Origin: Chitinophagaceae bacterium
GTDB lineage: Bacteria; Bacteroidota; Bacteroidia; Chitinophagales; Chitinophagaceae
NCBI GenBank assembly: GCA_947456805.1
Contig: CANGTN010000016.1
Coordinates: 1-41,856 of the forward strand
Length of the DNA stretch: 41,856 nucleotides
Direction: 5' to 3'
This document shows positions 1-41,856 of this stretch, piece after piece. Both the position numbers and the translations under genes were made by a program. The notes beneath the pieces were generated by a model that worked only from the letters and a program-made list of their open reading frames with translations, was not told the DNA's origin and did no database searches. Within the stretch, counting starts at the first letter, position 1. Every line of letters begins with the position of its first letter.

Positions 1-9
1 AATACTATC

Positions 10-279
10 ATGCGCACAGCACAAAAAATAAAAGAGTTGCGTGTAAGAAGACAATTAACACAAGAGCATTTTGCCAATTTAATAAATATACAATGTACCA
101 GAACATATCAAAATATTGAAAATGGGATGGTAGAACTGAAGCTTTCAACAATTGCTTTGATTTGTGAAAAACTGAATATTCCAATTCATGTTTTACTTAA
201 TAATGAAATAACTATCGATGATTTTTTAATGGAGGAGTATATATTTAAAAAAAATAATGCCGCACAATTAAAGAAGTAA
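10..279 (+). CDS. small XRE-family helix-turn-helix regulator
   Basis: An 89-residue protein that is essentially one helix-turn-helix of the XRE/Cro family (about residues 5-62). It has the usual pattern: a basic first helix (KIKELRVRRQLTQ), a turn, a recognition helix and the segment IENGMVELKLSTI. It probably binds an operator and regulates nearby genes, but no operator could be identified. The last 25 residues are charged and hydrophilic. Only nine bases precede the ATG in this window, so the promoter is not visible. A near-identical copy without its first three codons lies at 2098-2358. It is the only plus-strand gene in an otherwise minus-strand accessory block, and convergent to the lipoprotein pair at 411-1734. 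Family is sure; target is unknown. Confidence 0.88.
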   Translation: MRTAQKIKELRVRRQLTQEHFANLINIQCTRTYQNIENGMVELKLSTIALICEKLNIPIHVLLNNEITIDDFLMEEYIFKKNNAAQLKK

Positions 280-364
280 TCAAACGATTTGTTTAGCTAT
301 GAAATTTAATCTTTAACTAGATTTTATTTGCTACAACAGCTGAAAGTTGAGAATATTTTTAAAA

Positions 365-398
365 ACAGACACTCACTATAAAAATTAGTTGAGTGTCT
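365..398 (-). terminator. rho-independent terminator of the 1734-411 lipoprotein pair
   Basis: The arms CAGACACTCA (365-374) and TGAGTGTCTG (389-398) are perfectly complementary over 10 bp around a 14-base loop. On the minus strand the stem is followed by TTTTT. It lies 13 bases past the stop of the 411-1085 gene. It could also end the plus-strand XRE transcript, though the T-run is on the minus-strand side. Confidence 0.85.
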
Positions 399-410
399 GC
401 AAATTGAAAT

Positions 411-1085
411 TTATATTTCTAATTTTATTTTATCAATCCATTCACTGCCCCACCATTCTTGTTTATCAAAATTTACTAGTATTATATGGATCCTAGCTTT
501 CTTATTGTCTTTTATTGCGTTTATATTTTTTCTGATATCGTGGGTTTGAAAAGTACTCCCCATGTAAAGAGCAAACGGTATTAAAACAATATAATCAACT
601 AAGCTATTTTGGGCATAATTTATTTGTCTTTTACCAGTAAGGTCAGTAAAACTTTCATATAGTTTGTTTAAGTATAAGAATGTAGTATCCGATACAACAA
701 CTCCGCTATCATTTGTGTATTTATTTAAAAAATAATTACTTGGAAAGCTGCTGATATTATTTAATGGGTTTAAATTTTTTAATATCTCCGGAAAAGATCT
801 GTAACATACTACTCCATTGCTATATCCATAAGATACAAAAGTGCCATTACTCTTAAATACAAAAGGAAAATTTTTTGACAGTTGAAATTGAAAAAATAAC
901 TTATAAAAATTACCAGGTGAAATTGCAACAATTTCATCAGCAACTATTTTTTTCTTATTTACCCAATTTGTAATACTTGTAATATTTTCAACTCTAGGTT
1001 GTTGTATATTAGAGACAACCTTAACCATATTACATGATGTTAATGCAATATATAAAATCAATAAACAAATAGCAAGAAATTTCAT
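411..1085 (-). CDS. hypothetical lipoprotein, second gene of module 1
   Basis: A 224-residue protein with a signal peptide and lipobox LTSC (lipidated Cys18), so it is expected to be anchored in a membrane facing the periplasm or outside. No known domain is recognised. The mature part is soluble-looking and rich in Asn, Ser, Phe and Tyr, with a hydrophobic stretch near residues 165-180 (DYIVLIPFALYMGS). It starts 10 bases after the stop of the lipoprotein at 1096-1734 and is followed by the terminator at 365-398, so the two form one operon. In layout it matches the second genes of the other two modules (2479-2742 and 4700-5410). Function is unknown; it could partner the first lipoprotein. Confidence 0.75.
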   Translation of the reverse strand: MKFLAICLLILYIALTSCNMVKVVSNIQQPRVENITSITNWVNKKKIVADEIVAISPGNFYKLFFQFQLSKNFPFVFKSNGTFVSYGYSNGVVCYRSFPEILKNLNPLNNISSFPSNYFLNKYTNDSGVVVSDTTFLYLNKLYESFTDLTGKRQINYAQNSLVDYIVLIPFALYMGSTFQTHDIRKNINAIKDNKKARIHIILVNFDKQEWWGSEWIDKIKLEI

Positions 1086-1095
1086 AAATAAAGAT

Positions 1096-1734
1096 TTAGA
1101 TTACTAAAGTAATTGGTAAGGTTACACTACCAAATTCTCCATCAGAATGATTAATATTATAAATTCCGATTGGAACCCAAAATCCTCTATAAATTGTACC
1201 ACCAATGCTTATAAAATTTGGTAGTTCAAATAAATCTTCATCTTCAATTTCAAAATTATTATTTTTAAATTCATCTTCAGGAAGTTTATTTCTAAAACTT
1301 ATTTTAACGAAGCCATTACTATAAAATGTATAATCTCCAATCATTTTTCTAGAAACTGAATTATTTTCAGGGCATCTCCCTGCACTAGCACCAAACGGAA
1401 AAATTGAACCATCTTTACATCTTACATACCCTCTATGTCCACATCTGAAGCCAATTCCTCTTGTACAATTTGATTTGCAAGTTGCAATTTGCCAAGATAC
1501 TCCTACAGCTACTTGTCCACCATGTGCCCAACATGGATCATTGTATCCAGCTCCACCTTCTTCATCGTCTAAACCAGGATTATCGGGTGCAATTTTGGAA
1601 TGGCTTACTATTTTCGACGGATCGTACTTAATTTCTAAGATCTTTAACCTGGAATCGATTTCTGTATTTTTATTACAGGAGTAAATTAAAAATCCAGTAA
1701 ACAAAATTGCTAATATTAAAATTATTTTTTTCAT
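1096..1734 (-). CDS. Cys-rich hypothetical lipoprotein, first gene of module 1
   Basis: A 212-residue protein with signal peptide and lipobox IYSC (Cys20). The middle (about residues 68-125) is rich in Cys, Gly and aromatic residues. It has six cysteines in the order PCW, TCK, NCT, RCG, RCK, RCP, which could form three disulfides or bind metal outside the cytoplasm. The C-terminal third is a beta-rich, Cys-free region. No family is recognised. The gene lies directly downstream of intergenic repeat copy A, whose end comes within about 45 bases of the ATG. The same position relative to a repeat is seen for the lipoproteins at 2779-3411 and 5421-6506. That it is a surface or secreted effector is only inference. 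Confidence 0.75.
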   Translation of the reverse strand: MKKIILILAILFTGFLIYSCNKNTEIDSRLKILEIKYDPSKIVSHSKIAPDNPGLDDEEGGAGYNDPCWAHGGQVAVGVSWQIATCKSNCTRGIGFRCGHRGYVRCKDGSIFPFGASAGRCPENNSVSRKMIGDYTFYSNGFVKISFRNKLPEDEFKNNNFEIEDEDLFELPNFISIGGTIYRGFWVPIGIYNINHSDGEFGSVTLPITLVI

Positions 1735-1775
1735 AATATATCAATTTTAAAATATAAAAAATAAGTTACTATACA

Positions 1776-2098
1776 CAGTAATTTCTACTGCATCGTCACC
1801 AAAAATGTCTATTACTTTCTTGTGCTTCATTGTCATTTGGTAAGGCTCTTTATCGTCCTATATTGACTTTAAAAGTTAGGCGGTATATTTTTATTTTTTG
1901 ATGTATCAAAATTCTTAGGTGTATTTATTACTTCCAAGAATTAGACTTCTCTTTATACGAAGATTGATTTCGTATTACCTGAAGTTCAACTTCGCTTTGT
2001 GTATGTTTTATACTGTGTAGTACTAATTTCGGACACAGTCCGACAAAATTGTTCAGACACAAGTGACCCGCTAATGCGGAACACTTGAGCCAGTGAGG
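1776..2098 (-). repeat. intergenic structured repeat, copy A
   Basis: About 320 bp that recur nearly unchanged at 3431-3771 and partly at 6529-6785, always in the same orientation and always just upstream of a minus-strand lipoprotein gene. It contains the same inverted repeats as copy B, including GAAGTTCAACTTC, an ATACGAA/TTCGTAT hairpin, a TTCGGAC-type hairpin and a CAAGTG/CACTTG hairpin. In this copy the TTCGGAC arm is followed by CGACAAAA, so that hairpin is one pair shorter. The repeat ends at GCCAGTGAGG, where it joins the truncated XRE copy. It fills the gap between 1735 and 2098. An open frame of 70 codons inside it (1928-2140) runs into the XRE remnant and is not believed to be a gene. 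Confidence 0.9.
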
Positions 2099-2358
2099 CA
2101 CAAAGAATAAAAGAGCTGCGTGTAAGAAGACAATTAACACAAGAACATTTTGCTAATTCGATAGATATACAATGTACTAGAACATACCAAAATATTGAAA
2201 ATGGGATGGTAGAACTGAAGCTTTCAACAATTGCTTTGATTTGTGAAAAACTGAATATTCCAATTCATGTTTTACTGAATACAGAAGTATCAATAGACGA
2301 TTTTTTAATGGAGGAGTATATAGATAAAAAAAACAATGCTGCACAAAAGAAGAAGTAA
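2098..2358 (+). pseudogene. 5'-truncated copy of the XRE regulator
   Basis: From codon 4 onward this is a close copy of the regulator at 10-279. Most residues are identical (AQRIKELRVRRQLTQEHFAN and onward), the same spacing is kept, and it ends with its own TAA. The first three codons, including the ATG, are replaced by the end of repeat copy A. The frame upstream reaches a TGA within five codons without ATG, GTG or TTG. The body has no frameshift or internal stop, so the loss of the start looks recent. Read-through use of an unusual start cannot be fully excluded. Confidence 0.82.
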
Positions 2359-2429
2359 TTAAACGGGATTATTAGTTTAAAAATTTAGAAATTTCTCTAA
2401 TGAAATGCTTTTTGTGAAATAAATTATTT

Positions 2430-2466
2430 AAAAGGCATAAGTGATTTTATAAAGCTTATGCCTTTT
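2430..2466 (-). terminator. rho-independent terminator of module 2
   Basis: Perfect 12-bp stem, AAAAGGCATAAG (2430-2441) with CTTATGCCTTTT (2455-2466), around a 13-base loop. Both strands end in T-rich sequence. It lies 12 bases past the stop of the minus-strand gene at 2479-2742 and about 70 bases past the XRE remnant, so it may act in both directions. Confidence 0.85.
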
Positions 2467-2478
2467 AAATTTAAAAGC

Positions 2479-2742
2479 TTATTTAATTATGTACAATGTA
2501 ACTATTGAAGCAACAACTAAACCTACAATGATTATTATTTTTTGAGCTAAGTAATTTTTTTTGTCTTTAATATTTGATAGCTGTTTGTAATAAGTATAAC
2601 TAAAATAAATAGATATTATTACCAATATACCACCGAGCAATAGTTTTATAAAAATTGATTCTACTAAGTACATAATTACTAACCATATTAAAATAAGTAT
2701 GTAACTTATAAAATTCTTTTTTTGTATAGCATTATTTAACAT
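2479..2742 (-). CDS. small membrane protein, second gene of module 2
   Basis: An 87-residue protein with three likely membrane segments (about residues 11-27, 31-50 and 66-86), separated by a short polar, Lys-rich stretch (SNIKDKKNYLAQK). There is no lipobox and no recognised family. It starts 36 bases after the stop of the Cys-rich lipoprotein at 2779-3411 and is followed by a strong terminator, so the two are probably cotranscribed. A small multi-pass protein behind a secreted Cys-rich protein resembles the layout of immunity genes. That is inference from layout only. Confidence 0.7.
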   Translation of the reverse strand: MLNNAIQKKNFISYILILIWLVIMYLVESIFIKLLLGGILVIISIYFSYTYYKQLSNIKDKKNYLAQKIIIIVGLVVASIVTLYIIK

Positions 2743-2778
2743 ATATGTGCATTTAATTTTTTAAATATTCATTTATAA

Positions 2779-3411
2779 TTAACACCCTCTCAAACATGCA
2801 TCTAAACCAGCACAGGCCCCAATATAACAAACTACAGCTCCCCATACTGTTTCAACAAGTAGGGCGCAAACGCCAGCAGAAATGTAATATTGATTTTCAC
2901 ATGCTTTTTGACATTTAGATTTTGGACCATCTGGAGCTTTTCCTAAATTATTTGAATAATTATTCAATACAATTTCAATTGCTACTGAAATCTCTTTGCT
3001 TCTTTTTGGAGATTCCAAATTTAAAATTTCAGGAAATTCTTTTTTTATTTTTTTTGATAATTCAAAATTATTGAATAATAAACTAGCCATTTCTTCTCCT
3101 TTGTAAAACTGAGAATTTAATTTTTCTTTAATTGAATCAATATTATTAATTGAGACTCGATTTAAGGAATATAAAAAAGTGCTTTTATTTAAATCATTAT
3201 TATAAAAATATGAATTCTTTTTTGCACTCAATAGTGCCAATGATTTTAATTTCTCAAGATTTCGAACAAATACTTTAAAATCTTCTGAATTTGAAAGTTG
3301 TTTTGATGAACTTTGTACTGTATTAGTAGAAACATCATTTTCAAACTTTTCATGTTTGTTGCAACTAGTTATCAATTGTGTAATAATGATAAAATAAATA
3401 ATTTTTTTCAT
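2779..3411 (-). CDS. lipoprotein with Cys-rich hydrophobic C-terminus, first gene of module 2
   Basis: A 210-residue protein with signal peptide and lipobox ITSC (Cys17). The middle (about 25-160) is polar, charged and helical-looking. The last 45 residues change character. They follow a GKAPDGPKSK linker and contain seven cysteines in a hydrophobic, Gly/Ala-rich context (KCQKAC, VCALL, VVCYIGAC, DACLRGC). This could be a disulfide-bonded peptide released from a lipoprotein-like leader, or a structural tail. No family is recognised. It lies about 20 bases downstream of repeat copy B and upstream of the small membrane gene at 2479-2742. Confidence 0.75.
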   Translation of the reverse strand: MKKIIYFIIITQLITSCNKHEKFENDVSTNTVQSSSKQLSNSEDFKVFVRNLEKLKSLALLSAKKNSYFYNNDLNKSTFLYSLNRVSINNIDSIKEKLNSQFYKGEEMASLLFNNFELSKKIKKEFPEILNLESPKRSKEISVAIEIVLNNYSNNLGKAPDGPKSKCQKACENQYYISAGVCALLVETVWGAVVCYIGACAGLDACLRGC

Positions 3412-3430
3412 TTTCTTTTTTTAAATAATA

Positions 3431-3771
3431 AATAAAGTTTCCAACTGCAGCAATATTTACTGTATTGTTTCAAAAAAATATCCATTACTTTCTTGTGCTT
3501 CATTGTCATTTGGTAAGGCTCTTTATCGTCCTATATTGACTTTAAAAGTTAGGCGGTATATTTTTATTTTTTGATGTATCAAAATTCTTAGGTGTATTTA
3601 CTACTTCCAAGAATTAGACTTCTCTTTATACGAAGATTGATTTCGTATTACCTGAAGTTCAACTTCGCTTTGTGTATGTTTTATACTGTGTATTACTAAT
3701 TTCGGACACAGTCCGAAAAAATTGTTCAGACACAAGTGACCCGCTAATGCGGAACACTTGAGCCAGTGAGG
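3431..3771 (-). repeat. intergenic structured repeat, copy B
   Basis: The most complete copy, about 340 bp, nearly identical to copy A over most of its length. Four inverted repeats stand out on the plus strand: ATACGAA/TTCGTAT (3628-3648), GAAGTTCAACTTC (3654-3666), TTCGGAC/GTCCGAA with a 3-base loop (3701-3717), and CAAGTG..CCGC/GCGG..CACTTG (3733-3760). It ends at GCCAGTGAGG, after which A and B differ completely. The other end runs to about 20 bases before the ATG of the 2779-3411 lipoprotein. A 60-codon open frame (3601-3783) on the minus strand spans the hairpins and is judged spurious. Confidence 0.9.
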
Positions 3772-3789
3772 AAATGCTACCAATAAAAA

Positions 3790-3811
3790 CGGCGTAGTTA
3801 ATACTACGCCG
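3790..3811 (-). terminator. rho-independent terminator after the tiny membrane genes
   Basis: Perfect 9-bp stem, CGGCGTAGT (3790-3798) with ACTACGCCG (3803-3811), and a 4-base loop. On the minus strand it is followed by TTTTTATTG. It lies about 65 bases past the stop of the gene at 3878-4054. Part of its right arm (TACGCCGAGT) matches the 15-bp direct repeats at 3838 and 4073. Confidence 0.85.
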
Positions 3812-3837
3812 AGTGTACGTTTTGTATATTTAAATGA

Positions 3838-3852
3838 TACGCCGAGTTGAGG
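3838..3852. repeat. 15-bp direct repeat, left copy
   Basis: TACGCCGAGTTGAGG, identical to 4073-4087. The two copies bracket the 58-residue gene at 3878-4054. A shorter match (TACGCCGAGT) lies in the terminator stem at 3805-3814. Confidence 0.8.
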
Positions 3853-3877
3853 AGCTATTCAGCTTTTTGTAAATACT

Positions 3878-4054
3878 TTATTGTTTAATTTTTTTTGATT
3901 TCCAAAAATATATCAGGTAAATAAAAACTAAAGAAACTACAAGATATATACTAATTACATATATATTTCCAAAAACCTTCTCGGGAAATGCAAAAGCAAT
4001 CACCATTGTCACTAAATAAAAATATAAGCCAAATCTGGCTGGTTTCTTGTTCAT
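3878..4054 (-). CDS. tiny two-pass membrane protein, 58 residues
   Basis: A short reading frame from ATG (4054-4052) to TAA (3880-3878). The protein begins MNKKPARFGLYFYLVTMVIA. It has two likely membrane segments (about residues 9-24 and 31-50) and a basic tail ending in KSKKIKQ, which suggests both ends are cytoplasmic. It lies between two identical 15-bp repeats, 44 bases downstream of another small membrane gene (4098-4346), and a terminator follows at 3790-3811. No family is recognised. Support comes from the clean ATG, the hydrophobic pattern with a basic tail, and the operon layout. The length is short enough that chance cannot be excluded. Confidence 0.6.
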   Translation of the reverse strand: MNKKPARFGLYFYLVTMVIAFAFPEKVFGNIYVISIYLVVSLVFIYLIYFWKSKKIKQ

Positions 4055-4072
4055 GTTTTTATGTTTTAAAAT

Positions 4073-4087
4073 TACGCCGAGTTGAGG
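4073..4087. repeat. 15-bp direct repeat, right copy
   Basis: TACGCCGAGTTGAGG, identical to 3838-3852. It lies in the 43-base gap between the minus-strand genes at 4098-4346 and 3878-4054. Thus each of these genes is followed by a copy on its 3' side. Confidence 0.8.
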
Positions 4088-4097
4088 GTTTGTACTT

Positions 4098-4346
4098 TCA
4101 GAATAAAAAATAAATCAAAAAAATTAGAATTGAAATACTTGTTGCAATTAGATATAAAATTATTTTGGATGATTTCATCATTGCTTCAATCTTTTTATTT
4201 CTAAAAATCAAATAAATATTTACTAATGCCAAAATAAAAATTAATAAATAGTAGAGATACTTATATTTCGAATTAGCTGAACCTAATTGACTAGCAAATA
4301 TTATAAAGCAAAATGTCAGCAAAGGAATAATTTTTATATTTCTCAT
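4098..4346 (-). CDS. small hypothetical membrane protein
   Basis: An 82-residue protein with three likely membrane segments (about residues 5-24, 29-47 and 60-82). A short basic loop (FRNKKIEAMMKSSK) lies between the second and third. The first segment could also act as a signal peptide (FASQLGSANS). No family is recognised. It precedes the 58-residue membrane gene at 3878-4054 in the same direction, and both appear to end at the terminator at 3790-3811. Unlike the lipoprotein modules, it has no repeat copy upstream. Confidence 0.6.
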   Translation of the reverse strand: MRNIKIIPLLTFCFIIFASQLGSANSKYKYLYYLLIFILALVNIYLIFRNKKIEAMMKSSKIILYLIATSISILIFLIYFLF

Positions 4347-4614
4347 ATTTTTATTGATGTTTCAATTCAATCATTTAATAATAAGATCTTGAAAAGCATG
4401 TCGAACATGCAATATTATATAAAAGCATATAAATAAAAAACCTATAATTTTTATAACTTTAAATAAAGTTCTTTATTTTACAAATAAAATTTTTAAAGTT
4501 TCGACACGTTATGATTTTGTTATTTCCATTTGTTCCTTCATAGTTTTTTTTGGACTCTAGCTTTTACAGAAAAACTTTGCATTTGTTATTTTGTTGGTGT
4601 GTTAATCTACAATA
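4347..4614. other. intergenic stretch without a recognisable gene
   Basis: Very AT-rich and without a convincing reading frame. It holds one small perfect hairpin, GCATGT-CGA-ACATGC, near 4397-4411, and a TTTAAA-rich inverted stretch near 4457-4505. The promoter of the minus-strand gene at 4098-4346 should lie here, but no good TAnnTTTG box was found. Confidence 0.6.
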
Positions 4615-4646
4615 TAAAAAAGGGAGTGAGTTAAATTACTCCCTTT
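4615..4646 (-). terminator. rho-independent terminator of module 3
   Basis: 9-bp stem, AAAGGGAGT (4619-4627) with ACTCCCTTT (4638-4646), and a 10-base loop. On the minus strand it continues into a T-run and then ATATTG. It lies about 55 bases past the stop of the gene at 4700-5410. Confidence 0.85.
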
Positions 4647-4699
4647 CAATTTTCTTAAATTATTTACCAGACAACAAGAATTAAGAGGCTACTCTTAGT

Positions 4700-5410
4700 T
4701 TAAAAATAAATATTTAGCTTATCAATTAATTGATTTACCTCTCTTTCTTTTATTTTCTCAATAAAATTTCTTTGTATTTCAAAACTTATTGTACGTTTAG
4801 GAAGATTTTTTTTTAACTCCAAAGAATATTTAGGTTTATAAATTAATTTAATTTTGGTTAGTTTTAAATTGGTTATGCTATCAATTTTTTTTGAGAATGT
4901 AAATGCAACATCATTGTAGTCATTATCGAATTCATAAATAATTGAATCATAAAGTACTTCTCCATAATTTTTTTTAGTGGTAAATTCCATTATCAATTTT
5001 GATTTTTTAAATAATTTCTTAGTGATATATGATGAATTAATTGGGAAATCGCATCCAGAGTTATACATACAATTTTTTATAAGAAATGAATCAGCATTCA
5101 TAATTTTAGGAAGCTTTTCATTATCCATAGGCGTATAGAATACTCCGTAAAAATTATTTTTTTTAGCAAGAAAATATGATTCACTTCCTATAACTTTTGA
5201 TTTTGTATTTAAATTTTCAACCTTAGGAAGTTCATGTAAAATAAAATTTTTATTATAATATAAAGTAACTGTGTCTTGAATGGTAAGTACCTTATTATGT
5301 TCATTGAGTAACCAAGGATAACTATATACAATTCTAATTGAACTGAGAGTATCTGAGTTATGATAAACTTGAGATTTTGCAAAAAAGCAAACCAATAATA
5401 ATTTAAACAT
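4700..5410 (-). CDS. hypothetical exported protein, second gene of module 3
   Basis: A 236-residue protein with a short hydrophobic N-terminus (MFKLLLVCFFAKSQ) that looks like a signal peptide ending near residue 14. No lipobox and no recognised domain. The mature part is rich in Lys, Asn, Tyr and Ile, with alternating beta-type segments. The frame is also open from a TTG directly before the ATG; the ATG at 5410 is the natural start. It begins 10 bases past the stop of the 5421-6506 lipoprotein and is followed by a terminator at 4615-4646. The pair are therefore probably cotranscribed. Confidence 0.7.
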   Translation of the reverse strand: MFKLLLVCFFAKSQVYHNSDTLSSIRIVYSYPWLLNEHNKVLTIQDTVTLYYNKNFILHELPKVENLNTKSKVIGSESYFLAKKNNFYGVFYTPMDNEKLPKIMNADSFLIKNCMYNSGCDFPINSSYITKKLFKKSKLIMEFTTKKNYGEVLYDSIIYEFDNDYNDVAFTFSKKIDSITNLKLTKIKLIYKPKYSLELKKNLPKRTISFEIQRNFIEKIKEREVNQLIDKLNIYF

Positions 5411-5420
5411 CAATAATATT

Positions 5421-6506
5421 TTATGGTTGAGCAGACATCATTCCACTAGAACTAGTAAAAATTTTACTTACTGGAGGTATTCCAATACTTGAATTACTAC
5501 CAGGTAAAGAGCAAGAAAGTACAGATGAGACAGTTTGTTGAAAAATTACCTGCATCCCTGCGTATAAAATGGTTGAAACTGCTGCAGTTTCAGGAGTAAA
5601 TGAAGGTAAACCCGTACCCTGTGTAAAACTCACAGAAACGCCTGGAAGTGTATTGCCACTCATATTTATACTTTCATGTTTTAATTCAACCCAAGACCAG
5701 GTTTTTGATGTTGGATCCAATTTTACTTTACCTGATTCAATAGAACTAAGATTATAACCTAGCCCCTTAAGACAAATCCATTTTTTTTGAACAGGTTTTA
5801 CAAATGAATTTGGTTCAAAATTTCCAGATACTGTACTTAAAAATGTATTATCAGTTATACTAGCAGCTACTGTAATATAAAAATTATCAGTTTGATTTGT
5901 GATGCAATTATTAATATCACCATTATTTCCACCTCCACCACCGTTGCCATTATGCGTATTACATTCTGTCCAAAGATATATCTCACCTATCAATTCACCG
6001 GTTTCGCCATCGGTTGTTGTCCAATACCAATCAATACATATATCATCTGTAGGGTTTAGCAGTTTCGACAGGTTATCACCTTCAAGTTTATATGATTGAG
6101 AATTGTACTTTGCAGTTATGCATGATTGTGAGGTGTTGCCTTTTGCGTTAATATTATTTGGAATGTAATAAATTTTATTCGTTTCAGTAAAACTATTTAA
6201 ATCTATCATACTACTGGATAATGGAATTTCACTCACTAAATTAATTCGTTTTGATGAATTAGCATCAAGAATAATATACTTGAATATCTTCTTTGCATTT
6301 GCATCTGCGATATTAAAAATAGTTTTTTTATTAGTTCCATTCCCTTGACTGAAAACCTCTTTTAATTCTTTACCATCAGTTTTCATAAAAACTTGTAATA
6401 ATGTCATTTGTTTTTCAACTTTGTTATCAATTACAACTTTGTCTTGTTTTTTACAAGCTGTTATCAATATCAATATTGATAATAGAAAAGCCAATTTGTT
6501 TTTCAT
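5421..6506 (-). CDS. hypothetical lipoprotein with Gly-rich linker, first gene of module 3
   Basis: A 361-residue protein with lipobox ITAC (Cys18) followed by KKQDK. Residues about 20-185 form one domain, ending in an aspartate/tryptophan-rich segment (DDICIDWYWTTTDGETGE). A low-complexity linker follows (NGNGGGGGNNGD, about 186-198), then a second region to the end with hydrophobic and Ser-rich stretches. Four or more cysteines lie in the mature part. The DWYW-type segment before a Gly-rich linker recalls N-terminal regions of secreted Bacteroidota lipoproteins, but no named family is assigned. It lies about 20 bases downstream of repeat copy C and upstream of the exported protein at 4700-5410. 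Confidence 0.75.
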   Translation of the reverse strand: MKNKLAFLLSILILITACKKQDKVVIDNKVEKQMTLLQVFMKTDGKELKEVFSQGNGTNKKTIFNIADANAKKIFKYIILDANSSKRINLVSEIPLSSSMIDLNSFTETNKIYYIPNNINAKGNTSQSCITAKYNSQSYKLEGDNLSKLLNPTDDICIDWYWTTTDGETGELIGEIYLWTECNTHNGNGGGGGNNGDINNCITNQTDNFYITVAASITDNTFLSTVSGNFEPNSFVKPVQKKWICLKGLGYNLSSIESGKVKLDPTSKTWSWVELKHESINMSGNTLPGVSVSFTQGTGLPSFTPETAAVSTILYAGMQVIFQQTVSSVLSCSLPGSNSSIGIPPVSKIFTSSSGMMSAQP

Positions 6507-6528
6507 TTTAATTTGGTTTGTATTATAA

Positions 6529-6785
6529 ATAAATTTTCCAGCAGCAGCAATATTTACTGCATCGTTTCAAAAAAAAATCCATTACTTTCTTGTGCTTTAT
6601 TGCCATTTGGTAATGCTCTTTATCGTCCTTTATTGGCGGTAAAAGTCAGGCAGTATATTTTTATTTTTTGATACATCAAATTTCAAATGCATATTTGGTG
6701 CTGCCAAGAATCAGACTTCTTTTTATACGAAGTTTGGTTTCGTGTTACCTGAAGTTCAACTTCGCTTTAGGTATGTTTTATAACG
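6529..6785 (-). repeat. intergenic structured repeat, copy C (diverged, shorter)
   Basis: About 255 bp, clearly related to copies A and B but with many base changes. It keeps the lipoprotein-proximal end, the ACGAA/TTCGT hairpin with a changed loop, and GAAGTTCAACTTC. It ends near 6785 and lacks the distal TTCGGAC and CAAGTG hairpins. The arms of the hairpin are kept while the loop changed, which favours a structural role over coding. It lies directly upstream of the 5421-6506 lipoprotein. Confidence 0.85.
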
Positions 6786-6852
6786 TTTTTCAAAAAATCA
6801 AGGGCCACTCAGCTTTTCAAATTACTTTCGTAGGTATCAATATCAATCAAGC

Positions 6853-7308
6853 ATGCAACTACATTTTACTACAAAATATTTTTCTGATTTAACACCTATT
6901 GAGTTGTATGCTGCTATTCGCTTGCGCAATGAAGTATTTGTAGTAGAGCAAAATTGTGTTTTTCAGGATGCAGATGATAAAGACATCCACTGCCATCATT
7001 TGTTTTTATGGGATCATGAAACCCTTGTGGCTTATGCAAGATTGGTTCCTAAAAATATTGCTTACGACAATTATATTTCTATTGGCAGAGTAGTAGGTAA
7101 TCTGGCATACAGAAGAAAGGGAACAGGCAAATTATTGATGGCTAAAGCTATTGAAACATGCAATACCATTTTTGGTAAACAAACGATAAAAATTGGCGCA
7201 CAATTGTACCTAAAAAAATTTTATGAATCTTTTGGATTCAGACAAGTTGATGCTGTTTATTTAGAAGATGGTATTGAACATATTTATATGTTGCTTCATC
7301 AAGACTAA
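6853..7308 (+). CDS. elaA: ElaA-family GNAT N-acetyltransferase
   Basis: A 151-residue cytoplasmic acetyl-CoA-dependent acetyltransferase of the ElaA type. It has the family's N-terminal signature LRNEVFVVEQNCVFQDADD (about residues 26-44), then HHLFLW, the central strand with ARLVP, and the acetyl-CoA loop GRVVGNLAYRRKGTGKLLM (about 77-96). The C-terminal YESFGFRQV segment is also typical of GNAT proteins. ElaA proteins are small and their substrate is not settled. A weak -7 box (TACTTTCG, 6823-6830) lies about 20 bases before the ATG. The stop overlaps the stop of the convergent uvrA by 3-4 bases. Confidence 0.85.
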   Translation: MQLHFTTKYFSDLTPIELYAAIRLRNEVFVVEQNCVFQDADDKDIHCHHLFLWDHETLVAYARLVPKNIAYDNYISIGRVVGNLAYRRKGTGKLLMAKAIETCNTIFGKQTIKIGAQLYLKKFYESFGFRQVDAVYLEDGIEHIYMLLHQD

Positions 7309-10181
7309 TCATTCATTTCTAATGCTAAAAATTTGGCAGTATGGCTATTTTTAATGGTGATCATTTCTTCGGGCGTGCCTTCAAATAAAATAGTTCCGCC
7401 ACCATCACCTCCTTCGGGTCCTAAATCAATCACGTGGTCTGCCATTTTAATTACGTCAAGATTGTGTTCTATCACCAAAACAGAATTCCCTCGGTCTACT
7501 AATTTATTAATCACATCCATGAGTAATTTAATGTCTTGAAAATGCAGTCCGGTAGTTGGTTCATCTAAAATATAAAATGTTTTTCCGGTATCTTTTTTTC
7601 CTAATTCAGTAGAAAGCTTAACACGCTGTGCTTCACCACCACTAAGGGTTACAGCGCTTTGTCCTAATGTAATATAGCCCAAACCAACATCCTGCAACAC
7701 TTTGATTTTTCGGTACAACCAAGGCACTGCCTGAAAAAATTCTGTTGCTTCATCTACAGTCATATCCAACACATCACAAATGGATTTTCCTTTGTATCTT
7801 ATTTCTAGTGTTTCTCTGTTATATCTTTTACCATTGCATTTTTCACAATGCACATATACATCCGGTAAAAAATTCATTTCAATAACTTTCATACCGCCAC
7901 CCTCACAAACTTCGCATCTGCCTGTTTTTACATTAAAAGAAAAACGACCGGCATTGTAACCCCTGATTTTTGCTTCGGGTACACTTGCAAATAATGTTCT
8001 GATTTCTGTAAAGAATCCACAATAGGTTGCAGGATTGCTTCTTGGCGTTCTGCCAATCGGCGATTGATCTATTTCAATAACTTTATCAATATGCTCCAAG
8101 CCTTTGATGCTTTTGTAGCTTTGAATTGGGTAAGTACTATCGTAACAATGTTTGCTTAATAGCGGATATAAAGTTTCATTGATTAAAGTAGATTTTCCGC
8201 TGCCGCTAACACCGCTTACGACAATTAATTTCCCCAATGGAAATTGCACCGATACATTTTTTAAATTATTACCTGAAGCGCCTTTTAATTCAAGTATTTT
8301 ACCATTTCCTTTTCTGCGTTCTTCAGGGATAGCAATTTTCTTTTTCCCGTTTAAATATTGTGCTGTTTCTGAATTGCTTTTTAAAATGGAATTGGGTGTT
8401 CCTGCTGCAACAATTTGCCCGCCAAACTTTCCTGCTTTGGGTCCTACATCAATTAAAAAATCACTTGCAAGCATGATGTCTTTATCATGTTCTACCACAA
8501 GTACACTATTGCCAATATCTCTCAAATTTTTTAATGCTTCTATTAATCTTTGGTTGTCTCTTTGATGCAAACCAATACTTGGTTCATCTAAAATATACGT
8601 AATACCTTGTAGTTGACTTCCAATTTGCGTTGCAAGACGAATTCGCTGAGATTCCCCACCACTAAGGGTTTTAGAAGGTCGGTTTAAAGAAAGATAAGTT
8701 AAGCCAACATCCAATAAAAATTGTAATCGTTCTCTGATTTCTTTTAAAATATCTTTTGCAATTGCATTTTGTTTGGGACTGATTCTTTTTTCAATATCGT
8801 TGAACCAAACAATTAATTTATCTAAATTCTGGTTGCTTAATTCGCTGATATTTTTTTCATCTACTTTAAACCACAAACTTTCTTGTTTTAATCTTGCTCC
8901 ATTGCAGGAATTACAAGATGATAATTCCATAAATTTTTCTACCCATGTTTTTAAAGTATCATTACTCTGTGTTGATGTAAACCAGCGTTTCAACATTGGA
9001 ATAATACCTTCATAACTTCCGGTATATTCATTCGGAATATTTTCATCATCCAAATCCAATGCTAAACTGCTGCTAACCATGTTTTCACCATACAACAATA
9101 AATTAAAATGTTCTGCAGGCAACTCTTTCAGCGGTTTTTCTAAATTTATTTTATTTTTTTTGCTGAAAAATCTTACTTGCTGAAAAACGCTTGCTTCCCG
9201 TTCTTCTCCAAGAGGTACAATGCCACCTTCATTTACAGATTTTGTTTTATCGGGAACAACAGCATTGATATCAATTGTATAAATGTTACCCAAGCCTTTG
9301 CACACTGGACATGCACCATAAGGCGAGTTGAATGAAAATGCATTTGGGCTTGGTTCTTCGTAGCTGATGCCGGTATCCAAACACATCAATTGTTTGCTGT
9401 ATTGCGCAACAGTGTTGGTATCATTGATGAGTAAAAACATTAAGTCTTTACCCATTTTTAAAGTTTGTTGTACACTTTGACTGATACGAACTTTCATATC
9501 ATCTGTAACAGCAAGACGATCTACCACAACTTCAATATCATGAATTTTATAACGATCTACCTGAAGTTTCGGGGTGAGGTCCATTACTTCACCATCAACC
9601 CTAACTTTCAAAAATCCTTTCTTGCGGATGTCTTCAAAGAGTTCTCTGTAATGGCCTTTTCTCCCACGCACCAATGGTGCAAGTAAAGAGATTTTTTTGT
9701 CTTTGTATTTGCTGAAAATATTGGTAACAATTTCTTCCTCGCTGAATTTTACCATTTTTTTTCCGGTGTTGTAACTATATGCCTCACCAATTCTTGCATA
9801 GAGCAAACGCAAGAAATCATATACCTCAGTTACAGTTCCTACAGTACTTCTAGGGTTTTTGTTGGTTGTTTTTTGTTCAATGGAAATTACGGGAGATAAT
9901 CCCGTAATTTTATCTACATCAGGTCTTTCCATGTCCCCCATGAATTGCCGTGCATAAGCACTGAAGCTTTCCATGTAACGGCGTTGACCTTCGTTGTAAA
10001 TAGTATCAAAAGCCAATGAACTTTTTCCGCTGCCGCTAACGCCTGTAAAAACCACGAGTTTATTTTTAGGAATAGAAATATCTATGTTTTTAAGATTGTG
10101 CTCTTTTGCACCAAATACTTCAATAAAATCTTGAGATGGAGCAGATGCACTTACTGTATTTATTTTTTTACCTTTTGCCAT
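7305..10181 (-). CDS. uvrA: excinuclease ABC subunit A (UvrA)
   Basis: Damage-recognition ATPase of nucleotide excision repair; it works as a dimer with UvrB in the cytoplasm. Two ABC modules are visible. The first has Walker A GVSGSGKSSL (about residues 47-56), a CPVC...CNSCNG zinc site, signature LSGGESQRIRLATQIG and Walker B ITYILDEPSIGLHQ. The second has Walker A GVSGSGKSTL, zinc site CEVC...CEKCNG, signature LSGGEAQRVKL and FYILDEPTTGLH. The frame is open for 40 more codons upstream, but MAKGKK at 10181 gives 958 residues, close to the family's usual length. A box TACATTTG on the minus strand (10204-10197) lies just before this start. The 123-bp gap to the next gene is a divergent promoter region. 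Confidence 0.97.
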   Translation of the reverse strand: MAKGKKINTVSASAPSQDFIEVFGAKEHNLKNIDISIPKNKLVVFTGVSGSGKSSLAFDTIYNEGQRRYMESFSAYARQFMGDMERPDVDKITGLSPVISIEQKTTNKNPRSTVGTVTEVYDFLRLLYARIGEAYSYNTGKKMVKFSEEEIVTNIFSKYKDKKISLLAPLVRGRKGHYRELFEDIRKKGFLKVRVDGEVMDLTPKLQVDRYKIHDIEVVVDRLAVTDDMKVRISQSVQQTLKMGKDLMFLLINDTNTVAQYSKQLMCLDTGISYEEPSPNAFSFNSPYGACPVCKGLGNIYTIDINAVVPDKTKSVNEGGIVPLGEEREASVFQQVRFFSKKNKINLEKPLKELPAEHFNLLLYGENMVSSSLALDLDDENIPNEYTGSYEGIIPMLKRWFTSTQSNDTLKTWVEKFMELSSCNSCNGARLKQESLWFKVDEKNISELSNQNLDKLIVWFNDIEKRISPKQNAIAKDILKEIRERLQFLLDVGLTYLSLNRPSKTLSGGESQRIRLATQIGSQLQGITYILDEPSIGLHQRDNQRLIEALKNLRDIGNSVLVVEHDKDIMLASDFLIDVGPKAGKFGGQIVAAGTPNSILKSNSETAQYLNGKKKIAIPEERRKGNGKILELKGASGNNLKNVSVQFPLGKLIVVSGVSGSGKSTLINETLYPLLSKHCYDSTYPIQSYKSIKGLEHIDKVIEIDQSPIGRTPRSNPATYCGFFTEIRTLFASVPEAKIRGYNAGRFSFNVKTGRCEVCEGGGMKVIEMNFLPDVYVHCEKCNGKRYNRETLEIRYKGKSICDVLDMTVDEATEFFQAVPWLYRKIKVLQDVGLGYITLGQSAVTLSGGEAQRVKLSTELGKKDTGKTFYILDEPTTGLHFQDIKLLMDVINKLVDRGNSVLVIEHNLDVIKMADHVIDLGPEGGDGGGTILFEGTPEEMITIKNSHTAKFLALEMND

Positions 10182-10304
10182 AATATTTCTTGCGTTCAAA
10201 TGTATTACAATTGCAACTGTTTTTAGTTTGACTAAATGGGGAATTAAACAGAGATTTGTTGAACTATTTTGTTTTTTGAGAAATATTGATTTTAATACCA
10301 ATTT

Positions 10305-10928
10305 ATGATTGTACTCATCGGTTATCTTGCTTCAGCTTTTTTAGCATTTTCTTTAATTACGGTAAATGCAGTTAAGTTTCGTTGGTTGAATATTTTTGGT
10401 TGTGTTTCTTTCATTGTTTATGGGATTTTGATTACTGCATTTCCTGTGATTATAGCCAATGTAACGTTGTTGGGAATTAATATTTATCAGTTGGTAAAAA
10501 TGTACCGTTACCAGGAAACATTTTCATTGTTGCCCATACATCAGGATGTTGAATTGATGCAAAAATTTCTTTCTTTTTACAAAACAGATATTCAACAATA
10601 TTTTCCTGAATTTGATGTTACAGTTCAAGAAAACAGCATTCGATTTTTTGTTTTACGGGATATGAAGGTTGCTAATTTATTTGTTGCACACATTGTTGAA
10701 GATGGTATTGCATTAGTTGATTTAAATTATACCATTCCGCAGTTACGGGACTTTAAAATTGGAACTTATATTTTTACCAAGGAGAAGGAATACCTTTTGC
10801 AGCGAGGGATTCGTAAAATTGTTTATGAAAAAGTACACAATAAAAATCATCAAAAATTTTTAGAAGTAACTGGTTTTAAAAAAGAAATTAATCATCACAA
10901 TACTTCTTTTGTGTATGATGTAGCTTAG
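10305..10928 (+). CDS. YgjV-like membrane protein with C-terminal GNAT-like domain
   Basis: A 207-residue protein in two parts. Residues about 1-75 form three membrane segments like those of the small YgjV-type inner-membrane proteins (IGYLASAFLAFSLI, WLNIFGCVSFIVYGILI, FPVIIANVTLLGINIYQL). Residues about 80-207 are soluble and resemble a GNAT acetyltransferase fold: a strand with FVAHIVEDGIALVDLNY, the segment DFKIGTYIFTKEKEYLLQRG in the acetyl-CoA-loop position, and an ending with HQKFLEVTGFKKE. The canonical R/Q-x-x-G-x-G/A loop is poorly conserved, so activity is uncertain. Divergent from uvrA; its stop overlaps by 4 bases with the convergent acetyltransferase at 10925. Confidence 0.7.
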   Translation: MIVLIGYLASAFLAFSLITVNAVKFRWLNIFGCVSFIVYGILITAFPVIIANVTLLGINIYQLVKMYRYQETFSLLPIHQDVELMQKFLSFYKTDIQQYFPEFDVTVQENSIRFFVLRDMKVANLFVAHIVEDGIALVDLNYTIPQLRDFKIGTYIFTKEKEYLLQRGIRKIVYEKVHNKNHQKFLEVTGFKKEINHHNTSFVYDVA

Positions 10929-11464
10929 TATTGCATATCACTTTTTAATAAAGCAAATTTCATTAAATGTATTAGCTTGCCATTATTTATTTCGTATTCA
11001 CGAAGTGTCCCTTCATGTATGAAACCAAGCTTTTTCATGATGGAAATACTAGCTGTATTTTCTGTTTCAACATCGGCTTCAATTCTGTTGAGTTGTAATT
11101 TATCAAAACAAAAATTGATCACATTTTTTGCAGCTTCTACGATGTATCCGTTGTTCCAAAATTCAGGGTAAAGCCAATAACCAAGTTCACATTTTTTATT
11201 TAAATAATGAATATCGTTTATTCCAATTACACCAATTGGCGTAAGATTATTTTTTAATTCAATTAACCAATAAGCTCCAGTTTTATTTTTGAAATGATTG
11301 GCATAATAATCCATTTGTTCTTGTACTTCAGATAAATTATAATAGTGGATAAGCATGTATTTTGTCAGTTCATCATTGCTTAAACCCTTTAAAACAGATG
11401 GTGCATCTGATTGTTCTATTTTTCTCAGAATCAATCTTTCGGTGATCATTTTTTCAATTTGCAT
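10925..11464 (-). CDS. RimJ/RimL-type GNAT N-acetyltransferase
   Basis: A 179-residue acetyltransferase of the GNAT family, RimJ/RimL branch (N-terminal or small-molecule acetylation with acetyl-CoA, cytoplasmic). It starts with the family's TERLILRKIEQSDA. It carries the central IGVIGINDIH strand, the ELGYWLYPEFWNNGYIVEA segment that holds the acetyl-CoA-binding region, and the NTASISIMKKLGFIHEGTLRE ending typical of this branch. In EFWNNGY the usual glycine of W-G-x-G/K-G-Y/I is replaced by Asn, a small deviation. The substrate cannot be told. It is convergent to the membrane/GNAT protein at 10305-10928 with a 4-base overlap. Confidence 0.88.
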   Translation of the reverse strand: MQIEKMITERLILRKIEQSDAPSVLKGLSNDELTKYMLIHYYNLSEVQEQMDYYANHFKNKTGAYWLIELKNNLTPIGVIGINDIHYLNKKCELGYWLYPEFWNNGYIVEAAKNVINFCFDKLQLNRIEADVETENTASISIMKKLGFIHEGTLREYEINNGKLIHLMKFALLKSDMQY

Positions 11465-11539
11465 AAATTATTTTATTCGCTGTAATGCAATATTACAAAG
11501 GGTTTTAGCAATTAACTAACAAATAGTAGTAAAAATAAT

Positions 11540-11572
11540 TTTGGAAATATTAATTTAGCAATTATACATTTG
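11540..11572 (+). promoter_or_regulatory. promoter of the methionine operon
   Basis: A full Bacteroidota-type promoter: TTTG (11540-11543), 21 bases, TACATTTG (11565-11572). The expected transcript start near 11577 falls about 15 bases before the riboswitch P1 stem. Confidence 0.75.
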
Positions 11573-11593
11573 TATCAGTTCTTTAGACGAATA

Positions 11594-11729
11594 CTTATCA
11601 AGAAAGGTGGAGGGAATTGCCCAATGAAACCTTTGCAACCCTTTTAGTTTACTCGACTAAAAGAAGGTGCAAACTCATTTTTTTTAAGATGCTCAATTTA
11701 TTGTTGCATGATTAAAAAATAGAGATAAG
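11594..11729 (+). ncRNA. SAM-I (S-box) riboswitch
   Basis: This matches the S-box aptamer. P1 is formed by CTTATC (11594-11599) and GATAAG (11724-11729). It is followed by the conserved AAGAAAGGTGGAGGGA core, then GCCCAATGAAACC, CTTTGCAACC, a variable P3 arm with complementary ACTTTTAG-type sequence, AAAGAAGGTGCAAACTC and a P4 arm. It binds S-adenosylmethionine and normally switches genes off when methionine is plentiful. The genes downstream are metY, metX and hom, which fits. The terminator at 11778-11810 is the likely expression platform. Confidence 0.93.
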
Positions 11730-11777
11730 TCAGAGTGTAGTTTGAAATTTTACAACGATAATTCGTTATACTGTACC

Positions 11778-11810
11778 AAGCTCATCTGATTCAACGGGTG
11801 GGCTTTTTTT
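11778..11810 (+). terminator. terminator downstream of the SAM-I riboswitch
   Basis: AAGCTCATC (11778-11786) pairs with GGTGGGCTT (11797-11805), with two G-T pairs, and seven T follow. It is about 50 bases past P1 and over 350 bases before metY, so it probably attenuates the operon. A second overlapping pairing, GATTCAAC (11788-11795) with GTTGAATC (11821-11828), could compete with it. Which pairing is the SAM-bound form is not shown by the sequence. Confidence 0.8.
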
Positions 11811-11900
11811 ATGCTCACTGGTTGAATCTTATCCTCTCTTTCTTGTGTTGTTTTTGTTTGAACAGCTACCCAAATTTTTTTTCAATCTAAAAAACACAAG

Positions 11901-11945
11901 ATGAACTGTAATAACACATTCAGTAAAGCAATCGCTATTATTTAA
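11901..11945 (+). other. possible short leader ORF before metY
   Basis: ATG to TAA, 14 residues (MNCNNTFSKAIAII), in the 360-base stretch between the riboswitch terminator and metY. It has a clean ATG after AACACAAG. There is no Met-rich tract. No other feature is seen between 11830 and 12169. It may be a leader peptide or chance. Confidence 0.3.
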
Positions 11946-12130
11946 ACAAAAATATGTCTGTCTTTTTTTCAGCATTTAATTGCCTTTGAATTAGAATGAT
12001 GTTGCTCAACTACAATCATGATAAACATCATTTAAAGCGGGGATAGCAGTTATTATTAAACGGATTTTATTAAAATACTTTCGAAAGCAACTTATCAAAC
12101 AATTTTTAAAACCAAATTTATCACCACTAA

Positions 12131-13498
<1,368 letters not shown>

Positions 13499-13616
13499 AA
13501 ATATTTAAAAGCGTTTGTATGCTTCAAAGTTTTGTTTTTTTTGGATATTACTTTTCATCTCTGAATAGGATTGTTGAGTTACCTACAGAACCTTAAAGTG
13601 TGCGACGCAACAGGCG

Positions 13617-14702
13617 ATGCCATTTGTACAAAAGTTCGTTTCAAAAACTAAAAAAATAAATTTCTTGTTTCAAATATTTTATTCGGCTGACAGTTTTGTT
13701 TTGGAAAGCGGAAAAGAATTGCCACAAGTGCATTTGGGCTATACCACTTTTGGTTCGATGAATGCAGAAAAGAGCAACATTGTTTGGATATTTCATGCAC
13801 TAACTGCAAATAGTAATCCTTTTGAATGGTGGCCCAGAGTGGTGGGAGATGGTGGTGTGATTAATGAACAACAGCATTTTATTATTTGTGTAAATATGCC
13901 GGGGAGTTGTTATGGAAGTATCAATCCTTTGTCAGTACAACAGGAAAATGCTGCACCTTATTATTTAGATTTTCCATTTTTCACGACAAGAGATATGATC
14001 AGAGCTTATCAATTACTTAAAACACATTTAGGGATTGAAAAAATATTTTTAGGAATTGGCGGTAGTATGGGCGGACAGCAATTGTTGGAATGGGCAATTG
14101 AAGAACCTGGTTTGTTTGAACATATTGTTCCGATTGCAACAAATGCAAAACACAGTGCCTGGGGAATTGCCTTTAATAGCACACAACGCTTGTGTATTGA
14201 AACAGATGTAACCTGGAAAACACCTGATGAAGCGGCAGGAATTAATGGGATGAAAACTGCAAGAGCAGTTGCATTGATTTCTTACAGAAATTATGCTACT
14301 TATCAATCTCAGGAAGGTGTTGTTGATGAAGCTTTGCCGGTAGATAAACAGGAATTTAAAGCAACTACTTACCAACAATATCAGGGAGAAAAATTGGCAA
14401 AACGTTTTAATGCTTACAGCTACTGGTATTTGAGTAAAGGAATGGATTCGCATGATGTGGGAAGAGCCAGAAATGGCGTTATTACTGCATTACAGCAGAT
14501 TGAAGCTAAAACATTGGTGATAGGAATTTCGTCTGATATTTTATTTCCTGTACAGGAACAAACATTGTTACAACAACATATCAGGAATGCACAACTGGCT
14601 GTGATAGATTCTTATTATGGGCATGATGGATTTTTATTGGAGCATGAAAAAATTGGTTCTTTAATCAAGGGGTTTATTGAAGAGGAAATTGTAGCAATTT
14701 GA
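13617..14702 (+). CDS. metX: homoserine O-acetyltransferase
   Basis: An alpha/beta-hydrolase-fold acyltransferase, 361 residues, that converts homoserine and acetyl-CoA to O-acetylhomoserine, the substrate of the MetY before it. The nucleophile is Ser150 in GIGGSMGGQQLLEW. The catalytic Asp lies in GISSDILFPVQEQ and the His in YYGHDGFLLEHE near the C-terminus. The oxyanion region is IVWIFHALTANSNPFEWW. The first 22 or so residues are not part of the conserved domain, so the true start may be slightly further downstream; no other ATG fits. It lies 118 bases after metY and 17 before hom, probably one transcript. Confidence 0.93.
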   Translation: MPFVQKFVSKTKKINFLFQIFYSADSFVLESGKELPQVHLGYTTFGSMNAEKSNIVWIFHALTANSNPFEWWPRVVGDGGVINEQQHFIICVNMPGSCYGSINPLSVQQENAAPYYLDFPFFTTRDMIRAYQLLKTHLGIEKIFLGIGGSMGGQQLLEWAIEEPGLFEHIVPIATNAKHSAWGIAFNSTQRLCIETDVTWKTPDEAAGINGMKTARAVALISYRNYATYQSQEGVVDEALPVDKQEFKATTYQQYQGEKLAKRFNAYSYWYLSKGMDSHDVGRARNGVITALQQIEAKTLVIGISSDILFPVQEQTLLQQHIRNAQLAVIDSYYGHDGFLLEHEKIGSLIKGFIEEEIVAI

Positions 14703-14719
14703 TTTTTTAAATTAATTAT

Positions 14720-15973
14720 ATGGAACAAAAGAAGTTAAATATTGGGTTGTTTGGATTTGGGGTAGTGGGAGAAGGCTTGTATAAAATATTAAAACAAACG
14801 CCTTCATTGAATGCAACGATTAAACGAATAGTAATTAAACATCCCGATAAGCAAAGAAATGCACCACCAGAAATATTTACCAATCTTGCAAATGAATTGT
14901 TGTATGATGATTCAATAGATGTAATTGTAGAATTGATTGATGATGCCGAAGCTGCTTACCATATTGTTACTACTGCATTAAAAAATGGCAAAGCGGTTGT
15001 AAGCGCCAATAAAAAATTAATTGCAGAAAATTTGGCTGAGTTGTTGGATTTGCAACAACAATATAAGACACCGTTTTTGTACGAAGCTTCTGCGTGTGCT
15101 TCAATTCCCGTGATACGAAATTTGGAAGAATATTATGATAATGATTTATTACAAAGTATTACAGGTATTGTAAACGGTAGCACCAATTATATTCTCACCA
15201 AAATTTTTAATGAAAAGATTGAATTTGTAGATGCGTTGTTGCAGGCACAGCAATTGGGTTTTGTAGAACGTAATCCTAACCTTGATATTTTAGGAATTGA
15301 TGCTACCAATAAACTAACTATTTTATTGTTACATGCTTATGGTATTGTTACAAAACCCGCATCAATACTATATTCCGGCATACAAAATATACAATTGAGT
15401 GATTCAAAAGTAGCTGCCGAAAAAGAAAACCAAATTAAATTAATTGCTAAGGCTGTGAAATTAAAAAACGGAAAAATTGCAGCTTACTTATTGCCTCAAT
15501 TTGTAACAAAAGAATCACAATTGTACAATGTTGCCAATGAATACAATGGTGTAATTATTGAAAGTGGATTTTCGGATCAGCAATTTTTTTATGGTAAAGG
15601 AGCAGGCAGTTTTGCAACAGCATCGGCAGTGTTAAGTGATATCTCTGCATTGCGATACCAATACAAATATGAGTACAAGAAAAAATACAATCACAACCCT
15701 TTGGAAATTAGTAATGACTATTTTTTAAAAGTGTATGTCAGTTATGATGACTTGAAACAAGTGAATAAAGACAACTTTGAATGGATAGAAGAATTTCATG
15801 CCGGACAAATCAGGAGTTATTTGGTGGGTGTTATTCATGCTGAAAAATTACTTGCTACTGATTGGTGGAAACAGCAGGGTGTATCGCTTATATTGGCATC
15901 AGATCCTTTGATTGAAAATATTGATTATCGAGAAATAAAAAGACGAAGTTTAGAGTTGGCAGGGGTTGTTTAG
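14720..15973 (+). CDS. hom: homoserine dehydrogenase
   Basis: A 417-residue NAD(P)-dependent enzyme reducing aspartate semialdehyde to homoserine, which supplies MetX. The N-terminal Rossmann fold has GLFGFGVVGEGLY. VVSANKKLIAEN and the catalytic-domain motifs GIVNGSTNYILTKIF, NPNLDILGIDATNKLTIL and GKGAGSFATASAVLSDI follow in order. The last 100 residues sit where an ACT regulatory domain is usual in single-function enzymes. The region is beta-rich (YFLKVYVSYDD) but diverged, so feedback control by threonine is uncertain. It is the last gene of the SAM-controlled operon; 120 bases of AT-rich sequence separate it from convergent guaB. Confidence 0.93.
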   Translation: MEQKKLNIGLFGFGVVGEGLYKILKQTPSLNATIKRIVIKHPDKQRNAPPEIFTNLANELLYDDSIDVIVELIDDAEAAYHIVTTALKNGKAVVSANKKLIAENLAELLDLQQQYKTPFLYEASACASIPVIRNLEEYYDNDLLQSITGIVNGSTNYILTKIFNEKIEFVDALLQAQQLGFVERNPNLDILGIDATNKLTILLLHAYGIVTKPASILYSGIQNIQLSDSKVAAEKENQIKLIAKAVKLKNGKIAAYLLPQFVTKESQLYNVANEYNGVIIESGFSDQQFFYGKGAGSFATASAVLSDISALRYQYKYEYKKKYNHNPLEISNDYFLKVYVSYDDLKQVNKDNFEWIEEFHAGQIRSYLVGVIHAEKLLATDWWKQQGVSLILASDPLIENIDYREIKRRSLELAGVV

Positions 15974-16093
15974 TTTTTAGTTTAATAGTTTAGGAAGTTC
16001 AGTTAGTTTATAGTATTGAAAAGGTTGAAGAAGTTCAATGAGTTGAGATTGCTTAATGGTTTTATAGATTGATTATAAATTAAGCTAATACAA

Positions 16094-17590
16094 TTATTTT
16101 CTGCTATAATTTGGAGCTTCTTTGGTGATGTCTACATCATGTGCATGGCTTTCTTTCATGCCTGCATTGGTGATTTTGACAAATGTTGCTTGTTGTAAAT
16201 CTTTGATATTTTTTGCACCGCAATAACCCATCCCTGCTCTTAATCCACCAACGTATTGGTACACAATTTCATTCAAGTTTCCTTTGTATGCAACACGCCC
16301 TTCAATACCTTCGGGAACAAACTTTTTTACATCATCCTCAACATCTTGAAAATACCTGTCACCACTGCCCTGGCTCATTGCACCTAAGCTGCCCATTCCA
16401 CGATATTCTTTAAACTTACGACCTTCATAAATTATTGTTTCACCCGGACTTTCTTCAACACCTGCAAATACACTGCCCATCATTACTACGTTTGCGCCGG
16501 CTGCTAAAGCTTTAACCATATCACCGGTGTATCTAATTCCACCATCTGCAATTACAGGAATGTTTTTTCCTTTTAGTGCATTGCTAGCTTCCATCACTGC
16601 TGTTAACTGAGGTACACCTGCACCAGCTACAATACGTGTAGTACAAATAGATCCAGGTCCAATACCAACCTTTACACAATTTGCACCTGCATTTGCCAAT
16701 GCCAGCGCACCTTCTGCAGTTCCTACATTACCGGCGATTATTTGTAACTTTTTAAAGTTTTTTCTTAATGCTTTTAATGCTTCAATTACACCTTTGCTGT
16801 GACCGTGTGCAGAGTCTAAAGTGACAACATCAACTCCTACTTGAATCAATGCATCGGCACGGTTCATCAAATCGTTGGTAATGCCCAAAGCCGCTCCTAC
16901 CAACAATCTTCCGTAACCATCTTTTACTGCGTTGGGATTATTGGTAAGCTGTAAAATGTCCCTGTAAGTAATTAATCCAACTAATTTACCTTGTTTGCTT
17001 ACAACAGGTAATTTCTCAATTTTATAATTTCTTAAAATATTTTCTGCCTTTGCTAAATCTGTTCCCTCGGGTGCTGTAATGAGTTTTTCTTTAGTCATTA
17101 CCTCACTTACTTTTCGCATTTTGTTCGTTTCAAAACGAAGGTCTCTGTTGGTTAAAATGCCTACCAGTTTTTGTTGTTTATCAATCACCGGAATGCCTCC
17201 AATTTTATATTCTTTCATCAACTTTAAAGCATCACCAATAGTAGCATCTACAAATAAAGTGATGGGATCGATAATCATAGCACTTTCACTTCGTTTTACT
17301 TTACGAACCTGATCTGCCTGTTTTTCTATGCTCATGTTTTTATGTAAAATTCCCAGTCCGCCTTCTCTTGCTAATGCAATTGCAAGATTGGCTTCTGTAA
17401 CGGTATCCATTGCCGCAGATAGCATTGGAATGTTAAGAACTATATTTTTTGTAAGGTGCGATTGAATGTTTACTTCTCTTGGTAATACTTCGCTGAATGC
17501 AGGAACTAACAATACATCATCGAATGTTAAACCGTCAATAAATTTTCTTGAAGAAGTGGATTTGTTGCGGGAGGATTTTATTGTTGCCAT
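16094..17590 (-). CDS. guaB: IMP dehydrogenase
   Basis: Oxidises IMP to XMP with NAD, the committed step of GMP synthesis. It is a 498-residue protein if started at MATIKSS (17590), the usual length. The barrel begins with [17 protein letters not shown] and includes a [20 protein letters not shown] segment. Two CBS domains follow (about residues 100-220). The catalytic cysteine lies in [12 protein letters not shown] (about residue 315), with [23 protein letters not shown] and the mobile flap [17 protein letters not shown] after it. The longest frame starts 11 codons earlier, inside the promoter. A complete promoter ends three bases before the ATG, so the mRNA is probably leaderless. Confidence 0.97.
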
Positions 17591-17593
17591 GTG

Positions 17594-17624
17594 CAAAGAT
17601 AAAGTTGGAAATAAATACACCAAA
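17594..17624 (-). promoter_or_regulatory. guaB promoter
   Basis: On the minus strand: TTTG (17624-17621), 19 bases, TATCTTTG (17601-17594). This is a perfect match to the TTTG-N19-TAnnTTTG pattern. Transcription should start at or next to the guaB ATG at 17590. Confidence 0.75.
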
Positions 17625-17637
17625 AGTTTTTATGGTA

Positions 17638-17665
17638 TTGGTAAATAGGTAAGATTATATATTTG
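17638..17665 (+). promoter_or_regulatory. promoter of the BtuB-like receptor
   Basis: TTG (17638-17640), 17 bases, TATATTTG (17658-17665). The TTG at 17663 is part of the -7 box, so it cannot be the start codon. This places the start at the next in-frame TTG, 17678. Confidence 0.6.
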
Positions 17666-17677
17666 CTTCAAAAAAAG

Positions 17678-19594
17678 TTGAAAACACGAATACTAATTGT
17701 TGCGTTGTTCTGTTTGATTAATAAAACCAATGCACAGAACTCTGAAAATGATTTAAATCCGGTGACTGTTACTGCGTCCATTCATCCGATGAAAGTCTCG
17801 GCTACGGGCAGAAATATTTTTGTGCTTCAGTCAGATTATATATCTAAACTTCCAGTAAATTCTATAGATGAATTGTTGCGTTACATACCCGGTATTGAAA
17901 TACAAGCCAGGGGTCCGAAAGGTTCTCAAAGTGATATTGTGATGCGTGGTGGAACATTTCAGCAAGTATTGGTAATTGTTGATGGGCTTCGTCTGAATGA
18001 CCCGAATACAGGGCATTTCAACGGTTATATACCAATTGTTCCTGCAGAGATTGACCGCATAGAAATTTTAAAAGGAGCATCATCAGCGGTTTATGGTTCG
18101 GACGCTGTTGGTGGCGTAATCAATATTGTTACTAAAACATTTAAGCATCAACAAAAAAAGAATGAAGTTTTTGGTGCATTGTCCGGTGGCGAATTTGGAT
18201 GGTACAATATCAACTCCGGATTTTATTACAACAATCAATCAACAGCAATCAGTGGTGGAATATTATCCAACAATGCATCAGGGCAACAACAAAGAGGTAC
18301 AAAGGGTTATTTTTATAACAATACTGTTTCAGCTTCCGTATTTCATCAGCTTAATACTAAATTGAGTTTGAATATTGCCTCAGCATTTGATAACAGAAAG
18401 TTTGCTGCACAAAATTTTTATACCACATTTTTATCTGATACAGCTAATGAAAATGTAGGTTCATTTTGGAATAGATTACGAATAGATTACAAAAATAATA
18501 AACATCAATTTTCATTAAACGCAGGTTATAAAATTGTAAAAGATGAATACCAGTATAACTCAGTTGCAATAAAGAATGAAAGCACATCAAAACTATTGCA
18601 ATTACTAGCTTTGTACGAATATGAAATGAATGATCATAATAATTTTGTAGCGGGCATTCAACACCAAAATAGAAGCATCGAATCGAATGACAGAGGGGTA
18701 CATTCTGTACAACAATTTGCAGGATTTTTTATCTGGAAAAATGAATCAATCAAAAATTTAAATGTAAGTCCGACATTGCGATTAGAATGGGACGCAAATG
18801 CAGGAACAGAATTAGTTCCGCAGGTAAATATCTCTTACGCACTAAAGCATTTTCAGTTAAGAGGCAGTGCCGGCAAAACCATACGTCAAGCAGATTTCAC
18901 CGAACAATACAATAATTATAATAAAGTTTTGGTAACGGGTGGTCGCATTGGAAATCCAAATCTTGCAGCAGAGAATTCTTTTAGTTATGAAATTGGGGCC
19001 GATGTGTTTGCCATAAAAAATGTAAAAATTGCAACCTCTATTTTTAGGAAAGAATACAGCAAATTAATTGATTGGGTAACTACACCTTATGCCTTGATGC
19101 CGAGAAGAGATAATCTGTCTCCAACAGGGAATTTTGCATTAGCTACAAATATTGCAAGGGTAAATACCAATGGTTTTGAAACTGATATTCAATTTTCCAA
19201 AACCTTACAAAACAAACAATCTATTTATTGCGCCGCAGGATTATTGTGGCTTGAATCATTGAGCAGCGATAGTGTGCCGTCTTTGTATGTTTCTGCACAT
19301 GCAAAATTGCTTACTAATTTTTCAATTTTATATGCAACAAAACTGTTTAATTTTTCTGTGAATGGAATTTATAAATCAAGAGCAGCACAAAATGCGACTG
19401 CTATTAAAGCAACATTATCCAAAGATTATTTTGTACTAAATACCAAGCTTGATTTTATCATTAAAAAGCAATGCAATATTTTTTTACAAGTGGATAATGT
19501 ATTTAATACTAGCTATAGTGATGTTTTAGGAAGCATCATGCCAGGCAGATGGCTGATGGGTGGAATTAAAATCATGTTTGAAAATAAGCATTAA
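17678..19594 (+). CDS. TonB-dependent receptor, BtuB-like
   Basis: An outer-membrane beta-barrel receptor of 638 residues, energised by TonB and ExbBD. From the TTG at 17678 it has a signal peptide ending at NKTNAQ. The plug domain follows (about residues 35-155): SIDELLRYIPGIEIQARG, DIVMRGGTFQQVLVIVDGLR, DRIEILKGASSAVYGSDAVG and GGVINIVTK. The rest is a 22-strand-type barrel, with the end GRWLMGGIKIMFENKH. There is no carboxypeptidase-like domain, so it is not SusC type. The size and plug resemble the vitamin B12 receptor BtuB, but the substrate is not proven, and no cobalamin riboswitch can fit in the short leader. No ATG is available; the start is TTG. The stop overlaps dprA by 4 bases. 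Confidence 0.85.
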   Translation: MKTRILIVALFCLINKTNAQNSENDLNPVTVTASIHPMKVSATGRNIFVLQSDYISKLPVNSIDELLRYIPGIEIQARGPKGSQSDIVMRGGTFQQVLVIVDGLRLNDPNTGHFNGYIPIVPAEIDRIEILKGASSAVYGSDAVGGVINIVTKTFKHQQKKNEVFGALSGGEFGWYNINSGFYYNNQSTAISGGILSNNASGQQQRGTKGYFYNNTVSASVFHQLNTKLSLNIASAFDNRKFAAQNFYTTFLSDTANENVGSFWNRLRIDYKNNKHQFSLNAGYKIVKDEYQYNSVAIKNESTSKLLQLLALYEYEMNDHNNFVAGIQHQNRSIESNDRGVHSVQQFAGFFIWKNESIKNLNVSPTLRLEWDANAGTELVPQVNISYALKHFQLRGSAGKTIRQADFTEQYNNYNKVLVTGGRIGNPNLAAENSFSYEIGADVFAIKNVKIATSIFRKEYSKLIDWVTTPYALMPRRDNLSPTGNFALATNIARVNTNGFETDIQFSKTLQNKQSIYCAAGLLWLESLSSDSVPSLYVSAHAKLLTNFSILYATKLFNFSVNGIYKSRAAQNATAIKATLSKDYFVLNTKLDFIIKKQCNIFLQVDNVFNTSYSDVLGSIMPGRWLMGGIKIMFENKH

Positions 19595-20688
19595 GCCAGT
19601 TTGTAAATTTTACCCGGCAAAGCAAGAATTACATTTTGCAATTCGAGTGTTAATATTGCTGAAGCCACACTGCTACTGCTTAAGCCACTCTTGACATACA
19701 ATTCATCAATATGAACTGATTCCCTTTCTTTTAAAATATTGGTAATTGTTTTTTCATCATCCGTTAAATCAATAAATAATTCTCTTTGTTTTTTAGTTAC
19801 TTTCTTTTTTTCTTGCCACCCCATTTCTTCAATAATCTGATTGGGGTTTGCCAGTAAAATAGCCTTGTTCTGTTGAATTAATTTTAAACATCCGCTGCTT
19901 TTGTTATCGTAAATTTTGCCCGGAACAGCAAACACATCTTTGTTGTAATTGTAGGCCATTTCGGCTGTAATCATGCTTCCACCTTTGATTGCAGTTTCAA
20001 TAACGATTGTAGCGTCTGCCATGCCAGCCACAATTCTATTGCGTTGCGGAAAATTGTAACGATCGGGTTTTGTGTTTTTTCTAAACTCAGTTAATAAGCC
20101 ACCGTTCAACAACATATCTTTTGCTAAAGATTTATGTTGAGCAGGATAAATTGTATCTAATCCATGTGCCAGAACACCAACTGTTGCAACATTATTTTTA
20201 ATACAGGTTTTGTGTGCAACTGCATCTATGCCATATGCCAATCCACTGGTTATTAAAGTTTGATGTGGTTGTAATGTTTCAATAATTTCTTCTGTTATTT
20301 GTTTGCCGTAATCAGTATTGTTTCTTGTGCCGATGATGCTGATAATTTTCGATTCATTCAAATTGGCATTTCCTCTATAATACAGTACTGTAGGGGCATC
20401 GTAGCAATGTAATAATCGCTGTGGGTAATTTTCATCTCTAAGAAAAAGTATCTTAATATGGTGTTTCTCTGTAAAAGATATTTCTTCTTCAGCAATTTGA
20501 AACTGATTGAAATTTTTAATTGATTTCGCTTTGATTTCTCCTATGCCTTCAATGGTGCTAAGTTCTTTTTTCTTTGCTTTAAAAATATTGGTTGCTTCAC
20601 CAAAATGTTCAATGAGATCTTTCGCTTGTACGGGTCCAATTCCGGGTACAAGTGTCAGTGCAATTTGATTGATTCTTTCATTATTCAT
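19591..20688 (-). CDS. dprA: DNA-processing protein DprA
   Basis: A 365-residue protein that loads RecA on incoming single-stranded DNA during transformation. It has helix-hairpin-helix-like segments at the N-terminus (PVQAKDLIEHFG, LSTIEGIGEIKAKSI). The Rossmann-type core follows: IISIIGTRNNTDYGK, ITSGLAYGIDAVAHK, VGVLAHGLDTIYPAQH, DRYNFPQRNRIVAGMADATI and KGGSMITAEMAYNYNKDVFAVPG. The C-terminus carries a winged helix (ERESVHIDELYVKSGLSSSS). A possible promoter on the minus strand has TTG, 18 bases and TATCTTTA (20703-20696), eight bases before the ATG. It stands convergent to the receptor gene. Confidence 0.95.
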   Translation of the reverse strand: MNNERINQIALTLVPGIGPVQAKDLIEHFGEATNIFKAKKKELSTIEGIGEIKAKSIKNFNQFQIAEEEISFTEKHHIKILFLRDENYPQRLLHCYDAPTVLYYRGNANLNESKIISIIGTRNNTDYGKQITEEIIETLQPHQTLITSGLAYGIDAVAHKTCIKNNVATVGVLAHGLDTIYPAQHKSLAKDMLLNGGLLTEFRKNTKPDRYNFPQRNRIVAGMADATIVIETAIKGGSMITAEMAYNYNKDVFAVPGKIYDNKSSGCLKLIQQNKAILLANPNQIIEEMGWQEKKKVTKKQRELFIDLTDDEKTITNILKERESVHIDELYVKSGLSSSSVASAILTLELQNVILALPGKIYKLA

Positions 20689-20718
20689 CTTAAGATAAAG
20701 ATATATATAATCTCTACA

Positions 20719-22641
20719 TTACAATCCAACAATCAAAAATTCTGTTCGTCTGTTTTTTGCCTTTCCTGCTTCCGTCGTATTATCGGCAATAGGTTTCGTA
20801 ATACCAAAACCTTTGTAACTTAAACGTTTACTTGAAATACCTTTTTGAATTAAATAAGCTACAACTGATTTTGCTCTGTTGGTTGATAGGACTAAGTTAT
20901 CAGAAGCTTTTCCGATGTTGTCAGTATGGCCATAAATCTCAACTTTTAGGTTCGGATTATCGATAAGTGTTTGGTATAGTTTATCTAACTCAATTAAGCT
21001 TATTGGCAATAATTCATAGGCATTATTTTGAAATTGAATATTATTAAAAGTTACCACTTTATTCAGGCTGATAGATTCTAATGCAATATCTTTTTTGTAG
21101 GTGCTATCTGCATATAAATTGGTAAGTGAATATTGTTCGGTGTAATATAAATAGCCGGTTCTGTTTACTGAAAATGTATAATCTTTCCCGGTGGGCAATG
21201 TAATAAAATAATCACCTATTTCATCGGTTTGAATTTTCATTAAAACCTTGGCTGTGCTGTTATCAATTAATTCAATGGTACTTGGTAAACCCTTGTTTGT
21301 TTTTTTATCAAATACTTTTCCTTTTACATACAATGTTTTAGCGGGTTGGACGTGTTTTGGTAAAGTAAATTTATATAAATCAAGTCCGCCTCGGCTATCA
21401 CTTCTGTCACTTGCATAATAGGCAGTTTTTCCATCTGCACTTACTGCTATATAAGCATCTTCATCAACTGTGTTAATTGGATATCCTAAGTTTTCAGGCA
21501 AGCCCCAATATCCTTCTTGATCTCTGCGCATCATAAACAAATCAGCACCACCATATCCTGGCCAACCATCACTTGTAAAGTATAAAGTTTTATTATCCGG
21601 ATGAATGTAAGGGGCATATTCATCACCTGCAGTATTGATGCTATCACCCATGTTCATTGCTTCTCCAAATTTTCCATTTGCTTGCCTTACACTATAGTAT
21701 AAGTCTTTGCCACCAACTCCTCCGTATCTGTTGCTGCTGAAATATAATACACGTTTATCAGGACTAAGGCTAGGGCTGCTTTCCCAGAAATCGGTATTGA
21801 TATTATAGCCTAAATTTTCAGGCTCACTCCAGCCTTCGGGAGTATAATATGAAATGTATAAATCAAAATCGCCGAAGCCTTTTACTTTTCCAAAATTGCC
21901 TGCAAAAATCATCCATTCGCCATCGGCAGACATAGTGATTGCTCCTTTACTTGCTTCGTTGTTGATATCACCTTTAATGAAAGTTGCAGCACCATATTGT
22001 TGATGGTTTATTTTGCTTTGCATAAACTCTTCCCGGATTCCTTCTCCTCTTCTTGAAAATACCAGCAAACTATCGTCAATACTGATGTTGGGGTAATATT
22101 CACTTCTTACAGAGTTAACACTATCTCCTAAATTTACAGGTGAAAAATCAAGACTAATTTCGGGATGTTCTTGCTTGAATTTTATTGCAAACGCATAACA
22201 TCTTTTTCTGTAGTTACCACTTTTAATACTTCTATCACTGATTTTAGGAATTGAAAGAAAATAATTGACGGCAGCTAATGCTTCTTCAAATTTACCTTGT
22301 CCGGCCAGATTGATAGAATAAGGTAAATGATATTGTCTGAAATAAGTGGTGTCTTTTCTTTTGGCTATCTCATAAAATTGTACAGATAAATCATGTTTTT
22401 TTAATTGCCCATAAACTCCTGCAAGTGATAAAATTGCATCTACATAATTGGTATCCTGAATAATACTTTTTTGGATTAAAGGAATTGCTTCAATCAAATC
22501 ACCATCCTTTAAATATTCAACAGCTTGTTCGTATGTTTTGATTGCTTTTGGATTAATTTTTTCAGGTACATAAGTTTGACTCTTTGCTTGCGAAGCAGCA
22601 ATCAAACAAATCAACAAAGCAATAATTTTTATACGTTTCAA
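20719..22641 (-). CDS. OmpA-family outer-membrane protein with TPR and PD40 repeats
   Basis: A 640-residue exported protein. It has a signal peptide (MKRIKIIALLICLIAASQAKSQ) and TPR-like helices (about residues 30-140). A beta-propeller of WD40/PD40 repeats follows (about 180-425), with repeated segments such as LFFSSNRYGG/LYFTSDGWPGYGGADLF/AYYASDRSDSRGGLDLY. A carboxypeptidase-like beta-sandwich comes next (VKGKVFDKKTNKGLPSTIEL, about 435-510). A C-terminal OmpA peptidoglycan-binding domain has VEIYGHTDNIGKASDN, LSTNRAKSVVAYLI and KNRRTEFLI. This architecture is common in Bacteroidota, where it links outer membrane and cell wall; some members take part in gliding or type IX secretion. The precise role here is not known. 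Confidence 0.9.
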   Translation of the reverse strand: MKRIKIIALLICLIAASQAKSQTYVPEKINPKAIKTYEQAVEYLKDGDLIEAIPLIQKSIIQDTNYVDAILSLAGVYGQLKKHDLSVQFYEIAKRKDTTYFRQYHLPYSINLAGQGKFEEALAAVNYFLSIPKISDRSIKSGNYRKRCYAFAIKFKQEHPEISLDFSPVNLGDSVNSVRSEYYPNISIDDSLLVFSRRGEGIREEFMQSKINHQQYGAATFIKGDINNEASKGAITMSADGEWMIFAGNFGKVKGFGDFDLYISYYTPEGWSEPENLGYNINTDFWESSPSLSPDKRVLYFSSNRYGGVGGKDLYYSVRQANGKFGEAMNMGDSINTAGDEYAPYIHPDNKTLYFTSDGWPGYGGADLFMMRRDQEGYWGLPENLGYPINTVDEDAYIAVSADGKTAYYASDRSDSRGGLDLYKFTLPKHVQPAKTLYVKGKVFDKKTNKGLPSTIELIDNSTAKVLMKIQTDEIGDYFITLPTGKDYTFSVNRTGYLYYTEQYSLTNLYADSTYKKDIALESISLNKVVTFNNIQFQNNAYELLPISLIELDKLYQTLIDNPNLKVEIYGHTDNIGKASDNLVLSTNRAKSVVAYLIQKGISSKRLSYKGFGITKPIADNTTEAGKAKNRRTEFLIVGL

Positions 22642-22757
22642 TTCAACAGATTTAGGGTAAAATTTTCATTAGCATTGTAATATCCGAAAAAGAAAATCAA
22701 CAAGCTGTTAAAATGAAAATTGTTGCGGCAACTTTTTTATAAAAAGTCCAATTTTAA

Positions 22758-23402
22758 TTAAGGAATATCCACATATTTATGCAATTGCAAACTCAGTTCC
22801 CATTGTGGGTTGCATTTAATGTATTCAATAATTAAAGGAATCACATTTTGTTTTTTATCCCATTCGGGTTGTAAGTATAATCTACAATTTGAAGGAACTT
22901 GTTTTGCATAGGTTTCGGCCCAATCAAAATCGTGTTTGTTAAAAACTACCACTTTCAATTCATTGGCTGCTGCAACAACTTCGGATAATGGCGCTTTGAA
23001 TTTTTTTGGAGAAACGCAAATCCAATTCCATGATCCGCTTAAAGGCGATGAACCACTTGTTTCTATATTCGTTTCAAATCCTGCTGATTGCAGTTGCTGT
23101 GTCAGTTCATCCAATTGATGCAACAATGGTTCACCACCGGTAACTACAACCAATGGTTTTGTTATCATTGATTTATTGGTATTTATTCCGGTTTCTTTTA
23201 TTGCGTTTGAAACAATTTCAGCCACAGAATATTTTGGATGAATAGAAGCATCCCAGCTTTCTTTCACATCGCACCAAACACAGCCAACATCACAACCACC
23301 TAATCTGATAAAATAGGCAGCCCGACCTTGATGAAAGCCTTCGCCTTGTAAGGTATAAAAGCTTTCCATTAAAGGAAGCATCATTTCGTTGGTTAATGCC
23401 AT
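22758..23402 (-). CDS. queE: 7-carboxy-7-deazaguanine synthase (QueE)
   Basis: A radical SAM enzyme of the 7-deazaguanine (queuosine/preQ0) pathway; it turns 6-carboxytetrahydropterin into 7-carboxy-7-deazaguanine. The protein is 214 residues when started at MALTNEMM. ESFYTLQGEGFHQGRAAYFI leads to the [4Fe-4S] motif RLGGCDVGCVWCDVKESW (Cys37, Cys41, Cys44). The glycine-rich VVVTGGEPLLHQ and ETSGSSPL segments follow. The frame runs on 35 codons into folD, but the ATG at 23402 overlaps the folD TAA by one base (TAATG). This argues for translational coupling with folD. Other queuosine genes are not in the window. Confidence 0.93.
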   Translation of the reverse strand: MALTNEMMLPLMESFYTLQGEGFHQGRAAYFIRLGGCDVGCVWCDVKESWDASIHPKYSVAEIVSNAIKETGINTNKSMITKPLVVVTGGEPLLHQLDELTQQLQSAGFETNIETSGSSPLSGSWNWICVSPKKFKAPLSEVVAAANELKVVVFNKHDFDWAETYAKQVPSNCRLYLQPEWDKKQNVIPLIIEYIKCNPQWELSLQLHKYVDIP

Positions 23403-24286
23403 TATTGAATTTGATTGTTTAATAAATAAGCCTGTAAGGTGTTTTTTAACAATCCTGCAATTGTCATTAATCCAACTCCGCCGGGCACAGGAGTAATTGC
23501 CGCACATTTAGGAGCCACTTCATTAAAAGCTACATCACCTTTTATTTTAAAACCTTTTTTTGCTGTTTTGTCTGCAACCCTTGTAATACCTACATCTATT
23601 ACTACGGCATTTGCTTTTACCATATCTGCAGTAATATAATTGGGTTTGCCAATTGCAGCAACAATAATATCGGCTTGTAAACAAATTTCTTTTAGATGAG
23701 TAGTATAACTATTGCATAATGTAACTGTGCAATTCCCTCTTTTTAAATTGCTGCTTAATAAAATACTCATTGGTCTTCCAACAATATTGCTTCTGCCAAT
23801 TACAACTGCATGTTTACCTTTTGTTTCTATATCAAAATGTTCTAGCATTAACATAATACCATAAGGTGTAGCAGGAATAAAAGTTGGTAAACCCTGAACT
23901 AATTTACCGACACTGATTGGGTGAAATCCGTCAACATCTTTTTCCGGAGCAATTGTTTCAATCACTTTTGCTTCGCTGATATGTTTAGGTAGAGGTAACT
24001 GCACCAAAATACCATCTATGTTATTGTCATTATTAAGAGCTTTGATTTTTTCTAACAAAATTGCTTCAGATACTGTTTCTTCTAATCTTATTAAAGTAGA
24101 ATTGATGCCTACTTCGGCACAGCTTTTTACTTTACTTGCTACATAGGTTTCGCTTGCGCCATCACTGCCTACTAATATGGCAGCTAAATGTGGGTTGCGA
24201 TTTCCATTATTTTGAAGCTCAATAACTTGTTGTTTCAAATTATCTTTCACAGATTGTGAAGCAATTTTTCCGTCTAATAGTATCAT
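23402..24286 (-). CDS. folD: FolD, methylenetetrahydrofolate dehydrogenase/cyclohydrolase
   Basis: A bifunctional one-carbon enzyme, 294 residues from MILLDGK, close to the family's length. The characteristic motifs appear in order: LAAILVGSDGASETYVASKVKSC with the catalytic Lys of the YVxxK pattern, DGILVQLPLPKHI, PEKDVDGFHP, NAD(P)-binding VVIGRSNIVGRPMSILL, ADIIVAAIGKPNYI and AAITPVPGGVGLMTI. The longest frame begins 28 codons earlier, but a -7 box (TACCTTTG on the minus strand, 24299-24292) lies just five bases before this ATG, so the extension is not expected. Transcription continues into queE through the TAATG overlap. Confidence 0.95.
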   Translation of the reverse strand: MILLDGKIASQSVKDNLKQQVIELQNNGNRNPHLAAILVGSDGASETYVASKVKSCAEVGINSTLIRLEETVSEAILLEKIKALNNDNNIDGILVQLPLPKHISEAKVIETIAPEKDVDGFHPISVGKLVQGLPTFIPATPYGIMLMLEHFDIETKGKHAVVIGRSNIVGRPMSILLSSNLKRGNCTVTLCNSYTTHLKEICLQADIIVAAIGKPNYITADMVKANAVVIDVGITRVADKTAKKGFKIKGDVAFNEVAPKCAAITPVPGGVGLMTIAGLLKNTLQAYLLNNQIQ

Positions 24287-24475
24287 GATGACAAAGGTAA
24301 TAGCTCCTCTATAAAACGTTGGAGTTACTTTAAGTTGAATTAAAATATTTTTCAGTTTATAGATTTTCACCGATTTTTCACCGATTTTTATTTTAAAAAA
24401 AAGAAAAAAGTTAACGATTTGTTATTATTGTCATTATATTTACGCTTTAAAAGTTAAGATAAAAACTATACGCAC

Positions 24476-27400
24476 ATGAGAAAAATGCTATTCTTAATGG
24501 TGATGTCGCTATTTACAGTTATAGTAGCTTCCGCCCAAAGCCGGGTGATTTCCGGAACAGTTAAGGATGATAAAGGTGAGCCAGTTCCCTTTGCATCCAT
24601 CTTAGTTAAAGGTACAAAAACCGGTGTTGCAGCAGATGCCAATGGAGCATTCAAGATTAATGCAAAAACAGGGGATGTACTTGTAATTTCTGCGGTAAAT
24701 TTCAAATCGATTGAGGAAAGAGTCGGTTCTGCCAATGTTATGAATCCTTCATTGACCAAAATGGAATCCACTGCTGAAGTTGTTGTAACTACACAGCTAG
24801 GTCAAACAACTCGTAAAAAAGAATTGGGTTATTCGGTTGCTACAGTTAAGGCTTCAGAATTAACACAAGCTAAAGTAGTTAACTTGCAAAATGGGTTAAC
24901 CGGTAAGGTTTCCGGATTGAATGTCACTACTACCAATAATGGGGTTTTTGCCGACACAAGAATTACCCTTCGTGGTATTCGTTCTCTAACAGGTAATAAC
25001 CAACCAATGTTAATTTTAGATGGGGTGCCTATTAGCTTAAATTATATTAACTCCATTAATCCTAATGATATTGCAGACGTTACAATCTTGAAATCTGCAT
25101 CTTCAACTGCTTTATACGGTGGTGATGGTGTAAATGGTGCAATTGTAATTACTACTAAAAAAGGGAATAAATCAAAACCTCAAATTTCTTTGAGCTCAAC
25201 TGTACAGTTTGAGACTATTTCATTCATGCCTAAATTCCAAACACAGTTTGGTAGTGGGTCAAGTGAAGATGCAAACGGATATGGTATTTATGATCCAGTT
25301 GAAAACCAGTGTTATGGCCCGGCATTTGATGGTTCAATGGTACAAATCGGTCGTACAAGAGCTGATGGATCTAAGTTTATGACTGATTATAGCGCTAAGC
25401 CTGATGAAAAGCGTAAGTTTTTCAACACAGGAACAACTACTCAAAATGATTTTTCTTTCTCTACAGGAGATTTTTATTTAAGTGTTCAAGATGTAAACAT
25501 TAAAGGTATTGTACCTAAAGATGTAAACCACAGAACATCTGTAAGAGTTTCTGCTATTAAAGAATATAATAAATTCAAAGCTACTTTTAACGTAACTTAT
25601 ACACAAAGTAATTACAACGTTACAACAGGGGATATTTACTGGAGTGTATTTAATACGCCAATGCAAATACCTTTAACTCAGTTTAAAGATTGGAAAAATG
25701 CATCTGATTGGGGTAATCCTAACAATTATTTTAGCGATTATTATGGTAATCCATATTTTGAAATTGACAATGAAAGACAAGCAGGAAGAAGCCATGATCT
25801 AATTGCAAATCTTGAATTCAACTATAGATTTACAGATTGGTTAACTGCTACTTACAGAGTTGGTGGAACTGTAAATACAGGATATTCTAAATCTACCAAT
25901 GGAGCATTTGTATATTCTGATTTTGCAAAAAATTCAAATAAATACATTGCAGGTACTGATTTAGCAGCTTCTGTTTCTGATAATACAAGTAATTCTAGCA
26001 GAATTACCGGTGAGTTTTTCTTAAGTGCAAGAAAACAATTTGGTAAATTCAGAGTAGAAGCTTTAGCGGGTCATTTGTTTAGAGAAACGCAATCAAAATC
26101 TATTGGTGTTGCTACCGGAAACGGTGGATTGGGAATACCAACTGTATTTAACGTGATTGCACGCAAAGGCGAACCTAGTGTAAGTGAAGGTACTTCTATG
26201 ACTAGATTACAACGTTATTATGCCAAAGCAACTATAGGATATAACAGTTGGTTGTTTGCAGAAGTCAATGCTAACATGGAAGATAATTCAGTATTGGCAT
26301 CAGCATTGAATTTTGATGCAAAATCAATCAATTACTTCTACCCTGGAGCAAACGTTTCTGCAATTTTAAGTGATGCAATTCCTGCAATTAAAAATAGTAG
26401 AGCAATTTCTTTCTTGAAACTAAGAGCAGCTGTTGCAAGAACAGGTAACACCAATGCATTGGGTGCTTACAGTTTAGAAAACACTTTCGGTAATGGTGCT
26501 AATTTTCCTTACGGAACTTTGTTAGGCTATACAGCTAGCAATACTTTGAGACCTGCTACCTTGCAACCTGAGTTTGTAAATACTACGGAATTTGGTTTTG
26601 ATTTAGGTTTAAATAAAAACAAAATCAATATTGAAGCTTCTTACTACAAACAAGACAACTCCAATCAAATCCTTACAGGACAAGCATCTGTATCATCAGG
26701 GTTTACCGGTATTTTACAGAACGCTGCTTCTTTTGTAAACGAAGGATTTGAAGTTGATTTGAAATTAACACCGTTAATTAAAATCAATAAATTCAATATG
26801 GATTTTAAAATCAACTACTCTTACCAACAAAATAAAGTGTATAAAGTATTGGATGGTGGTGTAGATGAGTTGGGTATTGGCAATGGTAATTTCATCATCA
26901 AAGGATATTCTGCATATACATTTAAATTAACTGATTATGTGAGAGATCCTGAAGGACGTGTAATAGTTGATGCTAATACAGGTTATCCAAGTTTGGATGC
27001 AACTCCAAGAATATTTGGACAAACTTTGCCTCAACATTATTTGGGTATGACTGCAAGTTTTAGTTATGATAGATTTAGCTTGAACATTGTGGCTGATTAC
27101 CGTGGTGGTGCTCAAATTTATAACGGTATTGGTCCAGATATGGATTTCACAGGTATTTCATACAGAAGCGGTCAAAATGGTCGTCAGCGTTTTGTATTCC
27201 CTAACTCAGTTTATGTAGATGGTGCAGGTAAATATGTTCCTAACACGAATATCTATACGCAAAGTGGTGGATATGGCTTCTGGGAGTCTTCTGCTTACAA
27301 TCGTTCTATCAATTCTAACTACTTGAGTAGTGCTGATTTCTGGAAGATAAGAGAAGTTGCTTTAAGTTATAATATTCCTGTAAGTATTTTCGGAAAGCAT

Positions 27401-27583
27401 ATTCCAATTAAAGGGGCTACTGCTACTTTAACTGGTCGAAACTTGTTTGTATTCTTGCCAAAAAATAATGAATGGACAGATCCTGAGTTCTCTAATACAA
27501 CAGGAAATGCTCAAGGTGTAAACAATTCTTTCAATACACCTCCAACAAGAATATGGGGAGCTAACATTACCTTAAACTTCTAA
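24476..27583 (+). CDS. SusC/RagA-family TonB-linked outer-membrane protein
   Basis: The large pore subunit of a SusCD nutrient importer, 1035 residues. It has a signal peptide (MRKMLFLMVMSLFTVIVASA), a carboxypeptidase-like domain (about residues 22-97, VISGTVKDDKGEPVPFASIL), a plug (about 105-220, with QPMLILDGVPI and LYGGDGVNGAIVITTKK) and a beta-barrel ending in GANITLNF. In this family SusC works with a SusD lipoprotein lid, powered by TonB. It is first in an operon with SusD (30 bases downstream) and a DUF1735 lipoprotein. Two direct copies of CACCGATTTTT lie upstream at 24368-24389. The substrate is unknown; no sigma/anti-sigma pair or hydrolase is adjacent. Confidence 0.95.
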   Translation: MRKMLFLMVMSLFTVIVASAQSRVISGTVKDDKGEPVPFASILVKGTKTGVAADANGAFKINAKTGDVLVISAVNFKSIEERVGSANVMNPSLTKMESTAEVVVTTQLGQTTRKKELGYSVATVKASELTQAKVVNLQNGLTGKVSGLNVTTTNNGVFADTRITLRGIRSLTGNNQPMLILDGVPISLNYINSINPNDIADVTILKSASSTALYGGDGVNGAIVITTKKGNKSKPQISLSSTVQFETISFMPKFQTQFGSGSSEDANGYGIYDPVENQCYGPAFDGSMVQIGRTRADGSKFMTDYSAKPDEKRKFFNTGTTTQNDFSFSTGDFYLSVQDVNIKGIVPKDVNHRTSVRVSAIKEYNKFKATFNVTYTQSNYNVTTGDIYWSVFNTPMQIPLTQFKDWKNASDWGNPNNYFSDYYGNPYFEIDNERQAGRSHDLIANLEFNYRFTDWLTATYRVGGTVNTGYSKSTNGAFVYSDFAKNSNKYIAGTDLAASVSDNTSNSSRITGEFFLSARKQFGKFRVEALAGHLFRETQSKSIGVATGNGGLGIPTVFNVIARKGEPSVSEGTSMTRLQRYYAKATIGYNSWLFAEVNANMEDNSVLASALNFDAKSINYFYPGANVSAILSDAIPAIKNSRAISFLKLRAAVARTGNTNALGAYSLENTFGNGANFPYGTLLGYTASNTLRPATLQPEFVNTTEFGFDLGLNKNKINIEASYYKQDNSNQILTGQASVSSGFTGILQNAASFVNEGFEVDLKLTPLIKINKFNMDFKINYSYQQNKVYKVLDGGVDELGIGNGNFIIKGYSAYTFKLTDYVRDPEGRVIVDANTGYPSLDATPRIFGQTLPQHYLGMTASFSYDRFSLNIVADYRGGAQIYNGIGPDMDFTGISYRSGQNGRQRFVFPNSVYVDGAGKYVPNTNIYTQSGGYGFWESSAYNRSINSNYLSSADFWKIREVALSYNIPVSIFGKHIPIKGATATLTGRNLFVFLPKNNEWTDPEFSNTTGNAQGVNNSFNTPPTRIWGANITLNF

Positions 27584-27613
27584 TTTTTAGCAAACACAAT
27601 AAATAGTAAGACA

Positions 27614-29182
27614 ATGAGAAAAATTTCAATCATAACCTTGGTTCTTGCAGTTGTAATGATTGCCAACCAAAGTTGTACTAAAACATATTTTGATATCAAT
27701 AAAAACCCTAATAGTGTTACTTCAGGAAATGTAACCTACGATGTAGTTTTACCCGCTGCAATGAGTAATACAGGAACTATTATTGCAACACAATGGGGCT
27801 TTTTGCAAAATTGGATGGGTTACTGGGCACGTTCGGGTAGCTTTTCTGCAAACTCTGTAGAAGAAACATACAACATTACTACAGGTTTTGGTACCGGAAT
27901 TTGGTCTAATTTATTAGACAATAACTACGATTATCAAATAGTAATTGCTAAGGCAAATGAAGCAGGTGCAGGTTTTTATGAAGGCATTGGTCGTATCATG
28001 AGAGCGCACAATACTGCTTTATTGGTAGATTTATACAACAATGTTCCATATTCTCAGGCAGGTCAGGGTGCAAACGGTAACATTACCCCTGCTTATGACA
28101 ACGGCTTAACAGTGTATAAAGATTTATTCAGACAATTGGATACTGCTATTTCTTTAATAAAAGGTGCTTCTACATCTGGTCCAAATAAAGGCATTACCTC
28201 TAATGACATTATGTTTAATGGGGATAATACACTTTGGATAAAGTTAGCAAACACACTTAAATTACGTATGATTTTACACATGCACAAAGTGCCGACAAGT
28301 GAGTTTGACAGAGCAGCTGAAGTTGCTAAAATTGTAGCTGAAGGCAGTGGATATTTAGGCGCTGGTCAAAATGCTGCTGTTAATCCTGGTTATGCACAGG
28401 ACAGACCAAACCCATTCTATAATTTATATATTAAAGATGCAGCTGGTAATGCAACCTCAAGCAGCAGATACTATGCAGCAAATAAGTGGGCTATGGAGTA
28501 TTATAAATGGAATGGTGACTTAAGAAAAAATTATTTTTATGCTCCTGCCGGAGGAACCGGTTCAACCTATACAGGCGTTGATTATGGTTTGCCTCCTTCA
28601 ACAACAAATGCTTATACTTCACTATCTTTAATTGGTGCTGGTTTGGGCAAAAGCCCTACGATGGGTCAATGGATTTTGACAGGTGTAGAAAGTTTGTTTT
28701 TACAAGCTGAAGCGGCGCAAAGAGGGTTTATCAGTGGAACTGCTGCAACTTTATTATCAAGTGCAGTTGCTGAATCATTCACCTGGTTAGGTGTACCAAG
28801 TACTGTACAAACTGCTACTGCTTACTTAGCTTTTAATGCAACATATACAGATTGTGATATTGCTGCTGCTGCTGCTCCGGCTTCTGCTACTGCTACTGCT
28901 ACAGGAGATAAGAATTTTACCATTCTTTCTCAAAAAATGTTTGCACTAAATGGTATTGCTCCTTTCGAAATTTATAGTGACTGGAGAAGAACTGATATCA
29001 TTTATGGCAGTGGAAATGCAGGTTACACTCCAGGTCCGGCATTATCGGTATCTCCTGCTGTAGGAAGTAATAAAATTCCAACAAGATTGTTTTATCCTCA
29101 AAATGAGTATAATTACAATGCTGCCGCAGTTGCAGCTCAAGGAACAATTACTGCTCAATCTAAAATTTTCTGGGATCGATAA
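27614..29182 (+). CDS. SusD/RagB-family nutrient-binding lipoprotein
   Basis: A 522-residue surface lipoprotein (lipobox NQSC, Cys21) that acts as the binding lid of the SusC pore encoded just upstream. The first mature residues, KTYFDINKNPNSV, and the helical TPR-like sequence fit the SusD-like group that lacks close similarity to starch SusD. An Ala/Thr-rich insert (AAAAAPASATATATG, about residues 416-430) is encoded by repeated GCT/ACT triplets and may be length-variable. The spacing of 30 bases to SusC and 37 to the next gene supports one operon. Confidence 0.9.
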   Translation: MRKISIITLVLAVVMIANQSCTKTYFDINKNPNSVTSGNVTYDVVLPAAMSNTGTIIATQWGFLQNWMGYWARSGSFSANSVEETYNITTGFGTGIWSNLLDNNYDYQIVIAKANEAGAGFYEGIGRIMRAHNTALLVDLYNNVPYSQAGQGANGNITPAYDNGLTVYKDLFRQLDTAISLIKGASTSGPNKGITSNDIMFNGDNTLWIKLANTLKLRMILHMHKVPTSEFDRAAEVAKIVAEGSGYLGAGQNAAVNPGYAQDRPNPFYNLYIKDAAGNATSSSRYYAANKWAMEYYKWNGDLRKNYFYAPAGGTGSTYTGVDYGLPPSTTNAYTSLSLIGAGLGKSPTMGQWILTGVESLFLQAEAAQRGFISGTAATLLSSAVAESFTWLGVPSTVQTATAYLAFNATYTDCDIAAAAAPASATATATGDKNFTILSQKMFALNGIAPFEIYSDWRRTDIIYGSGNAGYTPGPALSVSPAVGSNKIPTRLFYPQNEYNYNAAAVAAQGTITAQSKIFWDR

Positions 29183-29219
29183 TTCACAAATTAATTAAGG
29201 AACAACTAAACTTTAAATC

Positions 29220-30194
29220 ATGAAAATAAATATCGCTTCACTCAGTGCTTTATTGATTTCTGCAGCAATGTTCACTAGCTGCTTGAAAGACAATGGCTTT
29301 GAAGAACAAAAATATGGCATCAAAGATCCATCTGGCGTCTCTTTGGGTATCTCATTCCCTGAATCTCCTGAAAAAGATTTTGCTATAGATGCCTTAAACA
29401 CAGCACAAACTGTTACTATGTGTAACCTAAATTTGGAGGCAGATCAGCCTGCTCCAGCTGACGTTAATGTTAATTTAGTACTAAATCCAACTTTAATATC
29501 AGCTTACAATTCAGCTAATGGTACCTCTTTGGTTAGTTTGCCAACCAGCAGATACACAATGAATATGAAAGTTAAGATACCAAAGGGTGCTAGGATGGGA
29601 GATGTAAGTATCAGCGTACCAGATGCTTCTTTAATCGATCCTACCTTGTCTTATGCAATGGGTTTATCTATCGCAAGTATTGATGAATCAGGATATACAA
29701 TTGCATCTAATTTAAAGAATATCTTGGTAAAAATCAGCGTTAAAAACAAATATGATGGCACTTATGTTTTAAAATCTAAATTGTTAGATTGGTTAAGTGG
29801 CTATGGTATTTCTAATACTCCTTTTACTTGGCCTGGTTCTACATCTAGTTATGGTTCTATTTTGATGATTACTGCAGGACCAACTAGTGTTAAAATGTTT
29901 GATGATTGGGGTTTTGGTACTTATATTCATCCAATTAGAACAACTACAGCTTGGTCAGGCTTCGGTTCTACAGAGCCTAAATTTACTTTTGATGGAACAA
30001 CAAATGCTTTAACAGCTGCAACTAATGATTTTCCAAATCCACCAAACGGCAGGGCTTTCAGAGTGAATACAGCAGTAACTACTAGCAGATGGGATCCTGT
30101 AACAAAAAATATTTATGCAGCAATTATCATGTCTCATCCAGGTAGACCAGATTTGCAAATTTTTGATACTTTGGTTTATGTAGGTCCAAGATAA
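29220..30194 (+). CDS. DUF1735-type lipoprotein of the SusCD operon
   Basis: A 324-residue lipoprotein (lipobox FTSC, Cys21). The N-terminal half (about residues 45-175) matches the DUF1735 beta-sandwich common in SusCD operons: a first strand near VSLGISFPE, a central VNVNLVLNPTLISAYNSANG segment with the typical pattern of an unfilled loop and then LPTSRYTMNMKVKIPKGAR, and a last strand. The C-terminal half is a second beta-rich domain of unknown fold. In this family such proteins sit at the cell surface and help to bind the glycan or peptide that SusCD takes up. It is the last gene before the terminator at 30224-30254. Confidence 0.82.
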   Translation: MKINIASLSALLISAAMFTSCLKDNGFEEQKYGIKDPSGVSLGISFPESPEKDFAIDALNTAQTVTMCNLNLEADQPAPADVNVNLVLNPTLISAYNSANGTSLVSLPTSRYTMNMKVKIPKGARMGDVSISVPDASLIDPTLSYAMGLSIASIDESGYTIASNLKNILVKISVKNKYDGTYVLKSKLLDWLSGYGISNTPFTWPGSTSSYGSILMITAGPTSVKMFDDWGFGTYIHPIRTTTAWSGFGSTEPKFTFDGTTNALTAATNDFPNPPNGRAFRVNTAVTTSRWDPVTKNIYAAIIMSHPGRPDLQIFDTLVYVGPR

Positions 30195-30223
30195 TACTTT
30201 AAATAAATTTATTTTATTTATAC

Positions 30224-30254
30224 AATAAGCCACACTAACTTAGTGTGGCTTATT
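30224..30254 (+). terminator. terminator of the SusCD operon
   Basis: A near-perfect 15-bp stem, AATAAGCCACACTAA with TTAGTGTGGCTTATT, with one unpaired C at the centre (effective loop 3 or more bases), followed by AATTTTAT. It lies 29 bases past the stop of the DUF1735 gene and 24 bases before the next ATG, so it separates the operon from the gene at 30279. Confidence 0.85.
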
Positions 30255-30278
30255 AATTTTATATTAAAAATTAATTCA

Positions 30279-30992
30279 ATGAAAACAATTATAGTAACAG
30301 TTTTTTGTATTACTCAATTTTCAATACTCCAATCAGCAGCTCAGGCGCTTGCATTTACCGATCCTGCACAAGCGTATAATAAATTATTGCTAGATAAAAA
30401 TGGAGATGGTACTAACATGGAAAGGGTTGGTACCTATAAAGTAAAAGGTAAATCGCTGTATTTTGGCGGCAACTTAAAAGGAACTGTATATAATAAAGAA
30501 CGCGGTTTTCCGGATGTATTGATTAACTACAATACCTACAACCAAAATGTTGATATTTACGACAATGGCAATGTACCTATCGCAACGAAAAAGTACAACG
30601 AACTCGATTCTTTTAAAGTAAACGTAAATACTAGTGATTTCAATGCCACCGTTACATTTGTTTCATCGGTGATTTTGCAGAGTAATGACAACTGTTTCTT
30701 TCAGGTAATCTCACTTGGTAAGAAATATGCTTTATATAAAAAATACCATTCCGACCTCGGAATTGTAACCGAAAACCAGTTTCAAGCAGACTTAAGACAA
30801 TTTGATTTGTTGACTGATTATTATTATTCCGAATCTGGAGTTAAAGGGATAAAAAAAATTAAACTCACCAACAATGGAATCATAAAAGAATTTAAGAATA
30901 TTAAAGATATTTCCAAAATTATAGAAGAAGGGTCATTGATGTTTAATCCCGAAGGACTTTTACTCAATGTTTTTGAAGAAATCAATAAATAG
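30279..30992 (+). CDS. hypothetical secreted protein
   Basis: A 237-residue protein with a signal peptide (MKTIIVTVFCITQFSILQSAAQA), no lipobox and no recognised family. The mature part is beta-rich, with Lys- and Tyr-rich segments (KVKGKSLYFGGNLKGTVYNK, VFEEINK at the end). The start at 30279 is chosen because the longer frame begins at a GTG inside the terminator stem. It comes after the SusCD terminator and 26 bases before the ATPase gene at 31018, so it may be cotranscribed with that gene or stand alone. A role in the SusCD system cannot be inferred from position alone. Confidence 0.7.
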   Translation: MKTIIVTVFCITQFSILQSAAQALAFTDPAQAYNKLLLDKNGDGTNMERVGTYKVKGKSLYFGGNLKGTVYNKERGFPDVLINYNTYNQNVDIYDNGNVPIATKKYNELDSFKVNVNTSDFNATVTFVSSVILQSNDNCFFQVISLGKKYALYKKYHSDLGIVTENQFQADLRQFDLLTDYYYSESGVKGIKKIKLTNNGIIKEFKNIKDISKIIEEGSLMFNPEGLLLNVFEEINK

Positions 30993-31017
30993 TCATTTTT
31001 AATTTTTCTGTTGTACC

Positions 31018-32559
31018 ATGCTCGTAAAAACCTTTGGCAGTGCGGTTTATGGCGTAGAAGCAATTACAATTACTATTGAAGTAAATGTAAGCAGTGGCCA
31101 AAATTATTATATCGTAGGACTACCCGATAATGCAGTTAAAGAAAGTTTACAACGCGTTGAAGCAGCTATAAAAACCAATAACTACGAAATGCCACGCACC
31201 AAATTGGTGGTAAATCTTGCTCCTGCAGATATTAAAAAATCAGGCAGCGCATTTGACTTGCCCATTGCAATTGGTGTTTTGGGTGCTACAGATCAACTTG
31301 AAAATACGGACTTATTGAAGGATTACTTAATCATGGGAGAATTAAGTCTAGATGGAACTATACAATCCATCAAAGGTGCTTTGCCTATTGCCATTCAGGC
31401 AAGAAAAGAAGGTTACAAAGGATTGATTATTCCCAAAGCAAATGCAAGAGAAGCGGGTATGGTAAACAATCTCACCGTTTATGGTGTAGAACATTTGAAT
31501 GAGGTAGTTGCTTTTTTTAATAATACGGAGTCTTTGCAACCTATAGTTGTAAATACAAGAGAAGAATTTTTTGCCAATCAATACGAATTTGATTTTGACT
31601 TTAGCGATGTTAAAGGACAAGAAAATATTAAACGAGCTTTAGAAATTGCAGCAGCTGGTGGTCACAATGCAATCCTAATAGGACCCCCAGGAGCCGGGAA
31701 AACCATGCTGGCAAAGCGTTTACCAACAATTTTACCTCCATTGAGTTTACAAGAAGCATTGGAAACAACAAAAATTCATAGTGTTGCAGGGAAGTTACCG
31801 GAGAATAGTTCATTGATTAGTAAACGCCCATTCAGAAGCCCACATCATACAGTTAGTGATGCAGCTTTAGTTGGTGGGGGTGGTGTTCCTCAGCCGGGTG
31901 AAATTTCTTTGGCACACAATGGTGTTTTGTTTTTGGACGAATTACCTGAGTTTAAAAAAACGGTATTAGAGGTAATGCGTCAACCAATGGAAGAACGAAT
32001 GGTAACCATTAGTCGAGCAAAATTAGCATTAGATTTTCCGGCAAATTTTATGTTGATTGCAAGTATGAATCCTTGCCCATGTGGGTTTTACAATCATCCA
32101 GAAAAAGAATGTACTTGCCCAGCCGGAGCGGTACAAAAATATTTACACAAAATCAGTGGTCCGCTATTAGACAGAATTGATTTGCATGTAGAAGTAACCC
32201 CTGTTGCTTTCAATGAATTGAGCAATACTAAAAATGGTGAAAATTCAGCAACCATTCGTGAAAGAGTGATTGCTGCAAGAGCAATACAAACGGAACGTTA
32301 TAAAGCACAATTGGGTATTTATTCCAATGCACAAATGAGCAGTAAAACATTACGGGAAATTTGTGCGATTGATAATATTGGCGAAACATTATTGAAGAGA
32401 GCAATGGAAAAATTAAATCTTAGTGCAAGGGCTTACGATAGAATATTGAAGGTAAGCAGAACCATTGCTGATTTAGCTGCAAGTGAAAAAATAAAACCCG
32501 AGCATCTGGCTGAGGCCATTCACTACAGAAGCTTAGACAGAGAGGGCTGGGCGGGATAA
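31018..32559 (+). CDS. ComM/YifB-family Mg-chelatase-like AAA ATPase
   Basis: A 513-residue protein of the YifB/ComM family, a hexameric helicase that supports branch migration in natural transformation in some bacteria. The N-terminal Lon-protease-like domain has KTFGSAVYGVEAITITIEV and VNLAPADIKKSGSAFDLPIA. The AAA module has Walker A GPPGAGKTMLAKRLP (about residue 220), Walker B GVLFLDELPEF and a RSPHHTVSDAALVGGG segment. A cysteine-rich insert (CPCGFYNHPEKECTC) and the Mg_chelatase_C region (RAYDRILKVSRTIADL) complete the family pattern. With dprA in the same window it suggests, but does not prove, a transformation-competent organism. Confidence 0.93.
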   Translation: MLVKTFGSAVYGVEAITITIEVNVSSGQNYYIVGLPDNAVKESLQRVEAAIKTNNYEMPRTKLVVNLAPADIKKSGSAFDLPIAIGVLGATDQLENTDLLKDYLIMGELSLDGTIQSIKGALPIAIQARKEGYKGLIIPKANAREAGMVNNLTVYGVEHLNEVVAFFNNTESLQPIVVNTREEFFANQYEFDFDFSDVKGQENIKRALEIAAAGGHNAILIGPPGAGKTMLAKRLPTILPPLSLQEALETTKIHSVAGKLPENSSLISKRPFRSPHHTVSDAALVGGGGVPQPGEISLAHNGVLFLDELPEFKKTVLEVMRQPMEERMVTISRAKLALDFPANFMLIASMNPCPCGFYNHPEKECTCPAGAVQKYLHKISGPLLDRIDLHVEVTPVAFNELSNTKNGENSATIRERVIAARAIQTERYKAQLGIYSNAQMSSKTLREICAIDNIGETLLKRAMEKLNLSARAYDRILKVSRTIADLAASEKIKPEHLAEAIHYRSLDREGWAG

Positions 32560-32562
32560 TTA

Positions 32563-33273
32563 TTAATCTTCCAAGTGAATAGAAATTGTAATCATACGAG
32601 ATTGCAACTTGTCAAAAACGCTACTATACTTTAATGCCGGGTCTCTACTATGAATATTAGATATTCCATAACTATATTTAATTTCTGGAGAAAAAGTAAC
32701 AAAGGGTAAATAAAAATTAAATCCAATTCCGGCTTCCAATGCAAAATCATTCGTTTTTAATTTTACCAAATCTTCGGCATTTCTTGCTGTAGAATTACTA
32801 GCCAAGTCGATATCAAATTTTGCGCCGGCCAAAATATACGTTCTGAAATTATTAATTCTATCCGAATTAAATTTTACATGAAATGGAAAACTTACAATGG
32901 TAGATTGTAAATTCTTCTTCTCTACTCTTAATGGGTAATTGACATTATAGGTAAAATATTTTGCTCCGCCAATAATGAGTTGTGGGTTGGCCCTGAATTC
33001 AAAATATTTATTGATTTTTAAAGTTCCCAATAAACCTAAAGCAATACCACCACTTGCTCCGGGTTCAGCACTCATGATGCTGTCATCAGCTAAAAATTTT
33101 GGATGTTTTGTTCCAGTAAGATAGCTGCTGTTATAGGCTAAAGTCATCCCAAAATAATACGGCATATCATCATGGTCAGGACGATTCAAGTCTCTGTATT
33201 GTGCGTGTAATGTTGTAGTTAAAAAAACAAAACAAGCTATTGGTATTATTTGCTTCCGCAATAAATGGTACAT
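32563..33273 (-). CDS. porT: PorT-family protein, probable type IX secretion component
   Basis: A 236-residue exported protein with signal peptide (MYHLLRKQIIPIACFVFLTTTLHAQ) and an outer-membrane beta-barrel-like pattern typical of the PorT family: YYFGMTLAYNSSYL, IALGLLGTLKINKYFEFRANPQLIIGG, ETFPFHVKF-like strands and a SPEIKYSYGISNI segment at the C-terminus. PorT is needed for type IX secretion and, in flavobacteria, gliding. Many PorT genes lie directly after ubiE, as here. The PorT start lies inside the ubiE reading frame (28-base overlap), so it is probably translated from the ubiE mRNA. Confidence 0.8.
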   Translation of the reverse strand: MYHLLRKQIIPIACFVFLTTTLHAQYRDLNRPDHDDMPYYFGMTLAYNSSYLTGTKHPKFLADDSIMSAEPGASGGIALGLLGTLKINKYFEFRANPQLIIGGAKYFTYNVNYPLRVEKKNLQSTIVSFPFHVKFNSDRINNFRTYILAGAKFDIDLASNSTARNAEDLVKLKTNDFALEAGIGFNFYLPFVTFSPEIKYSYGISNIHSRDPALKYSSVFDKLQSRMITISIHLED

Positions 33274-33989
33274 ATGCCTAAACTTAGTTTTTTTAAATAA
33301 GTATTTTTGAAACCAGCATCATGCATGATGCTTAAAAAATTTTTTCCCTCCGGAAATGCTTGAATTGAGCCATTAAGGTATTGATAAGCATCTTTATTTT
33401 TTGCAAACAATTTCCCAAAATTTGGCGCAATTACATTCATGTACAGAGAATAAATACTTTTAAATCCGGGTTGAGTCGGTTTACTAAATTCTAAAACAAC
33501 CGCTTTGCCGCCCGGTTTCAGTACCCTGTACATATCTTGTAAACCTTGTGTAAGATTTTCAAAATTACGTACTCCAAATGCAACAGTAATGGCATCAAAA
33601 GTATTATCTGGGAAGTTTATTTTTTCGCTATCACCGGTTTGTAATTCAATAGTTTCATTCAAACCAAGGGTGCTGATTTTTTTTCTGCCAAAATCCAACA
33701 TGCCTTCGCTAATATCAATACCAATAATTTTTTTTGGCTGTAATAATTTTTGGGTAAGAATGGCAACATCCGCCGTGCCTGTGGCAACATCCAAAATATA
33801 CTGCGGTTGTATATCTTTCAATTGTCTGATTGCTTTTTTCCTCCAGCCAATATCTATTCCGGCACTTAAAAATCTGTTTAAGAAGTCATAACGAAAGGCA
33901 ATGTCATTAAACATAGATGCCACTTGCTGTTTTTTACTCAAACTACTCGCATTATCCGGAACGATTGTATCATGTGCAAACTTACTCAT
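33246..33989 (-). CDS. ubiE: demethylmenaquinone methyltransferase (UbiE/MenG)
   Basis: A SAM-dependent methyltransferase, 247 residues from MSKFAHD (33989), that performs the last step of menaquinone synthesis. Family motifs are present: VASMFNDIAFRYDFLNRFLS, the SAM-binding VATGTADVAILTQ, IGIDISEGMLDFGRKK, the DAITVAFGVRNFENL and YRVLKPGGKAVVLEFSKP segments. The longest frame starts at a TTG three codons earlier; the ATG is preferred, and a -7-like box (TATCTTCG on the minus strand, 34006-33999) lies nine bases before it. It overlaps the start of PorT by 28 bases. Confidence 0.95.
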   Translation of the reverse strand: MSKFAHDTIVPDNASSLSKKQQVASMFNDIAFRYDFLNRFLSAGIDIGWRKKAIRQLKDIQPQYILDVATGTADVAILTQKLLQPKKIIGIDISEGMLDFGRKKISTLGLNETIELQTGDSEKINFPDNTFDAITVAFGVRNFENLTQGLQDMYRVLKPGGKAVVLEFSKPTQPGFKSIYSLYMNVIAPNFGKLFAKNKDAYQYLNGSIQAFPEGKNFLSIMHDAGFKNTYLKKLSLGICTIYCGSK

Positions 33990-34134
33990 ACGTAACAACG
34001 AAGATAAGCATTGCTTGGTTTTAGCTGCTTTTGTTTGCAGTAGTTATTGAAAATAGTTGTTTCGATACAACAACACTTATTACTTGCAACTTACTACCTA
34101 CAACTTAAAAAAAGCCGATTATCTTCGTATCCGA

Positions 34135-35061
34135 ATGAAGGCATTAATTTATAAATCTACGGGCAGCTGGTATATTACCAAATCAGAAACTGGTAAGTTG
34201 TATAATGCACGTATTAAAGGCGTTTTAAAAATTGATGGCATAACCTCTACCAATCCAATTGCAGTTGGTGATGAAGTGGATATGGAATTGGAAAATGAAT
34301 TAGAAGATACAACCACTATCACAAAAATTCATGAACGAAAAAATTATGTTGCCCGTCAATCTCCGCACAACAAACACCAACATCATATCATTGCAAGTAA
34401 TTTAGATCAAAGTTTGTTATTTGCAACTTTAAAAGAACCCAAAACATCAACCGGTTTTATTGATCGGTTTTTAGTGGCTTGTGAAATGTTTCATATTCCG
34501 GCTATTCTTGTTTTTAATAAAGCTGATGTTTACCGACAAAAAGAATTGGAGAAGTTTGAAGAAATAAAAGCCAATTATGAAGCAATTGGTTACACTGTAA
34601 TTTTAGCAAGCGTTCAAAATAATTTAGGCATTGATGCAATTAAAAATTTACTAAAAGATAAAACTACTTTGTTAAGCGGACATAGCGGTGTTGGAAAATC
34701 TACTTTTATCAATAAACTATTTCCCGATTTGGAATTACGCACTACTGAAGTAAGCAGCTGGAGCGGCAAAGGCATGCACACCACCACTTTCGCTGAAATG
34801 TTTGATTTGCCCTTTGGTGGAAAAATTATTGATACACCGGGTATCCGAGAACTTGGACTTACAGGATTGACAAAGCAAGAGTTGAGTGGTTATTTTCCTG
34901 AAATGAAAGCCTTAATTAATGAATGTCAGTTTAATAATTGTATGCACATAAATGAAGTGGATTGTGCTATAAAAATTGCTGTGAACGAAGGTGCAATTGC
35001 AATTGACAGATATGTGAGCTATATGAATATCCTGGATACAATCGTTGATAAAAAATATTAA
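34135..35061 (+). CDS. rsgA: ribosome small-subunit-dependent GTPase A
   Basis: A circularly permuted GTPase (308 residues) that checks late maturation of the 30S ribosomal subunit. The N-terminal OB-fold is about residues 1-75. The permuted G motifs follow in the order G4 VFNKADVY, G1 GHSGVGKSTFINK, G2-like TTTFAEM and G3 DTPGIRELG. A C-terminal zinc site is formed by ECQFNNCMHINEVDC. The longest frame adds 26 residues at the N-terminus, but MKALIYKSTG fits the family start. A -7-like box (TATCTTCG, 34120-34127) lies seven bases before it. It is convergent to the small lipoprotein at 35058 with a 4-base overlap. Confidence 0.95.
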   Translation: MKALIYKSTGSWYITKSETGKLYNARIKGVLKIDGITSTNPIAVGDEVDMELENELEDTTTITKIHERKNYVARQSPHNKHQHHIIASNLDQSLLFATLKEPKTSTGFIDRFLVACEMFHIPAILVFNKADVYRQKELEKFEEIKANYEAIGYTVILASVQNNLGIDAIKNLLKDKTTLLSGHSGVGKSTFINKLFPDLELRTTEVSSWSGKGMHTTTFAEMFDLPFGGKIIDTPGIRELGLTGLTKQELSGYFPEMKALINECQFNNCMHINEVDCAIKIAVNEGAIAIDRYVSYMNILDTIVDKKY

Positions 35062-35264
35062 CTACCAAATTTGCCCATTTTATAAGCAGGAGCTTTGGGT
35101 GTTTTTTTATCCCCCCTTAATAATTTTTCTGCGCCAACATTTTTCCCATTACTTGGGCAACCATTTTTATTTGCACCACCACCAAAAATACTTTGTAATA
35201 AACTGCATGAGCTTAATGTAATTAGTACAACTAGAATTACAATGATTTGCTTTAATGATTTCAA
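35058..35264 (-). CDS. small lipoprotein, 68 residues
   Basis: A signal peptide with lipobox LSSC (Cys20) and a short, Gly/Lys-rich mature part (GCPSNGKNVGAEKLLRGDKK). I recall this segment from small lipoproteins in other Bacteroidota, though no function is known. The start codon is TTG (35264-35262). A -7-like box (CATCTTTG on the minus strand, 35293-35286) lies about 20 bases upstream. The stop overlaps the convergent rsgA by 4 bases. The 160 bases between it and the next gene hold nothing recognisable. Confidence 0.75.
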   Translation of the reverse strand: MKSLKQIIVILVVLITLSSCSLLQSIFGGGANKNGCPSNGKNVGAEKLLRGDKKTPKAPAYKMGKFGS

Positions 35265-35427
35265 TACTTCAGTTTTTGGATACTACAAAGATGATGAAAA
35301 TTATTTACGAAAAAATATTTTTACGACTGTAACATAAAATGTTTTTAAAAGTTGTCGGTTTTCTGAATATCAATCACGATAAGGGTTTTAAGATTTTTTT
35401 CTATTTGCAAGTTATTATAGGAAGAAA

Positions 35428-35961
35428 TTATTTTTTGGCTTCATTGTACGCATCAAACCAACTTGCATATTTTACATAATTATTGGCAATGCGGTTAATC
35501 TCTCCGCTAATTAGGTTTTCAGAAATATCTTTTACTTTTTTTGCAGGCACTCCGGCATAAATACTTCCGGCTTCTACAATTGTTCCTTCCAGCAATACAG
35601 CCCCTGCAGCAACAATACTATTACTATGTATTTCGCATCTGTCCATCACAATACTGCCCATGCCAATCAACACATTGTCGTGTATCGTGCACCCATGTAC
35701 CAATGCATTGTGCCCGATAGAAACATTATTTCCAATCACAGTTGCATTTTTTTCGTAAGTACAATGTATCACAGCGCCATCTTGTACATTCACTTTATTG
35801 CCCATTTTAATAAAGTTGACATCGCCACGAATGACTGCATTAAACCAGATACTGCAATCGTCTCCCATCGCTACATCGCCTATGATTGTTGCATTTGGAG
35901 CAATAAAACAGTTTTCGCCAAAAGATGGAGTTTTGTCTAGTATGGTTAAGATGTAGGACAT
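35428..35961 (-). CDS. gamma-carbonic-anhydrase-like hexapeptide-repeat protein
   Basis: A 177-residue left-handed beta-helix protein of the YrdA/PaaY/CaiE group of gamma carbonic anhydrases. Hexapeptide repeats run through most of the sequence (NATIIGDVAMGDDCSIWFNAVIRGD, NKVNVQDGAVIHC, NNVSIGHNALVHGCTIHDNVLIGMG). The His residues expected to bind zinc are at HC after AVI, GHNALVHG and nearby. The C-terminal helix begins after YAGVPAKKV. Cytoplasmic trimer in known relatives; whether it acts as a carbonic anhydrase, a thioesterase-like or other enzyme cannot be told. It is divergent from the four-helix-bundle gene. Confidence 0.9.
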   Translation of the reverse strand: MSYILTILDKTPSFGENCFIAPNATIIGDVAMGDDCSIWFNAVIRGDVNFIKMGNKVNVQDGAVIHCTYEKNATVIGNNVSIGHNALVHGCTIHDNVLIGMGSIVMDRCEIHSNSIVAAGAVLLEGTIVEAGSIYAGVPAKKVKDISENLISGEINRIANNYVKYASWFDAYNEAKK

Positions 35962-35985
35962 TGGTTTAAGTTGACAGATTTTTGG

Positions 35986-36000
35986 ATGACAGATGACAGG
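35986..36000 (+). repeat. left inverted repeat of a possible small element
   Basis: ATGACAGATGACAGG. Its reverse complement matches CCTCTGTTATCTGTCAT at 36524-36540 with one base change and two extra bases. The two bracket the four-helix-bundle gene. Confidence 0.6.
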
Positions 36001-36042
36001 ATTACTATTTCAAATGTAACTTTATCTTTCATAAAAATTGTT

Positions 36043-36408
36043 ATGACCAACTATAAAAATTTGTTGGCTTGGCAAAAAGCCATGCTTTTGGTTAAAGAGA
36101 TTTATACTGTTACCAAACTTTATCCTAAAGAAGAATTGTTTGCATTAACCTCACAAACAAAACGGGCTGCTGTTTCTATTCCAAGTAATATTGCAGAAGG
36201 GTGTGGCAGAAAATCAAAAAAAGATACGAGTCATTTTTTATACATTTCAAGAGGATCATTGTATGAATTAGAAACGCATTTAAATATTGCTGTAATGATT
36301 GAAATTTTATCAGAAGCATCTTTTCAAAAAATTATATTAATATTAGATGAGTGTTTAAAAATTTTAAACGGCTTAATTCGCAGATATGAAAATGATGATT
36401 TAAAATGA
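36043..36408 (+). CDS. four-helix-bundle protein (S23/TIGR02436 type)
   Basis: A 121-residue helical protein of the family first described as '23S rRNA intervening sequence protein'. The start MTNYKNLLAWQKAMLLVKEIY, then TKLYPKEELFALTSQTKRAAVSIPSNIAEG and HFLYISRGSLYELETHL are typical. Related Avd proteins act in diversity-generating retroelements, but no reverse transcriptase is nearby. The start at 36043 is preferred over an in-frame ATG 24 codons earlier, which lies in the inverted-repeat region. The gene is bracketed by inverted repeats (35986-36000, 36524-36540), and a remnant of a second copy lies just downstream. This suggests a small mobile or repeat-associated unit. Function is unknown. 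Confidence 0.9.
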   Translation: MTNYKNLLAWQKAMLLVKEIYTVTKLYPKEELFALTSQTKRAAVSIPSNIAEGCGRKSKKDTSHFLYISRGSLYELETHLNIAVMIEILSEASFQKIILILDECLKILNGLIRRYENDDLK

Positions 36409-36460
36409 AAATAACTTTTATGAAACCTCTGTCATATAGTGACTTTAAATATTTAATAAA

Positions 36461-36505
36461 CTAAACGAGTTAATAAGTAGATATGAAAATGATGACTTAA
36501 AATAA
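36461..36505 (+). pseudogene. 3' remnant of a second four-helix-bundle gene
   Basis: Fourteen codons and a TAA encode LNELISRYENDDLK, against LNGLIRRYENDDLK at the end of the intact gene. Of the 14 codons several differ only silently, and the stops differ (TGA versus TAA). The similarity continues about 30 bases past both stops. So it is a diverged copy rather than a simple recent duplication, left by deletion or recombination. Confidence 0.7.
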
Positions 36506-36523
36506 AAATAACTTTTTATGAAA

Positions 36524-36540
36524 CCTCTGTTATCTGTCAT
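36524..36540 (+). repeat. right inverted repeat of a possible small element
   Basis: CCTCTGTTATCTGTCAT, near reverse complement of 35986-36000. It runs straight into the 14-bp tandem repeats. Confidence 0.6.
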
Positions 36541-36585
36541 CTAACTTCTGTCATCTAACTTCTGTCATCTAACCTCTGTCAACTA
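36533..36585 (+). repeat. 14-bp tandem repeat, nearly four copies
   Basis: Units TCTGTCATCTAACT at 36533 and 36547, TCTGTCATCTAACC at 36561, and a partial TCTGTCAACTA at 36575. The array ends just before the ATG of the aminotransferase at 36589, so its copy number could affect that gene's leader. Confidence 0.9.
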
Positions 36586-36588
36586 ATT

Positions 36589-37782
36589 ATGAATACACGT
36601 CAATTATTTCTTGCTCATCTTGCACAAACATCTCCTGCGCCAATTGGTATTGAAATGGTGAAAGCAGAAGGAATTTATTTGTATGATAAGGATGGTAAAA
36701 AATATATTGATGGAATTTCAGGTTTTAGCGTTGCCAATATTGGACACTCTAATCCGTTGGTAATTGAAGCTGTCAAAAAGCAGGCAGAGCAATACATGCA
36801 CTTAATTGTGTATGGCGAATTTATTCAGCAGCCGCAAGTAGCTTATGCAAAATTGTTAACTGATTATTTACCGCAATCTTTAAACTGTGTTTACTTTACC
36901 AACAGTGGTGCAGAAGCAACAGAAGGTGCTATGAAGCTTGCAAAACGTGTTACTGGACGAACAAAAACAATTGCATTCAACCACTCGTATCATGGAAGTA
37001 CACAAGGTGCGTTGAGTGTAATGGGTGATGAATATTGGCGCAATGCTTTCAGGCCGTTATTGCCCGAAGTATATCATTACGATTATGGAAGTGAAGCTGC
37101 ATTGGCAGCAATTGATGATACCGTTGCATGCGTTATCATGGAAACAGTACAAGCCGAAGCAGGTATTAATGCCCCTACAAAATCATGGATACAAGCTGTT
37201 CGTGAAAAGTGCGATGAACATTGTGTTTTATTGATTCTGGATGAAATACAAAGTGGTTTTGGCAGGTCGGGAACGCTATGGGCTTTTGAACAATTTGATG
37301 TTGTGCCCGATGTTTTATTGCTGGGAAAAGCATTGGGCGGCGGTATGCCAATTGGTGCTTTTGTTGCAGACACCCGACTCATGAACACGTTAACCAATAA
37401 CCCTGTATTGGGCCATATTACTACGTTTGGCGGACATCCGGTAAGTTGTGCTGCGGGTAAAGCAGCATTTGAATTTTTAGTAAATGATACATTGGTACAT
37501 GATGTTAAAGCGAAAGAAAAAATATTATTGAGCAACATTCATCATCCTTCTATACAATCTATCAAAAGCGTTGGATTGTGGATGGCAATTGCGTTTGATA
37601 GTTTTGAAACCAATCATGCCATTATTCAGAAATGTATTGCAAAAGGATTGATTACTGACTGGTTTTTGTTTGCACCCCATTGTATGCGCATTGCACCGCC
37701 ATTAATTACTACAGAACAAGAGTTGATCAACATCTGCAATATTATTAACGAAAGCATCAGTGAATATTCCCATGCTGAATAA
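36589..37782 (+). CDS. class III PLP-dependent aminotransferase
   Basis: A 397-residue enzyme of the class III (acetylornithine/ornithine/GABA type) aminotransferases. Motifs: YLYDKDGKKYIDGISGFSV, the cofactor segment NSGAEATEGAMKLAKR, FNHSYHGSTQGALSVMG, ILDEIQSGFGRSGTLWAFE, and the PLP lysine in LLLGKALGGGMPIGAFV (about residue 246). The end has MRIAPPLITTEQEL. Residues near the substrate pocket do not let me choose between ornithine, acetylornithine and other amino donors. The upstream leader is very short and contains the 14-bp tandem repeat array. Confidence 0.92.
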   Translation: MNTRQLFLAHLAQTSPAPIGIEMVKAEGIYLYDKDGKKYIDGISGFSVANIGHSNPLVIEAVKKQAEQYMHLIVYGEFIQQPQVAYAKLLTDYLPQSLNCVYFTNSGAEATEGAMKLAKRVTGRTKTIAFNHSYHGSTQGALSVMGDEYWRNAFRPLLPEVYHYDYGSEAALAAIDDTVACVIMETVQAEAGINAPTKSWIQAVREKCDEHCVLLILDEIQSGFGRSGTLWAFEQFDVVPDVLLLGKALGGGMPIGAFVADTRLMNTLTNNPVLGHITTFGGHPVSCAAGKAAFEFLVNDTLVHDVKAKEKILLSNIHHPSIQSIKSVGLWMAIAFDSFETNHAIIQKCIAKGLITDWFLFAPHCMRIAPPLITTEQELINICNIINESISEYSHAE

Positions 37783-37800
37783 AGCGTTGCAGCTTGTTTT

Positions 37801-37908
37801 GCGTTAGGGATTGGAGTGGAAATCCTTTTGCTTCCATGTATTTTGAACAGCCTTGTGTGGCAAGTAAAAGATTGCAACGAAAAGCCCGACCCTTGGGTAA
37901 CGCCCTAT
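37801..37908 (+). repeat. GCGTTA/TAACGC intergenic repeat, copy 1
   Basis: About 108 bp with conserved ends and a variable middle. It begins GCGTTAGGGATTGGAGTGG and ends TTGCAACGAAAAGCCCGACCC followed by GGGTAACGCCC. The terminal GCGTTA and TAACGC are complementary, so the whole unit can fold. A second copy lies in the opposite orientation at 39921-40008. It fills the gap between the convergent genes at 36589-37782 and 37905-38993 and may end both transcripts. Confidence 0.8.
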
Positions 37909-38993
37909 TGTTTTTTATTCTTTTTATTCATTGAAAAATTTAAATAAACGGGAAGAATATTTCTTTTTTTACGTTTGTCATTTGCAGGCTTTTGGTATTC
38001 TGAATAATAAATTTGAAGCAGAATAATGAAATAAGAAATCAATAGCGGTCCGAAAATTAATCCTGTAATTCCAAAATATCGCAGCCCCATAATTATACCC
38101 AATACTGTAACAACGGGATGTACATCTGCCATTTTTTTTGCTAATAAAAAGCGTATTAAATTATCGCTCAATCCAATGACAATAATGCCCCACGACAATA
38201 GAAAAATGCCGTATCCGGTTTGATGCATGAACAACAAATAAATAGATGCGGGTAACCAAATTAAACCCGTTCCTACCAAAGGAATGACAGAAGCAAAGCC
38301 TGTTATGATGCCCCAAAATCCGGCTTCGGGCAAGCCACAAATTTTATAAGCAAGGTACGACAATAACCCGTGAACCACAGCAATTAAAGGCATTCCCAAA
38401 GAATTGCTGATAGTTTGTGCAACAAGTTCTTTGCCAAATAATTCTATCAGCGTTCTTCTGAATGGCAAGTAAAAAACAATAGCAGCTTCCAAGCGATTGG
38501 TATTGACCAATAAAAAATACAAGAAGAAATACATCATGGTAATGCTGCTAAAAAAATTGAGGCTGCTGTTTAAAATAAAGGAAACTCCCTGCGTGGTGAT
38601 TTGTTGAATGTTGCTCAATGTTTGGCTCGATAAAATACTGAAATGAAATTTTTTTTCTATCTCGGTATTCAGTTGTTTCAGTGGTTCGTAAATAGATGCA
38701 GGGTTGATAGAAATCAATGATGCCTCTTTGTACAACAAACCACCAATAAATAAGATGGGTAATAAAACAATGAAAAATGTAATCAATAAAATCAATGCAG
38801 CTGCCAATGGTTTTTTCCAGTGCAAGCGTTTGAGAAGCAGTTCCATCAATGGTTTGCTCAATACATAAAACATCACAGCACCAAGGAATGCAGTAAAAAA
38901 TTCCAGTAAACTATACAGTAGCATTAAACCAAAAATGGTGATGATGCCAAGGAAGAAATATTTGTTTATTTTATGTTCTTGATTCGTTTCCAT
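37905..38993 (-). CDS. AI-2E-family transporter (PerM/YdiK type)
   Basis: A 362-residue inner-membrane protein. It has about eight membrane segments, an N-terminal pair (YFFLGIITIFGLMLLYSLLEF), a long soluble stretch after ILFIGGLLYKEASLI, and the family's C-terminal segments FWGIITGFASVIPLVGTGLIWLPA and TVLGIIMGLRYFGITGLIFGPLLISY. A basic tail follows (KPANDKRKKRN). Members are described as permeases for AI-2, for sodium/proton exchange or for other solutes; which applies here is unknown. A -7 box (TACATTTG on the minus strand, 39021-39014) lies 20 bases before the ATG. It is divergent from the class IV aminotransferase. Confidence 0.9.
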   Translation of the reverse strand: METNQEHKINKYFFLGIITIFGLMLLYSLLEFFTAFLGAVMFYVLSKPLMELLLKRLHWKKPLAAALILLITFFIVLLPILFIGGLLYKEASLISINPASIYEPLKQLNTEIEKKFHFSILSSQTLSNIQQITTQGVSFILNSSLNFFSSITMMYFFLYFLLVNTNRLEAAIVFYLPFRRTLIELFGKELVAQTISNSLGMPLIAVVHGLLSYLAYKICGLPEAGFWGIITGFASVIPLVGTGLIWLPASIYLLFMHQTGYGIFLLSWGIIVIGLSDNLIRFLLAKKMADVHPVVTVLGIIMGLRYFGITGLIFGPLLISYFIILLQIYYSEYQKPANDKRKKRNILPVYLNFSMNKKNKKQ

Positions 38994-39029
38994 AAAATTT
39001 GTGTTGCTTTGTACAAATGTAATTTACGA

Positions 39030-39059
39030 TTTGTTGGTGTTATAAAATTTATAGTTTCG
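39030..39059 (+). promoter_or_regulatory. promoter of the class IV aminotransferase
   Basis: TTTG (39030-39033), 18 bases, TAGTTTCG (39052-39059). The ATG at 39063 begins three bases later, so the transcript would be almost leaderless. It shares the 70-bp gap with the divergent -7 box of the AI-2E transporter. Confidence 0.55.
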
Positions 39060-39062
39060 AAT

Positions 39063-39911
39063 ATGCAAAAATTAAAAATGATTTTTAACGGAGTAATGAT
39101 GGATGCTGAAAAGCCCGTTATTACAGTAGATAACAGAAGTTTTAGGTATGGCGATGGTTGCTTTGAAACATTGAAAGCAGTGAAAGGAAAAATCATTCAT
39201 GCCAACGAACATTTCGAACGCTTTTTTAAATCATTGGAATTGCTGCAATTTGATAAACCTAATTATTTGAATGCAGCTTATTTATCCGAGCACATTACAA
39301 AATTATTAGTGCAAAATAAACACCAACAAACAGCAAGAATACGCCTTACTTTATTCAGAGGAAATGGTGGTTTGTATGATGCCGAAAATCATTTTCCAAA
39401 TTATTGTATTCAAACATGGAATTTAAATGTTGCCAACAATGAACTCAATGAAAACGGCCTGGTGATTGATGTGTACAAAGATGCCCGAAAAGTTTGCGAT
39501 GCATTTTCGCACCTCAAAAGCAACAATTATTTGCCTTATGTAATGGCTGCATTGTGGGCTAAAAAAAATCATTTGAATGATGCGTTGCTGCTCAATCCTT
39601 TTAATAAAATTGCCGATGCTACAATCGCCAATATTTTTATTGTAAAAGATGGAATGATTAAAACACCCGCAATTACCGAAGGCGGTGTAAACGGCATAAT
39701 GAAAAATTATTTGTTGCAATGTATGCGCAAAGAAAATATGCCCGTAGAAGAATGCAGTATTGCTGTTGAGGATGTTTTACAGGCGCAGGAAGTTTTTTTA
39801 ACCAATTCTGTGTACGGCATAAAATGGGTAAAACAATGTGGCAATAGCAATTACACACTTCAGGCAGCAGCGTTGTTGCACAAGCAATTTATACAACCCT
39901 TGTGGCATTAA
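39063..39911 (+). CDS. class IV PLP-dependent aminotransferase
   Basis: A 282-residue fold-type IV PLP protein (branched-chain/D-amino acid aminotransferase or aminodeoxychorismate lyase). Motifs: the start MIFNGVMMDAEKPVITVDNRSFRYGDGCFETLKAV, RIRLTLFRG, the PLP lysine in FSHLKSNNYLPYVMA, DALLLNPFNKIADATIANIF and EECSIAVEDVLQAQEVFLTNS. No substrate can be assigned. The frame is open for 30 codons before MQKLKM, but this region contains the two divergent promoters, so the start at 39063 is taken. Confidence 0.9.
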   Translation: MQKLKMIFNGVMMDAEKPVITVDNRSFRYGDGCFETLKAVKGKIIHANEHFERFFKSLELLQFDKPNYLNAAYLSEHITKLLVQNKHQQTARIRLTLFRGNGGLYDAENHFPNYCIQTWNLNVANNELNENGLVIDVYKDARKVCDAFSHLKSNNYLPYVMAALWAKKNHLNDALLLNPFNKIADATIANIFIVKDGMIKTPAITEGGVNGIMKNYLLQCMRKENMPVEECSIAVEDVLQAQEVFLTNSVYGIKWVKQCGNSNYTLQAAALLHKQFIQPLWH

Positions 39912-39920
39912 TATTTTAAT

Positions 39921-40008
39921 GGCGTTTCCCCGTGGTGCGGGGTCGGGCTTTTCGTTGCAAGTCCTCGGTACTGCGTACCTGCGGGCTTTTCACTTCAATC
40001 CCTAACGC
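39921..40008 (-). repeat. GCGTTA/TAACGC intergenic repeat, copy 2 (inverted)
   Basis: The minus strand reads GCGTTAGGGATTGAAGTGAAAAG, a variable middle with the small hairpin GGTAC-GCA-GTACC, then TTGCAACGAAAAGCCCGACCC and ends GGGGAAACGCC. It matches copy 1 at both ends while the middle differs. It separates the class IV aminotransferase from the photolyase. Confidence 0.8.
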
Positions 40009-40057
40009 AGCCGAGCTGTAACTCAACAATTTTTCTGTAGTATTGTTATCCAAACTT

Positions 40058-41371
40058 ATGAAGCCAACTATCAACATCATCTGGTTCCGAAGAGATTTGC
40101 GTTTAAGCGATAACGCAGCGTTGTACCATGCATTACAAAGCAATCATCCCGTTGTTCCGATATTTATTTTCGATAAAAATATTTTAGACAAACTATCCGA
40201 TAAAGCTGATAGAAGAGTAGAATTTATCCATGCTGCACTTTCCGAAATGCAACAACAATTGGTTGCCATAAATAGTACAATGGAAGTGTATTATGGTTAT
40301 CCGTTAGAAGTGTACAAACAACTAATGGAAAAATACACCATTGCCCATGTTTTTACCAACCACGATTATGAATTGTATGCTTTAAATCGTGATACCGAAA
40401 TAAAAAATTTGCTCAACGAAAATGGAATCAATTTTAGTACCTATAAAGACCAGGTTATTTTTGAGAAAGATGAATTAACCAAAGATGATGGAAAACCTTA
40501 CACCATCTTTACGCCATACAGCCGCAAATGGAAAGTAAGATTGCAGGAAAAAGATATTGCAGCGTATGACACCGAAAAATATTTTGCCAACTTTTATAAA
40601 CAGGCAACAAAAGATATACCCCCTTTGGAAAGTATGGGTTTCAAATCTGTTGACAAACCTTTTCCGGCTAAAGAATTAAATGAAGCCATCATTTCAAAAT
40701 ATACTGAGCAAAGAAATTTTCCTGCAGTGCGAGGCACAACACAATTGGGCGTTCATTTTCGTTTTGGCACCATCAGCATCAGAGCGGCAGCACGAAAGGC
40801 AATGGCATTGAATGAAACGTATTTGAATGAACTGATCTGGAGAGATTTTTACCATATGATTATTTATCATTTTCCGCATGTACAACAAGGAAAATCGTTT
40901 AAGAAAGAATATGATTTGATTGAATGGCGCAACAACGAAAATGAATTTCAAAAATGGTGCGACGGGCAAACAGGTTATCCTATTGTAGATGCAGGTATGC
41001 GTGAATTAAATACCACAGGATTCATGCACAACAGGGTACGTATGATTGTTGCTTCTTTTCTTACCAAACATTTATTAATAGACTGGCGATGGGGTGAAGC
41101 TTACTTTGCACAAAAATTATTAGACTTTGATTTTGCTGCCAACAATGGTGGCTGGCAATGGGCTGCAGGTAGTGGTTGCGATGCGGCACCTTATTTCAGG
41201 GTGTTCAATCCTACCTTACAAACAGAAAAATTTGATAAGGCATTAAAGTATATTAAACACTGGGTTCCAGAGTTGGAAGGCTTTAATTATGTAGCCCCCA
41301 TTGTGCAACACGAAGTTGCCCGTAAACGTGTTTTAGAAGTGTATGCAAAAGCGTTGAAAGGAGGGGTGTAA
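40058..41371 (+). CDS. phr: deoxyribodipyrimidine photolyase / cryptochrome family
   Basis: A 437-residue FAD flavoprotein. It starts at MKPTINIIWFRRDLRLSDNAA, typical of class I photolyases. The N-terminal alpha/beta domain (about 1-130) holds an antenna cofactor in some members. The C-terminal FAD domain has RGTTQLGVHFRFGTISIRA, NELIWRDFYHMI, MRELNTTGFMHNRVRMIVASFLTKHLLIDWRWGE and NNGGWQWAAGSGCDAAPYFRVFNP. The Trp residues of the electron path and the Asn of the NNGGW motif are present, which supports CPD repair over a non-repair cryptochrome. A TTG five codons upstream was rejected in favour of the ATG. Confidence 0.93.
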   Translation: MKPTINIIWFRRDLRLSDNAALYHALQSNHPVVPIFIFDKNILDKLSDKADRRVEFIHAALSEMQQQLVAINSTMEVYYGYPLEVYKQLMEKYTIAHVFTNHDYELYALNRDTEIKNLLNENGINFSTYKDQVIFEKDELTKDDGKPYTIFTPYSRKWKVRLQEKDIAAYDTEKYFANFYKQATKDIPPLESMGFKSVDKPFPAKELNEAIISKYTEQRNFPAVRGTTQLGVHFRFGTISIRAAARKAMALNETYLNELIWRDFYHMIIYHFPHVQQGKSFKKEYDLIEWRNNENEFQKWCDGQTGYPIVDAGMRELNTTGFMHNRVRMIVASFLTKHLLIDWRWGEAYFAQKLLDFDFAANNGGWQWAAGSGCDAAPYFRVFNPTLQTEKFDKALKYIKHWVPELEGFNYVAPIVQHEVARKRVLEVYAKALKGGV

Positions 41372-41424
41372 ATTTTAATTTTTAATGCCAATTATAAATT
41401 GGTTGATATTGGGAGGGGTTTATA

Positions 41425-41526
41425 CATAACGTTTTGCAGCTTTTCTGCCATTGCCACTAACGTTTTGCGTGTAGGCGATGTTGCCTTGTGTTGCGCCTGC
41501 GGCAGGGCTATGGCGCTTGCACGCTG
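41425..41526. repeat. AACGTTTTGC-containing intergenic stretch
   Basis: Two near copies of TAACGTTTTGC (ATAACGTTTTGCAGC and CTAACGTTTTGCGTG), followed by GC-rich sequence unlike the neighbours (TTGCGCCTGCGGCAGGGC, GGCGCTTGCACGC). From general familiarity, such stretches often border accessory genes in Bacteroidota. No gene is seen in 41372-41526. Confidence 0.5.
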
Positions 41527-41856
41527 TTAAAGGCTGTTTAATTTTATTGCAAATGGGAAATTCAAGTTTTCTTCTTTATCATTTGTCATTACAATTTGTG
41601 GATTCTGATCAAAATTTGATTTGAATTTCAAATACTGATGAGCTAAATCATTCGCACCATTTATAGATAATACGCTTTCGTTATTTTGGCTCTCATACCA
41701 TTCCAAAGATGTTTTTAGCAATGAATAAGTATAATCGCCTCCTAATTCTGTATCATTACTTATTTCTCCAACAGAGCAAGCATAAGCTATAGAAATACCA
41801 TTTGTACTTTCAGAAATTATTTGCATGTATTTTTCACTAGAATTTGGTTGATTTAA
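41527..41856 (-). CDS. C-terminal part of a probable caspase-family (C14) peptidase
   Basis: The frame is open from the window edge (LNQPNSSEKY before the first Met), so only the last 110 residues are seen. The segment NGISIAYACSVGEISNDTELGGDYTYSLLKTSL resembles the part of bacterial caspase-like p20 domains after the catalytic Cys strand, where a xxAYACSPGExA-type strand leads to GG.FT..LL. A polar tail follows. The catalytic His and Cys would lie beyond the window. Such peptidases are often part of accessory or defence loci, and an AACGTTTTGC-rich repeat lies on its 3' side. The assignment rests on one motif. Confidence 0.6.
   Translation of the reverse strand, partial: LNQPNSSEKYMQIISESTNGISIAYACSVGEISNDTELGGDYTYSLLKTSLEWYESQNNESVLSINGANDLAHQYLKFKSNFDQNPQIVMTNDKEENLNFPFAIKLNSL

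What the first reader, a model, noticed from the sequence alone, without database searches (positions are those of the whole stretch)
35986..36585. Four-helix-bundle gene inside inverted repeats, with a remnant of a second, diverged copy
ATGACAGATGACAGG and its near reverse complement bracket the S23-type gene. Just after it, 14 codons of a second copy survive with several silent changes and a different stop, and the sequence past both stops is also alike. Replacement or tandem insertion of such units at one site is likely. The S23 family is known from rRNA intervening sequences, but how stand-alone copies spread is not well described.
Basis: partly seen in the sequence, partly recalled or inferred. 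Interest (0 to 1): 0.5.

Follow-up and report, generated by a model that had tools for sequence, protein, structure and literature searches.

The report
Tiny mobile gene bracketed by heptamer repeats
The small gene in this window is one copy of a widespread and apparently undescribed kind of mobile DNA: a four-helix-bundle gene boxed in by mirrored runs of 7-base repeats, which inserts as a unit between genes of operons and resembles the intervening sequences known from bacterial ribosomal RNA genes.

Summary
The repeats are real and part of a larger pattern. Stand-alone four-helix-bundle (PF05635, 4HB) genes are often bracketed by tandem, mostly 7-bp repeats. Left and right arrays are reverse complements, but the unit differs from locus to locus. 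Of 153 loci chosen by protein alone, 98 exceed the 95th percentile of mismatched left/right pairs. Arrays have a fixed polarity (G-rich strand pointing inward) and a loose TTAGTnG consensus. 135 of 153 4HB genes lie in sense between two co-directional genes (control 73 of 134).

Named cyanobacterial plasmids give filled and gene-less versions of nine sites. In two, gene plus both arrays (413 and 423 bp) sits between copies of a clean 5-bp target duplication; seven show none. Related elements at unrelated sites are homologous to within about ten bases of the outer array edges.

The published Coxiella 23S rRNA intervening sequence has the same layout, heptamers included. Best reading: a mobile IVS-like element living in operon gaps; the window copy is old and decayed. 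How it moves is unknown. Its own genome has no match to a reverse transcriptase (PF00078) or Y1 transposase (PF01797), and arm mismatches give no sign of RNA-stem selection.

The parts
35969..35999 (.). Left array: AGTTGACAG, a short gap, then GATGACA-GATGACA units; outer end of the element
   Evidence: in G005 exactly one 7-nt unit shorter
36043..36408 (+). 4HB (S23/IVS-type) gene, 121 aa
   Evidence: PF05635 129.3 bits against cut-off 33.8; TIGR02436 121.3 bits against 24
36426..36439 (.). First, degenerate piece of a right array (CCTCTGTCATATAG) after the gene's own tail
   Evidence: direct repeat families D1 and D3
36461..36505 (+). Tail of a second 4HB copy: 14 codons plus stop TAA
   Evidence: absent as an extra copy in G005
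36526..36588 (.). Right array: nine heptamers of the type TCTGTCA/TCTAACT, ending at the start codon of the next gene; outer CTGTCAACT at 36576-36584
   Evidence: same length (63 nt) with rewritten units in G005 (counted by hand)
35428..35961 (-). Upstream neighbour: hexapeptide-repeat protein, carbonic-anhydrase-like, divergent
   Evidence: 157 bits to a gamma carbonic anhydrase model, below its cut-off of 250
36589..37782 (+). Downstream neighbour: class-III aminotransferase, same strand
   Evidence: PF00202 E 2e-95

Best explanation
The window holds an old copy of a small mobile element, about 0.4-0.6 kb: one 4HB gene between two inverted arrays of mostly 7-bp repeats. Gene and both arrays insert together, usually in the gap between two genes of an operon and in the direction of transcription, so the host genes stay intact and the 4HB gene can be read from the host operon (the last step is inferred). 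Shown: the arrays, their inverted pairing and polarity, the sense-in-operon bias, presence and absence of the whole unit at sites in near relatives, with 5-bp target duplication in two cases, and purifying selection on the protein. Inferred: it is the same kind of element as the 23S rRNA intervening sequences, and the 4HB protein takes part in movement by binding the arrays. After insertion the arrays gain and lose 7-nt units and both sides change together, most likely at DNA level by template switching between the inverted arms. The strand-transfer mechanism is unknown.
For: Inverted flanks: 49 of 73 4HB genes over the 95th percentile of mismatched pairs, direct orientation 7 of 73; 49 of 80 in named genomes of many phyla, direct 17 of 80. 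Lag-7 periodicity on both sides, not at 135 control ORFs. Polarity 57 of 62 and 46 of 51 arrays; consensus TTAGTnG log-likelihood 199.6 against 155.7, s.d. 2.8. Sense between co-directional genes 135 of 153 against 73 of 134. Filled and gene-less sites with 5-bp duplications GTAAT and TTCTA. Elements at three unrelated sites 78-82% alike over 416-419 bp, ending within about ten bases of the element edges. 7-nt and 14-nt length differences between copies at one site. dN/dS 0.05-0.25 in nine of twelve pairs, three saturated. Same layout with heptamers in the published Coxiella rRNA IVS (PMC4990558, passages).
Against: Clean target duplications in two of nine compared sites only; the nearest outgroup at the TrbI site (L315) has a remnant with almost the same left junction, so those empties could be precise losses. 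On chromosomes the elements are mostly inherited in place (tree: 20 changes, minimum 16, shuffled 45.8) and copies within a genome are very divergent (median identities 0.275-0.36), so recent movement is rare there. 55 of 153 loci do not pass the 95th percentile, among them L003 and L005 of the own genome. Four of 62 upstream and four of 51 downstream arrays have the opposite polarity. The window element is not between two co-directional genes and shows no target duplication. Nothing here shows that the 4HB protein acts in movement.
Confidence: 0.72

Rival explanations
1. The arrays are kept for an RNA role: they pair in the polycistronic mRNA, the 4HB part loops out and RNase III cuts it out, as for rRNA intervening sequences. 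Complementarity is maintained by selection on the RNA stem.
For: Strong sense-strand bias inside operons; [quoted passage not shown]
Against: Among mismatches between the arms G.U pairs on the sense strand are not more frequent than A.C: 83 against 90, 98 against 119, 111 against 141 at three thresholds. Selection on a stem would also not favour a 7-nt period.
Confidence: 0.25
2. The 4HB element is a passenger: it moves by a transposase or reverse transcriptase encoded elsewhere, like a MITE, and the 4HB protein has another role.
For: The 4HB family has no catalytic domain known to me; a 5-bp target duplication is usual for ordinary transposases (recalled); gene-less pairs with the same units exist.
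Against: The own genome has no PF00078 and no PF01797 match; G035 (14 4HB genes) and G009 (19) have no PF00078 match, G007 (12) and G032 (8) no PF01797 match. Other transposase families were not tested. Locus-specific ends do not suit a transposase that needs a fixed end sequence.
Confidence: 0.35
3. 4HB genes settle in heptamer arrays that were there before, or the arrays grew later by slippage; the arrays are not part of a moving unit.
For: Heptamer arrays without a gene exist; arrays stand at the aminotransferase site of L077 and L086 without a 4HB gene, by eye.
Against: By eye no array at the gene-less site in most compared relatives; homology between elements at different sites includes both arrays; the two arrays pair with each other in inverted orientation and with fixed polarity.
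Confidence: 0.12
4. Chance: a few short repeats near one gene.
For: Taken alone the window's score (17) lies between the 95th and the 99th percentile of mismatched pairs.
Against: G005 scores 23 at the same site, and 98 of 153 loci pass the 95th percentile.
Confidence: 0.02

Closest known systems
23S rRNA intervening sequences (IVS) with an S23p gene (Coxiella; Leptospira, Brucella and Xanthomonas S23p as named in PMC4990558)
   Same: One 4HB gene of the same Pfam family, about 0.4 kb, complementary ends, tandem heptamers (GACAGAT) before the gene with copy number differing between strains (PMC4990558, passages)
   Different: Inside 23S rRNA rather than in operon gaps; RNase III excision shown there, not testable here. 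That paper's passages treat the heptamers as a local feature of one species
Heptamer repeats of Beggiatoaceae, Cyanobacteria and Bacteroidetes (PMC4679880) and of Xanthomonas and Nostoc (PMC4692102)
   Same: 7-nt tandem units, mostly intergenic; inverted pairs in Xanthomonas (passages)
   Different: The terms searched for a 4HB/S23 gene (four helix, S23; helix bundle, S23) occur 0 times in either main text
REP sequences with RAYT (Y1) transposases, and MITEs
   Same: Small inverted units in gaps, with gene-less copies; a gene bracketed by the repeats (recalled)
   Different: No Y1 domain match in the own genome; ends are heptamer arrays with locus-specific sequence
Avd protein of diversity-generating retroelements
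   Same: Same fold family; weak match to bAvd (28.7 bits, cut-off 40) and DivGenRetAVD (25.8, cut-off 80)
   Different: No PF00078 match in the own genome

Membership tests
rRNA intervening sequence (IVS) | S23/4HB open reading frame | tested here: met
   PF05635 129.3 bits, cut-off 33.8
rRNA intervening sequence (IVS) | Complementary ends | tested here: met
   Window arms 18 nt at 89%; 98 of 153 loci
rRNA intervening sequence (IVS) | Lies inside an rRNA gene | tested here: not met
rRNA intervening sequence (IVS) | Excised from the transcript by RNase III | not testable with these tools
   Needs RNA work; the G.U test gives no sign of RNA-stem selection
Transposable element | Discrete unit present and absent at sites in near relatives | tested here: met
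   Nine plasmid sites with a relative lacking the gene
Transposable element | Target site duplication | tested here: inconclusive
   Clean 5 bp at two sites (GTAAT, TTCTA), none clear at seven; none at the window
Transposable element | Encodes or is served by a transposase or reverse transcriptase | tested here: inconclusive
   No PF00078 or PF01797 match in the own genome; other families not searched
REP/RAYT | Y1 transposase | tested here: not met
   No PF01797 match in the own genome
Diversity-generating retroelement Avd | Reverse transcriptase in the system; Avd model over its cut-off | tested here: not met
   (no PF00078 match in the own genome); DivGenRetAVD 25.8 bits against 80

The most novel reading that the evidence does not exclude
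A pan-bacterial class of autonomous mobile elements whose only protein is a four-helix bundle (a pentamer in the solved relative) without a known catalytic domain. It recognises its own inverted 7-nt arrays, perhaps one unit per subunit of a ring, inserts the unit with a 5-bp staggered joint into operon gaps in sense orientation, and generates heptamer arrays found across bacterial genomes. rRNA intervening sequences would be the special case that landed in rRNA.
Probability: 0.3. Interest if true: 0.92.

Novelty: new variant of a known kind. Interest (0 to 1): 0.76.

Why it matters
4HB (S23) genes are common (49 of 59 relatives here have a match) and carry no functional annotation in the records seen. 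rRNA intervening sequences are of unclear function and origin (PMC4990558, passages). Heptamer repeats of bacteria have been reported without a common explanation (PMC4679880, PMC4692102, passages). This joins the three: a small mobile unit that sits in operons with little harm and whose arrays may be the source of some orphan heptamer repeats. Cyanobacteria with near-identical filled and empty plasmid sites make movement directly testable, and the heptamer is a ready ligand to test the protein against.

Tried and rejected
RNA-stem selection: the mismatch test gave no G.U excess. A first version with a lax alignment aligned mostly random sequence and is discarded.

Reverse transcriptase or Y1 transposase as a necessary helper: neither matches in the own genome; PF00078 matches in 15 and PF01797 in 41 of 59 relatives. 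No formal test against 4HB number was made.

Gene-less arrays as plain derivatives of 4HB elements: 39 arrays of random stretches (two of them flank a 4HB gene) fit the TTAGTnG consensus no better than permuted heptamers. Five inverted pairs from random stretches hold no 4HB remnant by HMM; two of the spacers hold long open frames without 4HB match, one of them an ileS-like N-terminus by my reading. Only some gene-less pairs share units with known elements; their spacers are not shared between Bacteroidota and cyanobacteria.

Rfam on window 35000-37600: one hit far below its gathering score, judged chance. Phage collection, protein search with the window 4HB: no match.

Rows dropped: five of 78 4HB genes for length or short flanks; eight near-duplicate orthologues; L002, L035 and L016 were moved out of site group S1, as other sites by my reading.

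Literature searches listed no paper that links stand-alone 4HB genes with flanking heptamer arrays; most subscription papers are not held.

Full report
WHAT IS IN THE WINDOW. A 121-aa four-helix-bundle (4HB) gene at 36043-36408 matches PF05635 (23S rRNA-intervening sequence protein, 129.3 bits) and TIGR02436. It lies between a divergent carbonic-anhydrase-like gene and a class-III aminotransferase on its own strand. On its left are AGTTGACAG and GATGACAGATGACAG; on its right nine heptamers of the type TCTGTCA/TCTAACT end at the next start codon; the outermost AGTTGACAG and CTGTCAACT are exact reverse complements. A second gene tail of 14 codons with its own stop lies between gene and right array. 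The close relative G005 has the same gene at the same site (98% protein identity), a left array exactly one 7-nt unit shorter, a right array of equal length (63 nt, counted by hand) with several units rewritten, and only one tail.

OWN GENOME AND RELATIVES. The genome has five PF05635 matches. By eye each has short repeats on both sides with a unit of its own. By score three of the five pass the 95th percentile (L001 24, L004 18, L002 17); L003 (13) and L005 (11) do not, and in L003 the nearest arrays run in the same direction on both sides. The window's motif AGATGACAG/CTGTCATCT is at none of the other four. Of 59 relatives 49 have a PF05635 match. From L001-L074 I extracted 78 4HB genes by HMM and used 73. 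The best local alignment of the upstream flank with the reverse complement of the own downstream flank has mean 18.9, against 10.5 for mismatched pairs; 49 of 73 exceed the 95th and 30 of 73 the 99th percentile. In direct orientation 7 and 6 of 73 do. 135 control ORFs of the same stretches have mean 11.0 (95th percentile 15.3, highest 27). Lag 7, and 14 as its multiple, stand out: mean matches in the best 28-nt window at lag 7 are 17.2 upstream and 17.6 downstream against 13.3 and 13.2 in controls; lags 8 and 9 rise by less than 1.2.

OTHER PHYLA. All 80 were used. 18 of 41 Bacteroidota and 31 of 39 loci of other phyla exceed the 95th percentile, 6 and 22 the 99th; in direct orientation 8 and 9 at the 95th, 4 and 5 at the 99th. 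The grouping was mine, from record titles; some are metagenome bins, so labels may be wrong.

POLARITY AND UNIT. In the 153 loci, arrays of period 6-8 were detected 62 times upstream (49 of period 7, 11 of 8, 2 of 6) and 51 times downstream (43, 7, 1). On the coding strand upstream arrays have G>C in 57 of 62 and downstream arrays G<C in 46 of 51. A phase-free consensus over 92 period-7 arrays is T T A G T n G, with log-likelihood 199.6 against 155.7 (s.d. 2.8, highest of 20 162.2) when positions are permuted within each heptamer.

PLACE IN OPERONS. 65 of 73 and 70 of 80 4HB genes lie between two neighbours on their own strand, against 73 of 134 control genes (neighbours are open reading frames found by script); median gaps are 69 and 52 nt, and 60 and 50 nt. 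Recurrent sites include the gap before an sdhB-like gene (13 loci), argC/argD (six) and a thiolase (six) (gene names are my reading). A quick tree of the 153 proteins needs 20 changes of site label; 16 is the minimum and shuffles need 45.8. On chromosomes the elements are thus mostly inherited in place.

CONCERTED CHANGE OF THE TWO ARRAYS. Among pairs of loci at one site with proteins at most 75% identical (115 pairs, not independent), the left and right arrays of one genome match (mean 15.5) but left of one and right of the other hardly do (10.3; different-site background 9.1); own exceeds cross in 98 of 115. In closer pairs cross values are mostly near the own ones. So the two arms change together, or whole elements are exchanged. 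If selection on an RNA stem did this, G.U pairs should outnumber A.C mismatches on the sense strand; they do not (83 against 90, 98 against 119, 111 against 141). I favour a DNA-level process such as template switching between inverted arms (inference).

ARRAYS WITHOUT A GENE. With a threshold of 21 of 28 matches at lag 7, random stretches hold 15 arrays per 400 kb in G007, 15 per 400 kb in G013, 2 per 140 kb in G035, 1 per 140 kb in G002 and 4 per 120 kb in G016 (12-14 4HB genes each); 0 per 160, 120, 80 and 20 kb in G026, G015, G011 and G022 (no 4HB match); 0 per 200 kb in G006 and 2 per 194 kb in G008 (one match each). Together 37 in 1200 kb against 2 in 774 kb; two of the 37 flank a 4HB gene. 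G007, G006 and G008 are of one genus with GC 0.29-0.31. Around the 78 4HB genes (+-400 nt, 91 kb) there are 45. This is 11 genomes, partly from contigs known through earlier hits. At stricter thresholds the counts fall (6 per 800 kb in G007 and G013 at 23 of 28). Against a simple derivation, 39 arrays of random stretches do not fit the 4HB consensus better than permuted ones. For it, gene-less inverted pairs with the units of known elements exist in Nostoc and Aulosira plasmids and in G013 (26 of 26 bases alike between G013 and the Nostoc plasmid).

CLOSE CHROMOSOMAL RELATIVES. At one site G000 lacks about 450 nt of the element of G005 (whose gene has a stop inside) but keeps its last ten codons, a deletion scar. 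At another, with flanks 92% identical, the two genomes carry different 4HB proteins (about half of the residues alike) in the same gap; the difference starts near the upstream stop and ends at the downstream start codon. The tree still puts the two together (SH-aLRT 91), so exchange by a relative and fast divergence are both open.

FILLED AND GENE-LESS SITES. 22 plasmid records, mostly cyanobacterial, match the window's 4HB protein; of the first eight loci fetched, seven have strong inverted arrays (25-32), one is weak (12). Nine sites could be compared with a relative lacking the gene: TraM, TrbI, integrase, two gaps of one Nostoc operon, L321, RNR (the element is antisense there), cas6/cas4 and cas10/cmr3. 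I read the junctions of a few relatives per site, not of all hits. By eye they show no clear heptamer array, except L312 at the TraM site (gene-less inverted pair) and L315 at the TrbI site (array plus a 4HB fragment, HMM E 6e-7); at cas6/cas4 the relative has a different insert.

TARGET DUPLICATION. TrbI site: empty L314 reads AAAAA-GTAAT-TAACAAAT; filled L307 reads AAAAA-GTAAT-[423 bp]-GTAAT-TAACAAAT; flanks 99.7% and 97.7% identical. The same element in Scytonema (L313) is 14 nt shorter on the left. Nostoc site 4: empty L319 and L327 read GGTTCTAGGTTATG; filled L320 reads GGTTCTA-[413 bp]-TTCTAGTTATG; flanks 90-92% identical; in L328, filled at the same site, the right copy is altered. The other seven comparisons show no clean duplication. 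L307, L320 and L321, at three unrelated sites, are 78-82% identical over 416-419 bp, ending within about ten bases of the element edges; further matches are short array-to-array ones. Because L315 has nearly the same left junction as L307, the empty TrbI plasmids might be precise losses; either way the unit is discrete.

PROTEIN. Seven columns are invariant in 18 members: Q38, S45, N49, E52, G53, S72, E75. dN/dS is 0.05-0.25 in nine of twelve pairs; in three dS is saturated and in one more nearly so. The only solved relative at E <= 0.001 is 2gsc; the Xanthomonas structure is described as a toroidal homopentamer in PMC4990558 (passage). The own genome has no PF00078 and no PF01797 match.

COMPARISON. 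PMC4990558 (passages by search) describes the Coxiella 23S intervening sequence: 428 nt, S23p gene, 28-bp terminal stem, tandem heptamers GACAGAT before the gene whose number differs between strains, excision by RNase III. That is the same layout, with a unit also present in the window's left array (GACAGAT). PMC4679880 and PMC4692102 (passages) describe heptamer repeats of other bacteria without such a gene. Searches listed no paper joining stand-alone 4HB genes with flanking heptamer arrays; the library lacks most subscription papers.

VERDICT. I file it as a new variant of a known kind, IVS-like elements outside rRNA, because the rRNA form with the same layout is known. The boldest reading, that the 4HB protein itself drives movement and makes the arrays, is open.

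Noticed in passing
L127:17628-17671 (G007): A heptamer array lies inside an open frame that looks like the N-terminal part of ileS, so the repeat is translated.
   Followed up: partly
L308:2590-2990 (Anabaena sp. 90 plasmid pANA02): A very long left array (several hundred nt of GGTGACA/GGGAACA units) between cas6 and the 4HB gene.
   Followed up: no
L321:3282-3433 and 4070-4268 (Aulosira plasmid2); L320:1207-1475 (Nostoc ATCC 53789 pNsp_a); L156:8255-8449 (G013): Gene-less inverted pairs built from GAGTCAG/AATTCAG units, the same units as in the 4HB elements L307, L320 and L321.
   Followed up: partly
L304:2995-3363 (Nostoc edaphicum pNe_5): A 4HB element in antisense between the two ribonucleotide reductase genes, against the usual sense orientation.
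   Followed up: partly
L309 and L308 (cas6/cas4 gap), L322 (cas10/cmr3 gap): 4HB elements sit inside CRISPR-Cas operons of type I-D and III-B on cyanobacterial plasmids.
   Followed up: partly
L036:2800-2910 (query 303-410): A short stretch matches dozens of places in the own genome and relatives at 74-100% identity: a dispersed repeat, not examined.
   Followed up: no
L037 (G005): The 4HB gene of this element has an internal TAA; the same site in the own genome keeps only its last ten codons.
   Followed up: yes
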